The notes under the pieces are model-generated. The model was not told the origin of the DNA. It saw only the letters and a list, made by a program, of their open reading frames with translations, and ran no database searches. Shown one piece after another: positions 1 to 63,067 of a stretch of 63,067 bases of DNA. Each line of letters starts with the position of its first letter. The stretch's first letter is position 1. The stretch comes from Terriglobia bacterium (GTDB lineage Bacteria; Acidobacteriota; Terriglobia; Bryobacterales; Bryobacteraceae). The stretch spans positions 1 to 63,067 of the forward strand of contig JANYDS010000031.1 in assembly GCA_025363475.1 (NCBI GenBank). Reading direction: 5' to 3'. The translations under genes and the position numbers were made by a program.

Positions 1-129
1 GATCATCTGCGCCCAACTCGAAAAACCGCGGGCGTGCCGCTCGGCCTTGTGATCCTTTACCGCAACTTCAAACTCCTGCCGCGGGATCATCTTCAGGATC
101 TGACTGAAGATGCTGCATACTCGATTCAT
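1..129 (-). CDS. IS4-family transposase, N-terminal part (runs off window)
   Basis: Reads from an ATG at 129 on the minus strand without a stop to the window edge (43 codons). The start MNRVCSIFSQILKMIPRQEF is the typical N-terminus of IS4-family transposases with a DUF4372 domain, and the following part (AERHARGFSSWAQM) matches the next conserved block of that family. The catalytic DDE part would lie outside the window, so integrity cannot be judged. It faces away from a second, decayed copy of the same family starting near 342. Confidence 0.75.
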   Translation of the reverse strand, partial: MNRVCSIFSQILKMIPRQEFEVAVKDHKAERHARGFSSWAQMI

Positions 130-341
130 GGTGGAAACTCCCTTTGTTGGTTTTGGTCCCTGCCGGAACCCAACTCCAACCTAACGCGAGCTTCCACCTA
201 ATTCCTCCCTCACCGCTCCGCCCACCATTTACCACCCCGCGTCAGTGGCTCGAATCTAATTTGGACAAGAGTGGTTCGAAATCATTCTTGTCGAAATTGG
301 AACGAAGCCAGTCAGACGGGGTGGTCAGAGCTGAGCGCGGA

Positions 342-733
342 AGAGGACGCAGCATTTTCAGTCAGATGCTGAAGCTGGTTCTGCGGCAGAAGTTTTGAGT
401 TGCGGTAGAGGGAACACAAAGCGAAAACGGAATGCGCGCCGTTATTCGAGTTGGGTCCAGCTGATCGCCCCGATGATTTACTAACTGTGCCGCGCTGCCC
501 AGTGCCTGCGCGGGATGACCGGACTGGCGGCTTGCGATGGCAAGTTGCGCTGTCTGGGGGTAGACAAAACCTCGAAAAGGTCGGCACCCAGTTATGCCAA
601 CGGACGCCGTTGGTGGCAGTTCTTCGAGACTGTCTTCTATAGACCTTTGACGCGTCGTCAGCCGGAAGCGAAGGTGCTGAAGCAGTTGATGAAAATCGAG
701 ACCTTGGTGGGTACCACTGATATCGAGTAAAAA
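342..733 (+). pseudogene. Decayed IS4-family (DUF4372) transposase remnant
   Basis: Translating the plus strand in two frames recovers the N-terminal third of an IS4-type transposase. One frame gives RSIFSQMLKLVLRQKF; another gives ARRYSSWVQLIAPMIY, a stop, then CLRGMTGLAACDGKLRCLG and SAPSYANGRRWWQFFETVFY, which follows the family pattern (SSWAQFVAML, SLREICGGL, KLRHLG, SYANAHRPWELYETVFYQL). A frameshift near 400-440, an in-frame TAA around 480 and loss of the DDE region show it is dead. Together with 1-129 it forms a divergent pair of related IS remnants. 734-910 holds nothing I recognise. Confidence 0.7.
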
Positions 734-910
734 GACTTCTGCGCCAGCATCGCGGTTTGTCGGAACATCCTCATTTTCGTCGTTCCTCGTTGTTTTTGTG
801 CGCGGGCATTGCAAACGGCTGGCATGGTCGGTGGTAAGCGGGATGGCGCAGTGACACCGACACTGGGAGACCCCGAGTGTCTTGTTCTTGTCGAGGTCGG
901 GTGACCTGCT

Positions 911-930
911 GTATATGTGTATCGTATACT
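911..930 (+). promoter_or_regulatory. Candidate brnTA promoter/operator
   Basis: An inverted repeat GTATA (911-915) / TATAC (925-929) overlaps a good -10 hexamer TATACT (925-930) that ends six bases before the brnT ATG. BrnTA modules are known to be autoregulated by the antitoxin; position and symmetry fit such an operator. There is no Shine-Dalgarno sequence between the hexamer and the ATG, so a leaderless transcript is likely. Confidence 0.5.
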
Positions 931-936
931 CAAAAC

Positions 937-1254
937 ATGGCTGAGCGGCACCACCCGCTCGATGACTGTACAGGCTTTGGCTGGGATGACGCGAACATCC
1001 ACAAAAATTGGGAACAACACCGAGTCACTCCGGAAGACGCGGAGGATATTTTCTTTCATGAACCGCTCATCGTCCGCAGCGATATCGGTCATTCGAATTC
1101 AGAAAAACGATTTTTCGCGCTGGGGCAAACTGGTCGCGGCCAACTCCTGTTTGCCGCGTTCACAATTCGCGGGAGTGTGATTCGAATCATTTCAGTTCGG
1201 GAAATGAACAGAAAGGAGCGGGGAATTTATGGCGCGCAGAGAGACACGCAATAG
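937..1254 (+). CDS. brnT: BrnT-family toxin (ribonuclease)
   Basis: 105 aa with the BrnT (DUF497) layout: GFGWDDANIHKNWEQHRVTPEDAEDIFF near the N-terminus (WD..K...N..KH.V...DA..F pattern), then SEKRFFALGQTGRGQLLFAAFTIRG and the C-terminal IRIISVREMNRKER, where the R/S/R/K residues belong to the RelE-like active site of this family. The ATG at 937 is preferred over upstream starts because domain similarity begins there and the -10 lies directly upstream. It overlaps the antitoxin gene brnA by 26 bp, the usual toxin-first order of brnTA. The frame is intact. Confidence 0.88.
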   Translation: MAERHHPLDDCTGFGWDDANIHKNWEQHRVTPEDAEDIFFHEPLIVRSDIGHSNSEKRFFALGQTGRGQLLFAAFTIRGSVIRIISVREMNRKERGIYGAQRDTQ

Positions 1255-1522
1255 TCTGAAGGCGATTCCGGAATTCTGTTCGGAAGACGATGAAAGTAAA
1301 TTCTGGGCGACACACGACTCAACAGCGTATGTGGACTGGAAAACGGCTGTGCCGCGCCGCTTTCCCAATCTAAAGCCATCGCTGCGCACTATTTCTCTGC
1401 GTCTGCCGGTCTCGATGATTGAAGACCTGAAGATTCTGGCGAACCGACGCGATGTTCCGTACCAGTCGCTGCTAAAAGTGTTTCTTGCAGAGCGGCTGGA
1501 ACGGGAACGCGTTCGAGCGTAA
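1229..1522 (+). CDS. brnA: BrnA-like antitoxin (CopG-type)
   Basis: 97 aa. The N-terminal half (IPEFCSEDDESKFWATHDSTAYVDW) is the toxin-binding segment seen in BrnA/CopG-type antitoxins, and the C-terminal half (RTISLRLPVSMIEDLKILANRRDVPYQSLL) is a ribbon-helix-helix DNA-binding domain. It starts inside the end of brnT (26 bp overlap), so the two are co-translated. It should neutralise BrnT and repress the operator at 911-930. The next DNA downstream is a truncated copy of the prolyl oligopeptidase 5' end. Confidence 0.85.
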   Translation: MARRETRNSLKAIPEFCSEDDESKFWATHDSTAYVDWKTAVPRRFPNLKPSLRTISLRLPVSMIEDLKILANRRDVPYQSLLKVFLAERLERERVRA

Positions 1523-1525
1523 ATA

Positions 1526-1840
1526 GAGGAAGGGGTTTCCACTTGAAAAACGTGCTTCAGCTCTCCCTGCCGGCTGGTTCCGCACTCGTCGTATTCGCCA
1601 AAACCGCCGCACGCCTGCAATATCCACCGGCACCCAAAGGCAATCAAACCGACGATTTCCAAGGCACTAAAATCACAGACCCGTGTCGCGGTCTGGAAAA
1701 TGCAGACGCCGTGCCCACGCAGAAGTGGGTCGATAAGGAAAGCACCCTTACAGCCTCCTTGCTCAGCAAAATCCCGGGCCGCGAAGCCATCAAAACGCAA
1801 CTCACCGCGCTCTGGAATTACGAGAAATTCACGGGCCTCT
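1526..1840 (+). repeat. Direct repeat, copy 1 (POP 5' region)
   Basis: About 315 bp that recurs at 2611-2925 with a constant offset of 1085 bp and no indels after the first few bases. Homology ends sharply after CGGGCCTCT (1832-1840). The two copies bracket the TA pair at 1971-2572. Confidence 0.85.
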
Positions 1841-1860
1841 TTATTAGCGGTACTGCTTAA
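1543..1860 (+). pseudogene. Truncated duplicate of prolyl oligopeptidase 5' end
   Basis: From its TTG start this frame repeats the first ~98 codons of the intact peptidase gene at 2628, with 12 amino-acid differences, several non-conservative (Tyr to Cys in ITDPCRG, Trp to Leu), then departs after FTGL and ends in a stop at 1858-1860. The homology includes the upstream leader (GGAAGGGGTTTCCACTTG), so promoter-proximal DNA was copied too. It lacks the beta-propeller and the catalytic domain and cannot be an enzyme; a secreted 100-residue product is possible but unlikely to matter. It lies between brnTA and the mazEF-like pair. Confidence 0.85.
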
Positions 1861-1933
1861 CTGGCAGCCGGTGGAGACCGACCCGGCGGAGGTTTGGCCC
1901 CGAACGGGCCATCAATCATGTGCCACGATAAGC

Positions 1934-1955
1934 TGCCATGTTTTTATGGCATACT
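1934..1955 (+). promoter_or_regulatory. Candidate promoter/operator of the mazEF-like pair
   Basis: A perfect 6-bp inverted repeat TGCCAT (1934-1939) / ATGGCA (1946-1951) with a T-rich spacer, overlapping a -10-like CATACT (1950-1955), 16 bp before the antitoxin ATG. Symmetry and position suit autoregulation by the antitoxin. The spacer and pairing were read by eye only. Confidence 0.45.
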
Positions 1956-1970
1956 GGGGTCGAGGTCAAC

Positions 1971-2228
1971 ATGAAAAATTTCCATCTTCCCCTGCCGGAA
2001 CAGACCTACAGCCAACTCAGGGCTGAAGCGGAGCGGACTCAGGTGCCGGCTACGATCTTAGCCAGAGAGGCCATAGACCTGTGGCTGCGACATCAATTGC
2101 GAGCAGCCAGGCACACCGCAATCGCGACCTATGCAGCGGAAATGGCCGGTTCAAGCTTCGATTTGGGTACTGACCTTGAATCTGCCGGCATCGAACATAT
2201 GTTGAAGGCAGGTAAGACATCGAAATGA
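1971..2228 (+). CDS. Antitoxin of a mazEF-like pair
   Basis: 85 aa. MKNFHLPLPEQTYSQLRAEA looks like a ribbon-helix-helix N-terminus (beta strand then helix), followed by ATILAREAIDLWLRHQL, the second RHH helix, and a C-terminal tail likely to bind toxin. The ATG at 1971 is chosen because a GAGGT Shine-Dalgarno lies seven bases upstream and similarity starts there. The stop overlaps the toxin start in ATGA, so the two are translationally coupled. The exact antitoxin family is uncertain; the call rests mainly on the MazF neighbour. Confidence 0.75.
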   Translation: MKNFHLPLPEQTYSQLRAEAERTQVPATILAREAIDLWLRHQLRAARHTAIATYAAEMAGSSFDLGTDLESAGIEHMLKAGKTSK

Positions 2229-2572
2229 AGCGGGGAGAGGTTTATTGGGCTGATCTGGTTCCGCGATCCGGATCTGAACAGACCGGACGAAGTCCGGTTG
2301 TCGTGATTTCCCACGATGGATTTAACCAGACGCCTTCGTGGCGGTCAGTCATCGTTGTTCCGATCTCGACCTCCGCGCTGCAGGGCCAAAGAAGCCTGAC
2401 TGTTGTCGAAATCCCCGGCGGCACCCCGGGTTTCCCGAAGACCTGCTTTGCCGTATGCCATCAAGTGACGACACTCGATCGCGCCAAGCTCACGAAAAGA
2501 ATGGGCATCCTGCCTCCGGGACTGTTGAGCGCCGTGGAAGAAGCACTCATGGCGGCACTTGATATCGGCTGA
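2225..2572 (+). CDS. MazF/PemK-family mRNA interferase toxin
   Basis: 115 aa, full length for the family. The N-terminal MKRGEVYWADLVPRSGSEQTG and the following RSPVVVISHDGFN match the MazF/PemK signature (the GEVYWADL..., the Gly/Arg loop and the RP(V/A)V(V/I)(V/I)S strand), and VIVVPISTSA is the next conserved strand. Such toxins cleave mRNA at short sequences. It is coupled to the antitoxin by ATGA and ends 55 bp before the prolyl oligopeptidase gene. The frame appears intact. Confidence 0.88.
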   Translation: MKRGEVYWADLVPRSGSEQTGRSPVVVISHDGFNQTPSWRSVIVVPISTSALQGQRSLTVVEIPGGTPGFPKTCFAVCHQVTTLDRAKLTKRMGILPPGLLSAVEEALMAALDIG

Positions 2573-2610
2573 CAATCCCCGCCAGACGCCTCTTCAGCAG
2601 CTAAAATAAC

Positions 2611-2925
2611 AAGGAAGGGGTTTCCACTTGAAAAACATGCTTCTGCTCTCCCTGCTGGCTGGTTCCGCACTCGTCGTATTCGCCCAAACCGCCGCACGCC
2701 TGCAATATCCACCGGCGCCCAAAGGCAATCAAACCGACGATTTCCACGGCACTAAAATCACAGACCCGTATCGCGGTCTGGAAAATGCAGACGCCGCGCC
2801 CACGCAGAAGTGGGTCGATCAGGAAAACACCCTTACAGCCTCCTGGCTCAGCAAAATCCCCGGTCGCGAAGCCATCAAAAGCCAGCTCACCGGGCTTTGG
2901 AATTACGAGAAATTCACGGGCCTCT
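2611..2925 (+). repeat. Direct repeat, copy 2 (POP 5' region, intact gene)
   Basis: Counterpart of 1526-1840; it contains the leader, start codon and first ~98 codons of the functional prolyl oligopeptidase gene. Confidence 0.85.
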
Positions 2926-4757
2926 ATAAAGCCGGCAACCACTACTTCTACACCCACAACACGGGTCTGCAAAACCAGAGCGTAGTCTTCGCCATGGATT
3001 CCCTCAACGGCACTCCGCGCGTCCTGCTGGACCCCAACACCTACCGGGCCGATGGCACCGCCGCCCTCAGCGGGGCATCCGTAAGCTGGGATGGAAAACT
3101 CTACGCCTATGCCGTCGCCCAAGCCGGTTCAGACTGGAACGAATGGCACGTGCGCGATGTGGCCACAGGCAAAGACACCACCGATTCCATAAAGTGGACC
3201 AAAGACGGCGGCCCCGCCTGGACCGTTGATGGCAAAGGCTTCTATTACTCCCGCTACGCCGAACCACCCGCAGACAAGGTCCTCACCGTAGCCGCGCTCG
3301 ACCAGAAGGTTTACTTCCACAAGCTGGGCGACCCGCAAGCCGCCGACAAGCTCATTTATCAGCGCCCGGATCAGCCCGCCTGGGGCCTCACGCCCACCGC
3401 CCTCGAAGGCAGCAGTTACATCATCATCACCATCTATACGGGTGACCCCGGCAAGACCATGCTTTCGTATCTTGATACTGCCGGGCCCGCGTCCCAAGTC
3501 ACACCCCAAGTCATACCCCTCATCGGCAAACTGGAAGCCGCTTACTCTCCCGTCGCGGCCACCGGGTCACTGCTCTATCTGCAAACCAATGACAAAGCCC
3601 CCCGCGGCCGCGTCATCGCCCTTGACCTGAAAACTCCCAACCGCGCGCACTGGAAGGAAATCGTGCCGGAGAATGCCGACGCGCTCGACACCGTACAACT
3701 GGTCAACGGCAAGTTCCTGCTCGGTTACATGAAAGACGCCCACGCCGCCGCACGCATCGTCAGCCTTGATGGCAAGCCGGTCAGCGAAGTGGAAATGCCC
3801 GGCCTCGGTTCCGCCACCTGGTCGCCCGCAGGCCTCCATGACACCGAAGCGTTCTACAGCTTTGCCGGCTTCACCAATCCGCCTACCCTCTACCGGCTCG
3901 ATCTCAACACAGGCAAGAGCGCCATTTTCCGCCAGAGTAAAGTCGCCTTCGACGCTTCTGCCTACGAAACGAAACAAGTCTTCTACCCCAGCAAGGACGG
4001 CACGAAGATCCCCATGTTCCTCGCATACAAGAAAGGCATCAAGCTCGACGGCCAGAACCCCACTATGCTCTACGGTTATGGCGGCTTCAACGTCGCTGAG
4101 ACTCCTGCCTTCAGCCCGGCCTATGTCGAATGGATGTCGATGGGTGGTATTTTCGCGAACGCCAACTTACGCGGCGGTTCCGAATACGGCGAAGCCTGGC
4201 ACCAGGCGGGCATGCGCGATAAAAAGCAGAACGTGTTTGATGATTTCATCGCCGCCGGCGAATGGCTGATCGCGAACAAGTACACCTCCACGCCGAAACT
4301 CGCCATCTACGGGGGCAGCAACGGAGGCCTGCTGGTAGGCGCGGTGCTCAATCAGCGGCCGGAACTATTCGGTGCGGCGATGCCCGCCGTCGGCGTCATG
4401 GATATGCTTCGCTTCCACAAATTCGGCTACGGCACGCAGTGGGTGGGCGAATACGGCACTCCGGAAAACGCGGCGGATTACAAGGTGCTGCGCACCTACT
4501 CGCCCCTGCACAACATTAAACAGGGCGCAAAATATCCCCCGACGCTGATCACAACGTCGGATCATGACGACCGTGTGATGCCCGGCCACAGCCTCAAATA
4601 CGCAGCCACGCTGCAACAGGCGCAGGAAGGTCCGGCCCCAATCCTGATCCGTATCGAAACCCGCGCCGGGCATGGAGCAGGCAAACCCACGTCGAAACGT
4701 ATTGATGAATGGGTTGACCGTTTTGCGTTTCTGAAAAACGCCCTCAAGATGAATTGA
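2628..4757 (+). CDS. Secreted prolyl oligopeptidase (S9A)
   Basis: 709 aa, the usual size. A signal peptide (LLLSLLAGSALVVFA, cut near AQTAA) implies export. Residues ~30-420 form the N-terminal seven-bladed propeller region; the alpha/beta-hydrolase domain follows, with YGGSNGG (nucleophile Ser564), DHDDRV (acid around Asp647/648) and the catalytic His682 in RAGHGAG. It should cleave short proline-containing peptides in the periplasm or outside. The TTG start at 2628 is supported by GGAAGGGG upstream and the immediate signal peptide. Its 5' end is duplicated upstream at 1526-1840. A secreted hydrolase follows 25 bp downstream. Confidence 0.93.
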   Translation: MKNMLLLSLLAGSALVVFAQTAARLQYPPAPKGNQTDDFHGTKITDPYRGLENADAAPTQKWVDQENTLTASWLSKIPGREAIKSQLTGLWNYEKFTGLYKAGNHYFYTHNTGLQNQSVVFAMDSLNGTPRVLLDPNTYRADGTAALSGASVSWDGKLYAYAVAQAGSDWNEWHVRDVATGKDTTDSIKWTKDGGPAWTVDGKGFYYSRYAEPPADKVLTVAALDQKVYFHKLGDPQAADKLIYQRPDQPAWGLTPTALEGSSYIIITIYTGDPGKTMLSYLDTAGPASQVTPQVIPLIGKLEAAYSPVAATGSLLYLQTNDKAPRGRVIALDLKTPNRAHWKEIVPENADALDTVQLVNGKFLLGYMKDAHAAARIVSLDGKPVSEVEMPGLGSATWSPAGLHDTEAFYSFAGFTNPPTLYRLDLNTGKSAIFRQSKVAFDASAYETKQVFYPSKDGTKIPMFLAYKKGIKLDGQNPTMLYGYGGFNVAETPAFSPAYVEWMSMGGIFANANLRGGSEYGEAWHQAGMRDKKQNVFDDFIAAGEWLIANKYTSTPKLAIYGGSNGGLLVGAVLNQRPELFGAAMPAVGVMDMLRFHKFGYGTQWVGEYGTPENAADYKVLRTYSPLHNIKQGAKYPPTLITTSDHDDRVMPGHSLKYAATLQQAQEGPAPILIRIETRAGHGAGKPTSKRIDEWVDRFAFLKNALKMN

Positions 4758-4782
4758 CGCGCGGCATGATTTAATAAACGGC

Positions 4783-5925
4783 ATGCTGCGTTCGCTTCCG
4801 TTTGCCGTGTTTACCGCCGCCTTGCTGACCGTTTCAGCGCTGGCTCAGGATCTTCCCAAAGGTCAGATTCTGGATGACGTCAAATGCAAGGCCGATGCTA
4901 CGCAAAGCTACGCGCTCTATCTGCCGAAGAATTATTCTCCGGATAAGAAGTGGAGCGTAATTCTGGCGTTTGATGCGCGCGGTCGCGGTCGCACTCCGGT
5001 CGAGCGTTTTCAGGACGCGGCGGACAAATTCGGCTACGTTGTCGTCGGTTCCAACAACTCGCGCAACGGCCCCGCTCAGGTAAGTCAGAATGCGGCCAAA
5101 GCTCTTATGGAAGAAGTCGCCACCCGCTTTTCGATTGACCCCAAACGGATGTACGCAGCCGGGCAGTCCGGTGGCTCACGGTTTGCGCTTGATCTCGCGC
5201 TGACCAGCAAAACTTTCGCCGGTGTGATCGCTTCCAGTGCCGGGTTCGCGCGTCCCATGGGCAGCGATACGTCACTCGATTTCAAGGTCTTTGGAACTGC
5301 CGGAACCGAGGATTTCAATTACCAGGAAATGCGCAAGTTTGATCGCATGCTGGCCTCACCGCATCGCCTGCAGATCTTCGTCGGAGACCACACCTGGCTG
5401 CCTTCCAGCCTGGCCGTGGAAGCGCTCGAATGGATGGAACTTCAGGCCATGAAATCGGGGCTGCGAGCAAAAGACAACACTCTCATTGATGCCAGTTTCG
5501 CCGCGCGCAAAGCCAGGCTCCCGGCGATTCAGGACAAGGACGAATCATTCCGCGAGAACAAATCTCTGGTCGCAGATTTTGAGGGTTTGCGCGACGTGAA
5601 GGCGTTTGCCGCCGCAGCAGCCGCTCTCGAAAACACCAAAGAACTGCGCGACGCACAAACCAAAATTGCCATCGACCAGATGCATGAGACACAGTTCTAC
5701 GGTGAGCTCTCAAACTATGCCGACCAGTTGGGCAACCCGTTTCAAAAGCAGGATAGTATTGATGCGCTGAAGATAAGAATGGACAAGCTCGCAGCAGCGG
5801 CAAAAGCACCGGTGGATTCCACCGACCGCCAGCTCGCCCGCCGCGTACTTCGCGCGTTCGCAGCCGACTATGCCGGCAACCCTGACCCCGATCTGCGCAA
5901 GATGCTGGAAGCCGCCCGGCCCTAA
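4783..5925 (+). CDS. Secreted alpha/beta hydrolase (esterase/PHB-depolymerase-like)
   Basis: 380 aa with a signal peptide (MLRSLPFAVFTAALLTVSALAQ). An alpha/beta-hydrolase core covers ~residues 35-210: YALYLPKNYSPDKKW and VILAFDARGRGRTPVERF form the first strand and oxyanion region, and AAGQSGGSRFA contains the nucleophile elbow with Ser129. A catalytic His may be the one in FVGDHTWLPSS. The rest (~210-380) is helical and of unknown role. No Shine-Dalgarno precedes the ATG, but TTTAAT at 4770-4775 could be a -10 for a leaderless mRNA. The substrate cannot be told from sequence. Confidence 0.8.
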   Translation: MLRSLPFAVFTAALLTVSALAQDLPKGQILDDVKCKADATQSYALYLPKNYSPDKKWSVILAFDARGRGRTPVERFQDAADKFGYVVVGSNNSRNGPAQVSQNAAKALMEEVATRFSIDPKRMYAAGQSGGSRFALDLALTSKTFAGVIASSAGFARPMGSDTSLDFKVFGTAGTEDFNYQEMRKFDRMLASPHRLQIFVGDHTWLPSSLAVEALEWMELQAMKSGLRAKDNTLIDASFAARKARLPAIQDKDESFRENKSLVADFEGLRDVKAFAAAAAALENTKELRDAQTKIAIDQMHETQFYGELSNYADQLGNPFQKQDSIDALKIRMDKLAAAAKAPVDSTDRQLARRVLRAFAADYAGNPDPDLRKMLEAARP

Positions 5926-6296
5926 CGGCAAAGCCCGGCAACCAAATCGCCCAGCCGCATGAATTCATCGAAATCGGAAGGCTTGCGAAAGTAGTGCACC
6001 ACGCTCAGGTCAGCGACGCGCGCGCGGTCCTGCGGCGAATCAGACGAAGTTAATAAAATCACCGGGATCGCGGCGCACCGCAGGCTGGCACGCAGAAAAT
6101 CGAGAATTTCCAAGCCACTTCGCCTGGGCAGATTCAGGTCGAGCAATAGCAGATCGGGGACAGCGCTGGCGAGGAATTCGATAGCTTTGGCCCCATCATC
6201 AACAACGGAAAGTTCGAAGGGAATACCACAGGCAGTGAGCGCTTCCCTCACCAGATAGACGTCAGCGTCATTGTCTTCCGCCAATAAAATTTGCAT
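5922..6296 (-). CDS. Single-domain response regulator (CheY/Rcp1-like)
   Basis: 124 aa, only a receiver domain. The acidic pair is Glu7/Asp8 (LLAEDNDADVYLVREAL), the phospho-acceptor Asp53 is in LLLLDLNLPRRSG, the switch Thr/Ser in LLTSSDSP and the conserved Lys105 in FRKP. The EDNxxDxxLxREAL start resembles Rcp1-type regulators that partner with phytochrome-like or hybrid histidine kinases. No output domain and no kinase gene in the window. It is convergent with the hydrolase gene, the two stops overlapping by four bases. Confidence 0.92.
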   Translation of the reverse strand: MQILLAEDNDADVYLVREALTACGIPFELSVVDDGAKAIEFLASAVPDLLLLDLNLPRRSGLEILDFLRASLRCAAIPVILLTSSDSPQDRARVADLSVVHYFRKPSDFDEFMRLGDLVAGLCR

Positions 6297-6336
6297 TTGG
6301 GGACTTACAGGATTTTCCGGGGATCGAACTCCTTAC

Positions 6337-6597
6337 CTAATTAACGGCGAAGGAGTGAAGCGCGGTCCTCGAGCCGGACCAGCCGCTCATCATGGCGTCG
6401 AGCTTTGTTTCAACCCGGTCGAAGCGCCGGTTCATATCGGACTTCAAGTCATCAAAACGTTTGTCCAGATCTTCGAACCGCTTGCCCATGTCATCAAAGC
6501 GGTTGTTCTGAGACCATTGCGCAATCCAGATTGTAGCGACCAGGGTGACCATGATCGGCAACGCGAGGGAAAGGAACTGCTGAAGGGCGGAGTTCAT
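6337..6597 (-). CDS. Small membrane protein with C-terminal coiled coil
   Basis: 86 aa. Residues ~8-28 (FLSLALPIMVTLVATIWIAQ) form a transmembrane helix; residues ~32-66 are a charged heptad-like helix with the repeated unit KRF(D/E)DL (RFDDMGKRFEDLDKRFDDL). Similar short membrane-anchored coiled-coil proteins are common hypotheticals and the partner is unknown. It lies between the response regulator and tRNA-His on the same strand. I do not recognise a named family with confidence. Confidence 0.65.
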   Translation of the reverse strand: MNSALQQFLSLALPIMVTLVATIWIAQWSQNNRFDDMGKRFEDLDKRFDDLKSDMNRRFDRVETKLDAMMSGWSGSRTALHSFAVN

Positions 6598-6673
6598 CCG
6601 TTTTTATTCTACGCTGCCGATTTGCTGAGCGCTACTAATGCTCGCAACCAGCGCATTTCGCGATCACTAGTTT

Positions 6674-6751
6674 TGGGGCGGCTGGTGGGGCTTGAACCCA
6701 CGACATCCAGAACCACAATCTGGCGCTACTACCAGCTGAGCTACAGCCGCC
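6674..6751 (-). tRNA. tRNA-His (GTG anticodon)
   Basis: On the minus strand a full cloverleaf reads GGCGGCT acceptor, GCTCAGCTGGTAGTAGC D arm, anticodon stem CCAGA with loop TTGTGGT (anticodon GTG) and TCTGG, T arm GTGGG TTCAAGC CCCAC and AGCCGCC. The first G is the extra G(-1) typical of tRNA-His, opposite C73, and CCA is encoded (6676-6674). Confidence 0.95.
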
Positions 6752-6799
6752 GCAATGAGTGAAACGTAACCCAGTGTAACATCCGCCCGTGCAAACCGG

Positions 6800-8539
6800 C
6801 TACTTGCGGTTATCCGGTGTGTCCCGTGCAGGCCCGCCGCGCTGGCGCTCACCGCCACGGTCCATGGGCTGCCTCGAAGGCGACGCGTCGCGCTGACGGA
6901 TCAACGGCGGGGCAACATCGAGGCTGCGGGACGGACGGGCGAAGCCGCCACGGTCAGACGCAGGCTGACGTTGCTGCGGAGCAAATGACGGCCGTTCAAC
7001 CTGCGGTGCAGACGGCATCTGCGGCTGCCTCTGACTATCACGGCCAGGGTTGTCCCGGACAGGCGTCCCGAACCGGCTCCAACTGGAAGGAACGTCGGCG
7101 CGATCCTGCTGTATTCGCTCACGCTGGGGCTGCTGTATTCGCTGCTCACGCTGGGGCTGTTGTGTCCGCTCACGCTCAGGCTGCTGTATTCGCTCATGCT
7201 GGGGCTGCAGTTGCGGCCCGGATGGAGCACCAAACCGGCTCCAACCAGTGGCTTGCTGATCACGTACTTGTCTGTCCGGGCGTTCCACCTGCGGGCTGTT
7301 CCGACTATAGAATCGCTGATTGCCGCTATTATCTCGAACCACGCCAACCGGGTTTGTATGCGTCATCGGCAAAGCACCCTGCACAACTGACCCGCGCTGC
7401 AGTTGCGCACCGGAAACGCCCGCATGATTGCGGAACATTCCGCGCTCAAAATCCCCCCGGCTCACCGAGGTTGCAAACGAAGCGTTACGAAACGACCCTG
7501 CGATACTGGCGCTCACACCGTTACGATACCCGCGCCCCGCCCCATACCAGGGACGATAACGTTCAAACGGAGCGAGCGGCACCCAGCCTACATTCGAAAA
7601 CCCATCCCCAAAGCCAATGAAAGCCACCATGCCAGGCCTCCACCAGGTGCGTTCTGAACGACGCCCGGGGAACCAGCTCCAGCCAAACCCGGCCCGGCGG
7701 TACCAGGAACCATAATGAAATGGAGCCCAGCCCCACGGGCTGCTTTCCACCCAAGTCCAGCCGTAAAACTCCTGCCAAACCCACTGGCCATTCTGGTAGG
7801 GAGACCAGCCTGCGGAAACCACGGGCGTCCAGACATCACCATAGGAAGGGTCATTGTCCCAGCGCCCGTAAGCGTCGAGATCTTCCGCGCCAAATACATC
7901 GGGACTCACATAACGTGTGGACTGAGCAGCCAGCAAGTAGCGGTCCCGGTCATCGTTCCAGCCATCCCACGAATCGCGCCCGCGCGACGCGACATTTTGA
8001 AAGTCAGGGTCCAGCATCCGGCCTTCGCGAAGGCGTTCGGTGCCGCGTTGTGAAGAGACTTCCGCTTCACCACGGCGAACTGACGTTTCGGTAGTCCCAT
8101 CGGGCATCATCTCTACCCGCACCGCGCTCTGCCGCAGTGGATTCACGGCAACTGACGGCGTACTGATTTCCACGTCGAGATTCGTATCCCGCAATACGCG
8201 ATAAGTCACAATGCCGCGCGCCAGCTGCAACTGCACGTGGCCGTTTTCAAACTCGGAGATCCGCACTTCCGTATCGTTGCCGATACGGACGAAATTGCCC
8301 CCGTCCAGTTGCAGTTCAGCGCGGCCGCCGCGACCCGTCGAAACCGCATCACCAGCCAGCAATGGTGCGTTCAATAGAGCGGCAGACCATTCCCCGGAAC
8401 CGCCGTGGCGCACCGAAACGTCCGCACCCGCAATGCTCAAGCGGGCCACCGGCTGGCCGGGACCATCGGGAACATCCGGGGACTGCGCGAATGCAGCCGC
8501 CGTCGCCAACCAGATCGTAACCAGAAGTACTTGTTTCAT
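6800..8539 (-). CDS. Exported FecR-domain / DUF6600 protein
   Basis: 579 aa from the ATG at 8539, which sits directly before a signal peptide (KQVLLVTIWLATAAAFAQ); an upstream ATG at 8587 would put 16 extra residues in front. Residues ~30-165 resemble a FecR domain (RLSIAGADVSVRHG, AGDAVSTGRGGRAELQLDGGN). Residues ~185-340 contain tryptophan-rich YxxGxW/WxPY repeats of the DUF6600 type (VSAGWSPYQNGQWVW, FHYGSWYR). From ~430 the chain is disordered and Gln/Arg/Pro-rich with a repeated QQPxRERIQQ unit. The function is unknown; probably periplasmic or outer-surface. Confidence 0.78.
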   Translation of the reverse strand: MKQVLLVTIWLATAAAFAQSPDVPDGPGQPVARLSIAGADVSVRHGGSGEWSAALLNAPLLAGDAVSTGRGGRAELQLDGGNFVRIGNDTEVRISEFENGHVQLQLARGIVTYRVLRDTNLDVEISTPSVAVNPLRQSAVRVEMMPDGTTETSVRRGEAEVSSQRGTERLREGRMLDPDFQNVASRGRDSWDGWNDDRDRYLLAAQSTRYVSPDVFGAEDLDAYGRWDNDPSYGDVWTPVVSAGWSPYQNGQWVWQEFYGWTWVESSPWGWAPFHYGSWYRRAGFGWSWFPGRRSERTWWRPGMVAFIGFGDGFSNVGWVPLAPFERYRPWYGAGRGYRNGVSASIAGSFRNASFATSVSRGDFERGMFRNHAGVSGAQLQRGSVVQGALPMTHTNPVGVVRDNSGNQRFYSRNSPQVERPDRQVRDQQATGWSRFGAPSGPQLQPQHERIQQPERERTQQPQREQRIQQPQRERIQQDRADVPSSWSRFGTPVRDNPGRDSQRQPQMPSAPQVERPSFAPQQRQPASDRGGFARPSRSLDVAPPLIRQRDASPSRQPMDRGGERQRGGPARDTPDNRK

Positions 8540-8617
8540 AAGGGCCACCGTTGCCAGCATAAGGGCAAGCCGAATTCCAAAGTCCAACCCTTAGATTCGC
8601 ATGGAGTTCCAGTTATC

Positions 8618-10492
8618 ATGAAAGTTACCGCCATGGCTGAAAACCACCACACCGGATCGTTTCAATCACTTTGTGTACGAAGTGCCGCGATTCTGTGCGC
8701 ATCGCTGCCCGCCATGCTCTGCGCCCAGAATATGAATCCGATCCATTACACCGTCCGCTTCCCTGCCCCTCAAACGCACTACCTATCGATTGAGGCGGTG
8801 ATACCGGTGGCGGGTGAGGCAACCCCGGAGATCTTCATGCCGGTCTGGACTCCCGGCTCTTATCTGGTGCGGGAATACGCGCGCAATATGGAAGACATCA
8901 CGGTGACAGACGGCTCCGGCAAGCGACTGGCGTTCGCCAAGTCGCGCAAGAACCGGTGGCGTGTAGAGACGGGCGGCGCGGCGGAAATTCACTTCGCCTA
9001 CAAAGTCTATGGCCGCGAAATGTCGGTGCGAACCAACTGGGTGGAAGACGGCTTTGCGCTGCTCAACGGTGCGCCCACGTTCGTGTCGCTGGTGGGTGGA
9101 CTGAACCGGCCACATGACGTGCAACTCGTGTTGCCCGCCGCGTGGAAGGCCAGCATGACCGGCCTGCCCGAAGCGCCCGATGGCGTTGCCCATCATTATC
9201 TCGCGCCCGACTACGACACACTGGTCGATTCGCCCATCGTGGCAGGCAATCCCGCTGTGCATAAATTTGAAGTGGATGGCATTCCGCATTTCCTCGTAAA
9301 TCAGGGCGAAGCGGGCGTTTGGGACGGTTTGCGCTCGGTTTCGGACGTCGAAAAAATCGTGCGGCGCTACCGCGAAATGTGGGGTTCCCTGCCTTATAAA
9401 AAGTACGTATTTCTCAACCTGATCACGGAATCAGGCGGCGGTCTGGAACACAAGAATTCCGTCTGTATGATGACGAACCGCTGGGCCACCAGCACGCGGC
9501 CCGGTTATGTGAAGTGGCTGGACCTTGTGGCTCATGAATACTTCCACGCCTGGAACGTGAAGCGCCTGCGGCCCGTGGAACTGGGTCCGTTCGACTACGA
9601 AAACGAGAACCCGACAAAAAGCCTGTGGGTGTCGGAAGGCTTTACCGATTACTATTCAGGACTGACGGTAAAACGCATCGCGCTTTCTACCCAAGCCGAA
9701 TATCTGGGCACGGACACGCCGGTTTCCAGCGGTTCGCTTTCGAGCATGATCGCCTCGCTGCAGGCTACACCCGGTCGGCTGGTGCAGACGGCGGAACAGG
9801 CGTCAGAAGACGCGTGGATCAAATACTACCGGCCGGACGAAAACTCGGACAACACATCCATCAGCTATTACACGAAGGGCGCGCTGGTGGGGTGGCTGCT
9901 CGACGCGAAGATCCGACAGGCCACCGCGGGCGCGAAGTCACTGGACGATCTGATGCGGCTGGCGTTCTCGCGTTTCTCCGGTGAACACGGCTTCACCCCC
10001 GAACAGTTCAAGGCAACAGCCGAAGAGGTCGCGGGGACGCCGCTGCGCAGTTTCTTCGCGCGCAATGTGGAATCGACCGAAGAGATGGATTACACCGAGG
10101 CCCTTGAATGGTTCGGGCTGCGGTTCAAAGCGGCGGCTCCGGCAGTTGTCAACGCACCCAAAAAGGCCTGGCTGGGGGTAGTCACACGGACCGATAACGG
10201 GCGACTGGTTATCACCCGTGTACCGCGTGAGACACCGGCTTTCGAGGCCGGGTTGAGTGTGGATGATGAGATTGTTGCAATCGGCGAATTTCGCGTGCGC
10301 GCGGACCAGCTGACAACGCGGCTTGATAGCTACCGGGTGGGCGACAAAGTCTCCATCCTGGTAGCACGGCGTGAGCAGTTGCAGCGCTTCGACCTGACAC
10401 TTGGTGAAGAGCCGAAACGCTGGCAACTGGAACTGAGGCCTGATGCCACGGGGGCTCAGAAACAGAATCTGGAAGAGTGGCTCGGGAAGTAG
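8618..10492 (+). CDS. M61-family aminopeptidase with C-terminal PDZ domain
   Basis: 624 aa. After a signal-peptide-like start comes the M61 N-terminal domain (NPIHYTVRFPAPQTHYLSIE..., PVWTPGSYLVREYARN) and the zinc site HEYFHAWNVKRLRP with His306, Glu307, His310 and the third ligand Glu340 in WVSEGFTDYYSG. The C-terminal ~90 residues form a PDZ domain (AWLGVVTRTDNGRLVITRV, PAFEAGLSVDDEIVAI). M61 enzymes are glycyl/alanyl aminopeptidases. The ATG at 8618 has GGAG about 11 bases upstream; an ATG at 8633 is the alternative. It is divergent from the DUF6600 gene and convergent with the Mce gene, the stops abutting. Confidence 0.92.
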   Translation: MKVTAMAENHHTGSFQSLCVRSAAILCASLPAMLCAQNMNPIHYTVRFPAPQTHYLSIEAVIPVAGEATPEIFMPVWTPGSYLVREYARNMEDITVTDGSGKRLAFAKSRKNRWRVETGGAAEIHFAYKVYGREMSVRTNWVEDGFALLNGAPTFVSLVGGLNRPHDVQLVLPAAWKASMTGLPEAPDGVAHHYLAPDYDTLVDSPIVAGNPAVHKFEVDGIPHFLVNQGEAGVWDGLRSVSDVEKIVRRYREMWGSLPYKKYVFLNLITESGGGLEHKNSVCMMTNRWATSTRPGYVKWLDLVAHEYFHAWNVKRLRPVELGPFDYENENPTKSLWVSEGFTDYYSGLTVKRIALSTQAEYLGTDTPVSSGSLSSMIASLQATPGRLVQTAEQASEDAWIKYYRPDENSDNTSISYYTKGALVGWLLDAKIRQATAGAKSLDDLMRLAFSRFSGEHGFTPEQFKATAEEVAGTPLRSFFARNVESTEEMDYTEALEWFGLRFKAAAPAVVNAPKKAWLGVVTRTDNGRLVITRVPRETPAFEAGLSVDDEIVAIGEFRVRADQLTTRLDSYRVGDKVSILVARREQLQRFDLTLGEEPKRWQLELRPDATGAQKQNLEEWLGK

Positions 10493-11545
10493 TTAGTACT
10501 TGATGCGCAGATACTTGCGCGGGTTCTGCTGCAGATTTTTCAGCATTTCGCCGAGTCCGCGCACGGAACCATTCAGCGATTCATAAAGCTGCGGGTTCGA
10601 CAGCAACTCTGAGGCCCTGCCGCCGCCGTGGTTCAGCGATTCAATCGCGGCATCGGTGGCGGCAATTGCCTTCACGATACGGCGGTAAGAAGCGTCGTCA
10701 TGCAGCATCGTGCTGGCATTTGCGTCTGCCAGCGAAGTCCGCAGCCCCTTCATCTGGCGCACCAGCGAGTCATACTGCTCATCGCTGGTGAACAGATGGC
10801 CTGCTGTGCCCTCGCCGTTTTGGATAGCTGCCAGCGCCTTGTCAGTCTCAGTCACGGTCTTGTGAATCTGATCGTAGAGCTTCGGAGAAAACAGGATCTG
10901 ATTCGCCGGGCTGTCAGCCGAAAGGAACTGGGCCATGGCTTTGTCGAAGCCACTGATTTTCGCGAGCGCGTTGTCGTAGGCGGAGGAACCCACGATGAAC
11001 TGTCCGACCTTGGTTTCAGCCGAGGAAATCTCAATGAGCATTTGATCCACCTGTGTGAGCGTGTCGGTGAGCACCTTGATCATATTCGCGCGGGCCGCCG
11101 CGTCCTGGTAGGGTTCGCTTTCGATCACGCCCAATTCGGGCACTGTCGCGGGACTCTTGCCTTCGGTGATATCGACGAACGCCCAGCCCACCAGTGTGTC
11201 GCTGCTGATGGATGTATGGGAATCGACCGGGATGCTTTTGAGGTAGCGTTTGAGTATGCGCAGGTCCACGCGGATGGGGCGCTGCAGGTCAAGCTTGCCG
11301 GACATCGCAACACTCTGGACAGTACCAATGCGGATGCCGCTCAGGCGGACTTCGGACTCAGACGAGAGTCCTGTGGCGTCGGGCATGTAGCTGGTTATGG
11401 TGGTGCGCTGGGCGAACAGATCGCCACCGCCCCCGATCAGCAGGTACATTAGCTGAACGGCGATGGCTATGGCGGCCAGAATCACGGCCACCACACGCAT
11501 GCGCATCACTGCGGAGGGTTTAATTTCCAGCTCGGCTGCTGCCAC
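10493..11545 (-). CDS. MlaD/Mce-family lipid transport protein
   Basis: 350 aa. One N-terminal transmembrane helix (~residues 18-38, VVAVILAAIAIAVQLMYLLI) is followed by an Mce domain (~45-140: TSYMPDATGLSSESEVRLSG, RIGTVQSVAMSG, LVGWAFVDITEG) and a long helical tail (~150-350). Such proteins form periplasmic hexamers moving lipids between membranes. The usual MlaE permease and MlaF ATPase genes are not nearby; upstream on the same strand, 24 bp away, is a glycosyltransferase gene. The start is a GTG at 11545; an ATG at 11506 is possible. Confidence 0.88.
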   Translation of the reverse strand: MAAAELEIKPSAVMRMRVVAVILAAIAIAVQLMYLLIGGGGDLFAQRTTITSYMPDATGLSSESEVRLSGIRIGTVQSVAMSGKLDLQRPIRVDLRILKRYLKSIPVDSHTSISSDTLVGWAFVDITEGKSPATVPELGVIESEPYQDAAARANMIKVLTDTLTQVDQMLIEISSAETKVGQFIVGSSAYDNALAKISGFDKAMAQFLSADSPANQILFSPKLYDQIHKTVTETDKALAAIQNGEGTAGHLFTSDEQYDSLVRQMKGLRTSLADANASTMLHDDASYRRIVKAIAATDAAIESLNHGGGRASELLSNPQLYESLNGSVRGLGEMLKNLQQNPRKYLRIKY

Positions 11546-11568
11546 TACAAACCAGTTTACCAGCGCCG

Positions 11569-14130
11569 CTAATCGGCTGCATCGCTGCGGGATGCCACGG
11601 GGATACCTGTGGAAAGCACTGAAGAATACGACTCCAGAGCTTCGCGGGCAATGGAATCCCAGCCGAAACGCCGCTGGGCGGTGTTACGGGCTTCAGCGGC
11701 GATGAAAGTCCGCAAGCGAGCATTCGCCAGCAACTCAATTACAGCTTCAGCGAAGCCGTCCCCAAGTTCCGCAATCATAAGTTCGTGGCCATGGGTGAGG
11801 CCGAGACCGCGGCAACCTGCCGGGGTGCTGACCACAACGCGCCCACACGCCATGGCTTCCATCAATTTGATGTTGGTGCCGGCGGAGACTGGCAGCGGAA
11901 TTGCCACCACCGTGGCTTCGGCATAGGCCGGACGCACATCGGCGACAAAGCCCTGGATTTGAATACGCGGGTCCGGCAACAGCAGGTGTTCCCTGCCTTC
12001 AGTGGCTCGCTCGTAGTGGGGACCGGCGATTACACTGAGCATTGTATCTGGGCAAATGCGCCATACTTCCGGCATCACCTTTTCCCTGAGTTCCGCGAAA
12101 GCCAGCAGATTGGGCAGATGGCGGAATGATCCGACGAACAGCACTGTGGGGGGCCCGGGTGGCGCTGGCTCCGGCTGGAAATGCCGCAGATCCACACCAT
12201 TCGGAATCACCTGAGTGCGCCCCCGTGTGGCCCCGAAAGTGACGGCGATTTCGCGGTCATGACCTGACATGGTCCACACGGTATTGGAACACTGCAGGGC
12301 CTCGCGTTCAAAGGCCAGCCATCGTTCATACTCGCGGCGGACCCCCAGATCGTGGTTCAGTTCAGCCAGCTGGCGGTGCAGCGTGAAGGTGATGTCGTGT
12401 TCCACCAGCACCACGGGGATGGCACCGGTATCATTGCGAAATTCAGCCATCTGGGTGTATTCGAGTTGCACCATATCAACCAGATGTTCGAGGCAGAAAT
12501 GGCGGATGAGCGCACTCATGGCGGTGTTGCGGTATTCGGCGACTTGTGCGGGCACGGCCGGGTCTGTCTGCTTCTCATCGGCATCTACGACGTAAACCTC
12601 ACGGAAGACTTCGTGAAGCTTTTCGTAGTGAACCGTCTCGCCGGATTCACGGAAACTGGCGAGGATGAAATCAAATTCGCCGGCGAGTTCACGGCAAAGG
12701 TTATAGATGCGGACCGCACCGCCATGCGACAGCGGAAATGGCAGGTAGGGCGAGACGATCAGCACACGCTGTTTGCCTCGGAAAGGCTTCTGGTGGACCG
12801 GAGACCAGGCTATGTTGCCGCGAAGAGAGTGAGGATTCTGCGGCCCGAGGTGCATCAGTGTCTCGGAGCGCGCGGCCCGGAAGGCGAATTCCGCGTCTTC
12901 GAGAACCATGGCCGGTTCATCAGGCACGGCTGCTTCGTTGCCGACGACCAGGCTTCTGAATCCGGCAGCGGAAGACTGGTGAAACAGGAGCATCAGCGCC
13001 GCACCCCAGGTGAGCGCTTGTGGACAGCCAAGCTGGAGAAGCGCGTCCCGACGGATGACTAACAGGCTGGAAAAAGGCGCGGCGACTTCGGTAATTTCAT
13101 CAGGCTGCAGGCTGCGGAAAGGATGCTTGGGGACCACGCGTTCCCGCCAGTCAGAATGCGCAAACTGGAGGGCAACGGCAAAGGCGTTTTCCGCGATGGC
13201 TGTGTGTATGAGTTTCAGGGCGCTGCGCTGCTCACCCCTCCAGCGGAAGACGACGAAGGTGGCGCGGGAGTGGGAGAGTGCGCGTTCAATATCCGCGCCG
13301 GCCCAGCCTCTGGCGGGTATGGACACTTCGATAAAAGTGGCGTCACGAGCCGTATCCAGATGCAGCAGCAGGGAACGGCGACCGTTCAGATTGCGGACGG
13401 TTTGAATGGAAATGGGGGGAGTCAGACGTGCCAGAAAGGCAAGCCCGGAAAGCAGGAATTCGCGGGACCAGAGGCCGAGGCCGGAAAGCCTTTCCCCGGT
13501 TCGCAGACGGAGCTGATACAGGAGTGCCCAGGCCAGGCGGACCATATCGGCCACGTGTTCACCTGCACGCCAGGCAAGTGACCCAGCGAGACCGACTAGA
13601 TCCAAAGCCCGTTCACTGGTTCGCCAGCCTAGCGACCGAGCCAAGCCGACCAGGTCACGAACTCGCTGACCTCCGCGGTAAAGAAGCGACCACGTCAGGC
13701 CAGCAGCATCGGCTATGCAATTACGGGCACCGCGAAAGCCTGCGACAGCGGTATCGCGGAGGCGCCGTTTCAGATGCTCCGCAGTCACGAACGAGTGTGC
13801 AGAAAAGAAGTCTCCCACCTCATTCATGATGAGTATCCGGAACGGGGGGCAAGTGAACGGGAGCAGTTTGAAGGCTGCGGGGTTACCCTTTCCAGTCCAT
13901 GCGACGATGGATAGCGCTACCCAGACAGAGCTTAATGCTTTGCGGAATTCGGTTAGTTCGTTGCCGGAGAACCAGCGTTCGCAGGCGGGATTTCCGGACA
14001 CGGGCGTCAGTCCTTCATTTTGACAATAGACCCAGATTGGCAGGCTGGAACCACTTTTCGCGTGTCGAATGGCGAGTTCTGCTTCGGCTCGATTTGCACA
14101 CAGGACAGCGATGATCTTTCGGCTTGTCAC
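11569..14130 (-). CDS. Large glycosyltransferase (GT4-like C-terminal domain) with 18-residue repeats
   Basis: 853 aa. The C-terminal ~400 residues are a GT-B glycosyltransferase: QRVLIVSPYLPFPLSHGGAV at the N-terminal lobe, VIPNGVDLRHF, and SAGTNIKLMEAMACGRVVVS, the donor-binding E-x7-E-like segment of GT4 enzymes. The N-terminal part (~1-440) has a fold resembling a nucleotide-sugar/GT2-like segment but no clear DxD. Residues 141-212 are four copies of an 18-residue unit (see repeat entry). The start is a GTG sharing its G with the TAG stop of the upstream TPR gene, so translation is coupled. Probably surface polysaccharide synthesis. Confidence 0.82.
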   Translation of the reverse strand: MTSRKIIAVLCANRAEAELAIRHAKSGSSLPIWVYCQNEGLTPVSGNPACERWFSGNELTEFRKALSSVWVALSIVAWTGKGNPAAFKLLPFTCPPFRILIMNEVGDFFSAHSFVTAEHLKRRLRDTAVAGFRGARNCIADAAGLTWSLLYRGGQRVRDLVGLARSLGWRTSERALDLVGLAGSLAWRAGEHVADMVRLAWALLYQLRLRTGERLSGLGLWSREFLLSGLAFLARLTPPISIQTVRNLNGRRSLLLHLDTARDATFIEVSIPARGWAGADIERALSHSRATFVVFRWRGEQRSALKLIHTAIAENAFAVALQFAHSDWRERVVPKHPFRSLQPDEITEVAAPFSSLLVIRRDALLQLGCPQALTWGAALMLLFHQSSAAGFRSLVVGNEAAVPDEPAMVLEDAEFAFRAARSETLMHLGPQNPHSLRGNIAWSPVHQKPFRGKQRVLIVSPYLPFPLSHGGAVRIYNLCRELAGEFDFILASFRESGETVHYEKLHEVFREVYVVDADEKQTDPAVPAQVAEYRNTAMSALIRHFCLEHLVDMVQLEYTQMAEFRNDTGAIPVVLVEHDITFTLHRQLAELNHDLGVRREYERWLAFEREALQCSNTVWTMSGHDREIAVTFGATRGRTQVIPNGVDLRHFQPEPAPPGPPTVLFVGSFRHLPNLLAFAELREKVMPEVWRICPDTMLSVIAGPHYERATEGREHLLLPDPRIQIQGFVADVRPAYAEATVVAIPLPVSAGTNIKLMEAMACGRVVVSTPAGCRGLGLTHGHELMIAELGDGFAEAVIELLANARLRTFIAAEARNTAQRRFGWDSIAREALESYSSVLSTGIPVASRSDAAD
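13495..13710 (-). repeat. Four tandem 18-residue protein repeats inside the glycosyltransferase
   Basis: Residues 141-158, 159-176, 177-194 and 195-212 align as D-(A/L/M)-(A/V)-x-L-x-x-(S/A)-L-x-(Y/W)-R/Q, for example DLVGLARSLGWRTSERAL and DLVGLAGSLAWRAGEHVA. Eighteen residues equal five alpha-helical turns, so the units would give one long amphipathic helix. Confidence 0.75.
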
Positions 14131-15860
14131 TAGTTGAGTTCCAGCCCCGTCGCTTCGCCGGCAAGGCCTTTCGGAAGATTTTTGGGGACTTTGTAGCCCA
14201 CGGTGACTTTGCGTGGTTTCTGCACGCCGCAGGCGAGGTTGATTGCGCCGCCCTGGACGACGAGTTGCGCGGGATCAACAACCAGAATCGCCTGGGTTTT
14301 CCCTTCGTCGTCTTTGATATTGAGCAGGAGTCTCTTGCCTGTGCAATCGATCCGCACCAGAGTTCCCGTCACGCGCTGGTCGGCATCCTGATCGAACCAG
14401 TCCACTGTATTTTTCATTTCCGCAGCGGACATGGGCCTGGTGTTGGCGCGGGCTTCAAGCGCAGACAGATCGGCGCGGGCTTTGGCTTTCAGTTCGTTCA
14501 GTTCTTTGAGTTTGGCGTCGGCGCCTTTGCGCCGCTCACTGTCTTCCAAACTGAGGCGGACCTGCGAGATCTGGCTCCGGGCAGTCAGGTACTGTTCGCG
14601 GTGCTGAACGTCGGGCGCGGCCAGGGATGCGGCCATCCAGGCGCGACCTGCTTCGTCATACAGTTTCAGACTGGTGCAGAGTTCGGCGTATTTCGCGAGC
14701 CATTCATGGTTGCGCGGGGCAAGAGCTACTGCTTGTTTCCACTCTGCCATGCGACGGGCGGGTTCGGAAACTTTCTCTCCAAGCACCCAGTGGGCGAGGG
14801 CGTATTTGGGGTCGAGTGTCAGGGCTTCTTTCAGGAGCACAGCGGCGTGGTCCGGATTCGGTTCACGGGCGGCATACTCGGTGAGCATGGCGAAATTTTT
14901 AGTGCCAGCCTGGCGGGCGTTCTCGACGTAGCTGCGAGCCAGTGCGTCGTCTCCTTTGCGCATCGCGAGAATCCCGAGGCCCTCATCGGATTGAACGATC
15001 TGTTTACCGGAAGCGATGAGGGCCTTGTAGGCGGCTTCGGACGACGGCGTGAGCAGGTCTGCCCGCGCGAGCGCGCCTTCATCAGAGGTGAGCGACGTGG
15101 TGTTGAAGTCACGGTCCGGATTCAGCGGGCGGCTGGGCGCAGCGCTTGCAGCGAAGACTCCGGCGGCGTAGTACTGATCCACAGCGGCGTCGAATTTCGG
15201 CCCTTCTTCGGCGAAGGCATTGCGGCTGGCTGCGCTTTTTTCCATGCCCGATGCCAGGTTGTGCAGATAGACCTTTGCTTTGCCGGAATAGTCGGGCTGG
15301 GTGATGATGCGATGCAGGAGCGCCCATTCGCGGGTGCGTTCCGAGGGCGGCGGCGGAGTCCCCCAGGTGACATGAACCGCGGTGGACTGCACGGTGCTGA
15401 AGAATGTTTCGAGGCCTCGCTCGATGTCCGGGGGCATGGCGGCGAAGTTGTTTTCGAGCAGGATGCGGGTGAACTCACGGAGCAGGCTTTGAGGAAGCTG
15501 GCCTTCGGCGGTGGTGCAAGCCATCAGGCGATCGCGGCCCTGGTGCAGAGCTGCGCCGCATTGGGTCTGCATTTCCTGTGCGCTCTTAAAGACGATGATG
15601 CGGAGCGGCGGGTCTAGCCGGAGGTCGGGTTTGCCGAGGATCGTACCGAGGGCGAAGCTGAACTGAGCGAACTGGCTGAGGGCCTGAGTGGCGGGGCGGC
15701 GGCCATCATCACTAATAGATTCGAAGGGCGTAAGACGGGCTTTGATCCAGCGCGGTTCCGCAGAGGCGGATTGCAGCAATCCACTGAGCCACAACCCGGC
15801 GAGGGAGATAAGCGCGAACGACCCGATACGACCCGGCTGAAACTTCAACCCCGACGACAT
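14130..15860 (-). CDS. Exported TPR-containing protein of unknown function
   Basis: 576 aa. N-terminal hydrophobic segment (FALISLAGLWLSGLLQSASA) consistent with export. The middle (~80-180) resembles peptidase-like DUF1570 regions without a clear zinc motif (ILLENNFAAMPPDIERGLET). Residues ~270-430 form TPR-like repeats (GLGILAMRKGDDALARSYVENA, VLLKEALTLDPKYALAHWVLG), then a coiled coil and a C-terminal domain with a possible Ca-like loop (DQDADQRV) and small beta structure. TATAGT at 15874-15869 lies eight bases before the ATG with no Shine-Dalgarno. It is the first gene of a three-gene minus-strand set with the glycosyltransferase and Mce genes. Confidence 0.75.
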   Translation of the reverse strand: MSSGLKFQPGRIGSFALISLAGLWLSGLLQSASAEPRWIKARLTPFESISDDGRRPATQALSQFAQFSFALGTILGKPDLRLDPPLRIIVFKSAQEMQTQCGAALHQGRDRLMACTTAEGQLPQSLLREFTRILLENNFAAMPPDIERGLETFFSTVQSTAVHVTWGTPPPPSERTREWALLHRIITQPDYSGKAKVYLHNLASGMEKSAASRNAFAEEGPKFDAAVDQYYAAGVFAASAAPSRPLNPDRDFNTTSLTSDEGALARADLLTPSSEAAYKALIASGKQIVQSDEGLGILAMRKGDDALARSYVENARQAGTKNFAMLTEYAAREPNPDHAAVLLKEALTLDPKYALAHWVLGEKVSEPARRMAEWKQAVALAPRNHEWLAKYAELCTSLKLYDEAGRAWMAASLAAPDVQHREQYLTARSQISQVRLSLEDSERRKGADAKLKELNELKAKARADLSALEARANTRPMSAAEMKNTVDWFDQDADQRVTGTLVRIDCTGKRLLLNIKDDEGKTQAILVVDPAQLVVQGGAINLACGVQKPRKVTVGYKVPKNLPKGLAGEATGLELN

Positions 15861-16018
15861 TAGTTATCACTATACAGAAACCCAGTGGGTTTTATTAAGG
15901 GATTTCTTACCTTTCCGAGAGAACGCGTACCAGTGGTACTAAGTGGAGTCACGTGGAGTACGGCGGGAGCAGAACGCATAGTGGATAATCTAGAATCGTA
16001 ATTGGGCGAGAGGGGCAT
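15861..16018. promoter_or_regulatory. Divergent promoter region with short palindrome
   Basis: Intergenic region between two divergent genes. It holds TATAGT (minus strand, 15874-15869) for the TPR gene, a perfect palindrome GTACC-AGT-GGTAC at 15927-15939, a direct repeat GTGGAGT about 10 bp apart just after it, and GATAAT (around 15984) as a possible -10 for the plus-strand gene. AGAGGGG just before 16019 is a Shine-Dalgarno. Confidence 0.4.
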
Positions 16019-17503
16019 ATGGTCCAGGAACTGATACGTCGCGGGCAGAGGCGCTTCTTCCTTAATGAAGCACTGGGGCAATTTGCATTCGCTGCCGCTG
16101 TTACGGCGGGCGGACTTGCGCTGATGCTGGTTCTGGGCACGCGATTTTTCCAATGGTGGACGGTTATTATTCCTGCCGCCGCCGGTATTGGGGTTGGCAT
16201 CTGGCAGGTGCGGAAGCGTGCTCCGGGCAGATATGAAACGGCAGTCCGGCTGGATGAAAACGCGAGTCTGCACGATACTCTTTCGACTGCGTTTCATTAT
16301 TCCGACGGTACTGGCGTCAAGACCGGATCGGCGGAGTTTCTGGAATCGCAACGGGCTCAGGCTGAAGTAGTTGCCGGTTCGGTGAATCTGGAGACAGCGA
16401 TTCCGTTTACTTTCCCCCGCGCGGTTTATGTGATGGCCGCACTGTGTCTGGTGGCTTCGGTTCTGGTTGCGCTGCGTTTTCGCGCCGGGGCGCTGGATCT
16501 GAGCCGTCCACTGACGGAAGTGCTGTTTGAAGATCAGGCGGCGAAGGCGACGAAGAAGCAGATGGCCGCGAATACGCCTCCGGGTTCGTGGACTCAGCAG
16601 GCGGAACAGATGCTGGAACGGCTGGGGCTGAAGCCGGCGGATGACGGTCCGGTTCCCGGTGATCCGGATGCGCTGGATAAAGCGGTGGAGCAGGCGCTGA
16701 AGAAGCCGAATGGAGCGGACGGCAAATCGAGCCTCGGAAACGAGAGTGACAAAGCCGCTGCGGGCAAGGACGGCAAGCAGGGTGAGGATTCCAAGGGTGG
16801 CGACCCGATTGATGGCGCGGACAAGAGCAGCGGGGAGGCCAAGGATGGCGAGGGTTCGAGCGCTTCGCAGGGTGACCAGAATCAGAAGGGGACATCGAAC
16901 AAGGCCGATGCGAAACAGGAGAGCCTGATTTCGAAGCTGAAGGAAGCGGTGTCGAGTTTGATGTCGAAATCGAAGCCGCAGCCGGGCGGGCCAGACCAGC
17001 CGTCGCCGAACCAGAAGCCGTCGAACAGTGAACCGCAGAAGAGCGGCAAGAAGGGTGATGCGGGCCAGGGTACGCCGGAGAAGGATGGGGCTGAATCGGA
17101 CCAGACGGATCCGGATGGCGATGCGATGGGCGGGCAGAAGGGCCAGGGCAAGGAGAATTCGGCCTCGAGTCAGCGGCAGCAGCAGGAAGGCAGCGGCATT
17201 GGTGCTGAGGATGGCATTAAAGACGTTAAAGCTGCGGAACAGCTGAAGGCGATGGGCAAGATCAGCGAGATTATTGGCAAGCGTTCGGCTGCGGTATCGG
17301 GTGAGACCACGGTGGAAGTGCAGTCTGGTAATCAGCAGTTACATACGGCATATGGGAAGAGCAATGCGGCCCATGGGCAGACGGATGGAGATGTTACGCG
17401 GGACGAGATTCCTGTCGGTTTGCAGGCGTATGTGCAGCAATATTTTGCGGAAGTGCGGAAAGCGGCCGGGCCTAAGAAGGGTAGTTCACGGCCTGCGCAG
17501 TAG
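16019..17503 (+). CDS. Membrane protein with long low-complexity Gly/Lys/Asp-rich region
   Basis: 494 aa. Two N-terminal transmembrane helices (~22-42 and ~46-62: FAAAVTAGGLALMLVLG, WWTVIIPAAAGIGVGIW), a soluble stretch with a conserved-looking RYETAVRLDENASLHDTLSTA, a third helix (~138-156) and then ~220 residues of polar low-complexity sequence rich in Gly, Lys, Asp, Ser and Gln. The C-terminus (EIPVGLQAYVQQYFAEVRKA) is again ordered. The layout resembles DUF4175-like or Bat-operon membrane proteins, but I cannot assign a function. The start is fixed by GAGAGGGG. Confidence 0.7.
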   Translation: MVQELIRRGQRRFFLNEALGQFAFAAAVTAGGLALMLVLGTRFFQWWTVIIPAAAGIGVGIWQVRKRAPGRYETAVRLDENASLHDTLSTAFHYSDGTGVKTGSAEFLESQRAQAEVVAGSVNLETAIPFTFPRAVYVMAALCLVASVLVALRFRAGALDLSRPLTEVLFEDQAAKATKKQMAANTPPGSWTQQAEQMLERLGLKPADDGPVPGDPDALDKAVEQALKKPNGADGKSSLGNESDKAAAGKDGKQGEDSKGGDPIDGADKSSGEAKDGEGSSASQGDQNQKGTSNKADAKQESLISKLKEAVSSLMSKSKPQPGGPDQPSPNQKPSNSEPQKSGKKGDAGQGTPEKDGAESDQTDPDGDAMGGQKGQGKENSASSQRQQQEGSGIGAEDGIKDVKAAEQLKAMGKISEIIGKRSAAVSGETTVEVQSGNQQLHTAYGKSNAAHGQTDGDVTRDEIPVGLQAYVQQYFAEVRKAAGPKKGSSRPAQ

Positions 17504-17565
17504 TTTGGCGAAACGAAAGGTCAACGGCGTCACGCCGACAACAGGCGCAGGAGAATGACTGGGGT

Positions 17566-18666
17566 TCATTGGGGGATAAGGCCTCGCCGTTTCTCCGCTG
17601 TCATGGATTCGCGCGGATTTCGCCACGGATTTGGCCCGGATTTTTTGAGGGCCCAGTTAGTTTTGAGTATTGAGAGGCCTAGCATCAGGAAGATGGTCAG
17701 AACTGCTGCGATTGCGGTTTGACCTACGGTTAGACTGTCTTTCAATATCCAGAACGCACTGCCGTAGATCAGTTCCACGTGAACCCAGTAGACCAGCAGA
17801 CTGGCAAGGCCCATCTGACGGACCCAGCTGAAACTGCCTTCAGGCATTTGCAGATTCCAGAGCCAGGCGAACGATACCAGCATCAACACGACACCCAGCT
17901 TGATCAGAATCAGCGCGGGATGGTTCAGCCAGAAATCGGAATTGGGGTAGATGGACGCGGGCAGGAACGAGAGGGCATAGGCACTGAATGAGAGAGCTAA
18001 CCCACCCCAGGCGAACCACTGCATGCTGACGGCAATGTCTTCAAATTTCACTACCCTCAGAACGCTGCCGGCAGACATACCGAAGGCGACAAATGCCGCC
18101 CAGGGGAAAAAACCAAACGAGGCGTGATCGGGTATGAAGTAAGCGTGAAACAGGGCGGGAACCGAGGGGGAATCGAGACTCGAAACCAGGGGCCCGGCGG
18201 CGGCGATGGCGAAGCCCAGTACGGCGCACAGCCGGATTCTTTCCGTCGTTTTGAAAACCGCCATGATCGACAGAATTAGAATCGCCAGGCCCATGCAGTT
18301 CAGGATGTCGACCTTGAACAGATCGGACCGCGGGCTCTTGCCGAAGGCGAAGGCCCAAAGCTGCAGGCGGAACAGGAAAGCAGCGGCGAAGAGGAAGCCT
18401 GAACGCTTGATGGCAGAACCCCAGCGCGCAAGCGGCTGGATCTGTTTGCGCTCCTGGCTATCCATCAGAAAGGCGAAGGTTACGCCCAGAAGGAACAGGA
18501 ATACAGCCGGGGGCATACCGCCAACGAACTGGGAAACAGTGAATGGGCCGCCGTCGCGCAAGTCCTTACGAATGAATGAGTCGAAGACGTGTCCCTGAAG
18601 CATGACTATAGCTGCCAGGCCCCTTACCCAGTCGAGGTATGCAAGTCTCTGAGTCGCCGGTTTCAT
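17566..18666 (-). CDS. Multi-pass membrane acyltransferase (heparan-alpha-glucosaminide N-acetyltransferase-like / DUF1624)
   Basis: 366 aa with about ten hydrophobic helices. The N-terminal RLAYLDWVRGLAAIVMLQGHVFDSF is the signature of this superfamily (R-x-x-x-D-x-x-R-G, then a conserved His), and PPAVFLFLLGVTFAFL is the next conserved helix. Related proteins transfer acyl groups across membranes to sugars or glycans. The acceptor is unknown. It lies 12 bp downstream of nothing on its own strand and is followed by no partner; the LolA-like gene is next upstream. Confidence 0.8.
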   Translation of the reverse strand: MKPATQRLAYLDWVRGLAAIVMLQGHVFDSFIRKDLRDGGPFTVSQFVGGMPPAVFLFLLGVTFAFLMDSQERKQIQPLARWGSAIKRSGFLFAAAFLFRLQLWAFAFGKSPRSDLFKVDILNCMGLAILILSIMAVFKTTERIRLCAVLGFAIAAAGPLVSSLDSPSVPALFHAYFIPDHASFGFFPWAAFVAFGMSAGSVLRVVKFEDIAVSMQWFAWGGLALSFSAYALSFLPASIYPNSDFWLNHPALILIKLGVVLMLVSFAWLWNLQMPEGSFSWVRQMGLASLLVYWVHVELIYGSAFWILKDSLTVGQTAIAAVLTIFLMLGLSILKTNWALKKSGPNPWRNPRESMTAEKRRGLIPQ

Positions 18667-18678
18667 GGGCAGGCTGGT

Positions 18679-19353
18679 CTATAGCTGTGGGCGTTCGATC
18701 TGAACGCCTTTCGGGTAAGTGAGCTTGAGCGCCCCGTCAGAGAGGGGGGCATTCGCCTTCATTGAGGTGTAGGTGACCAGCATAAAGTCTCCGCTCGCCG
18801 AGGTAACAAAACGCTGCTGGACCGGGGCACCGGTTTCGGCGTCAATCCATAAGTCGGCCTTTTTGAGGCGCTGCAGGGCTTCTTTGGATTTGGGAATCAA
18901 CTGGAGATGGTTGGCCGGTTTACCAGCTATATTTTCGAGGCCCACCCAGGTGATTTCGTAGGCTGTCTGCAGTTCCGCGCTGGTGGCACCGAAACCGAGC
19001 AACAGAAACTGGTCGATGAGCCCGCGCTTATCGCCCACGTTGTAGATCTGAACGGTTTTGATCTTTGGATAGTAAAGGCTGACGCTGGCGCCGTCGAAGG
19101 CGACGGACTTGGCGTCGGGGCCGGTGAAAGCGATCAGGGCGCGGGTGTCGCCGGCCTTTTCGCGCTTGAACTTGATGGTGCCACTTTCGGTGGTTTCATC
19201 GTTGACGATGGCGGTGTGAACGGTGCGCTTGATATATGCAGTCATGGATTTGAACTGCGGGGCAGTCTTGTCGATACGGGCCATAACGACGCTGAGTGAC
19301 TGGGCTGCGAGCGGAATGCTCAGAGCCAGGGTCAGAGTCAGGAGTTTGCTCAC
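18679..19353 (-). CDS. LolA-like outer-membrane lipoprotein-sorting protein
   Basis: 224 aa from the GTG at 19353, which begins a signal peptide (SKLLTLTLALSIPLAAQS); an ATG at 19416 gives a longer, less plausible N-terminus. The body matches the LolA/LolB half-barrel pattern: KTAPQFKSMTAYIKRTVHT, GTIKFKREKAGDTRALIAF, YNVGDKRGLIDQFLLLGFG, ADLWIDAETGAPVQQRFV. Acidobacterial LolA-like proteins of this type probably carry lipids or lipoproteins through the periplasm. It is followed on the same strand by the acyltransferase gene. Confidence 0.8.
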   Translation of the reverse strand: MSKLLTLTLALSIPLAAQSLSVVMARIDKTAPQFKSMTAYIKRTVHTAIVNDETTESGTIKFKREKAGDTRALIAFTGPDAKSVAFDGASVSLYYPKIKTVQIYNVGDKRGLIDQFLLLGFGATSAELQTAYEITWVGLENIAGKPANHLQLIPKSKEALQRLKKADLWIDAETGAPVQQRFVTSASGDFMLVTYTSMKANAPLSDGALKLTYPKGVQIERPQL

Positions 19354-19425
19354 GTGTTTTCCGTTGGAAGCCACAATTAAACGACGGCGGGACAAGGCTG
19401 GCAGGATACGGAGCATTGCAAAAAT

Positions 19426-19779
19426 TTACGGTCGGGCGAAGGCCATGTAGCCTTTCACTTCCTGTTCAGAATCGAAGATGGGGGCGATACGGATCAGGTC
19501 CTGCGGTTTGCCGGTTCGGGTGGTGAGCAGTTTGCCCAGTTTGTCGAGGCGTTCGGCTTCGGGAATGGGTGCGACCAGTTCGGTTTCGATCCAGAAAACG
19601 GCTTCGCCCTGGGTGGAGAGGGAGGTGATTTGGCTGGCGTGCGGGATGCGTGGCTGGTCGCGGAACCATTGCCGGGGGGTGGCGAATACGAAGAGGATGA
19701 TGGCGATGCAGATGACGTCAAACTGCCAGCCGCCGCGCGGATAATCCCAGAGTATGAATCGCTTCAGGCTCGCATTCAC
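19426..19779 (-). CDS. Small membrane-anchored hypothetical protein
   Basis: 117 aa. Residues ~8-36 (ILWDYPRGGWQFDVICIAII then LFVFATP) contain one transmembrane helix preceded by a tryptophan/aromatic segment; the remainder is a soluble domain ending in DSEQEVKGYMAFARP. I do not recognise the family. It sits about 75 bp upstream of the LolA-like gene on the same strand and may be co-transcribed with it. Confidence 0.55.
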   Translation of the reverse strand: MNASLKRFILWDYPRGGWQFDVICIAIILFVFATPRQWFRDQPRIPHASQITSLSTQGEAVFWIETELVAPIPEAERLDKLGKLLTTRTGKPQDLIRIAPIFDSEQEVKGYMAFARP

Positions 19780-19783
19780 TTTT

Positions 19784-19987
19784 TCAGTGTAGCAATGGAT
19801 TAATCGAAGTTAATGGAGGCGGCAGAGGGTGAATGCGGGAACGAATGGAATCGGCGGGTTTGATGCTGGCTCCTTTTGCGCAGCCGGGGAGGGCAACCAT
19901 GCGGGCCTCTTCGGCTGTGATTCCGGGTTCGAGTCGGGTTTTCCCGGGTTTTTGTCGGGTTTCGGTGGGTTCATCCTTGGGTTCCAT
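19784..19987 (-). pseudogene. Fragment of an FAA-hydrolase-family gene (C-terminal end)
   Basis: On the minus strand 19831-19893 encodes LPGCAKGASIKPADSIRSRI, which matches STGCPKGARIKPGDSVRSRI near the C-terminus of the intact FAA hydrolase at 23016-23873. The DNA is about 80 percent identical over ~59 bp (19831-19889 against 23081-23139), counted by eye. The sequence ahead of it is Pro/Lys-rich and unrelated, and no catalytic region is present. It is in the same orientation as the intact gene 3 kb away. Confidence 0.65.
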
Positions 19988-19993
19988 TTCGCT

Positions 19994-20545
19994 GCCGGTA
20001 TCCTGTTTTCAATCACTTCGCCGGGTTCGGTGTGCATTTTGCGATTTCTTTGGGATCGGCGGGTGTGCCCCGGAAGCTGATGGTCCGTTGGTCCTTCGCC
20101 TCCGGTGCGGGTTTATGGCGCTGGCTCGGCGCGCTGTCAAGATATGCGATTTTCAAAGATCGTTGGGAGTCCGGCATGCCGGGGAGCCCGAATTTCTGAC
20201 TGGACCATAGCATGTGTCTTGGGGGAAAGCTTCTGGGGAATTGCCAGTGGAAGGATTCCGGCCCTTATTTTTCAGTGGGATGGCGATATTTTGAAGGCGT
20301 GTGACTTCCGGTTGGACGTTTTGGCGATTAACCGCTTGGCGCTCATCGTTGTCGGCTCTGGGCGCCAAGCATCACTGACGCGGGCCGAGCGCAGACCTGT
20401 CAGCGGATATGTAATGATGACGCGACCGGGTCCGAGATGCCATGCGGTTGGGAATTCAACCGGGCTCGAAGAAGTTGATAATGGATTGGGAATAGAGGGT
20501 TGGACAAGACCCTGACCGCGACATTTTCGCAATGAGGTACTTGAA
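19994..20545. other. Non-coding stretch, no feature recognised
   Basis: No frame here shows a plausible start with a conserved protein. Around 19925-19975 the DNA is periodic (GGGTTTTCCCGGGTTTTTG type), giving a Pro/Lys-rich translation on the minus strand that looks like low complexity, not a gene. Confidence 0.4.
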
Positions 20546-20841
20546 ATGAAAACCAGACTACTCAGTTTCTGATCGTTGCACCCTTTCTCCTTGCCAGTGC
20601 TGCCGATGAGGAAACTCTCTTTACGCGATCAGGTGATCCGAGAATTTCGTGTTGTCAACTATGACGAGATCGACTCTCCTCCTCCGGTGCACCAACGACT
20701 ACTCAAGCTGGGTGACGCCAAGGCAATTGTTCCCATTTTGATTTCGATAGCCGCGGCGAACGCAACGGCCCAGGAATACGAGCCTGGGGCCAGATTGCTG
20801 GTTAGCCGAGGGTTAGCCTGCCTGTTCAACCTCCGCCGCGC
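20546..20841 (+). pseudogene. Broken gene for a secreted protein
   Basis: ATG at 20546 begins MKTRLLSF and meets TGA at once; shifting frame by one base inside TTTCTGATC continues LIVAPFLLASAADEE, so together they make a normal signal peptide split by a frameshift. Further on, another frame reads REFRVVNYDEIDSPPPVHQR and LKLGDAKAIVPILISIAAAN, which looks like protein sequence but does not connect. GAGGTAC lies upstream as a ribosome site. I read this as a decayed secreted-protein gene; the family is unknown. Confidence 0.4.
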
Positions 20842-21169
20842 ATCAAGTCCCACGTTCTGCAACCTGTGCTGGCACCCCAGCCCGCCTTCGCTCTTTAACC
20901 TCAATCAGCGGTACTTTTGTGGTGAAGACCTTCGCCTGCCCTTTACTCATTCCAGGACACTTATCTTTCCATTTAGGCCCCAGGTGCGAAAGTCAGGTTA
21001 ACAACCCAAAAGAAACGAACCCTTGTTTTGTTGGCAATCTCAACCCTGAATCAAACCCGAATGCATGCGCTTCAGGACATCAAATGAGGAACAGTTGTTT
21101 AGGAATTTTCCGTACAGTCGACAATTTCAGGTAACCGAGGTGCGGCTTAACCCCGAGTTGCTTGGCGAT

Positions 21170-21214
21170 GGAACCGAGGGAGGGAACCGAGGAACCGAGG
21201 GACGGAACCGAGGG
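21170..21214 (+). repeat. Tandem GGAACCGAGG units
   Basis: GGAACCGAGG occurs at 21170, 21183, 21191 and 21204 in the same direction, with slightly variable spacing; a related GGTAACCGAGG is at 21130. The last unit is the head of the REP-like repeat described next. Confidence 0.75.
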
Positions 21215-21493
21215 ACAGACAAGATTGTCCCTTAGGCGTCGCCAGAAAGACCGTGGTGCAGAACAGCACGGGCAACAGAACGTTCCTACAACACGCGCAA
21301 CCAGATTTCGACGAAGGCATATTTGCCAGCGGGCACTCCGCCCGTTAACTTTTGAGTTCGCGCATTTGATTTGGCCCACCTGAGGAGACCGGGGATGGAA
21401 CCCTTTCCGGGATGAACAGGAGAGCGCCTTCAGAAGGTTCAGGGCATCGGGTTGCGAAAATGATGCGGACGGTCTCGTCTGTCCCTCGGTTCC
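21204..21493. repeat. REP/MITE-like element with inverted terminal repeats
   Basis: The left end (21204-21230, plus strand) starts GGAACCGAGGGACAGAC and the right end (21493-21467, minus strand) starts with the same 17 bases. Each end continues into a short hairpin: AGGGACA/TGTCCCT on the left, GGAC/GTCC on the right. The ~235 bp between have no convincing gene. A third, inverted copy lies at 22373-22400. The arrangement is that of paired REP sequences or a small non-autonomous element. Confidence 0.65.
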
Positions 21494-21517
21494 CACGTGG
21501 TTGAACGCCTCCCGCTA

Positions 21518-21931
21518 TTACCCTGCCCGGACTTCGGTCAATAGATTGGGGGGCCGGTCGAGCACCATGAGGAGTTTCACCAACGCGAGGGGCGGCTTGG
21601 TCTTCCCGTTCTCGTAGCGCGAAAACGCATTGGTGCCTCCGCCGAAGATTGAGGCCGCCTGCCGCTTGTCAAGCGCGAGTTTCTTGCGGACACGCGCGAT
21701 GAAGCCGGGATCGACAATGGAGGCGTTCACCTGCTTGTTGAACTCCAGCATCACCGCGCTGACCCGTTTCGATTCCGTCGCGCCGAGGACGCTGTCCCCG
21801 CAGGCCGGGCAGAACTCGCCGCGCACGGCCGGAATCGTGGGTGTTTCGCCTTTATAGGTGTAGGAAATATCGCGCGAGTCGCGCACAAGCTTCCGCTCTG
21901 CGCAAGAAGGGCATTTCATGGCATTGCTCAT
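21518..21931 (-). CDS. MqsA-like antitoxin (YgiT-type zinc finger + HTH)
   Basis: 137 aa. The N-terminal zinc-binding domain has MKCPSCAERK and GEFCPACGDS (two CxxC pairs), as in MqsA. The C-terminal domain is an HTH_XRE-type helix-turn-helix (ARVRKKLALDKRQAASIFGG, ALVKLLMVLD), the DNA-binding part that represses the operon. The Shine-Dalgarno AAGGAG sits about ten bases before the ATG at 21931; AAGGAGCTATAAA is tandemly duplicated there. It should be the second gene of an mqsRA pair, but the mqsR in front of it is broken. Confidence 0.88.
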   Translation of the reverse strand: MSNAMKCPSCAERKLVRDSRDISYTYKGETPTIPAVRGEFCPACGDSVLGATESKRVSAVMLEFNKQVNASIVDPGFIARVRKKLALDKRQAASIFGGGTNAFSRYENGKTKPPLALVKLLMVLDRPPNLLTEVRAG

Positions 21932-21949
21932 TTCTTTATAGCTCCTTAT

Positions 21950-22212
21950 TTATAGCTCCTTAAAGGACACGATCAGCACGTCGTCCAGGACCGTGAGCTT
22001 CAAATACACTTCGCCGGCCGGCGTCTTCGGCCGGTAGACGTCCTGCCAGACGCGGTGATCGGCATGTGTCGTCATACTCTTGTAAAAGTCTTTTGCCGTG
22101 AGTGCCGCACCGACGCGCCCCCGACGAGCGCCGAAACGGTTGTGCGGACCTTACCCGCCATAAGCATAGTCTTGACGACCGCCAGCTTACAGTGCGGCGC
22201 TAGTTTTTCCAC
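21950..22212 (-). pseudogene. Broken mqsR toxin gene
   Basis: From a GTG at 22212 the minus strand reads MEKLAPHCKLAVVKTMLMAG then KVRTTVSAL, matching the MqsR N-terminus (MEKRTPHTRLSQVKKLVNAG, QVRTTRSAL). The second half, in another frame, reads LTAKDFYKSMTTHADHRVWQ, DVYRPKTPAGEVYLKLTVLD and DVLIVSFKEL before TAA at 21950-21952, also matching MqsR. About ten codons between the halves are missing and the frame is shifted (263 bp from start to stop, not divisible by three). The toxin is therefore inactive while mqsA downstream is intact. Confidence 0.85.
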
Positions 22213-22220
22213 AAGCTACG

Positions 22221-22237
22221 TTAACCTGCCTGGTTAA
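22221..22237 (-). promoter_or_regulatory. MqsA-type operator
   Basis: TTAACC-TGCCT-GGTTAA is a near-perfect palindrome lying 9 bases upstream of the mqsR start. Read on the minus strand it is AACCAGGCAGGTT, the same AACC-N5-GGTT spacing as the 13-bp MqsA operator known from Escherichia coli (AACCTTTTAGGTT). A second half-site TTAACC lies at 22250-22255 on the same strand. Confidence 0.6.
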
Positions 22238-22372
22238 TTTTGGCAAGTTGGTTAATGAAGGGATTCCACCGGCGGTGAGACCCTGCCGGCGATCTGAAGT
22301 GGCATGCCCAGGGTGACTCGGTTCCAGTCGCCCCAGCGTTACAATTCGCTGGAATGATGGGGGACGAATCAT

Positions 22373-22400
22373 GGGGGCGGTCTTGTCTGCCCTCGGTTCC
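22373..22400 (-). repeat. Third REP-like repeat copy
   Basis: On the minus strand GGAACCGAGGGCAGACAAGA followed by CCGCCCCC, the same head as the 21204 and 21493 copies. The hairpin stem here is GGGC/GCCC instead of GGGAC/GTCC, so both arms changed together. Confidence 0.6.
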
Positions 22401-22444
22401 TTAGCAACACAGAGGGGTGCATCGCTAATACACGCGGAAGACGT

Positions 22445-22708
22445 ATGATCGGGAGTATGGCGCTGCACACGACGGAATACAGCTATACGGTGCTGTTTGA
22501 GCCGGCCGAAGAAGGCGGATTCGTTGTGACGTGTCCGGCACTTTCCGGCCTGGTGACGGAAGGCGACACTTTGGAAGAAGCGCGTGAGATGGCGCAGGAA
22601 GCAATTCATGGTTACCTGGAGAGCCTGTACAAAAATCACCTGCCGATTCCGGCTGACTGCGTACCAGTGAAGGAAGAAATCCGCGTTCTCATGCCCGAAG
22701 TGGCATGA
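22445..22708 (+). CDS. hicB: HicB-family antitoxin
   Basis: 87 aa. The partial RNase-H-like fold of HicB is clear: YSYTVLFEPAEEGGFVVTCP, ALSGLVTEGDTLEEAREMAQ, EAIHGYLESL. There is no C-terminal DNA-binding extension, as in short HicB proteins. The ATG at 22445 has GGAAG four bases upstream; 22457 is an alternative. Its stop overlaps the hicA start in ATGA. The partner toxin is interrupted by two stop codons, so this is an intact antitoxin without a functional toxin unless those stops are read through. Confidence 0.85.
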   Translation: MIGSMALHTTEYSYTVLFEPAEEGGFVVTCPALSGLVTEGDTLEEAREMAQEAIHGYLESLYKNHLPIPADCVPVKEEIRVLMPEVA

Positions 22709-22929
22709 GCAGTCACCTGCCATTTCTTAAGCCAAAGGAAGTGTTGCGGGCGCTCACCCGTGCTGGATTCAGTGTTCATCACGTTACGGGCAGCCACTAG
22801 ATTCTGAAGCACGAAAAGCAAGATTTGCGGGTAACGCTGCCGATGCATGGCAAGGATCTGAAGCGGCGCACACTGACCTAGGTCATTAAACAGGCGGGGT
22901 TGACGGTTGAGGAATTTCTGGACCTTTAA
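22705..22929 (+). pseudogene. hicA: hicA toxin gene with two in-frame amber codons
   Basis: The 74-codon frame is otherwise perfect HicA: FLKPKEVLRALTRAGFSVHH and VTGSH, TAG at codon 32, ILKHEKQDLRVTLPMHGKDL, KRRTLT, TAG at codon 59, then VIKQAGLTVEEFLDL and TAA. GSH(H/Q)I and KHGKDLKRGTL followed by a dsRBD-like helix are the family hallmarks, including the catalytic His in GSH. Gln would fit both interrupted positions, so two CAG-to-TAG changes explain it. No frameshift is present. It is ATGA-coupled to hicB. Confidence 0.85.
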
Positions 22930-23015
22930 CAGGAGGACGACGCAGACCAGAGGTCAGTCTCATCTTTGATTATGGTTCGCGTTTCGGTCATTCGTGGTTC
23001 TGACCGTGAATTTGC

Positions 23016-23873
23016 CTAGTTGAAACCGAATGGGTGGCGGCCTCCGGCCTTGGCGGTTGCGCTCAGAGTTCCTATGCCATCTATGCGGGAACGAACCGAA
23101 TCACCGGGTTTGATGCGGGCACCTTTCGGGCAGCCGGTTGAGATCACGTCGCCTGGCTGCAAGGTGAAATAGTTGCTGTGGAAAGCCACCAGATCAAGCG
23201 GCCGGGTCTTCATGTTGCGCACGAAATCGCGGGAGTGGACTGCGCCGTTATGTTCGGTGATGACCTCGAGAGCATCAAGGTCTGCAACCTCATCCGCCGT
23301 GACGATGACGGGGCCGAAACTGAAGAAGGTATCAATACTTTTGGCGCGCGTCAGGTAGCGGGGGTTCTTCCGCAGGACGTCGAGCGCGGTGAGGTCGAGG
23401 GTGGTCGTATAGCCGTAAATTACATTGGCGGCTTTGTCCGCAGGCACGAACCGGCAGCTCCGTCCGATGATCACGCCGAGTTCGCCTTCAGCATCCACAT
23501 CGTCTGAGACGTCCGGGGGCGGCAGCAGGATCTCGCCACCCGGTTGCAACATACAGGATGCGGGCTTCATGAAACTGCCCGGTTCTTCCGGCTGCACGGC
23601 ATCAATATCCTCGGCATGGGATTTGTAATTCAGGCCGATGCACCAGATCTTGGGAGGCACTTCGTAGGGCAATCGCAGTTCCACAGCATCGAGCGACAGC
23701 AGGGAAACGCCTTCGACCGGGATGTGGCGGAGGTCCTGTTGAATGATGGCGAGAACACTGTCGGCAAGGCAAAGGCCGAGCGTGGAGTTGATAGCGGGAA
23801 TGGACGCTATGCCTGCGGGAGTAAGGACACCGGCGTGGTCGAGCCCGGCCTGGCGAAAGGTAAGCAGACGCAT
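23016..23873 (-). CDS. Fumarylacetoacetate hydrolase (FAH) family protein
   Basis: 285 aa. The C-terminal ~210 residues form the FAH fold: PPKIWCIGLNYKSHAEDIDA, then the metal-binding acids in DDVDAEGELGVIIG (Glu/Glu) and TTLDLTALD (Asp), and PGDVISTGCPKGARIKPGD at the end. Family members hydrolyse or decarboxylate dioxo acids in aromatic catabolism (for example acylpyruvases, 2-hydroxyhepta-2,4-diene-1,7-dioate isomerase); the exact substrate is not visible. It is divergent from the phosphatase gene at 23907. A decayed fragment of a similar gene end is at 19831-19893. Confidence 0.88.
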   Translation of the reverse strand: MRLLTFRQAGLDHAGVLTPAGIASIPAINSTLGLCLADSVLAIIQQDLRHIPVEGVSLLSLDAVELRLPYEVPPKIWCIGLNYKSHAEDIDAVQPEEPGSFMKPASCMLQPGGEILLPPPDVSDDVDAEGELGVIIGRSCRFVPADKAANVIYGYTTTLDLTALDVLRKNPRYLTRAKSIDTFFSFGPVIVTADEVADLDALEVITEHNGAVHSRDFVRNMKTRPLDLVAFHSNYFTLQPGDVISTGCPKGARIKPGDSVRSRIDGIGTLSATAKAGGRHPFGFN

Positions 23874-23906
23874 GGGAAGACAAGGATAACAGGGGCGTCG
23901 GCGATA

Positions 23907-25484
23907 ATGAAACAGACCATGAAACGCTTCTCTGCCGGAGTTTTACTGTTGGGTTACAGCCTGTTCGTGTGCGCCCCGGCAAGCGCGGCCGAGCCGACAA
24001 AACCGAAGCTAATCGTTGCGGTGGTGGTGGATCAGTTTCGCTACGATTACCTGCTGCGTTTTCGCAAAGACTACACGGCGGGTTTCAAGACAATTCTGGA
24101 ACGTGGCGCGGTTTTTGATGATGCGCACTACGTCCATTTCCCGACCGTTACCGCGGTGGGCCATTCCACATTTCTGAGCGGGGCGACGCCGGCCCTGAGC
24201 GGCATCGTCAGCAATGAGTGGTTCGAGCGGGAGAGCGGAACACGTGTGACCAGTGTTTCTGATCCGAAGACGGAATTGCTGGGGGCGGGCCGGAAGGCTG
24301 AAGGTTCATCGCCACGCCGAATGCTGGTGAGTACGGTGGGGGATGAGATCAAGATGTCGAACCCGGGGTCAAAGGTAATCGGGGTGTCGATCAAAGACCG
24401 GGCGGCGATTCTCCCTGCCGGGCACATGGCGGACGGGGCGTACTGGTTTGACGACAAATCGAAGCACTGGGTGACCAGCTCTTACTATGTGAAACAACTG
24501 CCAGCCTGGGTGGAGCAGATCAATGCGGGAAAACCGGCGGCGCGGGCAGAAAACGCTCAGTGGATGCCGGTAAGTGGTTCGGGCAAAGCTTTCTGCACTA
24601 CGGCGACTGCCACCGCTGAAGTGCCGGCGTGCAGTTCATTCGAAGCGACTCCCTGGGGTAATGAAGTCATTGAGGAGTTTGCGGAAAAGGCTCTGATCGC
24701 AGAGAAGATGGGCCATGGCACCGGGACCGATGTCCTGGCGGTCAGCTTTTCCGCCAATGATTATGTGGGCCATGCGCTGGGACCGGATTCACCTGAGGTG
24801 CGTGACATTTCTATCCGCACTGACCGGCTGTTAGGAAAGCTGCTGGACTTCATCGATACGAATGTCGGCCTTGCCAACGTGGCATTTGTGCTGACGGCGG
24901 ATCATGGGGTGGCTCCGGTGCCGGAAGTGAATGAAGCGCGGCACATGACGGGTGGCCGGCTCTCAACCGACGTTTTGATGAAGGCCATGAATGATGCGCT
25001 GGTGTTGCGGTATGGTCTGGGTGACTGGATTACGGCGAAACTGGGTCCGACCGCGTATCTGAACACGCGACTCATTGAGGAGAAGAAACTGAATCTGGCA
25101 GCGGTGGAACAGACGGCGGCGGAGGCTGCGCGTTCGACTCAGCATGTGTTTCGCGTTTATACAAACGCCGAGGTTGTCAGCGGCAGCGTTATCGATGATT
25201 CTGTGAGCGTGGCAGTGCGTAACGGTATGTACCCCAGCCGCGCTGCGGATGTGCTGGTGATTGCAGAGCCGAACTACCTTTACGACAAAACGGGGACTAC
25301 GCACGGTTCGCCGTTTAATTACGACAATCATGTGCCGGTGATCTTTATGGCACCGGGTCTTAAACCGGGCCACTATTACGGGAAGATCGCGGTGAATGAC
25401 ATTGCGCCGACGCTGGCTGCGATGGCCGGTGTGACTGAGCCGGATGGGTCGACAGGCCGCGTTTTGCAGGAAATGTGGCAATGA
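23907..25484 (+). CDS. Exported PafA-like alkaline phosphatase / phosphodiesterase
   Basis: 525 aa with a signal peptide (FSAGVLLLGYSLFVCAPASA). The type I phosphodiesterase fold is evident: VVVDQFRYDYLLRF (metal ligand Asp42), HFPTVTAVGHSTFLSG (nucleophile Thr82), GIVSNEW (Asn103), and the metal cluster in SFSANDYVGHALGP and LTADHGVAPVPE, as in PafA. It should release phosphate from organic monoesters outside the cytoplasm. The ATG at 23907 overlaps a GATAAT hexamer; AGGGG upstream may be a ribosome site. A small gene follows with an ATGA overlap. Confidence 0.9.
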   Translation: MKQTMKRFSAGVLLLGYSLFVCAPASAAEPTKPKLIVAVVVDQFRYDYLLRFRKDYTAGFKTILERGAVFDDAHYVHFPTVTAVGHSTFLSGATPALSGIVSNEWFERESGTRVTSVSDPKTELLGAGRKAEGSSPRRMLVSTVGDEIKMSNPGSKVIGVSIKDRAAILPAGHMADGAYWFDDKSKHWVTSSYYVKQLPAWVEQINAGKPAARAENAQWMPVSGSGKAFCTTATATAEVPACSSFEATPWGNEVIEEFAEKALIAEKMGHGTGTDVLAVSFSANDYVGHALGPDSPEVRDISIRTDRLLGKLLDFIDTNVGLANVAFVLTADHGVAPVPEVNEARHMTGGRLSTDVLMKAMNDALVLRYGLGDWITAKLGPTAYLNTRLIEEKKLNLAAVEQTAAEAARSTQHVFRVYTNAEVVSGSVIDDSVSVAVRNGMYPSRAADVLVIAEPNYLYDKTGTTHGSPFNYDNHVPVIFMAPGLKPGHYYGKIAVNDIAPTLAAMAGVTEPDGSTGRVLQEMWQ

Positions 25485-25954
25485 GCGCGGTGGTCCGTTT
25501 TATCGATTTTCTGGGGAAGATGGGGTTAATTTTGCGGGGCGATCCGCCACGCACTATTAATATGACCGACCGGGTGTGGGGTATGGCGGTGCAGGGGTTT
25601 GCGCTTTCGTTGCGGGAGATTCCACGGGATGATGCGGAACAACTGGCGTCGGTCTCGGTGGTGATGAAGAATAACGGCAATGAGACGCAGGCGTTCGTGA
25701 TCCCAGGCTGGATGCATTTCTATGCGGTGCAAATTGTCGCGGCTCAAACGCCTTATGGCCGGAGTTTGCTGCGGCCGGAGCGGAGTAAAGAACGGCTGGA
25801 AATTTCCGTGGGTCCGGGCGATGCGACAGAGACGGATATTCCGGTGGGTTCGTTTTACGAGTTGAAGGCGAAGACTGAATACGCGGTAAGCGTTACCTGT
25901 GCGCTGCCGGACGGAACGGGGCTGCGGTCGAATGAAATTCGTTTGAAAGCCTGA
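25481..25954 (+). CDS. Hypothetical protein, probably beta-sandwich
   Basis: 157 aa starting in the ATGA overlap with the phosphatase stop; an ATG six bases further upstream is possible. No signal peptide. The sequence alternates short strands (ASVSVVMKNNGNETQAFVIP, KTEYAVSVTCALPDGTGLRS), suggesting an immunoglobulin-like sandwich. I do not recognise a family. Coupling suggests a role related to the phosphatase, but that is only context. Confidence 0.65.
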   Translation: MSAVVRFIDFLGKMGLILRGDPPRTINMTDRVWGMAVQGFALSLREIPRDDAEQLASVSVVMKNNGNETQAFVIPGWMHFYAVQIVAAQTPYGRSLLRPERSKERLEISVGPGDATETDIPVGSFYELKAKTEYAVSVTCALPDGTGLRSNEIRLKA

Positions 25955-25979
25955 CCCCTGATAAAATGGCACCAGCATT

Positions 25980-27458
25980 TTGAAGCTATCCCGTTTCATC
26001 CCGGTTTTGGGTACAGTCGCGCTCTGCCTCGTGAGTTTCACGCCGCTGCAGGCGGCTGAATCGAGCCAGCTCGACGCGAACGAGAATTTGTTTGCGGTGC
26101 TGGCTGCGATCAATGCCGCAGGGTATGACGAGGGGCTGACGTCGCCGGACAACAGTCCGCTGCGGATGCAACTGCGGGAGTATCTGGCTAAGCAGAATAT
26201 TCAGGTGCTGCCGGAGTTGAAACGCTTCTATCAAAGGCACCGGCAGAAGACCGGCGTGCAGGATCTTTCGCAATACATTTCTTTTGCGCTGTCGATTTCA
26301 GGAGCACCCGAGTTCGGGTGGCGATCGCGGGATGTGGATGTTCCACCGGACGCGCTGGCTTTGACGGAATTCGCTCCACTGCTGGCGCGTTTCTACCGGC
26401 AGGCGAATCTGGAAGATTTGTGGAAACGTTCGCAGCCGGTATTTCAGACGGAGATGGAGAAGTATCACGGTCCGCTGATTTCGACGATCAACAAGGTGGA
26501 AGGCTACCTGAGAGTAACTTCGGGCGGCTATCTGGGGCGACGTTTTCGTGTCTTCATTGACCTGCTGGGGGCTCCGCAGGAAGTGCAGACAAGAAATTAC
26601 GGAGATGATGCGTTTGTGGTGGTGACCCCTTCGAAGGAACCACGCCTATTCGACATCCGTCATGCATATTTGCACTACCAGGTGGATCCGATTGTGATTA
26701 AGTACGGGATGGATCTGCAGCAGAAGCAGACGCTGATAGATCTGGTACAGGAAACGCCGCTGGAATTTGGGTTTAAGAATGACTTTGTATTACTGGCGAA
26801 TGAGAGTCTGATCAAAGCGGTGGAGAGCAGGCTGGACCGGAACCCCGGCGAGGTTCAGCAGGCGGCGGGACAGGGCTTTGCGCTTACGCCTTACTTTGCT
26901 GAGCAGCTGGTGGTTTTTGAGAAGCAGCAGCAGGGTATGCGGTTTTTCATGGAAGAGATGGCCGTGCAGATGGATGTGAAGCGCGAAACCATCCGCATAA
27001 AGGCGATGAAGTTTGATGCTGCGCCGCTGGTGCGTGCCGCCCGGCAGGTGAGTGTGGCGGCCCCGGCACCGGACCTTTCGGAATCCGGCAAGTCGCTGGC
27101 GAAGGCGGAAGAGCTTTATGCCAACCGCCAGTTGGAAGAGGCAAGACCGGTTTACCTGAAAGCCCTTGAGCAGGCGGGAAGTAATGCGGAACATGCGCAG
27201 GCGTGGTACGGGCTTGCGCGGATTTCGGTTTTGCAGCGGCAGCCCGAAGCGGCTTTTCGTTTGTTTGAAAAGACGCTGACTGCGTCGCCGGATCCGCAGA
27301 CAAAAGCGTGGAGTTTCGTTTACCTCGCCCGTTTATCGAAAGCATCTTCGGAACCGGAAGAAGCGGAAAAGTTTTACCAGCAGGCCCTCGCGGTTGAGGG
27401 TGCATCGCAGGCTGCTATTCAAGCGGCCCAAACCGAGTCCAAAAATATTCAAAAATGA
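25980..27458 (+). CDS. Exported TPR protein (acidobacterial conserved hypothetical)
   Basis: 492 aa from a TTG that begins a signal peptide (KLSRFIPVLGTVALCLVSFT). Residues ~30-330 form a domain seen in acidobacterial hypothetical proteins (NLFAVLAAINAAGYDEGL, YGMDLQQKQTLIDLVQE), and ~365-490 carry TPR-like repeats (AKAEELYANRQLEEARPVYL, AWYGLARISVLQRQPEAAFR). TAAAAT at about 25961-25966 may be the -10. A second TPR protein follows 30 bp downstream, so they likely form an operon. Confidence 0.72.
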   Translation: MKLSRFIPVLGTVALCLVSFTPLQAAESSQLDANENLFAVLAAINAAGYDEGLTSPDNSPLRMQLREYLAKQNIQVLPELKRFYQRHRQKTGVQDLSQYISFALSISGAPEFGWRSRDVDVPPDALALTEFAPLLARFYRQANLEDLWKRSQPVFQTEMEKYHGPLISTINKVEGYLRVTSGGYLGRRFRVFIDLLGAPQEVQTRNYGDDAFVVVTPSKEPRLFDIRHAYLHYQVDPIVIKYGMDLQQKQTLIDLVQETPLEFGFKNDFVLLANESLIKAVESRLDRNPGEVQQAAGQGFALTPYFAEQLVVFEKQQQGMRFFMEEMAVQMDVKRETIRIKAMKFDAAPLVRAARQVSVAAPAPDLSESGKSLAKAEELYANRQLEEARPVYLKALEQAGSNAEHAQAWYGLARISVLQRQPEAAFRLFEKTLTASPDPQTKAWSFVYLARLSKASSEPEEAEKFYQQALAVEGASQAAIQAAQTESKNIQK

Positions 27459-27489
27459 GCGGAAAACGCTCAGCAGGAGATCAACATTT

Positions 27490-28242
27490 ATGAGACATAC
27501 CGCGCTACTCGCCATTTGCCTTTGTGCCGCCTCAACGGCTTTTGCCCAGAAGAAGGCTCCGGCTGGTCCGGGACCGAAATCGAAGCAGGAACTGGAGGCG
27601 GTCAACAAGATGATTCAAGCCGCCACGCCCGACGACAAGATCGCGGCAGTGGATGCGCTGGTGACCAAGTATCCGAAGTCGGATTTCAAGAGCATCGCTC
27701 TCTTCCAGGCGGCCGATGCTTATTCGCAGAAAGGTGACGCGGCCAAAGCTGTGGTTTATGCAGAGGAAACGCTGGAAGCGGACCCGACCAGTTTCGCGGC
27801 AGAGATTTTGATTGCCAACGTTATTTCCGCTCAGACAAAAGATACTGATCTGGATAAAGCTGAGAAGCTGGCGCGTGCGGAAAAGAGTGCGAAGTCGGGA
27901 CTGGAGCATCTGGGAACGGCGCAGAAATCAGCGCTTTTCTCGCTGACGGATGCGCAATGGACTGCTTCAAAGAACGGTATGGCGGCACAGGCCTGGACGG
28001 CGCTGGGCAATATTGCCAATGTTCAAAAGAAGACTGATGAAGCGATTGCCGATTACGAAAAGGGTCTGGCGCTGGATCCGGATCCGGCTCTGATGTTGCG
28101 GGTGGGTCGTGCGCTGATGGCCGCGAAGAAGAACGACGAAGCGATTGCGTGGTTCGACAAAGCAGCGGCTGCGCCTGATTCGAGCGAGCAGATCAAGAAG
28201 ATTGCGGCTTCGGACAAGGCCCGCGCGAAGGCAGCGAAATAA
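27490..28242 (+). CDS. Exported TPR protein
   Basis: 250 aa. Signal peptide RHTALLAICLCAASTAFAQ; AGGAGA ten bases before the ATG fixes the start. Three or four TPR units follow: SIALFQAADAYSQKGDAAKA, AWTALGNIANVQKKTDEAIA, LMLRVGRALMAAKKNDEAIA, with the signature G/A/Y spacing of 34-residue repeats. Probably a periplasmic scaffold or adaptor. rnc starts five bases downstream, an unusual operon partner. Confidence 0.78.
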   Translation: MRHTALLAICLCAASTAFAQKKAPAGPGPKSKQELEAVNKMIQAATPDDKIAAVDALVTKYPKSDFKSIALFQAADAYSQKGDAAKAVVYAEETLEADPTSFAAEILIANVISAQTKDTDLDKAEKLARAEKSAKSGLEHLGTAQKSALFSLTDAQWTASKNGMAAQAWTALGNIANVQKKTDEAIADYEKGLALDPDPALMLRVGRALMAAKKNDEAIAWFDKAAAAPDSSEQIKKIAASDKARAKAAK

Positions 28243-28247
28243 GGCAG

Positions 28248-28976
28248 TTGGGCGGTCCCGTGCCAGTGACGGATCCGGAAGCGCTTGAAGAGGCGCTGGG
28301 GTATTGTTTCCGTGATCGGGTGTTGCTGGCGCGGGCTGTTACACACAGTTCGAGCGCGAACGAGAGCCAGGTGCCGGGCCCGGAAGTTCCTCTTGTTGAT
28401 AATGAACGCCTGGAGTTCCTGGGCGATTCGGTGCTGGGATGGCTGGTTTGCGAGTGGCTTTTTCATCGCTTTCCGGGCTACTCCGAGGGCCGGCTTTCTT
28501 TACTTAAAAATCATCTGGTGAGTGCCAATTATTTGCTGGAGGCGGCGAACCGTCTGGAGCTGGGCCGGCATTTGCATTTGGGCCGCGGTGAAGAAACGGC
28601 TGGCGGGCGCGGGAAGCAGCGGTTGCTGGTGAATGCGTTTGAGGCTGTGCTGGCGGCAGTCTATCTGGATGGCGGGGCGGATGCGGTGCGGGTGATTCTG
28701 GAGCGGTATGTGCTGCCGGATGACGGAGTGCTGGCGGAGTTGGCAGGGGCGGGTCCGCCACATGATTTCAGGACGGAGTTGGAGCGACTGGCGCGGGACC
28801 GGGCTTTGCCGCGGCCGGAGTATTTGCTGGCGGGGGAGACGGGGCCGGGGCATGCGCGGGTGTTTCGGATGGAGGTTCGGGCGGGTAAGGATTTTGTAGC
28901 CTGGGCTGAGGGAAGTTCAAAGAAGATTGCTCTGCACCGGGCAGCTCAGGAAGTTTGCCGGTTAATTCGGGGTTGA
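28248..28976 (+). CDS. rnc: Ribonuclease III
   Basis: 242 aa. The RNase III domain carries the signature NERLEFLGDSVLGWLVCEW (Glu56 and Asp60 in the active site) and the second acidic site in LLVNAFEAVLAAVYLDGG. A dsRNA-binding domain covers ~residues 170-240 (PPHDFRTELERLARDRALPR, SKKIALHRAAQEVCRLI). It processes rRNA precursors and other structured RNA. The start is a TTG at 28248; a GTG at 28260 is possible. Its 3' end (28787-29000) recurs as a truncated copy at 34021-34271, bracketing the kinase/PEP-CTERM block. Confidence 0.93.
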   Translation: MGGPVPVTDPEALEEALGYCFRDRVLLARAVTHSSSANESQVPGPEVPLVDNERLEFLGDSVLGWLVCEWLFHRFPGYSEGRLSLLKNHLVSANYLLEAANRLELGRHLHLGRGEETAGGRGKQRLLVNAFEAVLAAVYLDGGADAVRVILERYVLPDDGVLAELAGAGPPHDFRTELERLARDRALPRPEYLLAGETGPGHARVFRMEVRAGKDFVAWAEGSSKKIALHRAAQEVCRLIRG

Positions 28977-29128
28977 GGTTTTGAAGGGGTTTCGGATGAT
29001 TAGAACCCATCCCTTCGGACATCTGCTGGCAGTCCTCTCCAAACCTTGCCAGTCTCATTCAGGCGCGGAACGTTACACCCGCAACCGGATCAGGTGGTGC
29101 GAAACACGTTTTGCGGCACGCAGGCGAG

Positions 29129-32100
29129 TTAATCCAGGCCTTTTCTCGCCAGGCGAGCCTTTGCCTCGTCAATGTAGTACTGTTCCAGTTCAATAATCCG
29201 GGGTCTCTCCGCTTCCAGGCCCTGGTACCCCCGCTGCAGAAAGGGCAAGGCTTCTGCCGCTTTCCCGCGCCGCGCCAGAATCCCGCCTTCCAGACTCTCC
29301 GCAACATAGACGAACATCGCCGGCAACCTCTCCGCATTTTCCTTCCGCAGACAATTCTCCAGCAGTTGCCCGGCCTCCGCGAACTTTTTCTCGTGATAGT
29401 AGATGTCCGCCAGAATGACCTCCTCCTGCAGAATTTTCTCCGGCTGAAACTCTCTCACCTTGCGCCGGTACTCTACAATCTCTTTCTCCAGTACTTCGGA
29501 CTCGGCATACTTTCCCTGCCGATACATCATTCCCTGCGTGCCGTTCATGGCGCTGATGATGTTGTTAAAAATTGGCTCTTTCTGCGTCTTGCAAATCTCC
29601 CACAGTTGCCGGTACCACGTCTCGGCGGTGGCGAAATCTTTCATCTTGGCGTAGTTGACCGCAATATTCATCAGGGCCACCAGGGTACTGGTGTGTTCCG
29701 GCCCCAACACACGCCGCCTGTCCGCATACACCTTAAGGCTTAGCCCGATCGCCTGATCGAAATCGTGCAGATAGGAATACGCGCTGGCGACGTTGTTCAT
29801 GGCGTTGATGGTGGCGGGATGGTCGGCACCCTGCGTCCGGAGCCGGCGCTCATAGACCTCTTTGGCGAGGAGCAGGCCTTCATCCGCATGATTCGAGGTT
29901 CGCAGCACAGCCCCCAGCGCACTCATGGCCGCGAGCGTCTCGGGGTGCACGGCGCCGCGCAGGCGCTCGTAGGTTCCAACCAGTTCACGCAGAATCTGGC
30001 TGGCCTCATCCCACTGCTTCATTTCCGTGAGGTCGCCCGCCAGCCGCATCCGCACGGCCAGTGTTTCCGGATGCTCCGGCCCCAGACGCGCCCGCAGGAT
30101 GCCAACCAATGGTTCCAGTTGCTCCGCTCCCTTCTGGAACTGCCGGTCCGCTTCGTACGCCGCAGCCAGTGCTGAAATCGCATTCGTCACTTCGGCCGAT
30201 TCTTCCGCGTGTGTGCGCCGCACCGTTGCCAGCATCCCGGAGTAAAGCTGAATAGCCGCCGGAAACTTCCCCGTGCGAATGTAAGTGCTCCCCAGCAGAT
30301 GTTGCACTTCGAGGCGGAGGGCTTCGCTGAAGGTACCCCGCCGAACCGTCATTCGATCCAGTTCCAGAGCCTCGGCATGAGCCTCCGCGTATTTCCCTTC
30401 CGCAAGCCGCAGCCAGATCAGCCGAATTCGGCACTCGATGGTATCCGGATGCAAAAGCCCCTGATGGCTGAGCCGCAGTTGGAGTTCCCGCTCGAACTGC
30501 CCTCGCGCCGCCGGAGTCAGCGCCAGCCCGGCGTAGCTCTCGCCCAGAGTTCGCCGCACGGCGGCCTCAACCAAAGGTTGCGCCGTAAAGCGCCCCGTCA
30601 AATTCGCAGCCGCCCGGTCCAGAGCCGTCCGCACCTTTAAATCCGGGTCGGGCCGGTCACCGGCCTGTTGGTTCGCGATGTCGGCCTGCGCCAGCAGATC
30701 GCGCAACAGGAATGAATTCACGGCTCTGGCTTCCGCTGCCGCTTCATCGGCCCGCAGCTTCTCCCCCACAGCGGTGGCTTTCTCGCGCTCAGCAATTTTC
30801 TGCTGATCGAGCGCGACATTCCGTTCCCGCTGCGCGATTTCCGACTGCTCCACAGCCTTGTTCTGCGCCGCGTTGGCACGGTCGCTCTGTTCCAGCGCCA
30901 ACCGTTCCGCCAGCCTCGCCCGGTGGGCCTGAAGCCCGCTCAACACCGTGCCAGCGGTCAACGCCAAAATGATCGCGAGAGTGCTCACTACGAGGAGCCG
31001 GTTCCGCTCATAGAACTTCGAGACCCGGTACGCCAGGCTCGCCGGGCGCGCCACAATCGGTTCGGCGCGGAGGTGCCGTCGCAGGTCCTCCGTCATGTCC
31101 CCGACCGTGGAATACCGCCGCGCTTTCTCTTTCTCCAGCGCCTTGCCGACAATCGTTTCGAGATCTCCGCGAAAGCTGCGGTTGATACTGCTCAGGGGAC
31201 GGGGATCTTCCTCCCGGATCACCCGCACCGCTTCCGCAATCGCATAACGGTTGATGTCGTAGGGCAGGCGCCCCGCCAGCAGTTGATACAAAATCACACC
31301 CAGCGCATACACGTCGCTTCGGGTATCGAGAGCCGCCGGGTCTCCCAGTGCCTGTTCCGGGCTCATGTACGCCAGCGTTCCAATGAGTTGCCCCGCGTCG
31401 GTTTGCCTGGTTGCGCTGATGTCGCTGTCGGTTAGCCGCGCTACGCCGAAGTCCACAATCTTCGGCTGTCCTGAATCCTCAACCAATATGTTGTTCGGTT
31501 TCAGGTCCCGATGGATGATGCCCTGCTGGTGCGCATGCGCCACTGCATCGCAAATTCTGATAAATAGTTCCAGCCGGGGCCGTTCCGCGCCGCCTTCGCC
31601 CGGCCTGCCGGGAAGCTGTGCCACATAAGCCGGCAGAGGTTTCCCGGCCACATACTCCATCGCAAAGTACGGTTGCGCACCGCTGACCGGGGACGTAGTT
31701 CCCGCGCTGTAAATCCGGGCGATTCCCGGATGCTGCAGCCAGCCGAGGGCTTCGATTTCCAGCTGGAACCGGCGGCGGACCTCATCGGTAGCAAAACCTG
31801 CGCGAATGACTTTGAGGGCAACGGGTCTTCGCGGCGAATCCTGCTCCGCGAGGTATACCGTGCCCATACCACCCTCACCCAATACCCGCAAGATCCGGTA
31901 AGGTCCGATGGCATCAGGCACGAGCGCACCATCGTTCGTCGCGTCCAGCGCCGCCTGGGCCAGATTCGCCGGCGGCTGCTGCAGAAAGCTTCCAGTGCCA
32001 TCGTCTGCCGCCAGTATTTCTTCCAGTTCCCGCCGTAGTTCGGTCCTTCCGGCGAGGTCTCCACTGCCGAACGCCTGGTCAAGCCGCGATGCCCGCTCCT

Positions 32101-32164
32101 TGGGTTCCAAAGACGAGACTTCCAAATAGATTCGCTCGGCCAGTTGCCAGTCTTTACTGTTCAT
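29129..32164 (-). CDS. Membrane Ser/Thr protein kinase with TPR sensor part
   Basis: 1011 aa from the ATG at 32164 (an ATG 15 bases upstream is possible). Kinase domain ~87-365: GEGGMGTVYLAEQ (P-loop), invariant Lys118 in VALKVI, HRDLKPNN (Asp220), DFG (Asp238), SPEQ activation segment. One transmembrane helix ~389-411, a charged coiled coil, then TPR repeats (~450-1000). So the kinase is cytoplasmic and the TPR part external. It starts inside the end of the ECF sigma gene (about 11-bp overlap), a fixed sigma/kinase pair. Confidence 0.92.
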   Translation of the reverse strand: MNSKDWQLAERIYLEVSSLEPKERASRLDQAFGSGDLAGRTELRRELEEILAADDGTGSFLQQPPANLAQAALDATNDGALVPDAIGPYRILRVLGEGGMGTVYLAEQDSPRRPVALKVIRAGFATDEVRRRFQLEIEALGWLQHPGIARIYSAGTTSPVSGAQPYFAMEYVAGKPLPAYVAQLPGRPGEGGAERPRLELFIRICDAVAHAHQQGIIHRDLKPNNILVEDSGQPKIVDFGVARLTDSDISATRQTDAGQLIGTLAYMSPEQALGDPAALDTRSDVYALGVILYQLLAGRLPYDINRYAIAEAVRVIREEDPRPLSSINRSFRGDLETIVGKALEKEKARRYSTVGDMTEDLRRHLRAEPIVARPASLAYRVSKFYERNRLLVVSTLAIILALTAGTVLSGLQAHRARLAERLALEQSDRANAAQNKAVEQSEIAQRERNVALDQQKIAEREKATAVGEKLRADEAAAEARAVNSFLLRDLLAQADIANQQAGDRPDPDLKVRTALDRAAANLTGRFTAQPLVEAAVRRTLGESYAGLALTPAARGQFERELQLRLSHQGLLHPDTIECRIRLIWLRLAEGKYAEAHAEALELDRMTVRRGTFSEALRLEVQHLLGSTYIRTGKFPAAIQLYSGMLATVRRTHAEESAEVTNAISALAAAYEADRQFQKGAEQLEPLVGILRARLGPEHPETLAVRMRLAGDLTEMKQWDEASQILRELVGTYERLRGAVHPETLAAMSALGAVLRTSNHADEGLLLAKEVYERRLRTQGADHPATINAMNNVASAYSYLHDFDQAIGLSLKVYADRRRVLGPEHTSTLVALMNIAVNYAKMKDFATAETWYRQLWEICKTQKEPIFNNIISAMNGTQGMMYRQGKYAESEVLEKEIVEYRRKVREFQPEKILQEEVILADIYYHEKKFAEAGQLLENCLRKENAERLPAMFVYVAESLEGGILARRGKAAEALPFLQRGYQGLEAERPRIIELEQYYIDEAKARLARKGLD

Positions 32165-32726
32165 CGGCACCGACTCCAAGGTCTTTCGCCAGCCACACCC
32201 GCGCCGCCTGCCACTCTCTCGTCACCGTACGCGGGGATATCCCCAGCGCCTCGGCCGTCTCCCCCATGCCGAACCCGCCAAAGTAAATGAACTCGACCAC
32301 CCGGCACTTACGGGAATCCAGTGTTTCCAGCCTCTCCAGCGATTCGTGCAGCGCCAGCACCTCCTCCGATTCCTTCTGGACCGACGCCTGCACGTCATCG
32401 AGCGAGATCTTCACCTGACCGCCCCCGCGCTTGCCCGCCATCTGCGTTCTGGCATGATTCACCAGCACCTGCCGCATCGCCATGGAGGCCACCGCGTAAA
32501 AATGATTCCGATTTTGAAACTCCATGCCGGCCGACGCCAGCTTCAGATAAGCCTCATGGATGAGAGCAGTCGGCTGCAGCGTGTTATCCCCGTCCTGGCG
32601 GCGCCACACGCGCCGGGCGATCTTTCGCAGTTCCTGATACACCAGTGGCATCACCTGCCGCAGGGCCTCTTCATCCCCGCCCGCCCAAGCCTGCAGGTAT
32701 CGAGTCACTTCACCGGTGTCATCCAT
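32154..32726 (-). CDS. ECF-like sigma factor (PF07638 type)
   Basis: 190 aa with sigma region 2 (LVYQELRKIARRVWRRQ, LQPTALIHEAYLKL) and region 4 (SRKCRVVEFIYFGGFGMGET, LGISPRTVTREWQAARVWL). In place of the acidic residues that open region 2.2 in most ECF factors, it has QPTAL with Thr53. In sigma factors of the ECF43 type, kinase phosphorylation of a Thr at this position is known to supply the missing charge. A Ser/Thr kinase gene overlaps its end; no anti-sigma gene is near. Confidence 0.9.
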   Translation of the reverse strand: MDDTGEVTRYLQAWAGGDEEALRQVMPLVYQELRKIARRVWRRQDGDNTLQPTALIHEAYLKLASAGMEFQNRNHFYAVASMAMRQVLVNHARTQMAGKRGGGQVKISLDDVQASVQKESEEVLALHESLERLETLDSRKCRVVEFIYFGGFGMGETAEALGISPRTVTREWQAARVWLAKDLGVGADEQ

Positions 32727-32877
32727 TTCTTGGCCTTAGTTTGACTGATTACGGGCGATGCCGCAAAAAAAATTTATTTATCCTGGCCGATTTGACGCCG
32801 TGATTGTGTTTCCTAATCAGGGCCCCATGATCCGGCCCCGCAAAAAAAAGCCCCACTATCTAACGAGGTAATTTGAC

Positions 32878-33915
32878 ATGACCAAGAACCCTGATAATAT
32901 CCCGATGCCGCAGATTCCTGGCTACTCCGCCCAAAAATACAGATTGGGCGTCTGCCTGGCCACCGTGCTGGCGCTCTTCGGTGCCGCAACCGCCGCGCAG
33001 GCCGGTGAAATCCTGCTTGTGAACGCGATTGACTCCGTGCATGGCGGCATCGCAACCTATGCCTATTCGCAGGATGGGTCCGGGAACTTTATCGCCGGTT
33101 CCCGCTCGTTGCTGACCGCGAGCCTCCGGAACAGCGACTGGCTGACAAGCGGACCAAACGGTACGGCGGTTCCCAATCTGTGGGAGACCGATGCCTATGG
33201 CGGCATCAATCGCTACAGTTCCGCGGGCACCAGCCTGAACTACGTGCAGCCGACAGTCTTGATAGACAACCAAAGCCAGAGCGTGGAGGACGCCTCCGGC
33301 AATGCTTTCGTCCGGGAATCCAACACGGCTGGCATTGAGAAAGTTTCGCCCGATGGCAGTTCAGCCCATCTGATCAGTGCTGGAAGCGGTGGCCTCGCCA
33401 TCGGCCCCGACGGGAACCTCTACACAGCCCTGTATTCCGGGGGCATCGAAAAGTACTCGACCAGCGGCTCGGATCTCGGTCAGTTTGGTGCCTACTCAGG
33501 GCAACCGACGCAACTGGCCTTCGATAGCCACGGTGACCTCTTTGGCCTGATCGGCAACACCAGAATCGACGAATGGGGCCCGGATGGCACCTATCTCGGT
33601 ATCTTCAAAAGTGGTCTCCCCAATAGCTTCGGCGGTGGCCGCCGGCAGGACCCCAACAGCTTCGCCATCGACAGCCAGAACAACATTTGGCTCGCCCAGG
33701 GCTACGGCTCTCTTTATCAGATCACTCCAAATGGCACGGTAACTAACTTCGACGGCAGCAATGCGGGTCTCCAGATGTTCTCGGTCGCGGTCCTCGACGT
33801 CACGCCCTCTGACGCGCCGGAACCTGCCACCGGGTTCCTCTTCCTTGGTGCCGGGACGTTCCTTGTGTGGGGCCGCCGGCAGCTCGAAAGACGGCGCGCT
33901 GCGCGCAACTGCTGA
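32878..33915 (+). CDS. PEP-CTERM sorting-signal protein with beta-propeller-like body
   Basis: 345 aa. N-terminal signal peptide after a short polar extension (LGVCLATVLALFGAATAAQA). The body has repeated propeller-like strands (GLAIGPDGNLYTALYSGGIE, QLAFDSHGDLFGLIGN, FAIDSQNNIWLAQGYGSLY) as in NHL/SMP-30 proteins. The C-terminus PEPATGFLFLGAGTFLVWGR, then an Arg-rich tail, is a PEP-CTERM signal for exosortase-dependent export. The ATG follows a GAGG site. It is divergent from the sigma gene; no exosortase or EpsH gene is in the window. Confidence 0.85.
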   Translation: MTKNPDNIPMPQIPGYSAQKYRLGVCLATVLALFGAATAAQAGEILLVNAIDSVHGGIATYAYSQDGSGNFIAGSRSLLTASLRNSDWLTSGPNGTAVPNLWETDAYGGINRYSSAGTSLNYVQPTVLIDNQSQSVEDASGNAFVRESNTAGIEKVSPDGSSAHLISAGSGGLAIGPDGNLYTALYSGGIEKYSTSGSDLGQFGAYSGQPTQLAFDSHGDLFGLIGNTRIDEWGPDGTYLGIFKSGLPNSFGGGRRQDPNSFAIDSQNNIWLAQGYGSLYQITPNGTVTNFDGSNAGLQMFSVAVLDVTPSDAPEPATGFLFLGAGTFLVWGRRQLERRRAARNC

Positions 33916-34020
33916 ACCCGCCAACCAGTCTACAAATTCTGACTGCACCAGTATTTGTATTGTGAAACACATACCGGCCCGGTACGAAATACGGCGGCCC
34001 CCCTCAAATCATGCTCCCGC

Positions 34021-34271
34021 TGGAGAGGCTGGCGCGGGACAGGCTTTGCCGCGGCCTGAGTATTTGTTGGCGGGGGAGACCTTGTTAAACTGCAACGCAT
34101 CGACAGCTGTGATAGTTTGCCGCGGCCTGAGTATTTGTTGGCGGGGGAGACGGGGCCTAAGGCTTTTGTGGCCCGGGCTGAGGGAAGTTCAAAGACGATT
34201 GCGCTGCACCGGGCCGCGCAGGAAGTTTGCCGGTTAATTCGGGGTTGAGGTTTTGAAGGGGCTTCGAATGG
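34021..34271 (+). pseudogene. Truncated, rearranged duplicate of the rnc 3' end
   Basis: DNA matching the end of rnc: TGGAGAGGCTGGCGCGGGAC (compare 28780-28800), GCTGAGGGAAGTTCAAAGA, CAGGAAGTTTGCCGGTTAAT, CGGGGTTGAGGTTTTGAAGG and part of the downstream flank. Inside it a segment TTTGCCGCGGCCTGAGTATT is duplicated (34045-34080 and 34116-34151, period 71 bp) and about 45 bp of rnc are deleted. No start codon or nuclease domain is present. Same orientation as rnc, 5.2 kb downstream. Its last part overlaps the end of vapC on the other strand. Confidence 0.85.
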
Positions 34272-34671
34272 TTAAACCTTCGATGATTTGACCATCCTGC
34301 ATATCCTCGGAATAGAGGATGTTACAAGATGCTTCGAGGGCTGCGGCAATCATGAGCGAGTCGTAAAAACTGACCTTGTAACGCGCTGCGATTGCGGTAG
34401 CCTTTGGATGAAGGTCGAGGGTGATGGGAACGGGCGCGGGGCAGAGCTGGCAGATTTGTGAAATCCACGTTTGAATTTGAGGCCAGCCCACGTGTAGTTT
34501 GCGGTGGGCTATGCTGGCAAATTCATTGAGTGTCTGGATACCCACCACGCCGCCGGCGAGGAAAAGTCTTTCCGCAATTTCGGTGCGGTAGTCATCGCGG
34601 GCGAACACGTAGATCACGATATTGCTGTCGAAAAAGGGCTTTTCCGGCGCTGCTGCGACTTCAGCGGGCAT
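34234..34671 (-). CDS. VapC-like PIN-domain toxin
   Basis: 145 aa from the ATG at 34671. PIN-domain acids are in FFDSNIVIYVFARDD, NEFASIAHRK, and SFYDSLMIAAALEAS with SEDMQDGQ at the end, as in VapC ribonucleases. It starts inside the antitoxin gene (11-bp overlap). The last ~10 codons and the stop (RSPFKTSTPN, 34234-34268) are encoded by the duplicated rnc flank, so the original C-terminus was replaced or the frame just happens to close there. The catalytic core looks complete. Confidence 0.85.
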   Translation of the reverse strand: MPAEVAAAPEKPFFDSNIVIYVFARDDYRTEIAERLFLAGGVVGIQTLNEFASIAHRKLHVGWPQIQTWISQICQLCPAPVPITLDLHPKATAIAARYKVSFYDSLMIAAALEASCNILYSEDMQDGQIIEGLTIRSPFKTSTPN

Positions 34672-34891
34672 TGGCTTCGTCGCGGTCGAAGCGGAACCCT
34701 GGAGGCAGGGTGACACGCGAGCGGCGAATCTGTTCCATTACGTCTTCTCTGCTTCGGTCGCGCCCGATTTCGAATTCGCGCGGACCGGCTATCCGGATTT
34801 CGATTTGATCGCCGGGTTTGAGGTCGAGTGACGTAACGACGGCGGATGGAAGGCGAACGGCCAGACTATTGCCCCATTTGGCTACTTGCAT
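34661..34891 (-). CDS. AbrB/MazE-like antitoxin of the vapBC pair
   Basis: 76 aa. MQVAKWGNSLAVRLPSAVV and LDLKPGDQIEIRIAGPREFE form a SpoVT/AbrB swapped-hairpin DNA-binding domain, typical of MazE/VapB antitoxins; the C-terminal REDVMEQIRRSRVTLPPGFR is the toxin-binding tail. The start codon is at the edge of a strong palindrome (34891-34918). It overlaps vapC by 11 bp, antitoxin first. Confidence 0.85.
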   Translation of the reverse strand: MQVAKWGNSLAVRLPSAVVTSLDLKPGDQIEIRIAGPREFEIGRDRSREDVMEQIRRSRVTLPPGFRFDRDEANAR

Positions 34892-34918
34892 AGATATACA
34901 TAGTTTACTGTATATCTA
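34891..34918 (-). promoter_or_regulatory. vapB operator palindrome
   Basis: A perfect inverted repeat with 9-bp arms: TAGATATAC (34891-34899) and GTATATCTA (34910-34918), spacer 10 bp, ending at the antitoxin start codon. The A+T-rich arms also contain -10-like TATA sequences. VapB/MazE-type antitoxins bind such palindromes. Confidence 0.65.
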
Positions 34919-35038
34919 ACGGTGGACAAGTCAGGTAAATCTGCCCAACTCGAAGTCAGGGCCGCCATCGGACCGTGGTTTTCCTGATGGCGGCTGATAA
35001 TCGCAATTGACGCGGCAGATAATGCCAGCGGACCGCCG

Positions 35039-35551
35039 CTATTTCTTCTTTTCGCCCAGGATCGGCTCAATACCGTTTTCAATGATCACATCGGGATCAG
35101 CCCCGTCGATGCCGTACGAGAATTTGCAGGAACCAACTGTTCTGCACGCTGCCTTTACCAGACAGGTTCTGCTACGGTCAGTGTCGGCATCGGCTCCGTC
35201 GTCATTAGCGTTGCGCGATATCGTTTGTCCTGCGTCGCACATGGGTGTTTTGAATTTCTCCGAGTGCGCTTTCCCTTTTTTCTCCCAGCGGATGTACACC
35301 GGCTTCCTCCCAGACCCGTCGGCGTACATCACGTCGTCCTTTTTAAGGGTGAGGTTGCCCTTCGCGTCAACGCTCGATTTGCCGCTGGGTTTGATTGACT
35401 TGAGAGTGACATGGTTGTTGTTATCCACAGACAAGACCACATGAATGTCGTTGGTCGCAGCCGTTTTTTTCTGCTGAGCCGAGACAATAAAAGTGCCTGC
35501 TGTAATGCCGAGGGCGGCTGCGATACTGAATCCAAGAACTTTTCTATTCAC
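35039..35551 (-). CDS. Exported hypothetical protein in the kinase operon
   Basis: 170 aa from a GTG that overlaps the kinase stop (GTGA). Signal peptide (KVLGFSIAAALGITAGTFIV SAQ-type) then a mature domain with IHVVLSVDNNNHVTLKSIKP and three Cys residues (CDAG, RTCLVKAACR, GSCKFSYG) that may form disulphides. I do not recognise a family. Coupling to the kinase gene suggests it belongs to the same signalling system. Confidence 0.7.
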   Translation of the reverse strand: MNRKVLGFSIAAALGITAGTFIVSAQQKKTAATNDIHVVLSVDNNNHVTLKSIKPSGKSSVDAKGNLTLKKDDVMYADGSGRKPVYIRWEKKGKAHSEKFKTPMCDAGQTISRNANDDGADADTDRSRTCLVKAACRTVGSCKFSYGIDGADPDVIIENGIEPILGEKKK

Positions 35552-38379
35552 TGTTTTTTATCCTTTGCACGAGAAATGATTTTCGAATAGTCCAAACTGC
35601 CTCTGAGAATGGCCAGTTCGGTTGCAGAATTGACTTCCCAGATGGGCAACCCACTCTTGATTGCCTGTTCAAGCCGCCGGATTGCGCCCATACGGTTGCC
35701 GTTCAACTCTTCTGTGATCGCCAGCCAAAACTGGCTGCGTGTATCGGTCTGGCCTGCCTGGTCGGCTCGACGCAGAAAGGCATTCGAATTTGCCCGTTCG
35801 CCCAACTTCGCCGCATACAGTGCCGCGCCCGCAAGGTTCCGCTGATCGTGTTCGTTGACGTTCAAGAGGCCTTCAGCCGCAGCCAGTGCCTGCCGGAATG
35901 CGGCGACGGATGCCTGCTGTCTGCCTGGAATCATCTGTAATGTGTCTCCCAGATTGCGCCAGGCCTGATGCTGTTTCGGTTCGAGCCGGACGGCAGACTC
36001 AAGACTGGCGACCGCCTCTTCGTAAAGGTGCAATTGATACTGGCAAATGCCTAAATTGGAATAGATGGCCGCAAGTGGCCGGACTGACAGCCCCCGCTGG
36101 AGAACGGGAACAGCTCGTGCGCAATCGCCTGTGGAGGCGAACACTCCACCCAGGTTGCTGAAACCCATCGCCTGCGTCGGCAGGATGTCCACAACCTTTT
36201 GAAACTCTCTCTCGGCCTCCGCATACCGCGACTGACTGTAGTAAAAAGCACCGAACCAGTTATGCGCACTCCAGCCGTTGGGACGCATTGCGATGGCGCG
36301 GACATAGGCGGATTCCGCTTCAGCAACCCGGCCAACGGACCGGTATCGATTGGCGAGGAGTTCCTGTGTGTCCGGGTCACCCGGATCGAGTTCCTGCGCC
36401 CGCTTCAACTCCATGATTGATGCATCGTAACGTCCGCGCGTTGAATGTACCAGTGCCAGACTCTTGTGTACCTCGGGCAGGGCGGCGTCGAGCTCAGTAG
36501 CCCTGTCAGCATTCGTTTGAGCCAGTTCCACGGCAGCCGGGTCTTTTGTTAAAGCATATTTCCGGTTCCAGGCATCCGCCAGTGCCGCATAGCCCTTGGC
36601 GAATTTGGAATCCAGTTCCACTGCCAGTTGGAATTTCTGAATAGCAACTTCGGTCTGTTCGAGATTCCTGGCGGTTAACGCCGCGCGCCCTGCCTCATAC
36701 GCGCGGAACGCCTCCGCGACGCTGGTTCCGGGGTTCAACTCCGCACCCTGCGGCGGATTTACCCGCAACATATCCGAGATTTCATTGGCCACCAAACCTG
36801 AAAGGCGGAAAAGCTGATCCACAGGCGCCAACGTTTCTCGTGAAAGAATCTCTCGCCCCGTTTTCGCATCCGCGAGCCGGGTGGTAACTATAAAATTCCG
36901 CGAGTCCCTCGCGATGGAACCCTTCAGAATCAGGTTGACCGGAAACAGCTTCGCCGCTGCTTCAGCCGTGGTTGCATCCTGTGCCCGCAGATCGCCTGGG
37001 GAGACCAGCCAGAAATCCTTATCGAGCGGCTCGGCGCGAATCAGCTGACTGGCTACTGAATCGGCCAGACTGGTTCCGATTCCGGCGACTTCATCGGGGC
37101 GTGCGCTTTCAAATGGAAGCAGGGCGACATGGCGGAGCTGGGGGACTGGCGAAGTCCAGCGCCGCACCGCCTTCCGTGTAGAAGCAATGAACGAAGTCCC
37201 GCCGAACAGAATTCCGGCTACAGCGGCGGCAAGAGCAACGGCCAGCAGGCGGCGACGGTAAATACGGACCGCGCGGAACACATCACGGGTGACGGAACGT
37301 TCACCTTCCGGGCGGGCGACAACATCCACAAGGGCCAGTGCGTCTTCTGGCCGGTGCGCAGCGTCGCGTTCGAGGCATTGTTCAATGGCCTGCCGCCAGT
37401 GCTTCGGAACGTGGGCATCAGGTCCCATGCTCCAGGTCTGATTCAAGCGTTTGAGGGCATCAGCAATACCAGTGTCGGAGGGAAATGGCTTTATTCCGGT
37501 GAGCATTTCGTGCCAGATCAGGCCGAACGCATAAAGGTCCGTTCGGGGAGAAACCGCACCGCCGGTCAGTTGCTCAGGTGAAATATAAGCCAGAGTGCCG
37601 ATGACGTTGCCGGTGCCGGTGAGGCTGGTGCTCATGGAATCGTCATTCACGCGGGCCACGCCAAAATCCATAAGAACCGCGCGGGGCTGGGACTTTTCCA
37701 GACGACCGGTCTGGCGGGCAGACTGCACCAGCATAATATTGCCAGGTTTCAAATCACGGTGGACGATGCCAAGCGAGTGTGCCGCTTCAAGACCGGCGAG
37801 GATCTGGGTCAGGATGGGCTGGGCATCAGCAACGGCGAACGGACCCCGGGATTTAAGCGCCTCACTCAACGTAAAACCGTCGAGCAATTCCATGGTGAAG
37901 TATTCGACTTCACCCCAGTCGAAGGTATGCCGGTTGATTTCAAATAGCCGGCAAACGTTGGGATGGGTGACGCGGCGGGCGATCTGGAGTTCGCGCCGAA
38001 AGCGGGCAGAGGCTTCGGGGGAGGCTCCGGGTGGCAGCATCAGAACCTTGATGGCGAGTTGTTCACCGAGTTCGGTATCGACGCCCTGATAAACCTCACC
38101 CATGCCTCCTCTGCCGATGAGGCGTTCGATGCGGAAACGCCCGCCGAGGGTGTCGCCGGGCTGCAGGATGGACGAGTCACGAAAGGCGCGGCGAACGACA
38201 TCGGGCGTGGTCAGAAAATGGTCGCCGGCCTGGTCAATATTTAGCAAGAGCCGGGAAACTTCCGAACGAACGGCGGCGTCATCGGTTTTTTCAGCCAGCA
38301 GGCACTGGCGGGCATTCGCCTCCAGAGGGAGGCATTCGTGGAATAGTTCGTTCACGATTTGCCAGCGCTGCGGTGTCAT
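35548..38379 (-). CDS. Ser/Thr protein kinase with TPR repeats
   Basis: 943 aa. Kinase domain ~80-350: GRGGMGEVYQG, Lys111 in LAIKVL, HRDLKPGNIM (Asp209), DFGVARVND (Asp238), SPEQLTGG. A transmembrane helix near ~378-398, a region resembling FlgO/cyclase-type N-domains (HVALLPFESARPDEVAGIGT), then many TPR units (~560-930). It ends in a GTGA overlap with the exported protein gene. An ECF sigma gene lies 115 bp upstream, as in the 29-32 kb pair. Confidence 0.92.
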   Translation of the reverse strand: MTPQRWQIVNELFHECLPLEANARQCLLAEKTDDAAVRSEVSRLLLNIDQAGDHFLTTPDVVRRAFRDSSILQPGDTLGGRFRIERLIGRGGMGEVYQGVDTELGEQLAIKVLMLPPGASPEASARFRRELQIARRVTHPNVCRLFEINRHTFDWGEVEYFTMELLDGFTLSEALKSRGPFAVADAQPILTQILAGLEAAHSLGIVHRDLKPGNIMLVQSARQTGRLEKSQPRAVLMDFGVARVNDDSMSTSLTGTGNVIGTLAYISPEQLTGGAVSPRTDLYAFGLIWHEMLTGIKPFPSDTGIADALKRLNQTWSMGPDAHVPKHWRQAIEQCLERDAAHRPEDALALVDVVARPEGERSVTRDVFRAVRIYRRRLLAVALAAAVAGILFGGTSFIASTRKAVRRWTSPVPQLRHVALLPFESARPDEVAGIGTSLADSVASQLIRAEPLDKDFWLVSPGDLRAQDATTAEAAAKLFPVNLILKGSIARDSRNFIVTTRLADAKTGREILSRETLAPVDQLFRLSGLVANEISDMLRVNPPQGAELNPGTSVAEAFRAYEAGRAALTARNLEQTEVAIQKFQLAVELDSKFAKGYAALADAWNRKYALTKDPAAVELAQTNADRATELDAALPEVHKSLALVHSTRGRYDASIMELKRAQELDPGDPDTQELLANRYRSVGRVAEAESAYVRAIAMRPNGWSAHNWFGAFYYSQSRYAEAEREFQKVVDILPTQAMGFSNLGGVFASTGDCARAVPVLQRGLSVRPLAAIYSNLGICQYQLHLYEEAVASLESAVRLEPKQHQAWRNLGDTLQMIPGRQQASVAAFRQALAAAEGLLNVNEHDQRNLAGAALYAAKLGERANSNAFLRRADQAGQTDTRSQFWLAITEELNGNRMGAIRRLEQAIKSGLPIWEVNSATELAILRGSLDYSKIISRAKDKKQ

Positions 38380-38494
38380 TTCACCTTTTATCCGGGCCGC
38401 ATCACGAACAACTTGCGGGCGTACTTCGAAGTAATTGTGCCAGATTTCAGGCAGATTCAGAAGGATTTATTTTGGAAAAGCGGATGGGGAAGGT

Positions 38495-39064
38495 TCAGGC
38501 GCACATTTCGGCATGGAGCCAGGCTTTGGCAACGGTCCACTCGCGTTTTACGGTGCGGGTGGAAACGCCCAGAGCGGAGGCGATTTCGTCTTCAGAAAGG
38601 CCGCCGAAAAAACGCATTTCGACTACCTGAGCCTGGCGGCTGTCGAGATCATTGAGCCGCTGCAAGGCTTGATCAAGGTCGAGGATTACTTCAAACTGTT
38701 CCGGGAGGATACCAAGGACGATATCTTCAAACGGAACTCTGACGACGTCCCCGCCCCTTTTTTTCGCGCGTTTGACTCTTGCATGGTCAACCAGGATCCG
38801 GCGCATGACGATGGCGGCGAGGCGGAAGAAATGGTTACGGTTCTGAAACTCAGGGACGCTGCTGCCCACGAGTTTGAGGTAGGCTTCGTTGACGAGTGCG
38901 GTGGGCTGCAAGGTGTGTCCCTGCCGTTCACCGCGCAGGTAGCTGGCGGCGAGGCGGTGAAGGTCCCTGTAAACGTGCTCCATCAGGTCCGATTCTGCTG
39001 AATTGTCACCGGCGGAAACACGATGGAGCAGACAGGTAATGTCTCCATCAGGTGGCGCGGGCAT
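38495..39064 (-). CDS. ECF-like sigma factor (PF07638 type), second copy
   Basis: 189 aa. Region 2 (HVYRDLHRLAASYLRGERQ, LQPTALVNEAYLKLV) and region 4 (SRQAQVVEMRFFGGLSEDEI, LGVSTRTVKREWTVAKAWL) are complete. Like the sigma factor at 32154, it has QPTAL with a Thr (Thr55) at the place of the usual acidic residues of region 2.2. The paired kinase gene follows on the same strand, so it is probably activated by phosphorylation. Confidence 0.9.
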   Translation of the reverse strand: MPAPPDGDITCLLHRVSAGDNSAESDLMEHVYRDLHRLAASYLRGERQGHTLQPTALVNEAYLKLVGSSVPEFQNRNHFFRLAAIVMRRILVDHARVKRAKKRGGDVVRVPFEDIVLGILPEQFEVILDLDQALQRLNDLDSRQAQVVEMRFFGGLSEDEIASALGVSTRTVKREWTVAKAWLHAEMCA

Positions 39065-39134
39065 GACGGAATGGTAGCAGACGTTTGGGCGCTGCGGAAA
39101 TGCGCAAGTTCAACACCCAGCGCTGGTAACCCGT

Positions 39135-39162
39135 GTTTTCGTGTTACACTGTTTTCGTGTTA
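39135..39162 (+). promoter_or_regulatory. Candidate promoter/operator of the second vapBC
   Basis: GTTTTCGTGTTA is repeated directly at 39135-39146 and 39151-39162, and GTGTTACAC (39141-39149) is a small palindrome. TACACT (39145-39150) can act as a -10 six bases before the GTG start, so the mRNA would be leaderless. Confidence 0.4.
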
Positions 39163-39387
39163 AAAAACGTGACAGTGACTTTGCCGGAAGAAGTCGCCTA
39201 TTGGGCAAGAACCAGAGCGGCGGAAGAGAATACATCCGTATCCCGTTTGATCGGCAAAATGCTGGAAGCACAGATGCGTCAAAGCGACGACTATGCAGAT
39301 GCGTACCGCCGGTGGAAGGCATTGCCCGGGCTGGAGATCGATGCGGCCAATCGTTTGACCCGGGACGAAGCAAATGCCCGCAGATAG
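39157..39387 (+). CDS. Ribbon-helix-helix antitoxin of the second vapBC
   Basis: 76 aa from the GTG at 39157. LKNVTVTLPEEVAYWARTRA and ENTSVSRLIGKMLEAQM are the strand and helices of an RHH domain; the acidic C-terminal half binds toxin. It overlaps the toxin gene by 14 bp. A longer start within the TGTTTTCG repeats is not supported because the conserved domain begins here. Confidence 0.8.
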   Translation: MLKNVTVTLPEEVAYWARTRAAEENTSVSRLIGKMLEAQMRQSDDYADAYRRWKALPGLEIDAANRLTRDEANARR

Positions 39388-39814
39388 CTGGTTCACCGAT
39401 ACCAATCTGCTCTTGTATTCTTTCGACGCCCGCGACGCACTCAAGCGCTCAATGGCCAACAAGTGGATTGACTACCTCTGGCAGACCGGATCGGGGCGCC
39501 TTAGCTGGCAGGTGCTCAATGAGTTTTACGCAAACTCAGTGCGTAAGACAGGAGTGTCGGCAGGTGAGGCACGAGACGCGGTAAGAATTTTTGGACAGTG
39601 GCAGCCATTAGGAATCAATGCGGCCTTGGTTGAACAGGCGTGGTACTGGATGGACCTGGCACAGGTTTCCTATTGGGACGGCCTGATTCTCGCTTCGGCG
39701 CAAAGGCTGGGGTGCAAGTGGCTGCTGAGTGAAGATTTTCAGCATGGCCGCGCCTATGAAGGCGTGACGGTTGTCAATCCGTTCGCCGAGTTGCCGCCTT
39801 CACCGAAGCGGTAA
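39374..39814 (+). CDS. VapC-like PIN-domain toxin
   Basis: 146 aa. PIN-domain acids are in WFTDTNLLLYSFDARDAL (Asp9), QVLNEFYANSVRKTG, VSYWDGLILASAQRLGC and LSEDFQHGR. It should be an RNase that targets tRNA or rRNA, neutralised by the RHH protein in front. Frame intact, stop at 39812-39814, convergent with the collagen-like gene. Confidence 0.85.
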   Translation: MPADSWFTDTNLLLYSFDARDALKRSMANKWIDYLWQTGSGRLSWQVLNEFYANSVRKTGVSAGEARDAVRIFGQWQPLGINAALVEQAWYWMDLAQVSYWDGLILASAQRLGCKWLLSEDFQHGRAYEGVTVVNPFAELPPSPKR

Positions 39815-39815
39815 T

Positions 39816-41392
39816 TTACTGGATTCGTACGATGACGAGGTGTGCGGATACCGCGCGGGTCCCTCTTGCTGTTGGCGTGATTGTCAGGGCGGTGGGGTTG
39901 CCTGCGGGATTACGAACAGTGAGCGATGAATTGATGGCGGTGGTCGTCACGAGGGAAACTCCGAAAATCTGGCTGGTACCGGTTGCGCGCCCGACGACCG
40001 TATTGGGAAGGTCAGCCCCGTTGAGCGTCACGATCAACTGCCCAGGTTCATTAACACTCACCTGAAAACGTGACCTGATACGTCCCGACGGCTGCGAGGT
40101 TAAATGCGGACGGACTGGTGCGCGCGATGCCGATTCCAGACGCGGGTCCGTCCCGCGGAAAAACGACGTCTGAACCAACGGCGATTGTGGCGGCGTTGTC
40201 AGTTGGCATCAGGGCATAAACATCGGCGAAATCCGTGACGCCATTCGAGCCAGTGGGGCCGGTGGCTCCGGCTGGGCCTGTCGCGCCCGTCGATCCCGTG
40301 GCCCCGTTCGTACCAGTTGCTCCGGTCGGCCCGGTAGAACCAGTTACTCCGGTAGCGCCATTGGTGCCGTTCGTTCCCGCCGCGCCTGTCAAGCCGGTGG
40401 CCCCTATGAGAGTTGTACAGCTACCCGGCCATGACCCAGAAGCCTTCGGTCCATACAAGCAACTGTTGGCCGTGTTGACGTAAAAGTCACCATTGACCCC
40501 GGTCCCGCTGCTGGGCACACCCGCGCCACTGAGGACTGTATTACCGTTCGTGCCCGTTGCTCCGGTCGGCCCGGTAGAACCAGTTGCTCCGGTAGCGCCA
40601 TTGATGCCGTTCGTTCCCGCCGCGCCGGTCGAGCCAGTGGCTCCAGCAGCACCTGCTAAACCCAACGCGCCCGTGGCTCCGGTCAAGCCCGCTACTCCGT
40701 TGCTGCCGGCTGTACCCGTTGGCTCCCGTGAGACCGGTGGCTCCGGCCCGCGCCAGCAGGCTCCAGTTTGTAGAATCACCGTCCGGCATTGCCTGTCCAG
40801 TGTTGGCCAGCAACGCAACCCAGGATGAAGCATCGGAATTCACCACATCATAAGGGACGTAGCTGGCTCCCAAAATGAACGCACCCCGAACGGCATACCC
40901 CTGTCCCTCTGAACCTGTCGCGCCGTTCAAGCCGCTGGCACCGCTGGTTCCTGCCGGTCCGGTGACACTGGCACCCGCCGCGCCCGCCGTGTCGGGCGGA
41001 CCGGTGGCACCAGCCTTCGCGAGCAGGCTCCATAATGCAGGACTGCTGTCCGGCGCATGATTGAGATTGCCAGTTTGCAGCGAAATATAGCTGCCGCTGC
41101 TGAAGCTCACCGCATCATTCAGTGCGTAAGGTGTGGCTGAATTCCAAGTCTGCTGCCAAGTCAAACCTGCCGGGCCCATGTCACCGTTATTACCCTGAAT
41201 TCCCTGCCCGCCCTGAAAACCCTGGGTACCCTGAAAGCCCTGCAGCCCCGAAATACCTTGTGGCCCCTGCCCCCCGGAAGTACCCGCCGGACCCTGCGGA
41301 GCGGTCGCGCCAACTGGCCCCATGGGTCCAGTCGGCCCGGAAGCTCCGGTGACTCCAATGGGACCCGCGACTCCGGAACTGGCTCCCAGCAC
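39816..41392 (-). pseudogene. Collagen-like repeat protein with BclA-like C-terminal domain, two frameshifts
   Basis: Reading from 41392, one frame gives [19 protein letters not shown] and long Gly-X-Y runs, with non-collagen segments (YALNDAVSFSSGSYISLQTG) typical of tail-fibre-like proteins. At 40719-40720 an extra base breaks the frame; removing it restores [20 protein letters not shown] second extra base in the TTTT at 40065-40068 breaks the C-terminal domain, which otherwise reads [19 protein letters not shown] and ARGTRAVSAHLVIVRIQ, a BclA/C1q-like end. No signal peptide is visible and the 5' end abuts a PIN-toxin remnant. Either decayed or two assembly errors. Confidence 0.8.
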
Positions 41393-41430
41393 GACCGTGA
41401 CAGAGCCTGATTGATATCGATCAGGATTCT

Positions 41431-41628
41431 GCAGTTTTCACCCGATTGATTTCGAGACTTCACATCTGGCCCATCGACGTGGCAGTCTGTCGGAAATCAA
41501 TCGAACTCGATTTCACCGGTGATCCGGCCGACGAATTGATCGCGGCCACAAGCATCATTCATGCGGTGCCATTGGTCACCAGGGACAGAAAGATTCGGCG
41601 ATCGAAGATCGTACCCCTGGCAGCTTAG
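41431..41628 (+). pseudogene. VapC (PIN) C-terminal remnant
   Basis: The frame LISRLHIWPIDVAVCRKSIE, DFTGDPADELIAATSIIHAV and VTRDRKIRRSKIVPLA matches the C-terminal half of PIN toxins, including the conserved DPADELIAATA and LVTRD. The N-terminal half with the first acidic residues is missing; the collagen-like gene begins on the other strand right beside it. A dead toxin fragment. Confidence 0.75.
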
Positions 41629-41686
41629 CTTGCCTGGCTCTGGAATACGCTTTGAAATACGCAGCCCGGTCTCATTTTGAATCTGA

Positions 41687-41692
41687 TATACT
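41687..41692 (+). promoter_or_regulatory. -10 element upstream of the aroF leader
   Basis: TATACT preceded by TG (extended -10) ten bases before the leader-peptide ATG. No convincing -35 at the right distance, which an extended -10 does not require. Confidence 0.45.
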
Positions 41693-41701
41693 CGTGGGTT
41701 A

Positions 41702-41755
41702 ATGAACCGCGCCGCCCGCTATTTTAGCTATTGGTTTTGGAGCCCCACCCCATAG
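41702..41755 (+). CDS. Aromatic-rich leader peptide of the aroF attenuator
   Basis: A 17-codon frame, ATG to TAG: MNRAARYFSYWFWSPTP. Six of 17 residues are aromatic, in the order Tyr-Phe-x-Tyr-Trp-Phe-Trp, ending just before a hairpin-forming region and the attenuator terminator in front of a DAHP synthase gene. Leader peptides whose regulatory codons match the end product of the pathway are the hallmark of ribosome-mediated attenuation (trp, phe and his operons). Here all three end products of the shikimate pathway would be sensed. The ribosome site is weak (GGG at 41696-41698). Translation has not been shown. Confidence 0.7.
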   Translation: MNRAARYFSYWFWSPTP

Positions 41756-41759
41756 TGGC

Positions 41760-41818
41760 GTTGGTTTAACACGTTTTAAGCTGTAAACAACCAACCCACT
41801 CTCCGGAGTGGGTTTTTT
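41760..41818 (+). terminator. Attenuator: antiterminator/terminator pair before aroF
   Basis: Terminator: AACCCACTC (41793-41801), loop TCCG, GAGTGGGTT (41806-41814), followed by TTTTATTTT, a strong intrinsic terminator only 23 bp before the aroF start. Competing pairing: GTTGG followed by TTTA (41760-41768) with TAAA...CCAAC (41784-41795); its 3' arm overlaps the 5' arm of the terminator, so only one can form. The leader peptide ends at 41755. This is the arrangement expected for attenuation; energies were not computed. Confidence 0.7.
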
Positions 41819-41840
41819 ATTTTAGGGAAGGTTTTTCAAG

Positions 41841-42884
41841 ATGATCATTTCAATGCGGCCCCACGCGACTAAAGAGGAGGTGGACTATGTCCGCGAACGA
41901 ATTCAGGATTTCGGTTTTAAAGTTCACTCCATCAACGGCGAGGAGAGAGTTGTGATCGGCGTCGTAGGTGTTGGCGGCGATGTAACGGCCTGCCTTGAAT
42001 CCCTTGAAGCCACTCCGGGTGTCGAAAAGGCTATGCGGATTTCCGCGCCGTATAAATTCGTCAGTAAAGAGTTCCGCAGCGAAAAGACGGTGATCCGCGT
42101 GGGCAAAGCTGCCATTGGCGGTGATGACTTCATCACCATGGCTGGCCCGTGCTCTGTAGAAAGCGAAAAACAGATCATGGAAACCGCTGAAGCGGTAGCC
42201 GAAGCGGGCGCCACGATTCTCCGCGGCGGTGCCTTCAAACCCCGCACGTCGCCCTATGATTTCCAGGGCATGGAAGAGGAAGGGCTGAAACTTCTGGCTA
42301 AGGCGCGCACAGCAACCGGCCTCGCCATCATCACCGAAGTGATGAGCGACCGCGATGTGTCCATGGTGGCCGAATATGCCGACATCATGCAGATTGGCGC
42401 GCGCAACATGCAGAACTTTGCGCTGCTCAAAGTGCTGGGCAAATGTGGACGTCCGATTCTGTTGAAGCGCGGCCTTTCATCCACCATTAAAGAACTGCTG
42501 ATGTCGGCGGAATACATTGTTGCGCATGGCAATCCGGACGTCATGCTCTGCGAGCGCGGCATCCGCACGTTTGAAACGGCGACCCGCAACACCTGTGATA
42601 TTTCGGCAGTGCCGGTGCTCAATGAACTCACTCATCTGCCCGTGATTCTTGACCCCAGCCATGCGGTGGGCAAACGCAGCCTAGTTCCTGCACTGGCGAA
42701 GGCCGGCGTTGCGGTGGGTGCGGACGGGATGATTGTTGAAGTACATCCCTGCCCCGAAAAGGCGATCAGTGATGGTGCACAGTCGCTCACAATTCCGGGC
42801 TTCCATCAGATGATGCATCAACTGGCCCCGTATATCGCGCTCTGGAAAATGGAACGCGAGGCCATGATGGCCGTCGCGGTCTAA
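41841..42884 (+). CDS. aroF: 3-deoxy-7-phosphoheptulonate (DAHP) synthase
   Basis: 347 aa, the short class I-beta form with an N-terminal ferredoxin-like domain (~1-75: [20 protein letters not shown]) and the TIM-barrel with its signatures: [46 protein letters not shown], and [12 protein letters not shown]. It condenses phosphoenolpyruvate and erythrose-4-phosphate, the first step of aromatic amino-acid synthesis. GGGAAGG upstream is the ribosome site. The attenuator 5' of it would lower expression when aromatic amino acids are plentiful. A small protein gene follows 9 bp downstream. Confidence 0.95.
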
Positions 42885-42893
42885 ACCGCTGGC

Positions 42894-43811
42894 GTGACGC
42901 GGAACAAAGCATTGCCGGTGGCTCTGCTCGCTGTGGCTCTGGCCGCGGCGGGCGGCATCTGGTACCAGATGCACCGGACCAGCGTTTTTTTTGACACCCG
43001 CGCGCTGTTGTCGCGCTTCCCGGCAGAGCAGGCCACCGTCGTCAGCGCCAATTTTTTACTGCTGCGCCAGGCGGGCTTTCTGGAAGCTTCACAAGCGCCG
43101 CCTGAAGCTGAATACAAGCAGTTTCTGGATGGCACGGGCTTCGATTACAAACGTGACCTTGATTCCGTAGTGGCTTCATTCTCTTCCCAGGGCACTTTTT
43201 TTATCGCGCGCGGCAGATTTAACTGGGCACGTTTGCGCGATTATGCGGTACGTCAGGGTGGATCCTGTTATCAGGACCTTTGCCGGATTCAGGGCAGCAC
43301 ACCGGACCGCCACATCTCTTTTCTGCCCCTGCGCGACGATGCACTGGCCCTGGCCGTAAGCACCAATGACCTTGCTGCGACGAGACTCGCGCAACCAGGA
43401 CAACCGGTGACCACGGCCTTGCCCACCGAACCGGTTTGGATATCCATCCCTGGCAGCGAAATGCGGAAGCCCAATGCCCTGCCCGGCGGCCTTCGCTATA
43501 TGCTGTCGGCATTGCAGAATACAGACCGGATCATCATCACAGCCGGACCAGCGGCAGCCGGCATTGAGGCACGGCTGGAAGCCCGCCTGGAAACCACCTG
43601 TCGCACTCCCGATGATGCGAAGGTCCTGGCAAGCGAGTTAAGGATTGCCACATCCACGCTCAAGCAGGCGATTGCGCAGGACCCGCAATTGCATGGCGAC
43701 GAACTGGCTGCGATGCTGAGTGCCGGGAGCTTTGATAATGCCGACCGGAAAGTACTCGGGCGGTGGCCCCTGGGGAAAAACCTCCTCGCCATGCTGACTG
43801 CCGGTATCTAA
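42894..43811 (+). CDS. Membrane-anchored hypothetical protein downstream of aroF
   Basis: 305 aa from a GTG at 42894. One N-terminal transmembrane helix (ALPVALLAVALAAAGGIWYQ) and a periplasmic body of about 270 residues with two Cys (CYQDLCR) and no motif I recognise. Similar proteins with an N-terminal anchor and FFIARGRFNWARLRDYAVRQ-type segments occur as hypotheticals in Acidobacteria. It lies 9 bp after the aroF stop and is probably co-transcribed, but a role in aromatic metabolism is not evident. Confidence 0.72.
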   Translation: MTRNKALPVALLAVALAAAGGIWYQMHRTSVFFDTRALLSRFPAEQATVVSANFLLLRQAGFLEASQAPPEAEYKQFLDGTGFDYKRDLDSVVASFSSQGTFFIARGRFNWARLRDYAVRQGGSCYQDLCRIQGSTPDRHISFLPLRDDALALAVSTNDLAATRLAQPGQPVTTALPTEPVWISIPGSEMRKPNALPGGLRYMLSALQNTDRIIITAGPAAAGIEARLEARLETTCRTPDDAKVLASELRIATSTLKQAIAQDPQLHGDELAAMLSAGSFDNADRKVLGRWPLGKNLLAMLTAGI

Positions 43812-43831
43812 TACCTGAGACAGTACTTGCC

Positions 43832-43862
43832 AACGCATTCGCGCTATATTCATCAATGCGTT
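43832..43862 (+). promoter_or_regulatory. Inverted repeat around a -10 before the PqiA-like gene
   Basis: AACGCATT (43832-43839) and AATGCGTT (43855-43862) are perfect inverted 8-bp arms; TATATT (43844-43849) lies between them. Position 26 bases before the start codon suits an operator over a promoter. Confidence 0.45.
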
Positions 43863-43887
43863 CGTTGATCGAATGCCGAGGCAGTTC

Positions 43888-45159
43888 ATGAACCACTATC
43901 TCCGACTCGCTGCGGGATTGTTATTGCTGGCGGCCGCGGGCAACTCGGTCTGGCAGACCATCCATATTCTTGATTCCCGACGCATGCGCCGGATGGAACT
44001 GGCCGAGATCAGCCACGTGCGCTACGGCATTTTGAACGCGGATCGCTGGGTGGAAAAACTCGTCCCCATTCTGAACAAACAGATCGACGCGCTCGACCTT
44101 ATCTCAACCAACGGTGCGAGCCTTCGGCCCACCGTAGTTTCCGCGCTCAATCAGTTGCTGGATCAGGTTAAGCAACAGTTGTCACCCAAGCCCCTGCCGG
44201 ACGCCAAGCCCGCAGGATTTGCCGCACAGGCGCAGGCCATGATCATCACCAACATGCTGGCCGGCCTCAAACCGCATGTTCCTGAATACGCCGACATGGT
44301 GCTCAGGGAGCTGGGAAAACCGGACAATAAGAAGGCCATCAGGGAATACGTCCGGAGCGCCGTTGCTGACGGTGCGAAAGCTACGTTCGGTGCGGTCGAC
44401 ATGACGTGGTACTCGGCAATTCTGAAGCAGTACAGTTGCGCCGACGGCGTCGCGTGTCAGGCCGAACTGAGCAGACGAATACAGGATCTGGATTCGAGAG
44501 TCGCGTTCCACTGCCTGCTGGCACTGGGTGCGAGTGTACTCGGATTTCTGCTGCTGAGCACGCACCGCCTGGCTATCGCCGTGCAGCTCTTGTTCTGCGT
44601 CACCCTGTTGCTGGGCGGTATCCTCTCTCCGATGCTCGAAGTGGAGGCGACGATATCGAAGATCTCCCTTACCTTCTTCGGGCAGCCCATCTCGTTCGGT
44701 GAACAGCTGCTCTATTACCAGAGCAAGAGCGTCCTTGAAGTTTTCCAGACGCTGATCTCAATGGGCCAGCCGGAGATGATGCTGGTGGCGGTGCTGATCC
44801 TGATGTTTAGCGTGGTGTTCCCCGCGCTGAAAGTGATTACGGTTGGCCTGTGCCTGATCAACCCGGTGTGGCTCACGAAATACCGGCTGGCCCGGTTCTT
44901 CGCGCTCGAATCTTCCAAGTGGTCAATGGCCGATGTGATGGCGCTGTCGATTTTCATGGCTTTTGTAGCGTTCAACGGTCTGATCGGCAATGCGATGAAC
45001 GGCCTGAAAGGCGCGGGTGCTGAACTGGTCATTCCGACTGACAGTTCCAAAATCCTGCCGGGCTTTTACCTCTTTGTGGGCTTCTGCCTGACCAGTTTGT
45101 GGCTCGCACGGAAGATGGAATTGAGCCTGCGGATTCAGCCATCGCAGGGCATAGACTGA
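43888..45159 (+). CDS. PqiA-like multi-pass membrane protein with large external loop
   Basis: 423 aa from the ATG at 43888, placed by GAGG seven bases upstream (an ATG at 43873 is possible). A first helix (~5-22), a loop of about 180 residues, then six or so helices with the paraquat-inducible protein A signature in the C-terminal half (FALESSKWSMADVMALSIFM, FSVVFPALKVITVGLCLINP). PqiA-type proteins act in envelope lipid transport beside MCE proteins. The large insert after the first helix is unusual for the family. No PqiB gene is adjacent. Confidence 0.72.
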   Translation: MNHYLRLAAGLLLLAAAGNSVWQTIHILDSRRMRRMELAEISHVRYGILNADRWVEKLVPILNKQIDALDLISTNGASLRPTVVSALNQLLDQVKQQLSPKPLPDAKPAGFAAQAQAMIITNMLAGLKPHVPEYADMVLRELGKPDNKKAIREYVRSAVADGAKATFGAVDMTWYSAILKQYSCADGVACQAELSRRIQDLDSRVAFHCLLALGASVLGFLLLSTHRLAIAVQLLFCVTLLLGGILSPMLEVEATISKISLTFFGQPISFGEQLLYYQSKSVLEVFQTLISMGQPEMMLVAVLILMFSVVFPALKVITVGLCLINPVWLTKYRLARFFALESSKWSMADVMALSIFMAFVAFNGLIGNAMNGLKGAGAELVIPTDSSKILPGFYLFVGFCLTSLWLARKMELSLRIQPSQGID

Positions 45160-45226
45160 GGAGCGCTCGGGAGCCCACAAACCGCCTGGCGGCATGGGCG
45201 CGTCGGCTGGTGTATAAATGTTTTGC

Positions 45227-46339
45227 ATGATCAAAACACTGATAGCCCTTGCTCTGGCTTGGATGGCGTTCGCACAGGCTCCGCCGAGCGGCCATACCGC
45301 ACCTCCGGAACAGGCGAAGGTGAAGCCTGTGAACGGCCTTCCCAACCCCTATGAAACCGTGCGGGATTTTGGCGTCCTGCCTGACGGCCGCAAATGGGGC
45401 TCAGTCAGCGCCATCAATGTCGACGCCGACGGCAAGAGTATCTGGGCCGGCGACCGTTGCGGCGGCAACAGCTGCGCGGGGTCAGACGCAGACCCGATCG
45501 TGAAACTCGACCCCTCCGGCAAAGTTGTACAGAGCCTGGGTAAAGGACTGTTGCTTTGGCCCCACGGCATGTTCGTCGACAAGCAGGGCAACGTGTGGGT
45601 GGCAGACGGTCGCTCGGCCACGCCGGAGGAACTGCAGAAATTCCCCGGCGCGGCAGGCAAGGGCCATGCGGTGATCAAGTTCAGCCCGCAGGGGAAAGTG
45701 CTGCTGACGATTGGCACGCCCGGTGTGGCTGGCAATCCGCCGGACAAACTCAATGAACCGAATGACGTTCTGATCGCTCCGGACGGCAGCATTTTTATCG
45801 CGGAAGGACATGGCGTTCAATTCCTCGACAAAGGCGCGCCCGATACCGTGGCACGGGTTTCAAAATACACTCCGGACGGCAATTTTATCAAGAGCTGGGG
45901 CGGGTTTGGCTATGGGCCAGGCGAATTTCGCGGCGCACATTCGCTGGCGATGGATTCGCGGGGACGTCTCTTCGTGGCAGACCGTGGCAACCGGCGTCTT
46001 CAGATCTTCGATCAGGAAGGCAAGTTTCTGGATATGTGGTATCAGTTCAGCCGCATTAGCGGGATCTATATTGATGCGAAAGACACGCTGTATGCGATTG
46101 ATTCCGAGTCCGACGATAACTTTAATCCGGGCTGGCGCAAGGGCCTGCGCGTAGGTAGTGCAAAGACCGGTGAGGTGTGGTTCTTCGTTCCGGAGCATGT
46201 GTCAAAGCGTGGTTCGGGCATGGGCGGATATGGATCCATGGGTGAAGGCGTCGCGGTGGACTCGCAGGGGAATGTGTTTGGTGGTGAGGTCGGCCCGATT
46301 CAGGGCGTGACCAAGTTCATTCCCAGGTTGAAGCGGTAG
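45227..46339 (+). CDS. Exported NHL-type beta-propeller (peptidyl-hydroxyglycine-lyase-like)
   Basis: 370 aa with signal peptide MIKTLIALALAWMAFAQ. Propeller strands repeat (GMFVDKQGNVWVADGRSATP, SLAMDSRGRLFVADRGNRRL, GIYIDAKDTLYAIDSESDDN), as in NHL/PAL proteins, which include peptidyl-alpha-hydroxyglycine lyase and 6-bladed lactonase-like enzymes. TATAAA (45213-45218) ends eight bases before the ATG with no ribosome site between, so the mRNA is probably leaderless. Similar proteins are at 60270 and 61390. Confidence 0.8.
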   Translation: MIKTLIALALAWMAFAQAPPSGHTAPPEQAKVKPVNGLPNPYETVRDFGVLPDGRKWGSVSAINVDADGKSIWAGDRCGGNSCAGSDADPIVKLDPSGKVVQSLGKGLLLWPHGMFVDKQGNVWVADGRSATPEELQKFPGAAGKGHAVIKFSPQGKVLLTIGTPGVAGNPPDKLNEPNDVLIAPDGSIFIAEGHGVQFLDKGAPDTVARVSKYTPDGNFIKSWGGFGYGPGEFRGAHSLAMDSRGRLFVADRGNRRLQIFDQEGKFLDMWYQFSRISGIYIDAKDTLYAIDSESDDNFNPGWRKGLRVGSAKTGEVWFFVPEHVSKRGSGMGGYGSMGEGVAVDSQGNVFGGEVGPIQGVTKFIPRLKR

Positions 46340-46475
46340 GTGAGAATTGAGAAAAGGCACTCACCCCCGGAAGCCTTGAGATACGAGGAAACGCAGGTTC
46401 GTCAATTCCAATGCTGATGCTGCTACAAATAGAAATCCACGATGCGGTGAAACGGGAGCATTGTCGGGAAATGGC

Positions 46476-46604
46476 TTAAGAAATCGGGCGTTCAGGTTCC
46501 CATTCGTCTGGTTCGTCGCGGGTGATCCGGTCTTTGGGGTCTTCCTGCTTTTGTTGGGCGAGGCGCTGTTCGCGTTCTTTTCGTTCTTCGATTCCGTCGG
46601 CCAT
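46476..46604 (-). CDS. Small charged protein
   Basis: 42 aa, MADGIEERKEREQRLAQQKQ then EDPKDRITRDEPDEWEPERP, about half charged residues and no hydrophobic segment. AGGAC lies seven bases before the ATG. Such short acidic/basic proteins are found repeatedly as hypotheticals, but I cannot name a family. Between 46340 and 46475, and 46605 and 46784, I see no other gene. Confidence 0.4.
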   Translation of the reverse strand: MADGIEERKEREQRLAQQKQEDPKDRITRDEPDEWEPERPIS

Positions 46605-46784
46605 GGGGTCCTGTTTGTATTGTAGGTGAACCGGGTTGGCGTGGTTATTTGGAGACAAATCAAAGGCGTACACGGATGAGGCGGATGTCCCGTGGATTTT
46701 CTTCCGAATCGTCGGCACGGGAACTGAGGGTTCGGAAATCACAGGCGCTTGTGAGTTAACCCGCCAGCGACGGTCGCACCCCAC

Positions 46785-47202
46785 TCACCAGGCATCACAT
46801 CCCGAAAATGCCGCTGAGAAGAGCCAGTGATGGCCTTCCAGGTCTTCGGCTCCATACTGCCGTTCGCCATAACCCGTCTCATGCAGATCCTCCACAATCC
46901 TGGCGCCGCTTGACTTTGCTTGTTCGAAGTGTGCATCAACATCGTCAGTGAACACCGTCAGACGCTGAGTCCGGTATCCGACTTGCGCCGGGCTGGCGCA
47001 CCCGGCCCGCGCACTATGGAGCATGATCCAGGCATCGCCGAGGTGCATCTGCACTCCCTGGACCTTGGCCGCCCGGTTCGCTGTAACGGTAATGTTCGGA
47101 AAAACCAAATGCCTTCGTCAGCCAGGCCACCGCAGCTTCAACGTTCTGGTAAGTCAAATGCGGCAGGATGATATCGGCCGGGACAGACCTGTTTTTCAAC
47201 AT
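46785..47202 (-). pseudogene. VOC-family (glyoxalase-fold) gene with a single-base frameshift
   Basis: From the ATG at 47202 the frame reads MLKNRSVPADIILPHLTYQN, VEAAVAWLTKAFGFSEHYRY, a VOC start. After GEPGG-like Pro-Gly-Gly near 47067 the reading continues only one base on: KVQGVQMHLGDAWIMLHSAR, LTVFTDDVDAHFEQAKSSGA, GAEDLEGHHWLF, the rest of the domain with the metal His and Glu. Removing one base of the CC/GG pair at 47067-47068 restores a normal gene. Real mutation or assembly error. Confidence 0.8.
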
Positions 47203-47226
47203 GAGCCACTTTATAGCACTAATCAC

Positions 47227-48306
47227 ATGCGCTACATTTCTAAAGTGCACTCCGATACAGCGTTTGTCCGGCAGGGCGAGGAACTCAACGCAACTGCGCT
47301 CACCGAATACCTGACCGGCCGAATCAACGGCACCGCCTCCGGCATCCGCATCGAACAATTCCCCAACGGCCATTCCAATCTGGTTTACCTGGTGGAAATC
47401 GCAGGGCGTGAATATGTCCTCAGGCGTCCGCCCCTTGGTCCGGTCGCGCCAAAAGCCCATGACATGGCGCGCGAATATAAGGTGCTTCACGCCGTGCATC
47501 CCCATTTTCCCGAAGCGCCGGAAGTGTACCTGCTCTGCGAAGACGCGGCAGTGCTGGGCGGGCCTTTTTTTCTAATGGAACGCCGTAACGGCGTAGTCAT
47601 CCGCGATCAGGTACCTGCCGAACTGGCGGCCATCCCGGGTTATCAGCATCTGGTGAGCGAGGCATTTATCGACTGCATGGTGAGGTTGCATTCCATTGAT
47701 GTGTCCCAACCCGGTCTCGCTTCTCTGGGCAAACCGGAAGGCTTCGTCGAGCGCCAGGTCAGGGGCTGGACGGAACGCTGGAACCGCGCGAAGACCGAAG
47801 AAATGCCCGAGATGGACCGCGTAGTGCAGTGGCTGCACAAGCGCCTGCCTCCATCCCAGGGTGCTCCCACTCTGGTCCACAACGATTACAAACTCGACAA
47901 TGTAATGATGCATCCCGAGGGCAATCGCGTTGAAGCCGTACTGGACTGGGAGATGACTACTCTCGGCGATCCTCTGGCGGATCTGGGCCTCACGCTTTGC
48001 TACTGGACCTGGGCCAGCGAAGCTGCGAAAGATGATCCGCATCCGGCCACACCCGTGATCACTAATCAGCCCGGCTGGTGCACCCGCGACGAATTCCTGC
48101 ACCGCTACGCCACGCTTACAGGGCGTGACGTAACCCACGTCGGCTACCACGAAGTTCTGGGCATTTTCAAACTGGCCGTGATCCTGCAGCAGATCTACTA
48201 TCGCTTCCACGCGGGGCAAACGCAGGACGAACGCTTCCGCAATTTCGACCGGCGTGTTCGCGGCCTGGTCAAACTTTCAGCAGAGCTCGCGGAGCGCTAC
48301 AGTTGA
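47227..48306 (+). CDS. APH-type kinase (LvaA/ACAD11 kinase-domain-like)
   Basis: 359 aa with an aminoglycoside-phosphotransferase fold: EQFPNGHSNLVYLVEIAGRE, YVLRRPP (ATP-binding Lys replaced region), VHNDYKLDNVMMHP (catalytic Asp220) and LDWEMTTLGDPLADLGLTLC (metal Asp). In mammalian ACAD10/ACAD11 and in the Pseudomonas putida lva operon such kinases phosphorylate the 4-hydroxyl of 4-hydroxyacyl-CoA. Being the first gene of an operon with an ACAD11-like dehydrogenase makes that more likely than antibiotic resistance. TATAGC at 47212-47217 may be its -10; the mRNA may be leaderless. Confidence 0.82.
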   Translation: MRYISKVHSDTAFVRQGEELNATALTEYLTGRINGTASGIRIEQFPNGHSNLVYLVEIAGREYVLRRPPLGPVAPKAHDMAREYKVLHAVHPHFPEAPEVYLLCEDAAVLGGPFFLMERRNGVVIRDQVPAELAAIPGYQHLVSEAFIDCMVRLHSIDVSQPGLASLGKPEGFVERQVRGWTERWNRAKTEEMPEMDRVVQWLHKRLPPSQGAPTLVHNDYKLDNVMMHPEGNRVEAVLDWEMTTLGDPLADLGLTLCYWTWASEAAKDDPHPATPVITNQPGWCTRDEFLHRYATLTGRDVTHVGYHEVLGIFKLAVILQQIYYRFHAGQTQDERFRNFDRRVRGLVKLSAELAERYS

Positions 48307-49031
48307 GCCGCGTCTATCTGGTAAGACACGGCCAGGCGGGCACGCGCAAGGCTTACGATTCACTTTCTGACCTGGGTAAACTGCAAGCACGCCTTCTTGG
48401 TGAATATTTTGTTTCTGAGGGTTTGCAGTTTTCCGCAGCTTATCGGGGGGCGATGGTACGCCAGGCCCAAACGGGGGCTGAAGTGCAGGCGGCTTACCAC
48501 GATGCCGGCTTGCCGTTCCCCGAAATTGAACTGGAAAATCGCTGGAATGAATTCGATCTCGACCACATTTATAAGGCACTGGCCCCGCAACTCGCAGCCG
48601 CTGATCCCCAGTTTCAGCGTGACTATGAAGAGATGGCTGCGCTCGCGCGCGCCGCTGCGGATCAGCATGGCGCAGGAGTGAACCGGCGCTGGATGCCCTG
48701 CGATATCAAAATCGTGGAAGCGTGGCTCCGGGCCACTCACCCTTATGACGGCGAAAGCTGGCAGACTTTCCGCAGCCGTGTCGCCGACAACAAATCGCAT
48801 CTGGGACGCGCCGAAAAGGATGCTGATATTGTGATTTTCACTTCCGCAACTCCCATCGGGGTCTGGGCAGCGCTTACGATGGACGTGGTGGATGAGCGTG
48901 CCATGAAACTGGCGGGCGTAGTGCAAAATGCCTCTTATACGGTGATACGATTGCACGACGAACAACTGCGGCTGCATACTTTTAATGCGGTTCCGCATCT
49001 GACATCAGCGGATTTGCGAACGTACCGGTAA
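48303..49031 (+). CDS. Histidine-phosphatase superfamily protein
   Basis: 242 aa from a TTG overlapping the upstream stop (TTGA). The N-terminus [20 protein letters not shown] has the RHG motif (His9), [18 protein letters not shown] the second Arg, and the C-terminal [20 protein letters not shown] the last catalytic stretch, as in phosphoglycerate-mutase-like phosphatases. It removes phosphates from small metabolites or phosphopeptides. The two adjacent acyl-CoA pathway genes suggest a phosphorylated acyl intermediate or a coenzyme-A precursor as substrate; this is inference. Confidence 0.82.
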
Positions 49032-49050
49032 GCGGCGAAACGGGGGGATT

Positions 49051-50259
49051 ATGGTTTTCGATTATTCCGACAAAGTAAAAGACCTGCAAAAGCGCGTTGG
49101 CGATTTCATGGATGAGCATGTCTATCCGAATGAAGCCAGTTACCATGCGCATTGCGGCGGCCCCGATAAATGGAAACCGGTTCCGGTCATTGAAGCGATC
49201 AAGCCGAAAGCGCGCGCCGCCGGTTTATGGAATTTGTTTCTGCCGGAAAGCGGCCACGGCGCAGGGCTCACCAACCTTGAGTACGCGCCCCTTTGCGAAA
49301 TCATGGGCCGCTCCACGATGGGCCCGGAAGTCTTCAACTGCTCGGCTCCCGATACCGGCAACATGGAAGTGCTGGAACGCTACGGTTCACCCGAACTCAA
49401 AACGCAATGGCTGAAGCCGCTGCTGGCGGGCGAAATCCGGTCGTGCTTCGCCATGACTGAACCCCGCGTGGCTTCTTCCGATGCCACCAACATTGAATCC
49501 AGCATCGTTCGCGAGGGCGATGAATACGTGATCAACGGGCTGAAATGGTGGAGCTCGGGTGCAGGCGACCCGCGTTGCAAAGTCGCGATCTTTATGGGCA
49601 AGACTGACCCTGCAGCCCGCAAGCACCAGCAGCAGTCGATGATCGTGGTGCCGATGGATGCCCCCGGCGTCACCATCAAACGGATGCTCACCGTTTACGG
49701 CTATGACCATGCGCCGCACGGCCATGGCGAAGTTCTCTATGAAAACGTACGCGTCCCCGCAGGCAACCTGCTGCTCGGCGAAGGGCGCGGTTTTGAGATC
49801 GCCCAGGGACGGTTGGGACCGGGCCGCATCCACCACTGTATGAGGCTTATCGGCGTGGCCGAACGCGCCCTCGAAGCCATGTGCCGAAGGGTACAGACAC
49901 GCACTGCATTCGGAAAAACGATTGCAGAACAGGGAACGATTCGCGCGGACATCGCGGCGTCGCGCATGGAGATTGAACAGGCCCGGCTGCTGGTTCTCAA
50001 AGCCGCTTACATGATGGATACGGTGGGCAACAAAGTGGCAAAATCTGAGATCGCCATGATCAAAGTGATTGTTCCCAACGTGGCGCTGCGCGTGATTGAC
50101 CGCGCCGTTCAGGCACACGGCGCTGCTGGCGTTTGCGACGATTTCCATCTCGCCGCCGCATGGGCCAACTCCCGCACGCTCAGGCTGGCTGATGGTCCGG
50201 ATGAAGTCCACGCCGAATCCATTGCGAAAATTGAACTGCGTAAATACGAAACAAAATAG
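49051..50259 (+). CDS. Acyl-CoA dehydrogenase, ACAD11-like
   Basis: 402 aa. Contains stretches closely resembling the dehydrogenase domain of human ACAD11: [79 protein letters not shown], and LADGPDEVH at the C-terminus. In the ACAD10/11 pathway this fold eliminates phosphate from 4-phosphoacyl-CoA to give an enoyl-CoA. The kinase that would supply that substrate is two genes upstream. FAD-dependent, cytoplasmic. Starts 20 bp after the phosphatase stop. Confidence 0.88.
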
Positions 50260-50268
50260 GCACTCATT

Positions 50269-51456
50269 ATGGACCTGAATCTTTCCGCTGAAGAAACAAA
50301 ATTTCGCGACGAACTGGCCGCCTGGCTGAAGGCCAATGTTCCGTCGGACTGGGAAACGCACCGCCTGCATGACACCATGCATGACCGTTTTGATTTCCTG
50401 CGCAAGTGGCAGAAACGTGTCTTCGAAGGCGGCTGGGCGGGCGTTGCGTGGCCTAAAGAATACGGTGGCCGCGGTGCGGGCCTGATGGAACAGGTCATCT
50501 TCACGGAAGAGATGGCGAAGGCCAGCGCGCCTCCACTGGCGAACGTTCTGGGCCTCGCGCTGATTGGCCCCACCATCGTGGCCTACGGAACTGGCGCGCA
50601 GAAGAAACGTTACCTCGCTAACATTCTCAGCGGTGATGAGATCTGGTGTCAGGGCTTCTCTGAACCGAACGCCGGGTCAGACCTTGCGGGCCTGCGCACC
50701 GAAGCGCGCCTTGAAGGCGATCACTACATCGTCAACGGCCAGAAGGTTTGGAACAGCTACGGCTGGGCTGCCGACTGGTGCGCGCTGGTCACTCGCAGTG
50801 ACCCCGCTTCACAGAAACACAAAGGCCTTTCTTACCTGCTGGTGGATATGAAGAGCCCCGGCATTGAGGTCCGCCCGCTGCGCCAGTTGACCGGGGAATC
50901 CGAGTTCACCGAAATCTTCTTCCGCGACGTCAAGGTTCCTGCGGAAAACGTACTGGGGACAGCGGGAGACGGCTGGAACGTAGCGCTGGGTACTCTCGCG
51001 CATGAACGCGCAACTTTGGGCGTCTCTGCGCAGATTGCGATCCGTCGTCAGATTGACCGTTTGATTGAACTCTCACACGAAGTGGAAGCCAACGGAACCG
51101 TCGCAGCTCAGGACCCGCTCACCCGTCAAAAACTTGCTCAGTCTTACATCGAAAACGAAGTGCTGCGGCTGAACCAGATGCGGGCCGTGAGCAAGATCAT
51201 TCAGACCGGTGCGCCGGGGCCTGAAGGGTCGATCCTCAAGCTGGCCTGGAGCGAATCGAACCAGCGGTTCCAGATTGTCGCGCAGGAAATGCTGGGCGCT
51301 TACGCACAGCTCACCGGTGGCGACTTTGCCATCGACGCAGGCGCATTCTCCTACGCCTACCTGCGCACACGCGGTAACACAATCGAAGCGGGCACGTCAG
51401 AAATTCAGCGCAACATCATCGGCCAGCACGTACTCGGGCTGCCCAAGAGTTACTAG
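50269..51456 (+). CDS. Acyl-CoA dehydrogenase (large-subunit-like)
   Basis: 395 aa. ACAD features: EGGWAGVAWPKEYGGRGAGL, WCQGFSEPNAGSDLAGLRTE, NGQKVWNSYGWAADWCALV, and RGNTIEAGTSEIQRNIIGQH at the C-terminus, where the residue before GT is Ala instead of the catalytic Glu of SCAD-type enzymes. Together with the next gene it looks like one half of a heteromeric ACAD, as in steroid and branched-chain acyl-CoA catabolism. Ten bases after the previous stop. Confidence 0.88.
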   Translation: MDLNLSAEETKFRDELAAWLKANVPSDWETHRLHDTMHDRFDFLRKWQKRVFEGGWAGVAWPKEYGGRGAGLMEQVIFTEEMAKASAPPLANVLGLALIGPTIVAYGTGAQKKRYLANILSGDEIWCQGFSEPNAGSDLAGLRTEARLEGDHYIVNGQKVWNSYGWAADWCALVTRSDPASQKHKGLSYLLVDMKSPGIEVRPLRQLTGESEFTEIFFRDVKVPAENVLGTAGDGWNVALGTLAHERATLGVSAQIAIRRQIDRLIELSHEVEANGTVAAQDPLTRQKLAQSYIENEVLRLNQMRAVSKIIQTGAPGPEGSILKLAWSESNQRFQIVAQEMLGAYAQLTGGDFAIDAGAFSYAYLRTRGNTIEAGTSEIQRNIIGQHVLGLPKSY

Positions 51457-51465
51457 GGGACCAAC

Positions 51466-52593
51466 ATGCATTTCGGCTTATCTGAAACCCAGCAAACCAT
51501 CAAGAAATCGGCGAAGGAATTCTTTTCTGCCGAGTGTCCCATGCCCGAAGTCCGCCGTCTGATGGAAACCGAACACGCCATGGACGACGCGCTTTGGAAA
51601 AAATTCGCCGAACAGGGCTGGACCGGCATCATCTTTCCCGAGAGTTATGACGGTTTCGGTCTCGGCATTTTTGAAATGGCGATTGCGCTTGAAGAGATGG
51701 GCCGCGCCCTGGTCCCCGGGCCTTTCATCAGCACGGTTCTGCTTGCGGGGACTGTGCTGGAGCGTGCGGGCAGTCAAGAGCAAAAGCAGAAATATCTGGG
51801 CGCCATCTGCCGCGGTGAAGCTAAATCAACGGTGGCTTTGCTGGAACGCAGCGGGTCCTGGAATCTGGATTCCGTGATGGTTCGCGCGAAACATCAGGAT
51901 GATGGCAGTTACACGATCAGCGGCGACAAGCTTTTCGTGACCGATGCGGGCATTGCTGATTTCCTTCTCGTTGCCGTTCGCATTGAAGACGCCGTGGCGC
52001 TGCTGCTTGTCCCTTCAGATGCGCCGGGTTTGACAAAAACTCTGATGCCTGGAGTAGACCTCACGCGGCGTCTGTATCAAGTGTCCTTCAACAAAGTCAA
52101 CGTACCGGCAGCCAACCTGCTGGCGCGTGGCCCCAAAGCCCGCGAAGCACTGGAGGCAGCGCTTGATGTCGCCTGTGTGGGTCTGACTGCGGAGATGGTG
52201 GGTGGCATGCAGCGCCTGCTCGACATCACGGTCGAGTACGCCAAAACCCGCAAACAGTTTGGCAAACCGATTGGTACTTTTCAGGCCGTACAGCACCAGT
52301 GCGCTGACATGCTCTTCCTGCTGGAAGGGGCGCGGTCTTCCGCATACTACGCGGCGTGGATGCTCAGCGAAAATGACCCCGGCGCAAAGGCTGCTGTATC
52401 GGTAGCAAAGGCCTACGCCAGCGAAGGCTATCGCGATGCGGGCAATAAGTCGATTCAGGTCCAGGGCGGTATGGGTTTCACCTGGGAAAATGATGCCCAT
52501 TTGTTCTATCGCCGCGCCAAAGCTTCAGAGCTCGCTTTTGGCGACGCCACGTTCCACCGCGAGCGTTTGGCGCAGATCATCATCGACAAATAA
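51466..52593 (+). CDS. Acyl-CoA dehydrogenase (small-subunit-like)
   Basis: 375 aa. MHFGLSETQQTIKKSAKEFF, GIIFPESYDGFGLGIFEMAI, DGSYTISGDKLFVTDAGIAD and YAKTRKQFGKPIGTFQAVQH are ACAD features, and QVQGGMGFTWENDAHLFYRR takes the place of the usual base-containing loop, so this may be the non-catalytic partner. It would assemble with the ACAD just upstream (10-bp gap). The chain length of the acyl-CoA substrate cannot be read from sequence. Confidence 0.87.
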   Translation: MHFGLSETQQTIKKSAKEFFSAECPMPEVRRLMETEHAMDDALWKKFAEQGWTGIIFPESYDGFGLGIFEMAIALEEMGRALVPGPFISTVLLAGTVLERAGSQEQKQKYLGAICRGEAKSTVALLERSGSWNLDSVMVRAKHQDDGSYTISGDKLFVTDAGIADFLLVAVRIEDAVALLLVPSDAPGLTKTLMPGVDLTRRLYQVSFNKVNVPAANLLARGPKAREALEAALDVACVGLTAEMVGGMQRLLDITVEYAKTRKQFGKPIGTFQAVQHQCADMLFLLEGARSSAYYAAWMLSENDPGAKAAVSVAKAYASEGYRDAGNKSIQVQGGMGFTWENDAHLFYRRAKASELAFGDATFHRERLAQIIIDK

Positions 52594-52603
52594 CGGCTTA
52601 TTG

Positions 52604-53581
52604 ATGGCACAGATTCAAACGGTACGCGGGCCGATCGAATCGGCGGACCTTGGCACCACGCTGATGCATGAGCATGTCTTCGTGCTCGATGCGGAACTGG
52701 TCCAGAATTATCCGGAAGAGTGGGGTTCGGAAGATCAGCGCGTGGCCGATGCAATCACGCGGATGAATGAACTCAAGGCCAGCGGCGTCGACAGCCTGGT
52801 GGATCTCACCGTCACAGGCCTCGGGCGTTACATCCCCCGCATCCAGCGAATCGCCGAACAAACCAGTCTGAATATCATTGTGGCGACGGGAATTTATACC
52901 TACAACGAACTGCCGGAATTTTTCCATTATCGCGGCCCCGGCGGCCTGCTGGGTGGTGCAGAGCCCATGATTGAGATGTTTGTCCGTGATATTACCCAGG
53001 GCATCGCCAACACAGGTGTCAAGGCCGGCATTCTGAAATGTGCCACGGATCGTTTGGGAGTAACTCCCGATATTGACCGCGCCCTGCGAGCGACGGCAAA
53101 AGCGCACCGCCTTACCGGCGCCCCGATTTCAACTCATACGCACGCACGGAAAAAGGTAGGGCTGGACCAGCAGCGCATCTTCGCCGAAGAAGGAGTGGAT
53201 TTGTCGAGGGTCATCATCGGGCACTGTGGCGACACTACGGACCTTGACTATCTGGAAGAACTGCTCCGCAACGGCTCTTACCTGGGCATGGATCGTTTTG
53301 GCATCGACAGCATCCTGAGTTTTAAAGATCGTGTCAACACCGTCACCGCTCTGTGCGAAAAGGGCTTTGCCGAAAAGCTTGTGCTTTCCCATGACGCTGC
53401 TTGTTTCTTGCACTGGATGCCTGAACACCTGATCCCAGCCGTCCTGCCAAAGTGGAACTACCTGCATATCCACCGCGATGTAATCCCTGCACTGAAACAG
53501 GAAGGCGTCACCGAAGCACAAATTGAAACCATGATGGTTCGCAATCCGCGCCGCATTTTTGAAAACCAGGGTACTTACTAA
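52604..53581 (+). CDS. Phosphotriesterase-family hydrolase (probable lactonase)
   Basis: 325 aa from the ATG at 52604. Amidohydrolase-like metal ligands: TTLMHEHVFVLDAE (HxH), ILKCATDRLGV (the bridging Lys), THTHARKKVGLD and IIGHCGDTTDLDYLEELL (two His), and LVLSHDAACFLHWM (Asp). PTE-family proteins in metabolic operons are often lactonases (phosphotriesterase-like lactonases) that open gamma- or delta-lactones. In this operon that would yield a 4- or 5-hydroxy acid for the ligase and kinase. Its stop overlaps the ligase start (TAATG). Confidence 0.82.
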   Translation: MAQIQTVRGPIESADLGTTLMHEHVFVLDAELVQNYPEEWGSEDQRVADAITRMNELKASGVDSLVDLTVTGLGRYIPRIQRIAEQTSLNIIVATGIYTYNELPEFFHYRGPGGLLGGAEPMIEMFVRDITQGIANTGVKAGILKCATDRLGVTPDIDRALRATAKAHRLTGAPISTHTHARKKVGLDQQRIFAEEGVDLSRVIIGHCGDTTDLDYLEELLRNGSYLGMDRFGIDSILSFKDRVNTVTALCEKGFAEKLVLSHDAACFLHWMPEHLIPAVLPKWNYLHIHRDVIPALKQEGVTEAQIETMMVRNPRRIFENQGTY

Positions 53582-55104
53582 TGTCAGTCATACATCCATT
53601 CCGCTATGAGGGAGTCACGCGCGGACTCGACGGCATTCTGCGCTATGACACCCGGCCCGGCTCTCTGGTCCACATGCTACGGGCCGCAGTGGACCGGTTT
53701 CCTAATCGTGAAGCCCTTGTCGAACTCGGCGGCGAGCGCGTTACTTACCAGGAATTTTGGGACCGTTCAGCCCGCATTGCGGGTGGTCTGCGCGCCGCCG
53801 GCATTCAGCGTGGTGACCGCGTCGGCAACCGTTTCGGCAATGGCGTCAACTGGTGTCTGGCGTTTTTCGGCATTCAAATGACGGGCGCAATCGCCGTCCC
53901 GGTGAATACCCGTTTCAGCGAAACGGAGGTTGAATATGTCGTGGCCGATTCTGGTTGCAAGTACGTTTTCGCCCCAGGCCTGCCCGTACCGGATGCCAGC
54001 CCGTTCGTTGTGGACGATCTGACCGAAAAAGAGATCTCGGCGATTTTCTACACCAGCGGCACTACAGGCTTTCCCAAAGGTGCCATCACGACGCACGAGA
54101 ATTTTTTCGCCAATGCAGAAAGCTCCAGCCGAGTTGCACCCGCGCCGCTTGATTCCAATTACCGGACCCTGGTTTCAGTTCCGCTCTTTCACGTGACAGG
54201 CTGTAATTCCCAGTTTCTGGTTGCGTGTTCCGTTGGAGGCACAACGGTCATCATGCCGCAGTTCGAGGTGCAGAAGTTCCTCACCTCCATCAGTGCAGAG
54301 CACATCAACGCGCTGACATCTGTGCCTGCAATTTACTGGTTGGCGATCAATCAGCGTAACTTCCATGACTTTGATGTCTCGCATGTCACGAAGCTCAGTT
54401 ACGGAGGCGCGCCCATCGCTCCCGACTTAGTCATTCGCATCATTGAGGCTTTCCCCAACGCGCGTATTGGCAACGGCTTTGGTTTGACTGAGACCGCTGC
54501 CATGTCTACCTTCCTGCCCCATGAATACTCGCGGCTGCGGCCCGAAACCGTGGGTTTTCCCACTCCTGTAATCGACGTCAAGCTTGCTGAAACAGACGCA
54601 GGCTCTGACGTTGCGGAGTTACTCATCCGCGGCGAGAACGTCGTACCCGGTTACTGGAATAAACCGGAAGCCACTGCGGAGGCGTTTGTGGATGGCTGGC
54701 TGCGGACCGGCGATCTGGCGCGTATCGACAGTGAGGGTTTTGTTCAGATTGTTGATCGCAAAAAAGACATGGTGAATCGCGGCGGCGAGAATGTCTATTG
54801 CGTGGAAGTGGAAAACGGCATCACCGGTTTCCCTTCGGTGTTTGAGGTGGCCGTGATGGGCGTACCTGATGTCGTGATGGGCGAGAAGGTCGGTGCAGTG
54901 GTGGTACCCAAACCCGGTATGACTCTCGATGTGAATGAACTCCTGGAATATGCGGGCAGCGTACTGGCTGATTTCAAAGTGCCTCAGTTTGTGGTGGTTC
55001 GTCAGGAGCCACTGCCGCGCAACCCCGGCGGTAAGGTGATCAAGAAGTTGTTGCGCGAGACGGTCAACTGGGGCAAACAGATCAAGCGGAAAAAGGGCGA
55101 ATAA
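53581..55104 (+). CDS. Acyl-CoA ligase (AMP-forming)
   Basis: 507 aa. FYTSGTTGFPKGAITTHENF is the ATP/AMP-binding P-loop, GNGFGLTETAAMSTFLPHEY and GWLRTGDLARIDSEGF, and the C-terminal PRNPGGKVIKKLLRE with the catalytic Lys. Members activate free acids to acyl-CoA. It starts on the last base of the PTE-like gene and is followed by the MaoC gene four bases later, so the three are translated as a block. Confidence 0.93.
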   Translation: MSVIHPFRYEGVTRGLDGILRYDTRPGSLVHMLRAAVDRFPNREALVELGGERVTYQEFWDRSARIAGGLRAAGIQRGDRVGNRFGNGVNWCLAFFGIQMTGAIAVPVNTRFSETEVEYVVADSGCKYVFAPGLPVPDASPFVVDDLTEKEISAIFYTSGTTGFPKGAITTHENFFANAESSSRVAPAPLDSNYRTLVSVPLFHVTGCNSQFLVACSVGGTTVIMPQFEVQKFLTSISAEHINALTSVPAIYWLAINQRNFHDFDVSHVTKLSYGGAPIAPDLVIRIIEAFPNARIGNGFGLTETAAMSTFLPHEYSRLRPETVGFPTPVIDVKLAETDAGSDVAELLIRGENVVPGYWNKPEATAEAFVDGWLRTGDLARIDSEGFVQIVDRKKDMVNRGGENVYCVEVENGITGFPSVFEVAVMGVPDVVMGEKVGAVVVPKPGMTLDVNELLEYAGSVLADFKVPQFVVVRQEPLPRNPGGKVIKKLLRETVNWGKQIKRKKGE

Positions 55105-55108
55105 AATT

Positions 55109-55570
55109 ATGGCGCTGGTTACGGTACGAAATGCGAACGAACTCAAGGCGTTCGCGGGACAGGAACTCGGCGTCACCGCGTGGCTCGAAATCACGCAGGA
55201 GCGCATCAATCAGTTTGCTGATGCCACAGGCGACCACCAGTGGATTCACATAGATCGCGCGCGCGCAGCTATCGAATCGCCTTACGGCATCACTATTGCT
55301 CACGGCTTCCTGACGCTGTCTCTGGTAAGTCAGTTCATCCGCGAAACCGTGGACTTCTCCGGACTCAAGATGGCCATCAACTATGGCCTGAACCGTGTGC
55401 GGTTCCCGGCGGCCGTGCGGTCCGGTTCAAACATACACGCCCGCGTGGCGCTGCAGGCCGTAAAGGATCTGGCCGAAGGCGTGGAAGCGGTGTACCTGAT
55501 CACGGTGGAAACAGAAGGCTCGGACAAACCCAACTGCGTTGCCGAATGGGTAGTCCGTTATTACTGGTAA
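55109..55570 (+). CDS. MaoC-like enoyl-CoA hydratase
   Basis: 153 aa, a single hot-dog domain: ITQERINQFADATGDHQWIH and GITIAHGFLTLSLVSQF contain the hydratase-2 signature (D-x4-H and G-x3-A-H-G). It hydrates enoyl-CoA, the product expected from the ACADs in the operon. Last gene of the set; the next gene starts directly at its stop but has a signal peptide and is probably a separate function. Confidence 0.9.
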   Translation: MALVTVRNANELKAFAGQELGVTAWLEITQERINQFADATGDHQWIHIDRARAAIESPYGITIAHGFLTLSLVSQFIRETVDFSGLKMAINYGLNRVRFPAAVRSGSNIHARVALQAVKDLAEGVEAVYLITVETEGSDKPNCVAEWVVRYYW

Positions 55571-57400
55571 ATGCCCGCCCCCAACCTGCGTTGCGGCTGG
55601 CTGGTCTTTGCGCTCCTGTCGCTAATGTCGACGGGGCTGGCTGCGCAAACGCCCCCCGTTACCATGCGCATCGAGACCGAAAACAGCAGGACAATATTCC
55701 GAATCGGCGAAACCATCGGAATCAAAGCAACCCTTGCAACCAGCGCTCCAGGAACTTGGCGGGTGAACGCCTCAGGCCGTGACCGCCCTGAAATCGCGAT
55801 GGGCTTTGACCGGTTCGTTGTTTCTCCCCTGACAGGCACCAGCGATCCGCAAAGTTATCGCTTTGGTCGCGGTTTTACCGGCGGGGGCCTGGGCGGCTGG
55901 TCCCTGAGTGACAAACCATTCGTCCTGACGGTCGACTTGAACCAGTGGCTCCGTTTCGAACGGCCCGGCTTTTATCGCGTGAGGGCTGTCTTTCACGCCA
56001 CAGCCACGCAGCCTGGCAATCGCCAGTTGGGATCACTTGAATTTGAATCCAACGACATCGGCATCGAAATCTACAACGGCGACGCCGGCTGGATGACATC
56101 ACAGCTCCAGACCGATGCGGCCCTGCTCGATTCCACGCACGGCCTCACCGGCGAAGCCAGAATGGACGCCGCGCGGCGCATCTGGTATCTCGATACACCA
56201 GAATCGCTCGGCGTGGCAGCCCGCCTCCTGGGCAGCGATACGCCGCAAGTCAGCCACCTGCTGCAAACGGCTCTGCTTGGCACACAGCACCCAGACCAGG
56301 CAATCGCAGCCATGCAGGCGCTGTTCACCGGTCCGGATCAGGCCATCTCCCCCGCCTTTCTCGACACCCTCGCCGAACTGCGCAAAGTGCCCACCACCCA
56401 GTTGCGCCGCGAACTCGCCGCCGTGGTGGAAAAGAAACGAGGTCAGGCCAAAGCCATCTCGCTCAAGACCCTGCTCGATAGCATGCTGCCGGACAACATC
56501 ACAGGCAACCTTCGTTCAGAAATTGCGCTCCTTTTTCCTCAACTGCCCGCGTACCAGCAGGCTGAACTGCTCGGCCCCCAATGGAATCAAATCGCGGGGC
56601 CAGCCATGATTCCGGTGCTCCGCCAGCTCTACGACCAGATTTCGCCCGACGTTGACCAGGCCCCTCCGCTGGTAGCCACCGGCGTTGAAAAGTTGTACGC
56701 TCTTGACCCCACACAGGCCCGCCTGTTGATCCTCGAAGAAATGCGACGGGCGCTGCCGCGTCTGCCATTCCGAACCCTCGCCATGCTTCCTGATGTCACG
56801 CTCCCCGAAATGGACCAGACCTTCGCAGCCCATCTCGAACGCCTTCGCACCGACATCAGTCAGGCACTGATTGCGCGTTACGCCACAGCGTCCATACTGG
56901 GCCGCGTGAAGGCGGGTCACACCAGTCCATCTTGCGAACCCGCTCTCGTCGCTTACCTGCTGCGGGTCGAGCCCGTGACGGGAGACGCCGAACTGCGCAC
57001 CCTTCTCGCCGACCGCGTCAATCCCCACAGTGTTTGCTGGTTTATGATTCTGCCCCAAACCGCCGTGTACTACTCCGGCCCCGCCTGGGAGAAAGTCGCA
57101 GTGGAAGCGCTGGACGACGGGTCTGTTACCGTCAAGACTGGTGTCGTCAGAGCTCTCGCACAGTATGGCTCCAGTGCCGCAGCAGAACCAGTCTGGAAGG
57201 CCTTTACATACTGGCATGACTGGTGGAAAAGCCGCCCCGCCGCGATGAACGAAGAAAACCGCCGTTTCGAACAAGCCTTCCTCGAGGCCTTCATACACCC
57301 GAAGAACTGGCCAGCCACTGACTTTGCCAGAGTTCGCGATCTCTGTATTACTGACGATTGCAAAGCCCGTGCCGGCGAATACCAGCGCAACAAGAACTAG
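55571..57400 (+). CDS. Exported protein with helical repeats (HEAT-like)
   Basis: 609 aa. Signal peptide (CGWLVFALLSLMSTGLAAQ), an N-terminal beta-rich domain (~25-170: FRIGETIGIKATLATSAPGT, FYRVRAVFHATA), and from ~180 a series of short helical pairs that look like HEAT/ARM repeats. The start codon touches the MaoC stop. I do not recognise a family. The stop TAG shares the CTAG with the stop of the M16 gene on the other strand. Confidence 0.65.
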   Translation: MPAPNLRCGWLVFALLSLMSTGLAAQTPPVTMRIETENSRTIFRIGETIGIKATLATSAPGTWRVNASGRDRPEIAMGFDRFVVSPLTGTSDPQSYRFGRGFTGGGLGGWSLSDKPFVLTVDLNQWLRFERPGFYRVRAVFHATATQPGNRQLGSLEFESNDIGIEIYNGDAGWMTSQLQTDAALLDSTHGLTGEARMDAARRIWYLDTPESLGVAARLLGSDTPQVSHLLQTALLGTQHPDQAIAAMQALFTGPDQAISPAFLDTLAELRKVPTTQLRRELAAVVEKKRGQAKAISLKTLLDSMLPDNITGNLRSEIALLFPQLPAYQQAELLGPQWNQIAGPAMIPVLRQLYDQISPDVDQAPPLVATGVEKLYALDPTQARLLILEEMRRALPRLPFRTLAMLPDVTLPEMDQTFAAHLERLRTDISQALIARYATASILGRVKAGHTSPSCEPALVAYLLRVEPVTGDAELRTLLADRVNPHSVCWFMILPQTAVYYSGPAWEKVAVEALDDGSVTVKTGVVRALAQYGSSAAAEPVWKAFTYWHDWWKSRPAAMNEENRRFEQAFLEAFIHPKNWPATDFARVRDLCITDDCKARAGEYQRNKN

Positions 57401-58872
57401 TTTTCAAATACTGAGTCTGCCGGCACGATTTTTATGTCCAATGGCTTCAAGCCGAGCGGCCAGCGTTCGATCAGCTTGTCTTCATCCATGACGTCTTTGG
57501 GCTTGGCTGAGTTGTACTGAATGGATGTGCCCTCCGACGACAGCAGTTTTGTCTGCAGAGCTGAAGCATCCTTCCCTACCCCGACGATCACGAGATTCCC
57601 GGCCCTCAGGTGCTTGCGAATGGCGCGGTTTACATCAGCAGCGGTTAACTTGGCGAGGTTTGTTTTCAGGTACTCGTTGTAGTTGGGAATGCCGTAATAC
57701 AGGCTGTCGATCGCGTAGCCGAGTTCCGCAGATTTCGACTTCGTCAGCACGTTTACGAACTTTGAGAGAAAGCCGCGTGTGCGCTGAAAGTCCGCTTCGG
57801 GGATCCCCTCTTTCACCAGTTTGTTCATCTCAAACATGGCGGCCCGAAGGGCGAAACCGGCGTTGGGCGGCTCTACCGGGCGTACCCAGATCTGGAAAAT
57901 CTGCTGGTGGCGGCCGAGGTTGGGGTCGGGCTCTGTGCGGTTCATGCCGCGCGGGAAATATTCGACGTAAGCGTAGTCACCGTAGTTCAGACCACGTACT
58001 TCACGCAGCCGTATGAAGAGTCTGCCTGCGCTCTCTCGGTGCTGTCCAAGATAAGACTGCGCGACGAGCAGAGCGGGATAATCGGGGTCACCGCGCTTGA
58101 CGCTGATGGGGTAACCGAAAGACCAGGCAACGGATCGGGTATCCTTCTCGATCAGAGTCATGCGGCTGCGCTGCACGGGTTCCGGGACTTTCATATCGAA
58201 CTTATCCGGCGTGCCCGCAGGCAGTGCCGCGAAGTCTTTCTTCACCTTTTCGAGGAACTCCGGAGTGTAGCCACCTGCGATGCCGATGATCAGATTGGCC
58301 TGCGTGTAATGCGCCTTGTAAAATGCCTGAACGTCGGCGAGGGTCATCTTTTCCAGGGCTGCGCCGGTGCCCAGATTCTCATGACCGTAAGGCCGCCCGC
58401 GATAGATTTCGTTGTACATCGCTTCTTTGGCGAGCTCTTCGTCATTATTGCCGCGCAGGGAGACGCGGAGTGCATTGAGCGTATCGTCTTTCACGCGGGT
58501 GAAATCATCCGCGCGCCAGCCGGGATGCAGAATGGCATCACGCATCACGCTATAGAAGGCGTCGAGATTATCAACATGCGTGCCGCCCACGAAGGTGGTC
58601 ATTTCCTTGTCGGAATAGACGCCCACAGATGAGGCCATGGGATAGAGGGCATCCAGCATCTGTTTGTAGGTCAGGTCTTTGGTGCCACCGCTGCCGAGGA
58701 GTTCACCGGTCAGGTGCGCGAGACCCGGCTGAGTGGCAGGGTCGGAAGCGGCGCCGGTGGTGAATACGAAGCGCAGGGTGACCAGCGGGGACTTGCCGGG
58801 CAGGGCCACCACTCGCGGCGCTGCGGCGAGAGGCAACAGGCTGACGGTAAACAGGAGGACAAAGCGCTTCAT
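57397..58872 (-). CDS. M16-family peptidase subunit, non-catalytic
   Basis: 491 aa with a signal peptide. The M16 fold is clear (GLAHLTGELLGSGGTKDLTY, LNALRVSLRGNNDEELAKEA, AHYTQANLIIGIAGG, REVRGLNYGDYAYVEY), but the zinc motif HxxEH is replaced by HLTGE, so this subunit should not hydrolyse peptides by itself. It overlaps the catalytic M16 gene upstream by ATGA and probably forms a heterodimer with it, like bacterial PqqF/processing-peptidase pairs. Confidence 0.87.
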   Translation of the reverse strand: MKRFVLLFTVSLLPLAAAPRVVALPGKSPLVTLRFVFTTGAASDPATQPGLAHLTGELLGSGGTKDLTYKQMLDALYPMASSVGVYSDKEMTTFVGGTHVDNLDAFYSVMRDAILHPGWRADDFTRVKDDTLNALRVSLRGNNDEELAKEAMYNEIYRGRPYGHENLGTGAALEKMTLADVQAFYKAHYTQANLIIGIAGGYTPEFLEKVKKDFAALPAGTPDKFDMKVPEPVQRSRMTLIEKDTRSVAWSFGYPISVKRGDPDYPALLVAQSYLGQHRESAGRLFIRLREVRGLNYGDYAYVEYFPRGMNRTEPDPNLGRHQQIFQIWVRPVEPPNAGFALRAAMFEMNKLVKEGIPEADFQRTRGFLSKFVNVLTKSKSAELGYAIDSLYYGIPNYNEYLKTNLAKLTAADVNRAIRKHLRAGNLVIVGVGKDASALQTKLLSSEGTSIQYNSAKPKDVMDEDKLIERWPLGLKPLDIKIVPADSVFEN

Positions 58873-60206
58873 TTTGTACCCCCTGCGCCGGTGAGACTAA
58901 CAACCGTTCGATTCTTGTCGATTAGATATTTCTGGGCCACGCGCTGGATATCTTCCGGCGTCAGTTTCGCGTAGAGGTCGTAATAACGATTGATCGTCTC
59001 CGGGGTGCGGCGCAGTGCAACGTAACGGGCGACAGTACCGGCGATGGACTCGCTGTTACTGAGTGATTGTACAAACTCATAGCGCAGATGTTTCTTGAGT
59101 TCATCCAGTTTCTTCGCGTCAATCAGTGTGGTGGAAAACGCAGCGGCCGTGGCTTCAATCTGCTGCTCGATTTGAGGCAGATACTCGGCCTTCTTGAGAC
59201 GGGCAGTTACGCCGAATAACTCAGGGTCAATGCTGTCGGGTCCGCTGCCGAAAACGGCGTCCGCTTTTTGCTCGTCAAGAACCAGTTTCTGATACAGCGG
59301 AGATATGCGGCTGAAGCCGAGTCGTGCGATAGCGTCAAGGGCAACCGTTTCAGCGGTGTCATCACTGTAGGCCGGCCCGCGCCAGGCTACTGTTAGCCAA
59401 GGGAGGGTGGGCGTGGGCCAGTCCACATGGGCTGCACGCGGGGCTTCCTGCGCTGGTTCAGCGGGGATTGCCGCTTTGAACGAACCGCGTTTCCATGTGG
59501 CCCAGCGTTCGTCGACGAGGGCGCGGACCTTCTTGGGATCCACATCGCCGGTGACGATGATGGTGGTGTATTCGGGGCGGTAGTAGCGGTCAAAGAACTG
59601 TTTGCTGTATTCGTATTCATTGGGCATGGCCTGAACGTCTTTCAGGAAACCCATGGTGGTGTGCTGGTAAGTATGCGTTTTGAACGCGGTCTCACGCAGC
59701 ACTTCGTAGAGTTTTTCGTTGGGGTTGGCGCTGTTCTTGTTGTATTCACCGAGGACCGCGAGGGTCTCTGTCTTGAAGGCCGGCTGATCGAAGGCAAGGT
59801 GCTGGAAACGGTCTGCTTCCATGGAGAGGATTTGGGGAAGGTCTTCCTTTGAAAACGTGGTGTGGAAGGCCGTGAGGTCGTCACTGGTAAAGGCGTTGGA
59901 GGCCGCTCCCGCGCTCTGCAGGACCGCCTGATATTTTTCGGACGAGAATTCAGGTGAGCCGCGGAACATCAGGTGTTCAAAGAGATGGGCGAAGCCGCTT
60001 TTGCCTGGTTCCACTTCATTGCGGGAACCGGTACCGACGACGATGTAGAGAGCGACGATATTCGGGTAGTCGTTGGGGATGGTGATCAGGCGCAGACCGT
60101 TGGGCAGGTCTTCCTGAACCCAAGGGTAAGGGAAGATGCCGTCGGCTGCAAAGAGAGAACCGGCGGTTAGTAAAGCGAGGGCGGGTAAGAGTGTTTTGAA
60201 ATGCAT
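58869..60206 (-). CDS. M16-family zinc peptidase, catalytic subunit
   Basis: 445 aa with a signal peptide (FKTLLPALALLTAGSLFAAD). The zinc site HLFEH (His74, Glu77, His78) is in SGFAHLFEHLMFRGSPEF, and the downstream Glu in LAVLGEYNKNSANP (~Glu154) completes it. Exported, so a periplasmic peptide-degrading enzyme. The ATG at 60206 lies in the 3' arm of a 14-bp hairpin (60204-60238), which may limit translation. Coupled to the inactive partner by ATGA. Confidence 0.92.
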   Translation of the reverse strand: MHFKTLLPALALLTAGSLFAADGIFPYPWVQEDLPNGLRLITIPNDYPNIVALYIVVGTGSRNEVEPGKSGFAHLFEHLMFRGSPEFSSEKYQAVLQSAGAASNAFTSDDLTAFHTTFSKEDLPQILSMEADRFQHLAFDQPAFKTETLAVLGEYNKNSANPNEKLYEVLRETAFKTHTYQHTTMGFLKDVQAMPNEYEYSKQFFDRYYRPEYTTIIVTGDVDPKKVRALVDERWATWKRGSFKAAIPAEPAQEAPRAAHVDWPTPTLPWLTVAWRGPAYSDDTAETVALDAIARLGFSRISPLYQKLVLDEQKADAVFGSGPDSIDPELFGVTARLKKAEYLPQIEQQIEATAAAFSTTLIDAKKLDELKKHLRYEFVQSLSNSESIAGTVARYVALRRTPETINRYYDLYAKLTPEDIQRVAQKYLIDKNRTVVSLTGAGGTK

Positions 60207-60238
60207 AAGGCGGTACCGTTTCAGGGTACCGCCTTATG
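60204..60238 (-). promoter_or_regulatory. Perfect hairpin covering the M16 start codon
   Basis: CATAAGGCGGTACC (60204-60217) and GGTACCGCCTTATG (60225-60238) are perfect 14-bp inverted arms with a 7-base loop. On the minus strand the ATG of the M16 gene is the end of the 3' arm. There is no U-run after it, so it is not a classic terminator. It may sequester the start codon. Confidence 0.65.
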
Positions 60239-60269
60239 GGTTGTTACGGCTTTCGCGGCTGCAGGGAGC

Positions 60270-61340
60270 CTACGGTTTCAGCGTTAGTTTCTGTACGCGC
60301 CAGTTACCGACTTCACCCACCATCAGTGTATTCGGCGTGCGGCAGTCCATCTGGTTGACGGTCCAGAACTGCTTGGGCTGCTTGCCGGCTTCACCGAACT
60401 TGCCGAGAATTGTGCCGTCGAGTTCCAGCTTATAGATTTCACCGTTATCGACGGAATTTATGGCGTTGGAATTGGAGGCATACAGGTATTGATGAGTCCC
60501 CGGAGAAACACAGATTGCCTGGGGTGAACCTACGCCGGTGATCGAACTCTTGTAAGTACCTTCACCGTCGAAGATCTGAATGCGTTTGTTGCCGGGATCG
60601 GCCACGTAGACATTACCTGCGGCGTCTGTCGCGATGGAAGTTGCTTTATCGAACTGGCCGTTTTCCTTGCCGCGCTGACCCCATGACTTGATGAAGTGAC
60701 CCATCTTGTCGTATTTACCCACGCGGGCATTGCCGTAACCATCGGCAACATAGATTTCACCCGCTGCGTTCCAGGCCACATCGGCTGGGCCGTTAAACAA
60801 GTCGCCAGCTGCGCCGATACCAGGAGCGCCAGCGGGCCCGCGACCGCCGCCGCCAGGACCACCTGCGCCGGGGCCACCAGGAGCAGCTGCCCGCGGAGTG
60901 TTGATGGCTTCCGGTTTGCGGCCCATGGGCCAGACGACACGACCCATCGGATCAAACTTGATGACAAGGCTGGCAGCGCGGTCAACCACCCAGACGTTGT
61001 CATCTTTATCGACACGGACAGAATTCGGATAAAGGAAACCGTAGAGGCCCTGACCAAATTCTTTTACGAAGCGGCCAGTCTGATCGAACTCCAGCAGTCT
61101 GCCGCCGCCGTGCGAAAACGTGCGCGAGGTGCCAATAGTAGCCACTTCGTTGCCGCTGCGCATGAAGAGAAAGGTGTGGCCCTTTGAGTTAGTGGCGACA
61201 CCAGCCGCTTCGCCCATATAGGTGTGGGGAGGCAGCTTGAGCAAGTCGGTATTCGAATCAAAAGCAATTGTTGGAACCTGCGCGGACATAGCGCCGGCTG
61301 CCAGCGCGAGCGCGGGAATCAGTTTGAAAAACGTTCTCAT
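60270..61340 (-). CDS. Exported NHL-type beta-propeller protein
   Basis: 356 aa from the ATG at 61340 (GGAGA upstream). Signal peptide FKLIPALALAAGAMSAQ. Propeller strands: PNSVRVDKDDNVWVVDRAAS, DVAWNAAGEIYVADGYGNAR, SIATDAAGNVYVADPGNKRI. A Gly/Pro/Ala-rich loop (PRAAAPGGPGAGGPGGGGRG) is inserted between blades. Paralogue of the next gene and related to 45227. Binding or hydrolytic role unknown. It lies upstream of the M16 pair on the same strand. Confidence 0.8.
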   Translation of the reverse strand: MRTFFKLIPALALAAGAMSAQVPTIAFDSNTDLLKLPPHTYMGEAAGVATNSKGHTFLFMRSGNEVATIGTSRTFSHGGGRLLEFDQTGRFVKEFGQGLYGFLYPNSVRVDKDDNVWVVDRAASLVIKFDPMGRVVWPMGRKPEAINTPRAAAPGGPGAGGPGGGGRGPAGAPGIGAAGDLFNGPADVAWNAAGEIYVADGYGNARVGKYDKMGHFIKSWGQRGKENGQFDKATSIATDAAGNVYVADPGNKRIQIFDGEGTYKSSITGVGSPQAICVSPGTHQYLYASNSNAINSVDNGEIYKLELDGTILGKFGEAGKQPKQFWTVNQMDCRTPNTLMVGEVGNWRVQKLTLKP

Positions 61341-61389
61341 GGAAATCTCCGGATAAAATCTCGTGGTGTTGGTCATGGCGGACGTGACG

Positions 61390-62472
61390 TTACTTCTTTG
61401 TGTCCGTTTGCGTCGGGGTGGGGTGCATGATTAATTTCTGCACACGCCATGCGGTGATTTCGGATGTGAAGATCTCGTTTTCATTGCGGCAATCGAGTTC
61501 GTGGATGGTACTGAAATCGCCCGCTCCCTTGCCCGCTTTGCCGAATTTGCCGAGGATAGTGCCATCGAGTTCCATCTTGTAGATGTCACCGGTTACTGCG
61601 GCGATATCAGCGTTGTTATTGTCCGGATTGGAATTGGAAACGTAGAGGTACTGGTGGGGGCCACCGGAGACACAGACGGCCCAGGGTGCGCCGACTTTGT
61701 CATAGATTGCCTTGAAGGTGAGGTCGTCATCAAAGACCTGAACGCGGCTGTTGCTGCGGTCACCAACGTAGATGTTGCCTTTGGCGTCAGAGGCCATGGT
61801 GTGGGGCAGGTTCAGTTCGCCCTGCGCACTACCGCGCGATCCCACTGACTTAATGAACTTGCCGAATTTGTCGTATTTCACGACACGCGAATTGCCGTAA
61901 CCGTCGGAGACGAAGATGTTGCCTGCGGGGTCAAAAGCCACGTCTGTGGGGCGGTTGAGCGTGTACGGCTCGGCGGGCGGCGAGGGTGCGCCCTGGCCGG
62001 GAATGGCCGGGGTAGCGTCGGCGGCGTCGGGCCTGTGGCCGATTACCATCAAAACCTTTGTGCCTTCCGGATTGAATTTGATCACCATGTTTGAGCCTTC
62101 ATCGACAGCCCAGATGTTGTCGTCTTTATCGACGCGGACTGCGTGGGCGAACTGGAAGCCGTAAACGCCTTCGCCGATTTCCTTGATATAGGTTCCGGTT
62201 TTATCGAACTCAAAGAGGCGCGTATTTTCGCTGCGGGTGTAGACAAAAACATGGCCTTTGGAATTAGTGGCCACACCAATGCCTTCGCCCAGATAGAGGC
62301 CCGGAGGCATTTTCAGGAAGTTGGGAACGACTTCGAATTTGAGCTCGGGGATATTTTCCGCCTTGGCTTTTGCCGCCTGCTGGGCGCGTGTGAGCGCGGG
62401 AGCCTGGGCCAAAGCGGACGAGGCCAGCAGCAGCGCTGCGGTGAAGGAATAGTACAGGGGATGTGGTTTCAT
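61390..62472 (-). CDS. Exported NHL-type beta-propeller protein, paralogue
   Basis: 360 aa from the ATG at 62472 (GAGG seven bases upstream). Signal peptide PLYYSFTAALLLASSALAQ. Strands AHAVRVDKDDNIWAVDEGSN, DVAFDPAGNIFVSDGYGNSR, TMASDAKGNIYVGDRSNSRV match the gene at 60270 blade by blade (roughly half identical), so the two arose by tandem duplication. It is transcribed in the same direction 50 bp upstream of its paralogue. Confidence 0.8.
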   Translation of the reverse strand: MKPHPLYYSFTAALLLASSALAQAPALTRAQQAAKAKAENIPELKFEVVPNFLKMPPGLYLGEGIGVATNSKGHVFVYTRSENTRLFEFDKTGTYIKEIGEGVYGFQFAHAVRVDKDDNIWAVDEGSNMVIKFNPEGTKVLMVIGHRPDAADATPAIPGQGAPSPPAEPYTLNRPTDVAFDPAGNIFVSDGYGNSRVVKYDKFGKFIKSVGSRGSAQGELNLPHTMASDAKGNIYVGDRSNSRVQVFDDDLTFKAIYDKVGAPWAVCVSGGPHQYLYVSNSNPDNNNADIAAVTGDIYKMELDGTILGKFGKAGKGAGDFSTIHELDCRNENEIFTSEITAWRVQKLIMHPTPTQTDTKK

Positions 62473-62536
62473 TGCGTAGCCTCTTTTTGAGTCTTCAGTG
62501 TTTTTCAACCGAAGTTGGGAGTCTATCATGTAAGGC

Positions 62537-62968
62537 ATGCGCGACGATCAGGCTCCCCTTGAATTCAGCCAGCGGCGGTTTGGCCTGTCACTGGCCGAAG
62601 GTATAGGGTTGGGATTCCACGGTGCAAAACTCAATGCGCAGCAGGACACTCCCGATGAACCGGGACGGATGCGGGCACGGGCGGTTGCGCCGGTCGAGAA
62701 ACCAGCGGCGGCGGGGCTGCATCCGCTGAAGATCCGCAGCTATCGGGACACTCTGGTCTATATACCGGAAGCGGCTTCGAAATTCGCGAAGGTTCCGGTG
62801 GTGCTGTCACTGCACGGGGCGACCCAGGGTGCTGACCGCGGCATCTCGCTGTTGCAGAAAGTTGCTGATGAGTATGGGTTCATGATTGTGGCTTCGGCGT
62901 CGGCGGGAGGCACATGGGAGATCTGTAATAAACCCCAAAACCTGGACAAAAAAAGGACCGCTTCTTAG
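62537..62968 (+). pseudogene. Esterase/depolymerase-like gene cut by an IS3 element
   Basis: The first ~129 codons encode an alpha/beta-hydrolase start: LKIRSYRDTLVYIPEAASKF, VPVVLSLHGATQGADRGISL, YGFMIVASASAGGTWEI, as in PHB-depolymerase-like esterases (the LHG oxyanion strand). At 62924 the sequence changes into IS DNA and the frame ends 15 codons later in NKPQNLDKKRTAS. The nucleophile elbow and the rest of the enzyme are missing. TATCAT (62524-62529) lies seven bases before the ATG with no ribosome site, another leaderless candidate. A recent disruption is likely. Confidence 0.8.
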
Positions 62969-63067
62969 ACAGGAAAGGCGGCATTGAAAATGAAGGAGAG
63001 TCAATGCCAAAAACGAGAAAGAGTCATCCGCCCAGCCTGAAGGCGAAGGTCGCCGAGGAGGCGATCC
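62924..63067 (+). mobile_element. Left end of an IS3-family insertion sequence
   Basis: The IS begins with TGTAATAAACCCC (IS3 elements end in TG/CA) right after the truncated esterase. At 63004, with AAGGAGAG five bases upstream, begins MPKTRKSHPPSLKAKVAEEA, the N-terminus of IS3-family OrfA. The element continues past the window. Confidence 0.75.
63004..63067 (+). CDS. IS3-family transposase OrfA, N-terminal part (runs off window)
   Basis: 21 codons from the ATG, MPKTRKSHPPSLKAKVAEEA, matching the start of IS3 OrfA (helix-turn-helix) proteins such as MPKTRKSHSPEFKAKVALEA. Whether the IS is complete cannot be told. Confidence 0.75.
   Translation, partial: MPKTRKSHPPSLKAKVAEEAI

Follow-up and report, generated by a model that had tools for sequence, protein, structure and literature searches.

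The trpL and pheL leaders of Escherichia coli consist of a leader open reading frame (ORF), an antiterminator and a terminator, in the same order as at the locus studied here, and each of them serves one amino acid and has a ribosome-binding site. In the same bacterium, isoenzymes are each controlled by their own amino acid. An aroR leader before aroF was reportedly described in Corynebacterium glutamicum by Neshat and colleagues in 2014. The available parts of three papers present this leader peptide, with Phe-Tyr-Phe, as a ribosome-mediated attenuation system located before aroF (PMC11802643, PMC4046766, PMC7356990). According to excerpts of a further paper, transcription of the C. glutamicum ilvBNC attenuator starts one nucleotide from the start codon of a mixed-amino-acid leader, and the first hairpin is an antiantiterminator that also blocks leaderless initiation (PMC11857589). 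Similarly, in Sinorhizobium meliloti trpL the leader's ATG forms the 5′ end of the attenuator RNA, according to the accessible portion of PMC7298713. The excerpted text of Naville and Gautheret (2010, PMC2965389) gives almost no associated functions for the attenuators predicted in Acidobacteria, and that of PMC1262725 reports no conserved RNA structures before the phenylalanine or tyrosine operons of Actinobacteria.

The window, which is the whole stretch of 63,067 nucleotides of a Terriglobia bacterium that was analysed, contains a leader ORF at 41702–41755 of the forward strand (ATG at 41702, TAG at 41753–41755). Its product MNRAARYFSYWFWSPTP was read from the sequence and corresponds to a conserved aromatic leader in relatives; the mixed aromatic codons that the earlier note had read there are present, six in number and in the order Y F Y W F W. 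The control codons TAT TTT AGC TAT TGG TTT TGG, assigned from the sequence and the spacing in relatives, span 41720–41740 (+), and the last TGG begins 16 nt upstream of the first paired base of segment 2, the 5′ strand of the antiterminator. The putative regulated gene at 41841–42884 (+) encodes 3-deoxy-7-phosphoheptulonate (DAHP) synthase, as had been claimed; it was assigned by PRK08673 (487.6 bits against a cut-off of 335) and TIGR01361, and its best solved relatives are 4grs and 1rzm/3pg9. We consider the element between the ORF start and this gene to control the DAHP synthase gene by ribosome-mediated attenuation of transcription, with a probability of about 0.88; the conservation, codon content, spacing, helices and covariation of the attenuator were observed directly.

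The intrinsic terminator is formed by segments 3 and 4 and a U-run at 41793–41818 (+), the very place that the earlier note gave for it. The nine-pair stem at 41793–41814 reads AACCCACTC-TCCG-GAGTGGGTT and is followed by the U-run; folding, a terminator scan and covariation all identified it. The folding energy of 41784–41822 was −15.9 kcal/mol (z −4.49), which none of 200 shuffles equalled, and the region 41700–41795 before the terminator was unremarkable when folded alone (z −1.17, 33 of 200 shuffles equally good). The earlier note had also proposed a competing pairing of 41760–41768 with 41784–41795. A competing pairing does exist, but its extent had been drawn too small, and what had been described is the section of the helix most distant from the terminator. 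The real helix joins 41754–41766 with 41789–41800 in 12 pairs, as read in the sequence and supported in relatives: 41754–41758 pairs with 41796–41800, C41759 is bulged and 41760–41766 pairs with 41789–41795. Its 5′ strand, segment 2 (AGTGGCGTTGGTT, 41754–41766, +), overlaps the stop codon, and its 3′ strand, segment 3 (AACCAACCCACTC, 41789–41801, +), has the 5′ arm of the terminator as its 3′ part; both were assigned from the duplex and from covariation in relatives. The duplex of AGTGGCGTTGGTT with AACCAACCCACT (41789–41800), with its one bulge, therefore occupies the 5′ arm of the terminator. In addition, the sequence CCAC at 41745–41748 (+), named segment 1 and absent from the earlier note, can form a short hairpin with 41755–41758. 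A hairpin of −3 kcal/mol or lower was found in the segment 1:2 region of 87 of 94 leaders, the pairs being taken together and not singly.

Some neighbouring features were seen by eye. The region 41470–41630 (+), just 5′ of the putative promoter, resembles the C terminus of a PIN-domain (VapC-like) protein whose start is missing, and a second PIN-like ORF is found at 39374–39814. Overlapping ORFs at 40051–41392 (−) carry collagen-like Gly-x-y repeats and are apparently different frames of one gene.

The distribution of the element was followed in related genomes, and all the sequences compared are related by descent. When loci were chosen by the DAHP synthase protein alone (the best 30 relatives, 18 of them from the genus of the window), an aromatic leader ORF was present in the same place in 26 of 30; of the other four, L020 encodes a peptide with one aromatic residue, and nothing of the kind was seen at L026, L028 and L031. 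From 24 of the 26 leader-bearing loci a covariance model, R1, was built, which matched 155 of 237 genomes of the window's family, in 52 of 76 genera, under the stricter filters, which left 82 of the 237 without a match. It also matched 124 of 399 genomes in the class sample (by hand count, 65 matches in the window's family, 4 in f3, 24 in f6, 29 in f7 and 2 in f11) and 3 of 297 in a sample of the phylum, each of them in the window's family. The window's own genome has a single match and no further copies. The flanks of 100 matches, hand-picked from the family and class results so as to represent different genera (G209, G349 and G299 gave two each), were searched by tblastn, and DAHP synthase was directly downstream in 96. 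The four loci without such a match were L217, L218, L228, where the start downstream of the match reads MIFSMRQDATKEQIE, and L238, which is a 216-base stretch at a contig edge in the same genome as L237. The two f11 matches, L217 and L218, were rejected as attenuators; having no DAHP synthase behind them, they are only terminators of other genes. Most of the 80 named enzyme relatives that were kept carry Bryobacterales, Bryobacteraceae, Candidatus Solibacter, Sulfopaludibacter, Terriglobia, Acidobacteriia or Acidobacteria titles, and two are titled otherwise, a Patescibacteria and a Bordetella. Soil members of the class Terriglobia appear to carry a leader gene rich in Phe, Tyr and Trp codons before DAHP synthase.

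The codon content and spacing were measured in a model alignment of 100 of the 123 parsed leader loci, which includes 13 of the 24 sequences used to build R1; about two dozen further fetched R1 matches were left out, and 6 of 106 matches were dropped from the leader statistics as antisense, terminator-only or second matches. ATG or GTG stood in the aligned start column of 95 of the 100 loci. The five rows without a start codon there (L029, L165, L211, L201 and L254) were dropped; an ATG leader lies near each of them by another parsing, which itself selects on aromatic content. Of the 95, all but L229, which was dropped for lack of a scored terminator, could be assigned both an antiterminator and a terminator, leaving 94. 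In the 95 leaders, aromatic codons made up 605 of 1759 codons (34%) in frame against 149 of 1664 (9%) and 122 of 1664 (7%) in the other two frames. Phe, Tyr and Trp were all present in 83 of 95 leaders, Phe and Tyr in 9 and Phe and Trp in 3; by family, all three were kept in 55/65 leaders of f1, 3/4 of f3, 13/14 of f6 and 11/11 of f7 (94 leaders). The number, order and identity of the aromatic residues differ between genera, and synonymous codons are mixed across the leaders (TTT 201, TTC 84, TAC 110, TAT 74).

In the 94 leaders, the distance from the start of the last aromatic codon to segment 2 has a median of 16 nt (interquartile range 15–18), the stop codon lies about at the edge of segment 2 (median −1, 10th–90th percentile −10 to +16) and the antiterminator and the terminator overlap by a median of 11 nt, with a minimum of 6. 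Aromatic codons numbered 575 of 1427 at a distance of at least 12 nt from segment 2 and 22 of 311 nearer to it, and their fraction jumps from 14% at 12–14 nt to 66% at 15–17 nt. Read with the known size of the ribosome footprint, this edge at about 15 nt marks the distance at which a ribosome halted on such a codon would just touch segment 2 with its leading side.

The effect of ribosome position was simulated in the 94 leaders by masking the ribosome and folding the RNA up to segment 3, in two variants that kept the RNA on both sides or only downstream. The mean probability of helix 2:3 was 0.34 without a ribosome. It was 0.71 (both sides) or 0.82 (downstream only) with the ribosome on aromatic codons, and only 0.10 or 0.22 once the ribosome stood on the stop codon. 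The three kinds of aromatic codon, for Phe, Tyr and Trp, behaved alike (0.72, 0.74 and 0.65 in one variant; 0.84, 0.80 and 0.80 in the other). The remaining codons, when pooled, gave 0.58 or 0.67, so it is the position in the zone that counts and not the codon itself, and ribosomes stalled there on Ser or Arg codons would antiterminate too. For the window itself, the probability was 0.62 without a ribosome, 0.49–0.84 on the aromatic codons and 0.00 at the stop codon; the value without a ribosome, like those of L016 (0.83) and L221 (0.86), argues against default termination, or a strong off-state, in these leaders.

The same measurements bear on the possibility that this attenuator answers in practice to just one or two aromatic amino acids, such as Trp or Phe, with the rest as passengers. 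Trp codons lie nearest to segment 2 (median 22 nt, against 29 for Phe and 33 for Tyr) and the F-Y-F leader of C. glutamicum aroR responds to Phe limitation in the available part of PMC11802643, both of which would suit such control, but the retention of all three residues in 83 of 95 leaders, and in most leaders of each of the four families, together with the similar simulated effects of F, Y and W, speaks against it, and we regard it as possible though somewhat unlikely. Under the preferred reading of an attenuator with three inputs, we infer that the leader of DAHP synthase senses the whole aromatic pool.

The two mutually exclusive helices were then judged by covariation, counted over all 106 rows of alignment A3. 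Helix 2:3 was assessed on five measures, two of them weak. Paired bases made up 84.7% of its cells against 30–45% when the strands were slid, and 67 cells had changed on both sides against 37.4 in shuffles. The two weak measures were the number of pairs with a both-sided change (8 of 12 against 5.6, reached by 10 of 500 shuffles) and of further pair types (22 against 18.9, reached by 40 of 500 shuffles). The last two pairs of the helix are frequently broken. A locus's own segment 2 and 3 partners paired better than swapped ones in 80 of 94 cases, the swaps including members of the same genus. Compared with shuffled upstream sequence, which kept base composition only, the 2:3 duplex had a mean z of −2.1; only 49% of the duplexes were below −2, so single cases are not decisive. 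Helix 3:4 was 99.6% paired, with 11 cells of both-sided change against 0.6 in shuffles, figures that are favoured because A3 had been fitted to this helix. Segments 2, 3 and 4 have changed jointly in five loci. In L179 and L190, an A of segment 3 is replaced by G, and in both segment 2 and segment 4 a T is replaced by C; in L174, L175 and L192, the joint change gives GGGTGG/CCCACCC/GGGTGGG. Counter-examples are L183 and L231, in which segments 3 and 4 are altered and segment 2 is not, and L199 has kept only G-U in the terminator. Separately, the terminator of L229 and L232 was seen to have moved within segment 3, CCAGCC/GGCTGG replacing CCCACTC/GAGTGGG with segment 2 kept, as a natural re-design of the switch. 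The comparison of relatives that the earlier note had suggested thus bears out its proposal: mixed aromatic codons and both hairpins are kept in four families, and both helices covary, with the five three-way loci set against two counter-examples.

A putative extended −10 element, TGA-TATACT, was noticed in the sequence at 41684–41692 (+), 9 nt before the leader ATG, and was absent from the earlier note. A −10-like hexamer lies 8–9 nt 5′ of the ATG in 65 of 93 aligned leaders. A consensus promoter scan was negative, so the −10 claim rests on this conservation; the extended form was rejected as a general feature, TG being present in only 18 of the 93 leaders. A Shine-Dalgarno-like word precedes the leader in 2 of 95 loci and the DAHP synthase start, as placed by a loose pattern, in 66 of 95. 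The −10-like box at 8–9 nt from the ATG and the scarcity of Shine-Dalgarno words point to a leaderless mRNA, and the leader transcript is probably of this kind.

In the minimum-energy fold of 41700–41822, the start of the ORF at 41703–41715 (+), named segment 0 and also new relative to the earlier note, is paired with 41755–41768 of the segment 2 region, with the terminator retained. Segment 0 fits segment 2 better than the codon-shuffled mean in 80 of 94 leaders, 31 of the 94 being singly significant, and the partner that fits segment 2 best begins no more than 18 nt from the ATG in 98% of leaders against 57% of shuffles. Segment 0 is a possible anti-antiterminator.

From these features, the regulation would proceed as follows. 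Transcription would start at the leader ATG or only a few bases from it, giving a leaderless mRNA on which ribosomes load. A shortage of charged tRNA-Phe, -Tyr or -Trp would make the ribosome stall on an aromatic codon, nearly all of which lie at least 12 nt before segment 2; segment 2 would then be free to pair with segment 3, the terminator would not form and DAHP synthase would be transcribed. If all three are plentiful, the ribosome would reach the stop codon at the edge of segment 2 and cover it, and the 3:4 terminator would form. On RNA without a ribosome, pairing of segment 0 with segment 2 may tip the balance towards termination, which is the weakest step. Because any one of three amino acids could cause the stall, the attenuator would act as an OR gate over the aromatic pool. 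The stalling, the read-through, the leaderless start and the response to three amino acids are predictions of the model.

The aromatic residues are accompanied by a conserved Arg, which is unaccounted for by aromatic sensing. It stands between two aromatics in 66 of 94 leaders, Trp being at this place in the window, and no other non-aromatic residue has aromatics on both sides as often (86 of 194). CGA is the codon of 49 of the 86 flanked Arg residues and of 18 of the 120 Arg residues elsewhere in the leaders, and it accounts for 90 of 1458 Arg codons in the partial ORFs of 93 downstream genes; the sequences are related, and a test value would overstate the difference. In f6, CGA was used in none of 9 flanked-Arg cases. 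One idea is that CGA serves as a slow pacing codon. A fuller version of the model would combine a leaderless three-input OR gate for Phe, Tyr and Trp tRNA charging, the ORF start as an off-switch for untranslated RNA, and the conserved Arg codon, mostly CGA and rare in the neighbouring gene, pacing the ribosome onto the control codons as RNA polymerase passes segment 2; as a complete scheme this is speculative and, in our estimate, rather doubtful, the more so given the window's value of 0.62 without a ribosome.

Another possibility is that the leader peptide works in the manner of TnaC, with a nascent [FY]RFW motif arresting the ribosome in response to a free aromatic amino acid; the frequency of this Arg between aromatics, the best-kept non-aromatic feature of the leaders, fits that idea. 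An arrest motif is, however, hard to reconcile with aromatic residues that vary in number, order and identity, with the W that replaces R in the window, with the synonymous codons in use and with the agreement between the 15-nt cut-off and the footprint of a ribosome; we consider arrest improbable. That the leader is a chance ORF above an ordinary terminator between two genes, short ORFs being common and a terminator alone being presumably enough to end the upstream transcript, is so improbable in the face of the conservation, the frame-specific aromatic content, the promoter-like element and the covariation that it can be set aside in favour of the attenuator.

Other aromatic-pathway genes of the same genome were also inspected. 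A small ORF ending in ...RRYWFFSPLP overlaps the start of a trpE(G)-like gene (L260:704–793). The trpE(G) starts of this locus and 14 relatives were checked for an ATG or GTG ORF of 8–40 aa within 170 nt upstream, with L275 and more distant matches left out and 4 relatives lacking an anchor; none of the 10 anchored relatives had such an aromatic ORF, and the L260 ORF was set aside as chance. Prephenate dehydratase (PF00800) was not found in the window's genome, which is one of only two misses among 31 sampled genomes of the family (29 of 31 have it); the absence is perhaps an assembly gap.

Searches for a described family gave the following picture. Among Rfam models run on the whole window, only a tRNA reached its gathering score and none did so at the attenuator. 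In a permissive search of 41600–41900, the two best matches in bits were Trp_leader (RF00513; 23.4 bits, E 0.012, below its gathering cut-off of 41) and Phe_leader (RF01859; 22.7 bits, E 0.11, below its cut-off of 55), and a T-box riboswitch was absent among the 7 matches. In the open-access literature on leader peptides and attenuation, Acidobacteria, DAHP synthase and aromatic amino acids, the element is undescribed among the matches listed, as far as the available text of these papers extends, and likewise in the available parts of PMC2965389, PMC4833913, PMC1262725, PMC11802643, PMC4046766, PMC7356990, PMC11857589 and PMC7298713. The element would provide an acidobacterial attenuator whose target, signal and mechanism are clear in several families of the class. 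If one leader reads all three aromatics before the committed step, it would be a simple alternative to isoenzymes under separate amino acids. Moreover, as R1 matches more than 150 genomes of a single family, footprint geometry and multi-input attenuation can be tested directly on naturally occurring differences in codon order and spacing.

Set beside the known systems, the Terriglobia element is like trpL and pheL of E. coli in that the sub-threshold Rfam matches cover the same bases, although those leaders regulate other genes. As in trp-type attenuators generally, the leader ORF is rich in codons for the end products of the downstream pathway (34% in frame, with DAHP synthase behind it in 96 of 100), the terminator lies between the leader ORF and the gene, being scored in all parsed leaders except L229, and by computation a ribosome at the stop codon hides the antiterminator, whereas one at the control codons leaves it open. 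The proposed leaderless start resembles those of S. meliloti trpL and C. glutamicum ilvBNC, and the antiantiterminator hairpin of ilvBNC is the closest analogue of segment 0; both systems belong to other phyla, with trpL standing before trpE(G) and serving Trp, and ilvBNC serving the branched-chain amino acids and their gene. The nearest functional precedent is the C. glutamicum aroR leader before aroF, which likewise places aromatic codons before a DAHP synthase gene under attenuation; likened here by description, it belongs to another phylum and has Phe-Tyr-Phe with no Trp named. Taken together, the results give good support for an attenuator of a known, trp-type kind, with an unusual three-aromatic input, a probably leaderless start and a spread over four families.
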